From the IMG/VR virus record IMGVR_UViG_3300010354_000761, positions 1-22,161 of that record: a stretch of DNA of 22,161 nt; one strand, written 5' to 3'. Each line of letters starts with the position of its first letter. Positions within the stretch are counted from its first letter, which is position 1. The position numbers and the translations under genes were made by a program. The notes beneath the pieces were generated by a model. It made no database searches. It was given only the letters and a program-made list of their open reading frames with translations, and had not been told where the DNA came from. Of the stretch, positions 1 through 22,161 are shown in pieces. Source of the DNA: a virus.

Positions 1-164
1 CAGAATGTCAACTTCATTTCTTTTTGTGACATTCCACAGTGCTTTGCTGCTTTGGGAAGATTCCACTTTGCAGAAAAGAGTGCTTCATTTGCCTCTTTTA
101 CATTTTCTGGAGTGGTTTTAACAGTCTCTTCTTTAAGATCTTTGTATGAGATTTTGTAAACCAT
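1..164 (-). CDS. Small hypothetical protein, possible helix-turn-helix (3' end outside window)
   Basis: The reading frame is open on the minus strand from an ATG at 164-162 to the window edge, giving 54 complete residues and no stop, so the C-terminus is missing. It begins MVYKISYKDL and ends in the helical segment KWNLPKAAKHCGMSQKEMKL. The pattern N-L-x-K-A-A-x-x-x-G-M-S-Q-x-E-M resembles a Fis-type helix-turn-helix, so a DNA-binding role is possible, but this is inference from one short motif. No Shine-Dalgarno sequence stands out before the ATG; the upstream leader is A-rich and holds a short direct repeat. It follows another small gene in the same direction. I do not recognise a named family. 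Confidence 0.65.
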   Translation of the reverse strand, partial: MVYKISYKDLKEETVKTTPENVKEANEALFSAKWNLPKAAKHCGMSQKEMKLTF

Positions 165-185
165 GTTTTTCAAAAAAAGTAATAA

Positions 186-212
186 GGAGATTTTTTGCCG
201 GGAGATTTTTTG
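186..212. repeat. Two-copy 12-bp direct repeat in a small intergenic gap
   Basis: GGAGATTTTTTG occurs at 186-197 and again at 201-212, a period of 15 bp, in the 63-bp gap between two minus-strand genes. On the transcribed strand it reads CAAAAAATCTCC twice. No hairpin or terminator is formed. It could be a replication-slippage product or a protein-binding site; nothing in the sequence decides between these. Confidence 0.5.
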
Positions 213-227
213 GGACCTTTTTGGAAT

Positions 228-410
228 CTAAAGTGGATTTGCGTATGAGAGTGTCTCTTCATCCACCGTAGCACGAACAAAGTCTAGCACATTCATAAAC
301 TCTTCAACGGTCTCACAAGTCACTTGCTTCTCTGACCCTTCATTGGAGTACAGGTATACTGTACGCTTGATGGGGTCCACCACGCAGCGTGAGAGGTACT
401 CGTCTTGCAT
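228..410 (-). CDS. Conserved small hypothetical protein, 60 aa
   Basis: A 60-residue soluble, acidic protein starting MQDEYLSRCVVDPIKRTVYL. It contains a likely beta hairpin (RTVYLYSNEGSEKQVTCET) followed by a helix (VEEFMNVLDFVRATVDEE), with no membrane segment or signal. The start is supported by a Shine-Dalgarno-like AAAGGA a few bases upstream of the ATG. It lies downstream of the 240-aa virion protein gene in the same direction, separated by about 50 bp that contain no clear promoter or terminator. From memory, similar small proteins recur in T4-like cyanophages, but I cannot assign a function. The coherent secondary structure pattern and proper ribosome binding site make it a real gene rather than a chance frame. 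Confidence 0.75.
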   Translation of the reverse strand: MQDEYLSRCVVDPIKRTVYLYSNEGSEKQVTCETVEEFMNVLDFVRATVDEETLSYANPL

Positions 411-460
411 TCGGTCGTCCTTTGATTACCCACTTATCATAGCAGGTCCATGGGTGGGTG

Positions 461-1183
461 TCAAGCCTGGTAGGGTTCCATTTTAACGGGATAATCTTTT
501 GGACTCTCCCCAACGTATTCGCTGACATTCCTAGGAACATCTTTTCTTTGTCCATAGACTACATACGAACAATTGATAGGACCACTTAGATTATTTTTAA
601 TAATAATCCTTTGTCCCCATTCAATTTTTTCCACAAATAATTCTTGATATGATTCAAAGGGAGTTAAAGTAACACCAACAGTGTCCATATCAACTAAGTT
701 TTTCCAATAATCTGGAAGTTCAATTACTGTAGAATCTTGAAGTTTCCCCCTCAAATATACTTCTGCTTCTGGACCTTCAAGACAAATATAACGAAGACGA
801 TGCCCCTGCTTTGATGGGTGTTTAATATCAAATGCTTTTACTGCACCAACACTGTTTCCATACCATGTCCCAAGAAAATTTGATGCAGTGACAGTTCCAG
901 TCACCACAACATTACCACTAAAATTAGTTGTATTTGCTTGAACATTGAAAGTTGGAATAGGTCCTGTGCTTCTTTCTAATGTTACAGAAGCAGTGCTGCT
1001 TCCTGCCAAATGCATATAAACATAATCTGCAGGTGATGATGTTGTGTTCACAAGAACCATAGAAACATCACTGATGTTGAAAAATCCTTCAAAAGGAGTT
1101 ATTGAAAAATCATCATTATCTCTGTACTCAATACTTGGTGCTGGACCAGCAAATGTCCCATACTTTTCAAACTTAAATGCCAT
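461..1183 (-). CDS. Virion structural protein, fibre-like, paralog of the upstream gene (240 aa)
   Basis: The N-terminal 115 residues are rich in Ser, Thr, Val and Asn with short beta-repeat strings such as TNFSGNVVVTGTVTASNF, typical of phage fibre or baseplate appendage proteins. Residues about 118-218 form a distinct domain with the pattern H-P-S-x-x-G-x-x-L-R-Y-x-C-L-E-G-P-E, then V-Y-x-R-G, then I-E-L-P-D-Y-W. The same domain is at the C-terminus of the 220-aa protein encoded just upstream, so the two genes are tandem paralogs with different N-termini. The ATG overlaps the TAA of the upstream gene by one base (TAATG), which implies coupled translation. It lies at the distal end of the minus-strand baseplate operon. 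Structural role is inferred from composition and context. Confidence 0.8.
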   Translation of the reverse strand: MAFKFEKYGTFAGPAPSIEYRDNDDFSITPFEGFFNISDVSMVLVNTTSSPADYVYMHLAGSSTASVTLERSTGPIPTFNVQANTTNFSGNVVVTGTVTASNFLGTWYGNSVGAVKAFDIKHPSKQGHRLRYICLEGPEAEVYLRGKLQDSTVIELPDYWKNLVDMDTVGVTLTPFESYQELFVEKIEWGQRIIIKNNLSGPINCSYVVYGQRKDVPRNVSEYVGESPKDYPVKMEPYQA

Positions 1184-1845
1184 TATTCAACGATCTCCGT
1201 TTCCAACTTAGGTACATCTTTTCTTTCACCAAAGACATGATAAAAACAATTAATAGGAATACCAGGTTTAGCCTGCAGATAAACTTTATTATCTCCTATT
1301 CTTTTTACGATAATATCTTGATGTGCTCCGATTGGCGTAATAGAAACTGTAATAGTTTCTTCGTCAACAAGACCAGTCCAATACTCAGGTAATTCTATCT
1401 CAGTTCTATTTAAAAGTCTACCTCTAAAATAGACTCCATTTTCTGGACCTTCTAAACAAGTATGAACTAGTTTCTTCCCAGGTTCTGTTGGGTGATCAAT
1501 AACAAAATTCTTAACCGATGCTTGAAGTACCTGTGTTCTTACAACTTTTGCTTCAATAAATTTTGCTTTCAGTAAAGTATCAATTCTCACAAAACTCTGG
1601 AATCTGGAATAGAGTTTTACCCACAATGAATAAAGTGGTTTTGCTTTTGCATCTGGATTCCCAAGTTGACCCACCATTAAAGTTGCTTGAGGAGAACTAT
1701 AACTTCCTGCTCTTCCTGTCTGCAAAGGACCTTCTACATATGCAGATCCATTAATTTTTCCAGGACCAATTCCTAACGCTGGAGGAGTTCCAGCTCCAAC
1801 CATTAGTTGACCACCAGCTGCTACATCATCCATTAAAAATGCCAT
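1183..1845 (-). CDS. Virion structural protein, paralog of the 240-aa protein (220 aa)
   Basis: The first 60 residues are Gly/Ala/Pro-rich (GGQLMVGAGTPPALGIGPG), followed by a repeat-like segment (residues 88-112) resembling a coiled or beta-helical shaft. Residues about 113-212 hold the shared domain: D-H-P-T-x-x-G-x-x-L-x-x-x-C-L-E-G-P-E, V-Y-F-R-G-R-L, I-E-L-P-E-Y-W and the ending GERKDVP. It aligns along its whole length with the 240-aa neighbour. The start has a strong Shine-Dalgarno AAGGAG at 1857-1852, six bases before the ATG. Family knowledge: proteins with this Glu-Gly-Pro-Glu domain are commonly annotated as virion structural proteins in cyanophages; I infer a baseplate or fibre location from the operon. 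Confidence 0.8.
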   Translation of the reverse strand: MAFLMDDVAAGGQLMVGAGTPPALGIGPGKINGSAYVEGPLQTGRAGSYSSPQATLMVGQLGNPDAKAKPLYSLWVKLYSRFQSFVRIDTLLKAKFIEAKVVRTQVLQASVKNFVIDHPTEPGKKLVHTCLEGPENGVYFRGRLLNRTEIELPEYWTGLVDEETITVSITPIGAHQDIIVKRIGDNKVYLQAKPGIPINCFYHVFGERKDVPKLETEIVE

Positions 1846-1855
1846 TTTTTTCTCC

Positions 1856-2509
1856 TTATTTTAATTGTTTTGATTGGAAATCTTTTCCACCAACTTTAGA
1901 ATCTTTTTTGGAGACCGAATCAGTAACTCCACGAACTAAAGAACTATAAATTTTCATTGAGCTATTAGCAACAATTTCTGCACTACCAGATGTTGCCAAT
2001 TTATATTTACTCTTAGCGTTAATTAAAACTTTTTTACCATCAATATCAATCGTCTCGCTTGCTTTTAATCTGATGTTTCCTTTACTCCCACCTTCTCCTA
2101 CAGCAATTAATTCAATATCAGTTCCTTGAAGTCTTATTTTTCCGTTTTTTGCATTAATGACAATGTTTCCATTCTCTGCTTTTAGAAATAAACTATCTTC
2201 TGCTTCTGTAACTCCTTTACCAAATCCACATTCAAGTTGAAAATGTCCAGGAGATATTGAAGTGGTCCACCCCTTTCTTGGTCCATCCTTATCCAAAGAA
2301 AGTTCATGTCTAGCATCAGATCCTTGAAGTAAAATATCAGCCGTTACATCTCCTTGTTTGTGAATGTGACCAAAACTAATAGAACCGTGATCATTGCCAT
2401 AACGAATTGCCGTATAATTTTGTTTGGCAGTGTTATTTTTTGATGGTTGTTTATTTGTTGTAGGAGAATTACCAACTTTTGTATTGTTGGTATTTTGGGA
2501 TGTTGGCAT
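1856..2509 (-). CDS. Spike-like virion protein with beta-repeat C-terminal half (217 aa)
   Basis: The first 30 residues are a low-complexity Asn/Thr/Lys/Gln linker. Residues 33-100 include IRYGNDHGSISFGHIH and look like a compact beta domain. Residues about 105-190 consist of short alternating strands (LFLKAENGNIVINAKNG, IRLQGTDIELIAV, NIRLKASETIDIDGKK), the pattern of a triple-stranded beta-helix such as the C-terminal spike of T4 gp5 or VgrG. No lysozyme motif is present. Because the gp5-type protein in this operon lacks such a needle, this protein may supply the membrane-piercing spike as a separate chain; that is inference. It is read just after the 1574-aa protein gene, with a gap of about 39 bp and no clear terminator. 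Confidence 0.75.
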   Translation of the reverse strand: MPTSQNTNNTKVGNSPTTNKQPSKNNTAKQNYTAIRYGNDHGSISFGHIHKQGDVTADILLQGSDARHELSLDKDGPRKGWTTSISPGHFQLECGFGKGVTEAEDSLFLKAENGNIVINAKNGKIRLQGTDIELIAVGEGGSKGNIRLKASETIDIDGKKVLINAKSKYKLATSGSAEIVANSSMKIYSSLVRGVTDSVSKKDSKVGGKDFQSKQLK

Positions 2510-2548
2510 TAGTATTAATAATTCAAGGTACTAGTATTTAATCTCGTT

Positions 2549-5500
2549 TTATTCATTCGGTATTGTGTCCTGCGGAGTTCTTGGGATATTAAGTCTAGGA
2601 TCATTGCTGGTAATATCAGTACCAGATCTCTGAATAGCACTTGGAGGTGTAGTGACTCTTCCAGTAATGCTTTCTTGTAGAGTGTCGTAAATCCTTATAG
2701 GTTCTCCAATAGTCGCATAATATCCAGCATACTTCACTCCCTTTTCAAAATAAACTGCACCATAGTAAGGTCTTCCATCTATGTATCTAGTTTGTTTTAG
2801 ACCAACTAAGTCAGTTACTTGAATGATTTTTTCTGGAGGTGCAATCGGATCTCTAACAACTTTGAAGATAGGTCTGAAAGTTGCATTAACTCCAGTTTCT
2901 GTGACCATCTCTATAATTGGGTAAATATCAAAACCTATACCTGGATTTACTACTTTAACAGCATTAATTCTACCAAAAGTATCGCAACTATATTCCAGTT
3001 CTGCTCCGTTGTTTGGAGTAATACGAAGTTCATCAACACCGCAGTTGTAATTGATTCCCGGATTTTCTACAATAACTTGATCCAAAACAAGAGTTGCTGG
3101 ATAACCTGGTCCAGATGGTTCTAAATATCCATTTCCAGGATCAAGAACATCAACTCTTTCAACAATACCCTTTCCACCAACTCTCTTTGCACATGGAGGA
3201 GGAATTAGTATTGCAGAAACTGCCATTGGATTTTTTGTCCATGGAGTTTCATCAGTCTTTACGAGAGTAATATCCTTTTCTATCAGCAGAGCAACACCAG
3301 AAGGATTATTGGTGAAGACTGATGCTATTTTAGGATCAACTTCTCCTCGCAAATTTGTCAATTCAATTTCAACATCATATTTTCCAGCAGTTACATTTGT
3401 TATGAATGTGTTTGCATCATCAAGTCTCACCCAAAGATTTTCTTGATTATAATAAGAACGACCTACTTCGGTTCCTCCAATTTTTAGGACGGCAGTATTA
3501 TCTGCCTGCAATGTAACTCTATATTCACCACTCTCTGGAAATTCAACCCCAGACCATTTCAAGTTAAACGATCCAATAACATTTGGATCAGGGGAAGAAA
3601 TACTTTTAAAGGTTTTTGGAGACACGGCATTTTCAAAAAATCCAGTCCAACGCCCCTCATTATATTTAAATAATGGTGGTCCGGAATAAGTTACTCCATT
3701 TTTCTCAGACACAGGAACAATAGATTCAGATGTCCTATTTGGAGATAATTGTCTTGCATTAGTTGCGGTTATACTCGCATTATTAATGTCATCATTTGCA
3801 TTAGCATCCCAGAAAATAATCCTTTGTTGTTTTTGATCTGGTCTTGGTCCAGTATCCAGAATTTCAGGATCTCTTGACCCGGGTTCTATTCCCTCAAATA
3901 CAATAGGGCCATATTTCTTATTTGCTTTAAATGTTCCTGTTGCTTTAGATGATCCTTTTGTTCCACTTAAAGGTCTAGAAAAAACCACAGGACCTTTACT
4001 TTCAGTTGGAATAGTAATCTTGGTTACAGCATATCCAAAATTTTTATCGTCATACCAATCAAAAGTGAAGTCAATTTCAATAATATCATTACCACCAGCC
4101 AACATGTAGTATTGATTACCTTCTTTAACAAAAAGACTTCCTGCGGGTTGTTCTTGTTCTTGCTTTACTACTAGTGGTGATTGCCAATCTTTCGTGTTGA
4201 AAATCTTTTTCGTAATAACACTGCTTGTAGAAACAACGGAGTTGGAAACTTCTACTGTTATTGTAAGTCTACCCTTTGTTAGGAATCTTTTCACTAAAGA
4301 TGGATTTTGTATATCAGGTGCATCTAACTGAGACACTTCCACGCCATCAATTAACAATCTACCATTATCATCTTTAGCACCTTTAATACCATAGAATCCA
4401 TCATAAGGAATATCCACTTGCCAATCATTTCTAAACACAGTTCCCGAAGAATCACTTCCGGGAGTTGGTAAAGGTTTCACTGGAGAAACTGCATATCTAT
4501 TCATAAAATTGCTCCATCCAGGAACAAATGTAGTTTCAATAATTGAAGATTCTGGAGTTGAAGTTGTAGTACCCTCTAAAATATAAGTCAGTTCAAAAGT
4601 AGTTCTACCAGTACCATCAACCTTACTTTTCTTACCGCTTTTAAAAATTCCATTTCCATTGGATACACTTATTTGTATATCGTCATTGTCGTTGCTAGAA
4701 CGAACAAAGTCTGCAAATATTGTTGTTCCAGTAACCTCTCCTTTTTTAACTTTTGCCTCTTTGTTTTTTCCTTTCTCTGAAATTAAACCCTGCTCCATTT
4801 TTCCAGGTCTTTTTGCACCTTCTGGATCTACACTTGCAACGACATTATAAACTACATTCTTTCTAACCTTGACTTTCTCAATTTTTTTGTCTTTATTTTT
4901 GTCTACATTTGTAATAACAAAACTGTCAAGACCATCTTGCGAAGTAAACACAAATCTCATATTAGAGTTTCGTTTCATTCTACCTTCACCATAAACCTTG
5001 AAAGATACTTCCTGTAAATTTGATGTTTCTTTCTGGGGAATTATTGTTGTGGTACTTTCTCTTCTTCCAGTAAATCTTACAGGAATCCATGAACTAGGAA
5101 ATCTAGTGGACCAAATTGGATTTGGTGGGCATCTTCCTTCTTGAACAGGAACTGGTTCTTTAGGTGGAACTGGTTCTGGAGCATCAATAGTAATTGCAAC
5201 ACCAAATGGATTTTCATACCAAGACTTGGAAGAAACTACTTTTTCAACTGTGGTAGAAACTTCAATATTGATTCCCAATGCCATTGGGTTTCCTTTAGAT
5301 AATGGCGCAAAGTCTTTCTGTTCAAGTTCTGCTCTGATTCTATATTTACCTGCCTTAAAAAATTTAGTCTCAACAGTTTTCCCAGTGCTTTGACCCGATC
5401 TAGTAAATCCTTGTTTTTTTATTATTACTTCATCTCCACCATTATTAACGTTCTTCAATCCATTTCCAATACCTGCTTTACCTCCCCCACTTGCATTACC

Positions 5501-7273
5501 AATGAAAATTTTTGCATTGTCATCGCAAGCAATTTCAATTCTATAATTACCATCAACAGGAAATTCAATATACTCCCACTTAATTACATGAACTCCAGCA
5601 AAACTATCTGTCTGAGCTTCCTTAGAAGATAAACTATAAGGAGAAACTCCATATTGGGATAGAAAATCATTTCCTGCAGATGTTACTCTCCAAAGTTTTC
5701 TATTTGCTTTATTGATATATTCTGTAGTGCTAAAAATACTTTTACTTTGCAAAGAAGTTTGATTACCAGCAGGTATAACTCTAGCTGCTGATAATTGTCT
5801 AGCATTAACTGCTGTTAATTTGGCATTAACATCACTTCCCCCACCATCAAAGAGATTTATTCTTTGTTGTCTTTGGTCAGGTCTTGGTCCGGTGTTTACA
5901 ATGTCAGGTGCTTTTGACCCTGCTGCTCTTCCTTCAAATATAATAGGACCATATTTTTTATTTGTCTTGAAAGTTCCTGTTGCTTTAACTGATCCTTTAC
6001 TTCCACTTAAAGGTCTCTTTAGTACAACAGGTCCACCTCTTTCGGTAGGAATTGTAATTTTGGTTGCAGCATATCCAGCAACACCGGGATTATCATCCCA
6101 ATCAAAAGTGAAATCAATTTCAACTATATCATTACCACCAGCCAACATGTAGTATTGATTACCTTCTTTAATAAACAAACTTCCAGCCGCTTGCGTTTCA
6201 GTTTTATAAACTGTTTGCGTTTCATATTGTATTTGATTTAACAAGTCAACTTGAATTGTATGATTGCCTTCTGTTATTGTTTTTGAAACAGGTTTTACTG
6301 GACCCTTAAAATCTCCAAGATCAAATAGTTTGTCTCCATCAACATAAAGAGTTGCAACATTATCACAGAGACCTCTAAAAATATATTCCCCAGAGATTGG
6401 AAAGTTTTCTTCCCACTCCATAGTAAAAGTAACTCCAGCATTATCACTTCCTCTAACTTCTGATGGTTTAACTGGAGATATGGCATAAGTATTCATAAAT
6501 TCGGACCAATCTTTATCAAAGGTCACATCATAAGATTGGTCAACAATTGTTCCATTACCTTTGGTTATTCTTATGGGTTTATTTTTTCGTGTTGTCCAAA
6601 AAGGATTTTGTAGTTGTTCAAGTTGTTTTTGATAAGTATCAATCTCTACTTGAATAGGATCTAAAGTATTTGAAGTATAAACTCTAGGATCCCAAACCCC
6701 AAGTTCTTCTCCATTTGGTCCGTAGTTAATCCCATATCCAACCTCAGTATCTGGGCAAGGAAAATATTCCTCAAAGTCATCTTCATCTGCAAAAATTTCA
6801 ACAGAGTCTGCCGTTTCACCCAATACGGAAGTTAAGACAGCGCCAGAACCAAACTGACACTCATCTCTTGCAGCAACGAGTGGTGGGAATTTATAACCAT
6901 GCCCACTCCTAACAATATCAACTGCCAGTAAAGATCCGTCTCTACCTATGACTGGATTGCCAACAGCACCTATACCATCTCCGCCAAAAATTTGAATCTC
7001 TGGTGGTCCACATTGAGTAATTGTTTGTATGCCACCACACTCATCTTTTTTTGTAGATACGATGTCGGTTGTGGTGAGTTTGTTTACATCATTGATCGTT
7101 AAGTAGAGTATTTCATTATTGCCATTAACGAATATAAAAATGGTTCCTGGATTATTTTTTGCATAAGTATTGGCTTCACAAATTGAAACGTTGTTAATGT
7201 ATCCAAGAACTGGATCAACATATCCAACTCTAATATCATCTATAGATGCTGGGCCAAATAAATTAAAAGGCAT
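2549..7273 (-). CDS. Giant virion structural protein with PA14-like modules and a ~670-residue duplication (1574 aa)
   Basis: It contains four PA14-like beta-sandwich modules, recognisable by a W-x-x-F-M-N-x-Y-A-x-S-P start, a hydrophobic G-E-Y-x-x-x-x-x-x-D-N-x-A-x-L strand pair and a terminal G-x-H/Y-x-I-x-V/A-x-L strand, at roughly residues 254-350, 530-690, 919-1030 and 1207-1350. Between the members of each pair lies a copy of a second module beginning AGSLF-I/V-KEGNQYYMLAGGND (residues about 362-498 and 1043-1178). Residues about 700-915 are a unique spacer rich in Lys. The C-terminal third carries repeated N/D-P-G-x-G-Y/F-type motifs. PA14 domains bind carbohydrate in other proteins, so a receptor or surface-binding baseplate appendage is a reasonable inference. 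The start ATG lies after a 45-bp gap from gp5 with a late-promoter-like box. Confidence 0.85.
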   Translation of the reverse strand: MPFNLFGPASIDDIRVGYVDPVLGYINNVSICEANTYAKNNPGTIFIFVNGNNEILYLTINDVNKLTTTDIVSTKKDECGGIQTITQCGPPEIQIFGGDGIGAVGNPVIGRDGSLLAVDIVRSGHGYKFPPLVAARDECQFGSGAVLTSVLGETADSVEIFADEDDFEEYFPCPDTEVGYGINYGPNGEELGVWDPRVYTSNTLDPIQVEIDTYQKQLEQLQNPFWTTRKNKPIRITKGNGTIVDQSYDVTFDKDWSEFMNTYAISPVKPSEVRGSDNAGVTFTMEWEENFPISGEYIFRGLCDNVATLYVDGDKLFDLGDFKGPVKPVSKTITEGNHTIQVDLLNQIQYETQTVYKTETQAAGSLFIKEGNQYYMLAGGNDIVEIDFTFDWDDNPGVAGYAATKITIPTERGGPVVLKRPLSGSKGSVKATGTFKTNKKYGPIIFEGRAAGSKAPDIVNTGPRPDQRQQRINLFDGGGSDVNAKLTAVNARQLSAARVIPAGNQTSLQSKSIFSTTEYINKANRKLWRVTSAGNDFLSQYGVSPYSLSSKEAQTDSFAGVHVIKWEYIEFPVDGNYRIEIACDDNAKIFIGNASGGGKAGIGNGLKNVNNGGDEVIIKKQGFTRSGQSTGKTVETKFFKAGKYRIRAELEQKDFAPLSKGNPMALGINIEVSTTVEKVVSSKSWYENPFGVAITIDAPEPVPPKEPVPVQEGRCPPNPIWSTRFPSSWIPVRFTGRRESTTTIIPQKETSNLQEVSFKVYGEGRMKRNSNMRFVFTSQDGLDSFVITNVDKNKDKKIEKVKVRKNVVYNVVASVDPEGAKRPGKMEQGLISEKGKNKEAKVKKGEVTGTTIFADFVRSSNDNDDIQISVSNGNGIFKSGKKSKVDGTGRTTFELTYILEGTTTSTPESSIIETTFVPGWSNFMNRYAVSPVKPLPTPGSDSSGTVFRNDWQVDIPYDGFYGIKGAKDDNGRLLIDGVEVSQLDAPDIQNPSLVKRFLTKGRLTITVEVSNSVVSTSSVITKKIFNTKDWQSPLVVKQEQEQPAGSLFVKEGNQYYMLAGGNDIIEIDFTFDWYDDKNFGYAVTKITIPTESKGPVVFSRPLSGTKGSSKATGTFKANKKYGPIVFEGIEPGSRDPEILDTGPRPDQKQQRIIFWDANANDDINNASITATNARQLSPNRTSESIVPVSEKNGVTYSGPPLFKYNEGRWTGFFENAVSPKTFKSISSPDPNVIGSFNLKWSGVEFPESGEYRVTLQADNTAVLKIGGTEVGRSYYNQENLWVRLDDANTFITNVTAGKYDVEIELTNLRGEVDPKIASVFTNNPSGVALLIEKDITLVKTDETPWTKNPMAVSAILIPPPCAKRVGGKGIVERVDVLDPGNGYLEPSGPGYPATLVLDQVIVENPGINYNCGVDELRITPNNGAELEYSCDTFGRINAVKVVNPGIGFDIYPIIEMVTETGVNATFRPIFKVVRDPIAPPEKIIQVTDLVGLKQTRYIDGRPYYGAVYFEKGVKYAGYYATIGEPIRIYDTLQESITGRVTTPPSAIQRSGTDITSNDPRLNIPRTPQDTIPNE
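3755..4146 (-). repeat. Internal repeat, second copy of the AGSLF module
   Basis: This part of the 1574-aa gene encodes residues about 1043-1178, opening with AGSLFVKEGNQYYMLAGGND and ending near T-N-A-R-Q-L. It matches the copy encoded at about 5795-6190 along its length, with identity visible at both protein and DNA level. Boundaries are approximate. Confidence 0.85.
5795..6190 (-). repeat. Internal repeat, first copy of the AGSLF module
   Basis: It encodes residues about 362-498, opening with AGSLFIKEGNQYYMLAGGND and continuing through GPRPDQRQQRI to V-N-A-R-Q-L. It is the partner of the copy at about 3755-4146. The flanking PA14-like modules are duplicated at the same spacing of roughly 665-680 residues, so the repeat is part of a larger duplicated unit. 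Confidence 0.85.
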
Positions 7274-7311
7274 ACTTATATTTTATCTTTACTGTCTGCA
7301 TCTTTATTTTT

Positions 7312-7319
7312 TATTTATC
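7312..7319 (-). promoter_or_regulatory. Possible T4-type late promoter (GATAAATA) for the 1574-aa gene
   Basis: On the minus strand the bases read GATAAATA, seven of eight matches to the T4 late consensus TATAAATA, 39 bp before the ATG at 7273. It overlaps the last base of the gp5 stop codon. The position is suitable, but the short AT-rich box could occur by chance. Confidence 0.4.
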
Positions 7320-9016
7320 TACCTACGTCCAGATCTGAGTGAAGATGGAGGAGTAGCATAAGGTTTATCAATAACAGTTGGTGGAGTAACTGGTTGCTGT
7401 GCCCTATCATTAACATTAGAGAAACTTGGCATCTGCTTCTGTTGAGAACCTCCACTTCCATTTTGCAAAGTATAATAGTCAGATGCTGGGCAGTTTGGAG
7501 TTAAATCACACCCAAAAATATTCAACTTAATATTTTCAAAACTTAATGCTGAAGTAAGACTACCACTCACCGATCCAACTAATGACTGAATTCCACTGAC
7601 TACACCGGCAACATTAGAAAGTTCTTTTTGCATATCAGATAAGAACTTATCAACACTCTTTAAAGCATCATCAGTTCCTTTATTCATTGTGTCCATGTTT
7701 GTCTGAATTATATTTCCAACCAACTCTTCAACAGAACATATAGGTGTTGTTGGTGTAGTCAAGGGAAGAGGAGTATAATTTAGATTAAGTAGTCTATCCA
7801 AAAATCCCTGTATTTGCCCACAGAGATTATTTGTAATCTTACTATAGAGGCATGTAATTAAGTCCGTTATTCTTTCTTTTATATCAATAAATTTGTTTCT
7901 TTTATTTGGTGGCATAGATTCAATCGTTTTTGCCAGAGCTTTATTAATTTGTTTCAACACATATTCCATAATCTTATCAAAAATTATTTTCATGTATTTT
8001 GCTATTTCACACGCAATATTTGCAATCAAACTTTTTATTTCTTGAATTACATTTGATACGGCATCAATATAACTTAATGCTGCATTGACAACTTTATCAA
8101 TGTCTTTTGTTAAATTTTCTAACGCAATCTGAATTGCTTTGAGTGCTGAAGATGTCATATTACATGGACTCATCAGCACAGTTTTTCTCAAGTAATGATC
8201 ATTTCTCTTTACATCTGCTGCAGACAATTCATGAACGGCATCTACATTTTCTCTTGTAGCTCCAGGTTGTGTTGGAGATGTTGGGGAATTTGCTGCCTCG
8301 CACCTAGCTTTAATTCCAGATGAAACTGCCTTTTGAATAAAGGCGGACCTTTCTGTTCCAGTCAACCCTCTTGCTTCCGCTTCAGCAGCAGCACTTTGTT
8401 GATCTTTATATTGCTGTTTATTTAAAGGAAGATCTGATCTTAATCCAAATTCATTTACACTGACCCCAGCTGGGGCAGGAGAACATTCTTGGGATTGTTC
8501 TTTTGATTTTGGTTTATTAACTACAAGTCCTTCATCAGGGACTTTAATATTTGGATCTTTATTTCCATCAGCAGGAGTTGCATATCCACTTGTTGAGGAA
8601 AAGTTTGATTGATCCGTGCCAATTTTTATACTTAATGCAGTTTGAGCATTACTACCCAAGACTCCCATTATAACAGGAACTTGTTGATCTTGCCCGTCAA
8701 GGAAAAAACCAAAAACAAAATTACCTTGGCGAAGATTTGCTGTTGCTCCAGCGTTTGCTTGTCCTCCACCTCCCGTCACAGGATACATTACCTGTGCCCA
8801 AGGCAACTGATCTGATGATATTACTTTTTCTTCTCGGTCATGAAGACCTATAATTCTAACTTTGTATCTACGTCCCCATCCAGGAATTTGATCTTTACTT
8901 TCAAATTTTCCTGCCAAATGATTATCACGCCAGGTAGAATCACTGGCAATCTGTCCTACCCACCAATTGAAACTTGCTCCAAGAAATCCTGGATTAAATA
9001 AGGATCCACCTTCCAT
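7319..9016 (-). CDS. 5: Baseplate central hub protein gp5, without lysozyme domain (565 aa)
   Basis: Residues 1-125 match the OB-fold domain of T4 gp5: N-W-W-V-G-Q-I near the start, then GRRYKVRIIGLHD, LPWAQVMYPVT, a Gly-rich loop, FVFGFFLDG and PVIMGVLG. In T4 this domain sits on the gp27 ring at the end of the tail tube. In T4 the OB fold is followed by a lysozyme domain and a beta-helical needle; here residues 130-270 are a low-complexity linker and residues about 285-500 are a long alpha-helical region with several Cys, followed by a Pro/Gln-rich tail. I see neither a lysozyme motif nor needle repeats. The gene is read 7 bp after the CP12-like gene and downstream of the gp27-like gene, which fits a hub role. 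Confidence 0.85.
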   Translation of the reverse strand: MEGGSLFNPGFLGASFNWWVGQIASDSTWRDNHLAGKFESKDQIPGWGRRYKVRIIGLHDREEKVISSDQLPWAQVMYPVTGGGGQANAGATANLRQGNFVFGFFLDGQDQQVPVIMGVLGSNAQTALSIKIGTDQSNFSSTSGYATPADGNKDPNIKVPDEGLVVNKPKSKEQSQECSPAPAGVSVNEFGLRSDLPLNKQQYKDQQSAAAEAEARGLTGTERSAFIQKAVSSGIKARCEAANSPTSPTQPGATRENVDAVHELSAADVKRNDHYLRKTVLMSPCNMTSSALKAIQIALENLTKDIDKVVNAALSYIDAVSNVIQEIKSLIANIACEIAKYMKIIFDKIMEYVLKQINKALAKTIESMPPNKRNKFIDIKERITDLITCLYSKITNNLCGQIQGFLDRLLNLNYTPLPLTTPTTPICSVEELVGNIIQTNMDTMNKGTDDALKSVDKFLSDMQKELSNVAGVVSGIQSLVGSVSGSLTSALSFENIKLNIFGCDLTPNCPASDYYTLQNGSGGSQQKQMPSFSNVNDRAQQPVTPPTVIDKPYATPPSSLRSGRR

Positions 9017-9023
9017 TTAATTA

Positions 9024-9242
9024 TCAATCTTCATAAATTTTACATTCAGCCGCAGCTGGATTATCGTCACAATAAAGTTCTAGTGAAGAAGGATCATGAT
9101 CATCTTCTGGATGCCTTTCTACATATCTTTGCAGAGATGCTAGTTCTTCTTCAGTATGTCTACGTGCTTGAGGTGAAGTTTGAGGATCGTCCAAAATCCT
9201 TTTGTCTTCTTCAATATGCTGTTGAATGTTTCTGTCGTTCAT
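9024..9242 (-). CDS. cp12: CP12-like Calvin-cycle regulator (72 aa)
   Basis: The C-terminus reads S-S-L-E-L-Y-C58-D-D-N-P-A-A-A-E-C67-K-I-Y-E-D72. This is the glyceraldehyde-3-phosphate dehydrogenase-binding tail of CP12: two Cys separated by eight residues, a central N-P, and a final x-Y-E/D-D. In cyanobacteria CP12 ties GAPDH and phosphoribulokinase into an inactive complex, and cyanophage CP12 is thought to divert carbon from the Calvin cycle to the pentose phosphate pathway. The N-terminal half is helical and charged (NIQQHIEEDKRIL, RRHTEEELASL). It lacks the N-terminal Cys pair and the A-W-D of the usual core motif. The ATG overlaps the stop of the gp27-like gene (ATGA), and the gp5 start follows 7 bp later, so it is translationally embedded in the baseplate operon. 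Confidence 0.85.
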   Translation of the reverse strand: MNDRNIQQHIEEDKRILDDPQTSPQARRHTEEELASLQRYVERHPEDDHDPSSLELYCDDNPAAAECKIYED

Positions 9243-10576
9243 AATGGAATACTACCTGATGTGTGATTTCCTTTTCTTCCAAAAGAATCTCTCACTAGAT
9301 TTAATTTGGTAAAAGTTTCTTTCGGAGAAATGTAATGACATAAATCTGCTATAATATATAGACCTCCACTTTGCTTATTTACTTCATCCTTTTTTTCTGC
9401 ATTTTGTGGTGGAGCATCAATGAAAACCACATCTCCTGCATGTAAAGAAAAATCACCAGATATTGTGATAGTAGTTTTATCAGAATATAATTGATTGTAT
9501 CTCATGATTGCCTGATTTAAAATATTTTTATATTCAAAGTTTTCCTCTTCAGACTTTTGTATTTGTTGGTCAGTAGTTCCAGATGGAAGAGTTCCTTTAT
9601 CCAACAAATAATAAGTTGTTCTAGAAAATTCTTTATTAGATCCAGTTTGATTGAATTCGGGATTTAAAACTGGCAATTCCTTTCCTGCCAATTTTAAATC
9701 TTTTTCAGACTGTTTAGCATTCGGTGTTACAACTTCATAGTAACAAGTGAATGGATCAAATAAAATAGTACGTGTAGAAAAAGCGCCCATCTTTAATTTT
9801 TCTTGCACGTCTACACGATTATCTTTAGAATAATTAAGTGCTTTTGTATCATATCCAGCAGGAATATTTGTTCCTCTAGAGTCTGGAGATTCGTTATATA
9901 TGATAGACTTTTTTTTCTCCTGAGACAATAGAGAATCTATAGATTTAAACTTAAACCCATCAGAAGTTTCAAAGAAAAAATATCCAGCAGTTTTTCCTTC
10001 AGCACCTGGAATATTTGGAACCGCTTTTTTAGACAACCAATTCATAGCATAATATGGTTTTCTATTATTGCCAATAAAATTATAAGTGTTTGAAGTTTCT
10101 TCAATATCAATTTTCTTTTTTGTTTTGAGACTAGTGGTTAGAATATCTTTAATATGATCCGATATTTTTCCATCAAATCTTTTATTAAGTCTAATTTTTT
10201 CATTCATAATAAATTCTTTAGAAACCATATCAAGTTGAACCATTGATTTGGTTGTGTCCTCAGTGAGTGGAGTAACTTTATTAACATATAAAGTTAAACT
10301 TAAAACATTATTATTATTGTCTTTAAATTTTATAGATACTTTTTCTTGTCCAACGATTGGTAATCCTTCTAGAACAGTCTTTTTATCAATTGCATTTCCC
10401 GTATCGGCAAAGGTAAATGATGCTTTTAAAGTATCTTGTAAGATACTTTCATAATACATTAGTCTAACAGTACCGCCAACTAAACTTACAGTTTTACTTT
10501 GATCCTTATTGGAATAAATATCCATCCTTTCAATAAAAGATGGTTCAGCAGATTTAGTTATTACTTGATTTGACAT
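9239..10576 (-). CDS. Baseplate hub protein, gp27-like (445 aa)
   Basis: It starts MSNQVITKSAEPSFIERMDI and is mainly beta, with segments such as VRLMYYESILQDTLKASFTF, VSIKFKDNNNNVLSLTLYV and a late ITISGDFSLHAGDVVFID. The last resembles the second barrel of gp27/VgrG-type hub proteins, where I-x-G-x-x-x-L-x-x-G-D-x-V is common. T4 gp27 (391 aa) forms the trimeric hub that carries gp5. This protein has a similar size and is encoded two genes upstream of gp5, so I infer the same job, though sequence similarity to T4 gp27 is not evident by eye. A Shine-Dalgarno AAGAGGT lies about eight bases before the ATG. Its TGA overlaps the ATG of the CP12-like gene. Confidence 0.7.
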   Translation of the reverse strand: MSNQVITKSAEPSFIERMDIYSNKDQSKTVSLVGGTVRLMYYESILQDTLKASFTFADTGNAIDKKTVLEGLPIVGQEKVSIKFKDNNNNVLSLTLYVNKVTPLTEDTTKSMVQLDMVSKEFIMNEKIRLNKRFDGKISDHIKDILTTSLKTKKKIDIEETSNTYNFIGNNRKPYYAMNWLSKKAVPNIPGAEGKTAGYFFFETSDGFKFKSIDSLLSQEKKKSIIYNESPDSRGTNIPAGYDTKALNYSKDNRVDVQEKLKMGAFSTRTILFDPFTCYYEVVTPNAKQSEKDLKLAGKELPVLNPEFNQTGSNKEFSRTTYYLLDKGTLPSGTTDQQIQKSEEENFEYKNILNQAIMRYNQLYSDKTTITISGDFSLHAGDVVFIDAPPQNAEKKDEVNKQSGGLYIIADLCHYISPKETFTKLNLVRDSFGRKGNHTSGSIPL

Positions 10577-10599
10577 TTTATATTACCTCTTACTTATAT

Positions 10600-13512
10600 T
10601 TACCCACCTTGATATAGGACATCAAATGGATCATCACCTTCGCTGCTTTCATCAAAGAAAAATGAAGATCCAGACGATTCTTGTCCATAACCACCAGAAA
10701 CATTATTTGGAACAGAATCTTCAACTATTATCATCTGTTCTGCGCCAGATTCATAAGAGGCATATGATTGAAGAATGTTTGCAATTTGAGGTTTAGTTCT
10801 CGCTAAATTAAGTTTTTCGGCAAGTCCTGGAGCAATAGAATCTAAACCTTGAGTAGTATCTGCGTCAAAAACAAATTCCTCTCCTCTTTCACCAATAAGA
10901 GCTTTTGTAGGTCCACCCACTCTACCACCTTTGGCAAGTTTTACTAAACCTCCACCACCTAAAAATTGTTTTAGTGTTGCCCTTACTCTCGCAGAACCTG
11001 CATAATCTTTAGCACCAATAGATCCAGACCCACCCCACTGTGCTCCAGGAATATCAAAAGCAAGACCAGAGTAGTGATAAGACCCCGGAGCATGACCACC
11101 AACAGGTCCAAATCCCTTAAACTCAGTAACTTGTATTCCTTTTGATTTAAAGAAATTATAAGCTCTTACTGCAGTATCTCTATCTCTAAAGGCAATATGA
11201 TCATGATAGTTTGAAGGTAGTCCATGTCCACCTTTATCAAATTTACCAAATGGAGTATTAGGATCGCCAGTGATGTATTGCGAAACGGCACCACCAATAC
11301 TACCCCTATCTAGTGAACCCATATCTCCCATTCTAGATCTCCCTTTACCAAAGCTTGATAATGCATCAGCAGCAAACTGATATCTTCTGGGATAATTTGG
11401 AACTCCAGCTTTTTCCATTTCTCGTTCAAAAATTTGAACGGCTTTCTTAACATCGGTTACACCTTTCAGTCTATTAAGAGTTCCATAAGATCTCATTTCT
11501 TTCATCATCCATTCAACTTGTGTATCTAATTTCCAAGGATCTTTTCCAGAAGATGCTGCCCATGCAACTAGTGCATCCCACCTACCACCACTTCCTGGTC
11601 CAGTGCCCCATTGCATAATTCCACGTCCTGGACCACCACCAAGTTGTCTAGACTGAGGATTAACCCCAGACTCTTGCATAAGATTACCAATTACGCCAGC
11701 AGCTGCTTGCTCTGTAAATCCATATCCAATCAGGTAATTAAAAACTTTCTCAGCATTCGTGTTTCCTACTAAAGAACCTGTTCCTGGTGGCATTTGATCT
11801 TCAGTTGGAGCACCTGGAGCTCCTCCACCTTCTTTTTTAAATCTAAGGTTTTCTTGAATTTCTCTCAGAGTCCTCTGAGCATTAGTTTCAGTTGCATCTT
11901 TAAACGAAGCAGCAACCCATTGACTAATATCTCCTCCCTCAGAAACAGCATCTAATGCTTTAGGATCAACAAATCCACCTTCAGCAAAAGCAGCAGCAAC
12001 TCCTCCTTTCAATTTTCCGTCATTTATTCCTTTAGAAATTAAAAGATTAATTCCAAGTCCAACATTTTCATAATCTCTTTGAGTTGGTTTTTGTCCTAAA
12101 AGAATTTTAGAGGTAATGGAGAGAATAGGACCAAAATAATCACTCTTTCCAAGATTCTTCCCCGCATTCAAAATCATATTAAATGGATTCATAAAATCCG
12201 GTAATTTTGGTTTTGGAAATAGTCCAAATAATTTTTCTTCTCCACCAACATCTGATCCTGGTTTTACATCAGTATCTTCTCTTGGTTTCTTGGCAGATAA
12301 TTTTCTTTTATATTTCTTAGATCCTTTACCTTTAGAAGCAACTCTTCTTACCCCACCACGCGATTTACCACCTCTCGTTATTCCACCTTCAGCATATTGC
12401 TTAGGTTTTGTTGGTTTTTTACCACCAAAAAATAAATCATATAAAGCTCCTCCAGCCATATCACCCAGTGTACCACCTGCAATAGCACCAAGAGCACCAG
12501 TTGCAAGTGCTAGAGGTCCTCCAGTGAGACCAAGCACTCCTGCCAATCCACCACCTATGGTTCCCAATATTGCAGCACCAATTGCACGGAACGCTGCTCT
12601 ACCAGGATTTTCCCCAAGAGCCCATGATAATCCAAAATCAATTAATGCTCCAACAATAGGAAGAGGTATTCTTTTTAAAAATGGTCTTACTGAAGAAAGA
12701 AGTGCTTTATTTCCACCACGACCCATAGTTACTTGAGGTCTTTGTCTGAATGGATTTCTAATATCAATGCCACCGGCACGACCACCACCACTTGTTGTTA
12801 CTCTAGGTCTTCCTCCAATTCCAGGTCTAGGTCTTGCGCCAGCAGATCCAGCACCTCTACCCCCACCAAATCCTCCAGATCCAGCAGCAACCATTCCTGC
12901 TACAATAGCAAGATTTAAAAACTGATTTAATAATCCCGAAAGTTGATCAAACTGTTTTACTCCATCATTACCAAAAAGATTTTTTACAAATCCACGAGTG
13001 GCATCATATGCTTTATATCCCCAATCAATAAAAGTTACAAGACCATCTAAGAGTTTTCCGCCAAGATTAAGAACAAAATCTGTTGCTTGTCCTAAAAATT
13101 TAACAATAGGAATTATTTTTGGAAGATGATCAACTAATCTAACAACAAAATATCCAAGGATAATATTTCCTATAAAGTTTTTAATCCAATCCAAAAATCC
13201 CATTTTAGGTAATTTTGTCATTGAAACTTTACCCTTCTCTGCCTTCGGTTTTGTTTCTAATTTTTCTTCTATTTTTTCTCTTCTCTTAGAACTCTCTTGC
13301 CTCTTCGCTTCATTTAATTTTTTCTTTTCTGCAGCTAAAGTACCTTTTAAAATAGAATCAACTTCTATTACTTTAACACGAATAATGCCAATGTTTTTTA
13401 CAGAGTTTTCAGACAAAGAAATTGAAGAAGAACTCTTAACAAACACTTTACTGACCTTTGCAAGTGCTCCTCCTTTTGATGATGGTAAAAACTTTTGAGT
13501 GTTGATTGCCAT
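10600..13512 (-). CDS. Tape-measure-like tail protein with lysozyme and M15-peptidase-like domains (970 aa)
   Basis: Order: a charged coil (residues 60-98); a hydrophobic segment around NIILGYFVVRLVDHLPKI (104-165); a Gly/Arg-rich region (205-245); a Gly/Ala hydrophobic stretch (285-365); a phage tail lysozyme-like domain (about 585-720); an M15-like domain (about 770-830); and a GEEFVFDA motif near residue 890. The lysozyme domain has the likely catalytic Glu614 in G-N-L-M-Q-E-S-G, then GRGIMQW. The second domain has S-Y-H-Y-S-G-L-A-F-D, an exact fit to the S-x-H-x-x-G-x-A-x-D zinc site of D,D-carboxypeptidases, but no E-x-W-H-type third ligand follows. The hydrophobic segment and GEEF motif are shared with the 838-aa upstream protein. 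I infer a tail-lumen protein that opens peptidoglycan during DNA entry. A GAGGT precedes the ATG. Confidence 0.8.
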   Translation of the reverse strand: MAINTQKFLPSSKGGALAKVSKVFVKSSSSISLSENSVKNIGIIRVKVIEVDSILKGTLAAEKKKLNEAKRQESSKRREKIEEKLETKPKAEKGKVSMTKLPKMGFLDWIKNFIGNIILGYFVVRLVDHLPKIIPIVKFLGQATDFVLNLGGKLLDGLVTFIDWGYKAYDATRGFVKNLFGNDGVKQFDQLSGLLNQFLNLAIVAGMVAAGSGGFGGGRGAGSAGARPRPGIGGRPRVTTSGGGRAGGIDIRNPFRQRPQVTMGRGGNKALLSSVRPFLKRIPLPIVGALIDFGLSWALGENPGRAAFRAIGAAILGTIGGGLAGVLGLTGGPLALATGALGAIAGGTLGDMAGGALYDLFFGGKKPTKPKQYAEGGITRGGKSRGGVRRVASKGKGSKKYKRKLSAKKPREDTDVKPGSDVGGEEKLFGLFPKPKLPDFMNPFNMILNAGKNLGKSDYFGPILSITSKILLGQKPTQRDYENVGLGINLLISKGINDGKLKGGVAAAFAEGGFVDPKALDAVSEGGDISQWVAASFKDATETNAQRTLREIQENLRFKKEGGGAPGAPTEDQMPPGTGSLVGNTNAEKVFNYLIGYGFTEQAAAGVIGNLMQESGVNPQSRQLGGGPGRGIMQWGTGPGSGGRWDALVAWAASSGKDPWKLDTQVEWMMKEMRSYGTLNRLKGVTDVKKAVQIFEREMEKAGVPNYPRRYQFAADALSSFGKGRSRMGDMGSLDRGSIGGAVSQYITGDPNTPFGKFDKGGHGLPSNYHDHIAFRDRDTAVRAYNFFKSKGIQVTEFKGFGPVGGHAPGSYHYSGLAFDIPGAQWGGSGSIGAKDYAGSARVRATLKQFLGGGGLVKLAKGGRVGGPTKALIGERGEEFVFDADTTQGLDSIAPGLAEKLNLARTKPQIANILQSYASYESGAEQMIIVEDSVPNNVSGGYGQESSGSSFFFDESSEGDDPFDVLYQGG

Positions 13513-13517
13513 CTATC

Positions 13518-16034
13518 TTACCTCATCATTCCAAGTGTTTGTTGCTTTGTTCTCATTCCTTTTGTAGAAGCACTAAAGTTTGGTGTCCTAGTCTTTGAAG
13601 ATCTTCCGCCACCTTGTCCTCCACCACCTATCAAATTAGCTTTTGTTCTGACAACTTTTACAGAAGGTTTTACTGCTGGTTTCACTCCCTTTACTTTTGG
13701 TTTTGATTTTGCAAGTTGTGCTTGTTGTTGAGATACTCTTGACCCACCACCAAACCAACCTGCCTTATCCCACCAAGGACGTTTTGCTTCAAGTGCTTGA
13801 GTATTTTTATCCTTTGGTTTGCCAGACACTCCTAACAATCCACCAAGCAAAGTTTTACTTCCAGCAAGTCCCATAGACTCGGCAGCAGTTCTTTTTCCAC
13901 CTAAGATCATATCAACATCACCCTTTCCTTTCATAGGATTTAATTGATGCAATGCTTGAAGTCTTTGTTGAACTGTTTTTCCTTTACCAAACAAAACCCC
14001 CATAGGGTCTTTCATCTTATCAAAGTCATACTTATCTTCTATCCTATAACCACCACCTTCTTTTTTAGATCTTTCATTTGCCCAGAATTGACCCAAAATA
14101 TTTTTTGCATTCTTAGCAGACTCACTCATTTTTCCTTTTTCATCAACATAATCAGCATACTGAACTCTTATACCACCCGCTTTGAGTTTCTTCAAGAAAC
14201 TTTTTTGTGTTTCAAGTGCAGGATTTCCATCTTTAGCTCCTTGAGCACGAAGTTCTTTTATTTTTGCTTCTGCTTTTGAAATTTCAGATCCTGTTCTTTT
14301 CTTTGCTCTTTGAATTGCTTTCTGAAGTTCTTGTTGAGATTCTTTACCCAAATCCATTTCACTAATAGGACCACCAAATCCACCTAACATTTGTTTAGCA
14401 TAAATTGACCCAGCATCTCTATATGTTGCTGCTCCAGGACCTTGCAACTTTTCTCCAATTTCTTGGAACATATTTTTGGATGTTGATTTGCTCCCAGAGG
14501 GTTTTGCACCTGAAATTTTCTGTTGAGCAGCACCCATAATCTTTGAAATAATATTACCAGAAGGTGTTTTTATTCCTGTACTATTAGCAATTCTAGCAAT
14601 TGTACCAACAGGATCGGATAATAGAGATCCTGATGAAGATTTTGCGGAAGATCCTGAAGTAGAAGGAATCCCCCAGGTAGATTGCTTACTCAAATCTGCT
14701 CCAAATTTATATCTAATAAACCTATTGATTGCGCTTAAAGGATCCTTGTTGAATGGTAGATTAGTATTTGCATCACGATATCCAAAACTTCTATCACCGC
14801 CTATCATTCCGCCGCCAGCTGCATATATGGTGCCACTCATCAATTTTGGTTTATTAGTTCCTCCCCCAGCAGCATTCATTGCTTCAAGAGTATCAACTCC
14901 ATATTTTTCAACTGCTCCGCGAGACATGACAAATTCGCCATCACTCAACATAGCAGGGACTTTATCTACACCCTTTTCTCCACTCACAAATCCACTGGCA
15001 AATCCACCACCACTAAAAGCACGGAAAAGACCACCACCATTAAACATTCCACCAAAACCACGTTGAAGAACTTGCTCACTCTGTAATTGAGCACCTCCAG
15101 GAGTTCCTTGTCCTGGTTTTATGCCTTCTCTTTTTTGTTCATTTTGTTGCGAAGCATAGTAAGCTCCTACACCACCAGCAACTGCAAGAGATGCAACAGG
15201 ATTTCTAGCAATCAGTTTTAATAGAGATGGTATTGCAACCTTGCCGATACGGAAGATAAATCCTCCGACCATTTTGGTCAAACCTAAAGTTAATCTACCA
15301 AAAGATGTTCCAAATAAAATATAAGAACTAAGAAGTGCTGGCCACCAATCTTTTACAAAACGAATGATAGATTTAACTTTACTTGCATTTTTAGGATCAC
15401 CTAACCACTCAACAAGTTTATAAACGATTCTTCCAAGAATAATAGTTGTAAAAAATTGTATTATTCTATCAAGTAAAGATTTGACGGGGGCAATTATTTT
15501 CTCTGCTACTTTTTTTAGTCCTTCAAATCTTTTTTCTAATTTACTTTCAGCAAGTCCTCTTTTTTCTTGCTCTGCTTTTCTTCTATTATATGCATCAGTA
15601 TCATCAGATATTTTATTTTGCTGCTTCAAAGTTTCACTTATTGAATCCATAGAAGCGGCGATTGCTGCAATATTGTCTTCTAAAGTTCTAGATATGGGAG
15701 ATGCTGCTAAAGAAGCAGTTCCTGGCAAAGATTTAAGTTGACTTGCTCCTATAATTTTTTGTTTAACACTGCCAATACCAAAAGAACCCGCTGTTATTTT
15801 CTTTTTCTTTACTTCAAATCTACCTTTATCCTTTTTACTTTTGACTCTTTTATATTCTTCAGTCAAAAGCATAACTTCTTCAGTAGGAATTGTTTTTTTG
15901 GTCATCCTACTCTTGACCATTGCCTCTTTAAGAAGAGTCAGATAAGTTTCATAATCAAGGTCAAAAACATCATCAAGCCCAATAAGCCTCAGTACTCTAA
16001 CATCTATTTCCTCTTTTGGATTAGAAATGGGCAT
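13518..16034 (-). CDS. Tail tape-measure-like protein, gp29 analogue (838 aa)
   Basis: It has an alpha-helical charged N-terminal third (coil around residues 118-185), a hydrophobic segment I-I-Q-F-F-T-T-I-I-L-G-R-I-V-Y-K-L-V-E-W (191-210) extending to about 260, and a tape-measure signature near residues 352-380: G-V-D-K-V-P-A-M-L-S-D-G-E-F-V-M, then AVEKYG. The V-P-A-M-L-x-x-G-E-F-V pattern is widespread in tail tape-measure proteins. The remainder is Lys/Gly/Ser-rich with coils around 580-660. It lies directly after the frameshift chaperone genes, the usual position of a tape measure, and its ATG overlaps the 62-aa ORF by 14 bp. T4 gp29 (590 aa) fills this role in T4; I infer the analogous function. 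Its stop is 5 bp before the 970-aa paralog. Confidence 0.75.
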   Translation of the reverse strand: MPISNPKEEIDVRVLRLIGLDDVFDLDYETYLTLLKEAMVKSRMTKKTIPTEEVMLLTEEYKRVKSKKDKGRFEVKKKKITAGSFGIGSVKQKIIGASQLKSLPGTASLAASPISRTLEDNIAAIAASMDSISETLKQQNKISDDTDAYNRRKAEQEKRGLAESKLEKRFEGLKKVAEKIIAPVKSLLDRIIQFFTTIILGRIVYKLVEWLGDPKNASKVKSIIRFVKDWWPALLSSYILFGTSFGRLTLGLTKMVGGFIFRIGKVAIPSLLKLIARNPVASLAVAGGVGAYYASQQNEQKREGIKPGQGTPGGAQLQSEQVLQRGFGGMFNGGGLFRAFSGGGFASGFVSGEKGVDKVPAMLSDGEFVMSRGAVEKYGVDTLEAMNAAGGGTNKPKLMSGTIYAAGGGMIGGDRSFGYRDANTNLPFNKDPLSAINRFIRYKFGADLSKQSTWGIPSTSGSSAKSSSGSLLSDPVGTIARIANSTGIKTPSGNIISKIMGAAQQKISGAKPSGSKSTSKNMFQEIGEKLQGPGAATYRDAGSIYAKQMLGGFGGPISEMDLGKESQQELQKAIQRAKKRTGSEISKAEAKIKELRAQGAKDGNPALETQKSFLKKLKAGGIRVQYADYVDEKGKMSESAKNAKNILGQFWANERSKKEGGGYRIEDKYDFDKMKDPMGVLFGKGKTVQQRLQALHQLNPMKGKGDVDMILGGKRTAAESMGLAGSKTLLGGLLGVSGKPKDKNTQALEAKRPWWDKAGWFGGGSRVSQQQAQLAKSKPKVKGVKPAVKPSVKVVRTKANLIGGGGQGGGRSSKTRTPNFSASTKGMRTKQQTLGMMR

Positions 16035-16209
16035 TGCTCATCTGTTGTTTTTGTTTTAGTTCTTCTTCTTCAAGATGCTGTTGCAACATTGTTACATATA
16101 TGTCTCTTTCCCACGGGATCATATTTTCAATCTCCCATAGTGAATATTTATGGTATTGTATAAGAGAAAAATTAAGACGAAAGTAACTCTCAAGGTCCAT
16201 GTGGACCAT
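16021..16209 (-). CDS. 62-aa ORF downstream of gp26, probable frameshift (T) extension of a tail assembly chaperone
   Basis: The ORF reads MVHMDLESYFRLNFSL, then S-L-W-E-I-E-N-M-I-P-W-E-R-D-I-Y and a charged helical tail. The W-E-I-x-x-M-P-W-x-x-R pattern resembles the short second chaperone ORF (T of lambda GT) that precedes tape-measure genes in many tailed phages. Neither candidate ATG (16209 or 16200) has a Shine-Dalgarno, and both lie in or at the edge of a hairpin, so independent initiation looks poor. The frame is -1 relative to the gp26-type gene, whose stop lies 2 bp upstream, and a slippery heptamer joins the two. In cyanophages this position is sometimes labelled gp51, but T4 gp51 is about 250 aa, so I do not use that name. 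It overlaps the 838-aa gene by 14 bp. Confidence 0.7.
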   Translation of the reverse strand: MVHMDLESYFRLNFSLIQYHKYSLWEIENMIPWERDIYVTMLQQHLEEEELKQKQQMSNAHF

Positions 16210-16931
16210 GCTTATACGAAAAAACTTGCTAAGCCCTCAAGAACAACTTCGCTTTCTATTTCCGTAACAGGGTTTTTGACTTTAATTGTATGGGAAAGTT
16301 TTGGCATAGTCTCAAAGAATTTTTCAATATCTTTGAACTGAGAAGAGTTCATTGATTCTAAGAACTCATTCATTTCTTTTTTAGTCACATCAGATGAAGT
16401 CCACACTTCTTCCTCAGTAAAAATCTTATCAATACATGCTGCAATAAGTTCAAAGGACTGATCCATTGCATTCTTATCATTAAAATCAAAATTATTTTTA
16501 ATAAATTGATCAAGTGAAGGATATTTCATTTCCATCATAATAGAATTGTCAACTTTAATTCTATTAGTATGTTGTTCATTTTTTTGAACTTTAATGTCGT
16601 CCAAATTAATTTTTACCGGTACTTGAGTTTCCCCATCATCTGGGCAAATAATATTTACTTCAAGTTCTTCACCAACAGACTTACCACGAATATTTAAAAA
16701 CAAATATTCAATATCAAAGGTAGGCAGTGATTCTACCTTTACATCTTTAGTAAGGATACAACTTTTAATTACTGATTTAATTGCCGTAGTAATTTGCTTA
16801 GTATCTTCGCTCTCTAAAGCAATTACAAGCAATTTTTCTTCCTTGACAAGAAAAGGTCTGTATTGAATTGTTTGTCCAGTTGAAGGCAATTCAAGTTCAT
16901 ACGTTGGTGTAGCAATCTTTGGTAAAGGCAT
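16021..16931 (-). CDS. Predicted -1 frameshift product: gp26-type chaperone fused to the 62-aa ORF (303 aa)
   Basis: If ribosomes slip by -1 at T TTT TTC (16224-16218), the gp26-type protein continues after its second terminal Phe (residue 238) with R-I-S and then the whole 62-aa ORF, giving a 303-residue fusion ending at 16021. I checked the codons: TTT TTT CGT ATA AGC ATG follow one another with no stop. In lambda and many other phages a small fraction of such a longer chaperone is needed to load the tape measure and recruit tube subunits. Here the fusion is inferred from sequence architecture only; the unshifted product ends two codons after the slip site. Confidence 0.65.
16194..16238 (-). 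promoter_or_regulatory. Programmed -1 ribosomal frameshift signal
   Basis: On the transcribed strand three elements lie in order. A Shine-Dalgarno-like GAGGG is at 16238-16234. Nine bases later comes the heptamer T TTT TTC at 16224-16218, in the correct phase with the gp26-type reading frame. After a 10-nt spacer, the hairpin GGTCC-ACAT-GGACC occupies 16207-16194. The zero-frame stop TAA is at 16214-16212. The same three-part layout (upstream Shine-Dalgarno, slippery run, downstream stem) drives frameshifting in E. coli dnaX. The five-pair GC-rich stem is notable in such AT-rich DNA. Confidence 0.75.
16212..16931 (-). CDS. 26: Baseplate hub / tail assembly protein gp26 type (239 aa)
   Basis: The protein starts MPLPKIATPTYELELPSTGQ, then Y-R-P-F-L-V-K-E-E-K-L-L-V-I-A-L-E-S-E-D, the opening typical of the T4 gp26-type base plate family (T4 gp26 is 208 aa). 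The middle includes I-C-P-D-D-G-E-T-Q and VPVKINLDDI; the last third is helical (MNEFLESMNSSQFKDIEKFF) and ends V-V-L-E-G-L-A-S-F-F-V. T4 gp26 is assigned to baseplate hub assembly. Here its place directly before a tape-measure-like gene, plus the frameshift signal at its 3' end, argue that it acts as a tail assembly chaperone. It is the first gene of the minus-strand operon and has a perfect TATAAATA late promoter 28 bp upstream of its ATG. Confidence 0.8.
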   Translation of the reverse strand: MPLPKIATPTYELELPSTGQTIQYRPFLVKEEKLLVIALESEDTKQITTAIKSVIKSCILTKDVKVESLPTFDIEYLFLNIRGKSVGEELEVNIICPDDGETQVPVKINLDDIKVQKNEQHTNRIKVDNSIMMEMKYPSLDQFIKNNFDFNDKNAMDQSFELIAACIDKIFTEEEVWTSSDVTKKEMNEFLESMNSSQFKDIEKFFETMPKLSHTIKVKNPVTEIESEVVLEGLASFFV

Positions 16932-16958
16932 GATGTCCTATAGAGCATTCAGTGCAAT

Positions 16959-16966
16959 TATTTATA
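16959..16966 (-). promoter_or_regulatory. T4-type late promoter (TATAAATA) for the baseplate operon
   Basis: The minus strand reads TATAAATA, a perfect match to the T4 late promoter recognised by gp55-type sigma factors. It lies 28 bp before the gp26-type ATG at 16931, in an intergenic region, and points into the 16-kb minus-strand structural block. Confidence 0.85.
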
Positions 16967-17020
16967 GGGGGTGGACAAAAAGAAAAGTGTCCATTGAGCC
17001 CACCAAAGCAGTCAAATCTC

Positions 17021-17029
17021 TGGTATAAT
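17021..17029 (+). promoter_or_regulatory. Extended -10 promoter (TGGTATAAT) for the membrane-protein cassette
   Basis: TGG TATAAT matches the extended -10 form TG-n-TATAAT of host sigma-70 promoters. No TTGACA-like -35 box lies 16-18 bp upstream, as is usual for extended -10 promoters. The predicted start of transcription is about 15 bp before the ATG at 17051. It suggests expression by unmodified host polymerase, unlike the flanking late genes. Confidence 0.65.
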
Positions 17030-17050
17030 AACTACAGTTCAAACAAACAA

Positions 17051-17296
17051 ATGAAAGGACTTCTCAACTTCTATCTTGCATCTGCACTAACTGTTACAAC
17101 TGCTGCAACTGGTGCTTGCTTTGTATGGTATGTCCAAGAGTATGATGCTGCATATAAGTACCATAAAGTTGCTCCTGAAATTTCTCAAATTCACCGCAAC
17201 AACTCTCTGTGGTTGGGTTTGTGGGGAGGAATCTATGGTCTTACAGGTGTAGTAAGTGCAATCGGTCTCTCTCAAGGAATCAAAAAAGATCAATGA
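17051..17296 (+). CDS. Small membrane protein with two transmembrane segments (81 aa)
   Basis: I chose the ATG at 17051 (MKGLLNFYLASALTV) rather than an in-frame ATG at 16952. The longer version would begin upstream of the extended -10 promoter and add a poorly structured, Lys/Pro-rich leader across the promoter region. Two hydrophobic segments are visible, residues about 4-27 and 52-74, joined by a polar loop (Q-E-Y-D-A-A-Y-K-Y-H-K-V-A-P-E-I-S), with a basic C-terminus (GIKKDQ). The family is unknown to me. A holin-like or host-membrane-modifying role is possible by topology only. Its TGA overlaps the ATG of the next gene (ATGA). The pair sits between oppositely oriented structural genes as a self-contained unit. 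Confidence 0.7.
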   Translation: MKGLLNFYLASALTVTTAATGACFVWYVQEYDAAYKYHKVAPEISQIHRNNSLWLGLWGGIYGLTGVVSAIGLSQGIKKDQ

Positions 17297-17406
17297 AAAT
17301 TCTTTTAGTTTGTCTATTAATGACTCCCCTTTTAATTTACAGTGGTGGATTCATTACTTTGACAATTCTTCAAAACATAAAAGTAGAACTTCCTACACCA
17401 AACTGA
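17293..17406 (+). CDS. Tiny single-span membrane protein (37 aa)
   Basis: The ORF reads MKILLVCLLMTPLLIYSGGF and continues ITLTILQNIKVELPTPN before TGA at 17404-17406. It is one hydrophobic helix with an N-terminal Lys and a short polar tail, so either a single-span inner-membrane peptide or an uncleaved signal anchor. The ATG overlaps the stop of the 81-aa gene as ATGA, and a strong terminator begins at its stop codon. This tight packing supports a real gene despite the length. No family is recognised. It may act together with the 81-aa protein. Confidence 0.6.
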   Translation: MKILLVCLLMTPLLIYSGGFITLTILQNIKVELPTPN

Positions 17407-17429
17407 GGGTCATTAAGACCCTCTTTTTT
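17405..17429 (+). terminator. Rho-independent terminator after the membrane-protein cassette
   Basis: GAGGGTC (17405-17411), loop ATTAA, GACCCTC (17417-17423), then six T (17424-17429). The seven-pair stem and T tract form a classic intrinsic terminator for the plus strand; there is no T tract for the minus direction. The T run overlaps the stop codon of the convergent gp54 gene. Confidence 0.9.
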
Positions 17430-18342
17430 ATGCAAAGATTCCTTGATCCCTACCAACCTGATCTCTTGACCTAAATTGATCCAAAGCAGGATTTCCAATT
17501 GCACGTCCATCTTTCTGAGTATCTCCATTAAGAAAATCATTAAAGACTGGACCGCTATTTTGTCCCTGTATTCCAAACTGAGGATTAACAAGATAATCCG
17601 GAGCACTATTCCAGGATGCTTGCTCCAATGGACTTAATTGCATGTTATTATTATCTGCAAGTGGGGGATCTATACCCTTGTTTAAAACGTATCTAATGTA
17701 CGTCATTGATACGGTGCATTTTAAAAGAGAAGAAGAATCGTATGAAATTGGCATAGATGTTATACTTATTGGATATGATCTAATAAATTCATAACTTAAT
17801 ATACCAGACTGTCTTCCACCAGAACCAGATCCTCCCATACCACTTCTTTCAAATTTAGTAATAGACAATCCTTGAGTCGTATAACTATCGGGATATTGAA
17901 ATCTATAGAAATAGTTAGAACTCTTAGAAGTAATATTTCCTCTTTCTGGTTGAGAAGTATCGCTGGATTCTTGTGCAATATATTTCATCCAGGTCTCAAA
18001 TATTCTAATTGGAAGATAATGTTCAGCATCAACATAAAAAGTTAAATCAATACGATCATCATAAACTCTCCTATAAGCATGTCTCTCAGTTACACCATGA
18101 AAATCATTTGTAACTTCAAGAGTTGCAAGATTTGATCCTGGAAGAGTTGCTTCACAGCACATCAAATTCAATCTATCCAAGTTGATAGAATTGACACTAA
18201 TACTATTCTCTGCAAAGTATTTGGTCAGTTTAGTTGGCAATTGAACATTCACAATAAAGTGAGAAGTTGTTGCTGGGTGCAATAAAGCTGCCTTTATTTG
18301 CGATACACTCTTTGCTGTAGGTGTAGGAGGATTGCTAGGCAT
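17428..18342 (-). CDS. 54: Baseplate tail tube initiator gp54 (304 aa)
   Basis: The N-terminus is MPSNPPTPTAKSVSQIKAAL. Residues 60-80 (M-C-C-E-A-T-L-P-G-S-N-L) and 97-122 (RIDLTFYVDAEHYLPIRIFE, then TWMKYI) match the tube-protein fold shared by T4 gp54, gp48 and gp19, where a similar beta strand is followed by a helix containing F-x-x-W. A later segment, YPISITSMPISYDSSSLLKC then TVSMTYIRYV, is the closing beta sheet. Length fits T4 gp54 (320 aa). The protein would start tail tube polymerisation on the baseplate cap formed by gp48. It is transcribed alone on the minus strand and converges with the small membrane cassette. No strong Shine-Dalgarno is seen. The last 60 residues are a Gln/Asn-rich tail. 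Confidence 0.75.
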   Translation of the reverse strand: MPSNPPTPTAKSVSQIKAALLHPATTSHFIVNVQLPTKLTKYFAENSISVNSINLDRLNLMCCEATLPGSNLATLEVTNDFHGVTERHAYRRVYDDRIDLTFYVDAEHYLPIRIFETWMKYIAQESSDTSQPERGNITSKSSNYFYRFQYPDSYTTQGLSITKFERSGMGGSGSGGRQSGILSYEFIRSYPISITSMPISYDSSSLLKCTVSMTYIRYVLNKGIDPPLADNNNMQLSPLEQASWNSAPDYLVNPQFGIQGQNSGPVFNDFLNGDTQKDGRAIGNPALDQFRSRDQVGRDQGIFA

Positions 18343-18343
18343 C

Positions 18344-18351
18344 TATAAATA
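18344..18351 (+). promoter_or_regulatory. T4-type late promoter (TATAAATA) for the gp4-gp48-gp53 block
   Basis: A perfect TATAAATA on the plus strand, 23 bp before the gp4 ATG at 18375 and one base beyond the divergent gp54 start codon. It would serve gp4, the 128-aa gene, gp48 and gp53. No equally good late box is seen on the minus strand for gp54; TATATAAG at 18368-18361 is the nearest candidate. Confidence 0.8.
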
Positions 18352-18374
18352 ATTTTTTACCTTATATATTATGT

Positions 18375-18818
18375 ATGGGAGAAAGTATAAAAAGTAAGTA
18401 CAAACCATCATACCCACAAAAATATATTGGAGACCCCGAAAATATAATATGCCGAAGTAGTTGGGAAAGAAAATTTTGTCGTTGGTGTGACTTGAATGAA
18501 AACATCATCGCATGGGGAAGCGAAGAAATTCGTATTAAGTATTATGATCCAGTAAAACAAAAAGTTAGAAATTATTTTCCAGACTTTATTATTAAAGTGA
18601 GAGAAAACACAGGGGACATCAAAAAATATATCGTTGAGATTAAACCGAAAAAACAAACTATTGCTCCAAAACCAAGATCAAGAACAACAAAATCATATCT
18701 CCATGAAGTCTACACTTATGCAACAAATCAAGCAAAGTGGAAAGCAGCACAAGAATTTTGCGCTGACAATATGATTGGATTTAAGATTATCACAGAACAA
18801 GAACTAGGTATTAAATAA
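18375..18818 (+). CDS. 4: Head completion protein gp4, TnsA/nuclease-like (147 aa)
   Basis: The protein contains C-R-S-S-W-E31-R-K-F, then N-Y-F-P-D70-F-I-I and I-V-E88-I-K90-P-K-K-Q. The spaced E...D...E-x-K set is the PD-(D/E)xK nuclease site seen in TnsA and in the T4 gp4 (formerly gp50/65) family of about 150 aa. In T4, gp4 is needed to complete the filled head before tail joining. The motif suggests it can bind or cut DNA. The ATG at 18375 keeps the correct frame; an overlapping ATG at 18371 is out of frame. Its TAA overlaps the next ATG by one base (TAATG). It is the first gene after a perfect late promoter. Confidence 0.85.
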   Translation: MGESIKSKYKPSYPQKYIGDPENIICRSSWERKFCRWCDLNENIIAWGSEEIRIKYYDPVKQKVRNYFPDFIIKVRENTGDIKKYIVEIKPKKQTIAPKPRSRTTKSYLHEVYTYATNQAKWKAAQEFCADNMIGFKIITEQELGIK

Positions 18819-19204
18819 TGGCAGAAGGTTTTGGTCAATATACCAACGTTCCCCCAAGGATGAGAGAACTTAAAAAAAGAATTGACCTATCTGGAACATC
18901 AGACCCAGAAGACTTGATGTTAATTATTATGGACACTCTTAAGGAAGAAGTATTGTACCCAGAACCAGGAAAGTTTTATACCTTTGTTTATAATCCCAAA
19001 ACACCAGACATTGAATACGATCAACATCCATTGATTGCTTGCACTTCATTAGAGAAATGGGGATTCAAAGCAATCAATTTTCATTGGAGACAAGGAAGAC
19101 AATATACATGGGAAGAAGTTGCCGGTAAACTTCACGTCGTAAAGTATGAGGAACTTGATGAGATGATGTCTATACCTTATGCAAAATTCCGTCTAAATAA
19201 ATAA
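18818..19204 (+). CDS. Conserved hypothetical protein between gp4 and gp48 (128 aa)
   Basis: A soluble 128-aa protein starting MAEGFGQYTNVPPRMRELKK. Its core has F-Y-T-F-V-Y-N-P-K-T-P, then Y-D-Q-H-P-L-I-A, W-G-F-K-A-I-N-F-H-W, and Q-Y-T-W-E-E-V-A. The combination Y-D-x-x-P-L with a following G-F-x-x-x-N-x-H-W recurs, from memory, in proteins of many marine myoviruses, but I do not know its function. Translation is probably coupled to gp4 through the TAATG overlap. Its position between head completion and tube-cap genes suggests a virion assembly role, which is only inference. Confidence 0.75.
   Translation: MAEGFGQYTNVPPRMRELKKRIDLSGTSDPEDLMLIIMDTLKEEVLYPEPGKFYTFVYNPKTPDIEYDQHPLIACTSLEKWGFKAINFHWRQGRQYTWEEVAGKLHVVKYEELDEMMSIPYAKFRLNK
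19196..19203 (+). promoter_or_regulatory. Possible secondary late promoter before gp48
   Basis: AATAAATA differs from TATAAATA at one base and lies 15 bp before the gp48 ATG at 19219, overlapping the stop of the 128-aa gene. The distance is shorter than at the two perfect late promoters here, so it may be chance in AT-rich sequence. Confidence 0.25.
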
Positions 19205-19218
19205 AAACCCTGTATTTA

Positions 19219-20541
19219 ATGGCAACGAGACCACAAATTCCAGGATGGAATAATGTTAATTTGAATAAACCTGAAGAATATTCTTCAGAGTTCACAATAG
19301 GAGGGTTTCGTTATGCCAATGTAACTAACGTATCTACAGGACAAAGACAGTTATATTTTGTTAGTGGTTTAGGTGGAACACCATTAACACAAAGAGCTTT
19401 ACTAACATCAACTTCTTCTGCGGGAAAAATTGAGAAGGGTAATGGTTATGATGACTTTGTTAGAAGATTTGGACAAGATAAATTAGTTGCAGCAGATAAG
19501 GCAAATAAGCAACAATCAATCGCTCTTCTATCAAAACCAGGACTATCAACAACTCAAGAATCTGGTTCAATAAAATCATCCAACGAATATAAATCAACAA
19601 GCGTTGGAGACAACTCTAAAAAAACACAAGACGAAACTGATAAAGCAAAGTCAAATCTTTCAACGCAACAAGCAGGTACAAGAAACTCATTCTCAAGAAG
19701 TTTAGTATATCCACTTAATTTAAAAAGCGAGAACCAAGATACTATTCAATTCAATATGGTCAAATATAGACCAAGACCTTTGACAAGTGATAGTAAAACT
19801 TTAAATGCCGTTGGGGAAAGACCTCCAGCAGGTGACATTATAGGAACAGTAACTCTACCTGTTCCCAATGGAATTTCTGATAGTAATAGTGCAAACTGGG
19901 GAAGTGATGACCTCAATGCTGCAGCATCAATGGCAGCAAACATAGCAAATAAATTTATAACTCAAGGTGGCGGTGCAGCTGCAACTGCTGCTGGAGAAAA
20001 TTTAGAAGCAGCAGCAACAGGTTCTGGAAATGAAGATGTAAAAGTTGCTTTCTCAAGTAAATTTGTTGAAATGGCAACTGGAACGCAAAACATATTGTCC
20101 AGAACTGCAGGTGCTGTTATAAACACAAACATGGAACTTTTGTTTCTTGGTCCATCTTTGAGAACGTTTAATTTTACTTTTAAGTTGGCATCAAGAAGTG
20201 AAGCAGAATCTCAACAGATTTTAAAAATTATCAGATTCTTTAAGCAAGGAATGTCACCCATTAGAACTGATGCAAATCTATTCCTGAAAGCTCCTCATAC
20301 ATTTCAACTTAAATACTTGCACGGAAAAGATCCACACAAGTTCTTAAATAGATTTAAGGAATGTGCATTAACTGCATGTAATGTTGATTACACACCAGAA
20401 GGTCAATACGCAACATTCCACGATGGTGCAATGGTTTCATATTCAATCAGCTTACAGTTCCAAGAACTAGAACCAATCTTTAACGATGATTATGGAAAAC
20501 TTGATGGATCAACCCCAGACTCTGCAGGTATAGGATACTAA
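19219..20541 (+). CDS. 48: Baseplate tail tube cap protein gp48 (440 aa)
   Basis: The C-terminal part, residues about 300-425, carries the conserved gp48 pattern: M-E-L-L-F-L-G-P, then R-T-F-N-F-T-F-K-L, E-A-E-S-Q-Q-I-L-K-I-I-R-F-F-K-Q and F-L-K-A-P-H-T-F-Q-L-K-Y. This is a tube-protein-like fold with a beta sheet followed by a helix. Residues about 90-160 are a Ser/Lys/Asn-rich linker and 215-275 an Ala/Gly-rich helix region, making it longer than T4 gp48 (364 aa). In T4, gp48 caps the hub and with gp54 begins the tail tube. It is followed one base later by gp53 (TAA then A then ATG), so the two are co-translated. Confidence 0.85.
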   Translation: MATRPQIPGWNNVNLNKPEEYSSEFTIGGFRYANVTNVSTGQRQLYFVSGLGGTPLTQRALLTSTSSAGKIEKGNGYDDFVRRFGQDKLVAADKANKQQSIALLSKPGLSTTQESGSIKSSNEYKSTSVGDNSKKTQDETDKAKSNLSTQQAGTRNSFSRSLVYPLNLKSENQDTIQFNMVKYRPRPLTSDSKTLNAVGERPPAGDIIGTVTLPVPNGISDSNSANWGSDDLNAAASMAANIANKFITQGGGAAATAAGENLEAAATGSGNEDVKVAFSSKFVEMATGTQNILSRTAGAVINTNMELLFLGPSLRTFNFTFKLASRSEAESQQILKIIRFFKQGMSPIRTDANLFLKAPHTFQLKYLHGKDPHKFLNRFKECALTACNVDYTPEGQYATFHDGAMVSYSISLQFQELEPIFNDDYGKLDGSTPDSAGIGY

Positions 20542-20542
20542 A

Positions 20543-21214
20543 ATGTCAAGAAGTTATTTTCGCCAACTCCCAGATTTTGATTACGTTAGTAGACTACCAG
20601 ATGCAAAAATCGGGGATTATTATAGAGTAAAGAATTTATTTAAAAAAGGAAAACTTCGTGATGACATTTTCCAAAATCTAGCAATTTTTGAAAAGTATCA
20701 AATCAAAGGAGATGATAGACCCGACAATGTTGCATATGAATTTTATCAAGATTCAACCTTAGATTGGATTGTTCTTCTTTCAAATAATATCATAAACATT
20801 CAAACAGAATGGCCACTACCTCAAAATGATTTTGACAGATATTTGGTAGACAAATACGGAGACTATGAAACTCTCTACAGTGGAGTTCATCACTATGAAA
20901 CAACAGAAGTAAAGAATAGTGCAGGAATCACGATAGTTCCAGCTGGTCTTACAGTTCAGTCACCATATCCAATAAATTTCTTTGACGATGCGACATACAG
21001 ACAGGTATTCAATGCAAACATTGCTGTTCCTGTGACCAATTATGAATATGAAGAAAAAATAGAAAATGAGAAGAGAAATATATTCCTACTTAAACCAAGA
21101 TATTTAAATATTGTATTTGATGATCTGGAAGAAGAAATGCAATATAAAGAGGGTTCCAGTCAATACGTGACCGAAACCCTCAAGAAAGGAGATGATATTA
21201 GATTAACTAGTTAA
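20543..21214 (+). CDS. 53: Baseplate wedge subunit gp53 (223 aa)
   Basis: The protein opens MSRSYFRQLPDFDYVSRLPD and continues with YYRVKNLFKK, YQIKGDDRPDNVAYEFY and L-D-W-I-V-L-L-S-N-N-I-I. This is the conserved order of the gp53 family: an F-P/L-x-x-Y start, a Y-x-V/I-x-x-L-F strand, a G-D/E-R-P-D-x-V-A motif and a D-W-x-x-L-L helix. T4 gp53 (196 aa) joins baseplate wedges to the hub. Residues 115-160 form a Thr/Val-rich beta region absent from the shortest homologs. The stop codon ends at 21214 and the convergent gp32 stop begins at 21215, so there is no intergenic DNA. Confidence 0.85.
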   Translation: MSRSYFRQLPDFDYVSRLPDAKIGDYYRVKNLFKKGKLRDDIFQNLAIFEKYQIKGDDRPDNVAYEFYQDSTLDWIVLLSNNIINIQTEWPLPQNDFDRYLVDKYGDYETLYSGVHHYETTEVKNSAGITIVPAGLTVQSPYPINFFDDATYRQVFNANIAVPVTNYEYEEKIENEKRNIFLLKPRYLNIVFDDLEEEMQYKEGSSQYVTETLKKGDDIRLTS

Positions 21215-22150
21215 TCAATCTTCAGCAAGGCGCTGGAAGTAACTCAGAGCATCATCTTCATCTTCATCTTCCGAAGTGATTTTAGGAAGAGAAGGAGAAG
21301 ACTTAGAACGAGCATAAGACTCTTCTAGTTCCTTAACAACATTGGTTTCTACGTTGTTGTCAACATACCCATCATACTCGGTTTCTTCTGCGACTGCAGC
21401 ACGAGCAGAACCTTTCTGTCCAAGAACATACTTGAGACGCTTTTCAAGATCCTCATAAGACTTAAATTGATCAGGAGCAGTTACAGCAGTCAGAGAGTAC
21501 TGCTTTTTCCAAACTCCCTCCAGAGCATCATCATCACTCAACAGAGGAGCAACACGATCAAACTCAGACTTGTCGTAGTTCCAGTAACCATCTTTCTTGA
21601 CAAGTTTCAGTTTGAAATTAGCACCCTGCCAGAAATCAAAAGGATTGATGGGTTCTTCATCTTCAAACTCAGGTTGCATTGCTTCCATAACTTTGTCAAA
21701 GATCTTCTTGCCATACTTAAACAGGAAGACTTTACCTTCGTTTTGGGGATTAGCAGGATCCTTCACAACGTAGATGTTGGAATAGTAAGACAGTTTACGC
21801 TTCTGCTTACGAACAGTTTCTTTATCCTTGTCACTACCGCTATTCCAAAGTTCGCGGTTATATTCTGAGACAGGATCTTTTTGTCCAAGAGTGGTCAGAG
21901 AGTTTTCAATGTACCAACCACCAGGACCCTGGAAGGCATGAGAATACATTTTTGCCCAGGGAAGTTCTTCACCTTCTGGTGCAGGAAGAAAACGAATGAC
22001 AGCAAAACCGTTTCCAGTTTTGTCCATCTCAGGTTTCCAGAGACGCTCATCTGCGCCACTAGAAGTTGTACTCATCTTCTCCACTTCTTTAACCAGTTTC
22101 TGCGTAAGAGAACCCAGAGAAGATTGCTTTTTAAGGTCTGCGAAAGACAT
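21215..22150 (-). CDS. 32: Single-stranded DNA-binding protein gp32, without zinc-site cysteines (311 aa)
   Basis: The protein follows the T4 gp32 plan. An N-terminal basic KKQSS (residues 7-11) resembles the cooperative-binding motif. The core has G-N-G-F-A-V-I-R-F-L-P (46-56), WYIENS (79-84), KRKLSYYSNIYVVKDP (117-132), NEGKVFLFKYGKKIFDK (137-153) and GANFKLKLVKK (176-186). The tail is acidic (EDEDEDD at 294-300). T4 gp32 binds zinc through one His and three Cys; here His71 is present, but the whole protein contains no Cys, so the site as known cannot form. It coats ssDNA in replication and recombination. A GAGGT lies six bases before the ATG. The promoter is beyond the window edge. Confidence 0.93.
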   Translation of the reverse strand: MSFADLKKQSSLGSLTQKLVKEVEKMSTTSSGADERLWKPEMDKTGNGFAVIRFLPAPEGEELPWAKMYSHAFQGPGGWYIENSLTTLGQKDPVSEYNRELWNSGSDKDKETVRKQKRKLSYYSNIYVVKDPANPQNEGKVFLFKYGKKIFDKVMEAMQPEFEDEEPINPFDFWQGANFKLKLVKKDGYWNYDKSEFDRVAPLLSDDDALEGVWKKQYSLTAVTAPDQFKSYEDLEKRLKYVLGQKGSARAAVAEETEYDGYVDNNVETNVVKELEESYARSKSSPSLPKITSEDEDEDDALSYFQRLAED

Positions 22151-22161
22151 TTGTTTACCTC

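Follow-up and report, generated by a model that had tools for sequence, protein, structure and literature searches.

A predicted -1 frameshift at the gp26 3' end of T4-like phages and its probable counterpart in the T4 paralogues gp26 and gp51

On the minus strand of a 22,161-nucleotide viral sequence (IMG/VR record IMGVR_UViG_3300010354_000761, here called the window), a gp26-type baseplate gene ends where a small open reading frame runs on in the -1 frame. This raises the question of whether the two are separate genes or whether ribosomes pass from one into the other. A review describes G-T frameshifting as a conserved feature of long-tailed phages 'except T4' (PMC5009743). In T4 itself, gp26 and gp51 are listed as hub assembly chaperones, of which gp51 is needed, is absent from the particle and has a function called unknown (PMC3004832).

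Our reading, which we hold with a probability of about 0.9, is that the gp26 gene yields two tail assembly chaperones through an inferred -1 frameshift, and that the T4 lineage uses two paralogous genes instead. The data directly establish the sequence elements, their conservation and covariation, the paralogy and the predicted fold.

Presumed signal elements at the gp26 3' end

The gp26 gene (16212..16931, minus strand) extends from an ATG at 16931 to a TAA at 16214-16212 and encodes a zero-frame product of 239 aa. In a Pfam scan this product matches T4_baseplate (PF12322) with 258.4 bits against a cut-off of 24.5, and from the profile match and predicted fold we assign it as a putative G-like tail assembly chaperone. 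Its 3' end reads GAG GGC TTA GCA AGT TTT TTC GTA TAA, followed by GCAT GGTCC ACAT GGACC. More specifically, the slip site T_TTT_TTC (16218..16224), recognized from sequence and conservation, is in phase with gp26 and is preceded at a distance of 9 nt by a Shine-Dalgarno (SD)-like GAGGG (16234..16238), the presumed upstream stimulator, which is also supported by codon constraint in relatives. The zero-frame stop TAA (16212..16214) follows one codon past the slip site. A 5-bp hairpin GGTCC-ACAT-GGACC (16194..16207), the presumed downstream stimulator, begins 10 nt past the heptamer; its arms, GGTCC at 16207-16203 and GGACC at 16198-16194, enclose the loop ACAT and covary in relatives at all five pairs.

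The -1 frame (16021..16236) is open from about 16236 to a stop at 16023-16021 and would form a T-like extension. Its ATG-initiated part (16209-16021) comprises 62 aa and is named gp51 or baseplate hub assembly catalyst in the annotation of relatives. A -1 shift at the heptamer predicts a 303-aa product, which covers phrog_150 positions 5-281 of 282. All of these elements, their spacings, the open -1 frame and the 303-aa form had been proposed in the earlier note and proved exact to the base; its placing of the stop two codons after the slip site holds when the stop itself is included, as one sense codon (GTA) lies between. An Rfam search of 15900-16500 returned nothing above the gathering score, and an NCBIfam search gave no meaningful match. 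The heptamer alone proves little, since the window contains further in-phase XXXYYYN strings, including two TTTTTTC in other genes; position, conservation and context have to carry the case.

The arrangement resembles that of E. coli dnaX, where an SD-like element, a slippery heptamer and a hairpin accompany a -1 shift that gives a shorter product. In gp26 the shifted product would be the longer one, and the heptamer is U-rich rather than A-rich. A list of shift-prone E. coli motifs includes U_UU.U_UU.C, and heptamers of the H_HH.U_UU.Y type rank with the most efficient in that host (PMC4066793).

In the mechanism that we propose, most ribosomes would stop at the TAA and release the 239-aa gp26 as the G-like form. 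The remaining minority, held up at the SD-like GAGGG and the downstream hairpin, would slip one base back on U_UUU_UUC, with both Phe tRNAs re-pairing, and would continue in the -1 frame to give a 303-aa gp26 with a C-terminal extension as the GT-like form. The analogy with lambda suggests that G-like copies, being numerous, may coat the tape-measure protein and that the few GT-like copies may recruit the tube protein. In the T4 lineage, with the slip site gone, gp26 without the extension and gp51 with the extension in frame would supply both forms. The slip itself, its rate, the roles of the SD-like element and the hairpin, and the binding partners are inferred.

Predicted fold, likely role and neighboring genes

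To which class of protein does gp26 belong? An alignment-based AlphaFold2 model of gp26 reached a mean pLDDT of 86.7; a single-sequence prediction (pLDDT 37) was dropped in its favor. For the N-terminal 90 residues of the model, the top PDB matches are 3fgx (Z 8.0), the HK97 tail assembly chaperone 2ob9 (Z 7.9) and YqbN 3klu (Z 7.2), and Foldseek likewise places 2ob9 first (E 0.38). These scores are modest, Z reaching at most 8 across about 85 residues, and they carry no information on the rest of gp26, which is about twice as long as the HK97 and YqbN proteins and shares only 5-10% sequence identity with them. Searching the PDB by sequence with a gp26 profile retrieved no meaningful relative, and none of the Pfam chaperone families matched the window gp26 in a Pfam scan. 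Phage_TAC_5 (PF08890), of which we take YqbN to be a member, matched neither the window gp26 nor T4, KVP40 or P-SSM2. The earlier inference that gp26 is a chaperone thus gains support from a predicted fold with modest scores. The fourth PDB match is 5ir0 (Z 5.0 over model residues 6-90; the next row scores 3.9), ORF19 of a Vibrio cholerae PICI-like element, and this satellite protein may share the modeled tail chaperone fold.

Even with a genuine frameshift, gp26 could be a structural component of the hub, as annotated, rather than a chaperone of the tape measure. Records call it baseplate hub, and genetic work cited in the T4 review places it there, but that review also classes gp26 and gp51 among the hub assembly chaperones and has gp51 required yet not in the particle (PMC3004832). 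The top fold matches are tail chaperones, and the frameshift layout with its tape-measure-like neighbor matches the lambda G/GT-H order, so we regard a purely structural role as unlikely.

As in lambda gpG/gpGT, a short main product and a rarer, C-terminally extended one are predicted from a -1 slip near the 3' end of a gene just upstream of a tape-measure-like gene. The differences are also clear: gp26 has 239 aa and continues beyond its chaperone-like N-terminal domain, matches no Pfam chaperone family, and carries T_TTT_TTN with SD-like and hairpin elements, whereas the lambda slip site is G_GGA_AAG. Furthermore, some gp26 relatives use two genes instead. Both gpG and gpGT are absent from the mature lambda virion (PMC5009743), which parallels the absence of T4 gp51 from the particle (PMC3004832).

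Directly downstream, with a start that overlaps the end of the -1 ORF, lies a gene for an 838-aa protein (13518..16034, minus strand), and many relatives have a gene of roughly 530-870 aa next after the -1 ORF, sometimes with one small ORF between. The earlier note had likewise called the adjoining gene tape-measure-like; its identity as a tape measure rests only on weak PHROG tape-measure matches and one VPAMLSDGEFVMSRGAV stretch. An attempt to link the 838-aa protein to T4 gp29 failed, as phrog_1283 was absent from the single-gene phages searched, and we call it no more than tape-measure-like. Next to it, a 970-aa protein (10600-13512, minus strand) combines a Phage_lysozyme2 domain with tape-measure-like matches; with two such neighbors, either could be the tape measure. 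Elsewhere on the minus strand of the window, a 1574-aa protein (2549-7273) has long internal repeats, namely two copies of an AGSLF[IV]KEGNQYYMLAGGNDI[VI]EIDFTFDW region, and adjacent proteins of 240 and 220 aa (461-1183 and 1183-1845) look paralogous, sharing CLEGPE..VY.RG.L and later motifs.

Conservation of the slip site and its context

In an initial scan, every viral contig examined at the gp26 end (gp26 identity 73-95%) had the heptamer in the same phase along with a homologous -1 ORF of about 60 aa; a Vibrio query had no relative among the viral contigs. Among cultured cyanophages, S-SM2 has a gp26 that is 84.9% identical. With wider sampling, 187/187 relatives outside the Ackermannviridae that have a readable gp26 end show T_TTT_TTN in phase and no more than one codon ahead of the gp26 stop, together with a homologous -1 ORF. 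The groups include Kyanoviridae, Aeromonas and Cronobacter Straboviridae, Menderavirus and Pootjesviridae, with phages such as Melnitz, S-CRM01, pf16, Vibrio D490, Stenotrophomonas YB07, Aeromonas Asswx_1, Cronobacter S13, Rhizobium N34 and Agrobacterium Atu_ph07. KVP40, P-SSM2 and phiN3 agree with the pattern as well, the heptamer of phiN3 lying two codons ahead of the stop.

Conservation acts on the nucleotides rather than on the residues. The A-site codon of the slip site is TTC in 130 cases, TTA in 28, TTT in 27 and TTG in 2, so that the residue switches between Phe and Leu but the slippery run is retained. For the first Phe, all 154 unique sequences use TTT, and this codon ranks second of 228 columns by excess codon identity, exceeded only by a gene-start codon; the codon before it ends in T whatever its residue. 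Away from the 3' end, the 208 gp26 genes contain an in-phase TTTTTTN only 14 times in 48,712 codon steps, and just 14 of 698 other F[FL] dipeptides take the slippery form. Set against 187/187 at the 3' end, these figures argue that the heptamer is not there by chance, although the sequences are related and the counts are not independent events.

The -1 region might instead be a separate 62-aa protein, made by independent initiation or by termination-reinitiation at an ATG (16209 or 16200) just past the gp26 stop. An ATG does occur near the junction in 136/202 relatives, and public records list the -1 ORF as a gene of its own, although it is unannotated in those of Asswx_1 and S13. However, 66 of the 202 loci have no ATG in the -1 frame near the junction, 35 have no ATG, GTG or TTG there, and 192 have no SD-like 4-mer ahead of an ATG. 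Separate initiation would also leave the conservation of the heptamer unexplained, and in T4 gp51 the same region is fused in frame to a gp26-like body. We consider such a separate protein very improbable.

The context of the heptamer is constrained as well. Where relatives have the upstream Glu-Gly pair, it is encoded by GAA GGY in 0/149 cases, although these genes otherwise encode Glu by GAA in 72% of cases and Gly by GGY in 57%; its avoidance means that an SD-like purine run is always kept upstream of the slip site. Across the window and 76 close relatives, each of the five pairs in the stem shows covariation, with 44 cells altered on both sides versus 11.6 in shuffles, and 85.6% of cells are paired versus at most 52.5% when the stem is slid. 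The hairpin is often incomplete among more distant relatives, and for the window itself the gain in RNA fold stability over shuffles is mild (z -1.5). Stuttering of RNA polymerase on the U run, with some mRNAs carrying the fused frame, can hardly be sustained: the runs are homopolymeric and reach eight T in many members of the Melnitz group, but in the window and most relatives the run is exactly six T long and is closed by C, A or G, and the SD-like codon constraint and the covarying hairpin at ribosomal spacing fit translation.

The conservation expected by the earlier note under ribosomal frameshifting is thus borne out across the cyanophages for heptamer, phase, SD-like element and -1 ORF, and far beyond them for all but the SD-like element; covariation of the hairpin holds among the closer cyanophage relatives. 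The same note had named relatives that keep the -1 ORF but lose the heptamer or change the frame relation as grounds for refutation. None was seen outside the Ackermannviridae. Within that group, the -1 ORF and the frame relation persist without the full heptamer in nineteen Kuttervirus-like loci and in four more distant phages; the junction is [ACG]TT TTY NNN TAA, with only T_TTY left. U_UUC and U_UUU tetramers can promote -1 shifts in E. coli (PMC4066793), so slippage through the A-site codon alone is conceivable there, without a demonstration. In Aeromonas phage TSW001 the junction is instead CTT TTC, two codons ahead of the stop. Beside this heptamer-less site, directly past the gp26 stop (3239-3285 of that locus), we noted by eye a longer hairpin of about AACCCCTC/GAGGGGTT, possibly an independent stimulator.

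Relation to T4 gp26 and gp51

How T4 fits this pattern follows from a comparison of its two genes with the cyanophage fusion. T4 gp26 and gp51 both belong to PF12322 and cover phrog_150 positions 14-235 and 13-280, respectively. T4 gp51 joins the extension in frame to a gp26-like body, and its C-terminus is homologous to the -1 ORF; the available part of the KVP40 record likewise notes that the small ORF of that phage resembles the gp51 C-terminus. T4 gp26 has no slip site, its 3' end reading GAG TTC TTT GAG TTA CTA TAA, and the two genes lie divergently on opposite strands. Judged by their sequences, T4 gp26 and gp51 are paralogues, gp26 corresponding to the putative unshifted product and gp51 to the putative frameshifted one. 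The recognition of gp51 as the in-frame equivalent goes beyond the earlier note.

Two gene copies, a gp29 match and no slip site occur together in T4, Tegunavirus Porter, RB43 and Aeromonas 31, and each of the other 15 phages searched has a single gp26-type body and lacks a gp29 match. In a tree of the gp26 domain, gp51 and the duplicated gp26 group separately, and the duplication is neither dated nor securely placed. The single gene with a frameshift is inferred to be the older state, as it is found across several families and the duplicated form in one, although the tree does not settle this; in the T4 lineage, gene duplication has apparently replaced the slip. We therefore think it likely that the T4 superfamily does not stand outside G/GT frameshifting: a single-gene chaperone with a frameshift would be widespread and probably older, gp26 and gp51 would be its two forms split into paralogues, and duplication would have replaced the recoding signal along with a change of the tape-measure gene.

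If this is true, the T4 exception is closed, gp51 and gp26 are given a testable job, and a gene duplication is seen to have taken the place of a recoding signal. Frameshifting of the G/GT type, described as conserved 'except T4', would then span most of the T4 superfamily, with the shift itself inferred from sequence. None of the T4-like phage records inspected annotates the 303-aa product, and some have no extension ORF at all. Our literature search, which did not extend to Xu et al. 2004, preprints or most subscription papers, found no report of a gp26 frameshift or of this reading of T4 gp26 and gp51, and the available main text of the PRFect and GeneTack survey papers contains no cyanophage or baseplate case.

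The two-gene arrangement is not uniform. In RB43 the gp51-like and gp26-like genes are adjacent and in tandem (2501-3794 of the locus analyzed), unlike those of T4, and the 3' end of the gp26-like gene carries G TTT TTA at the position of the heptamer.
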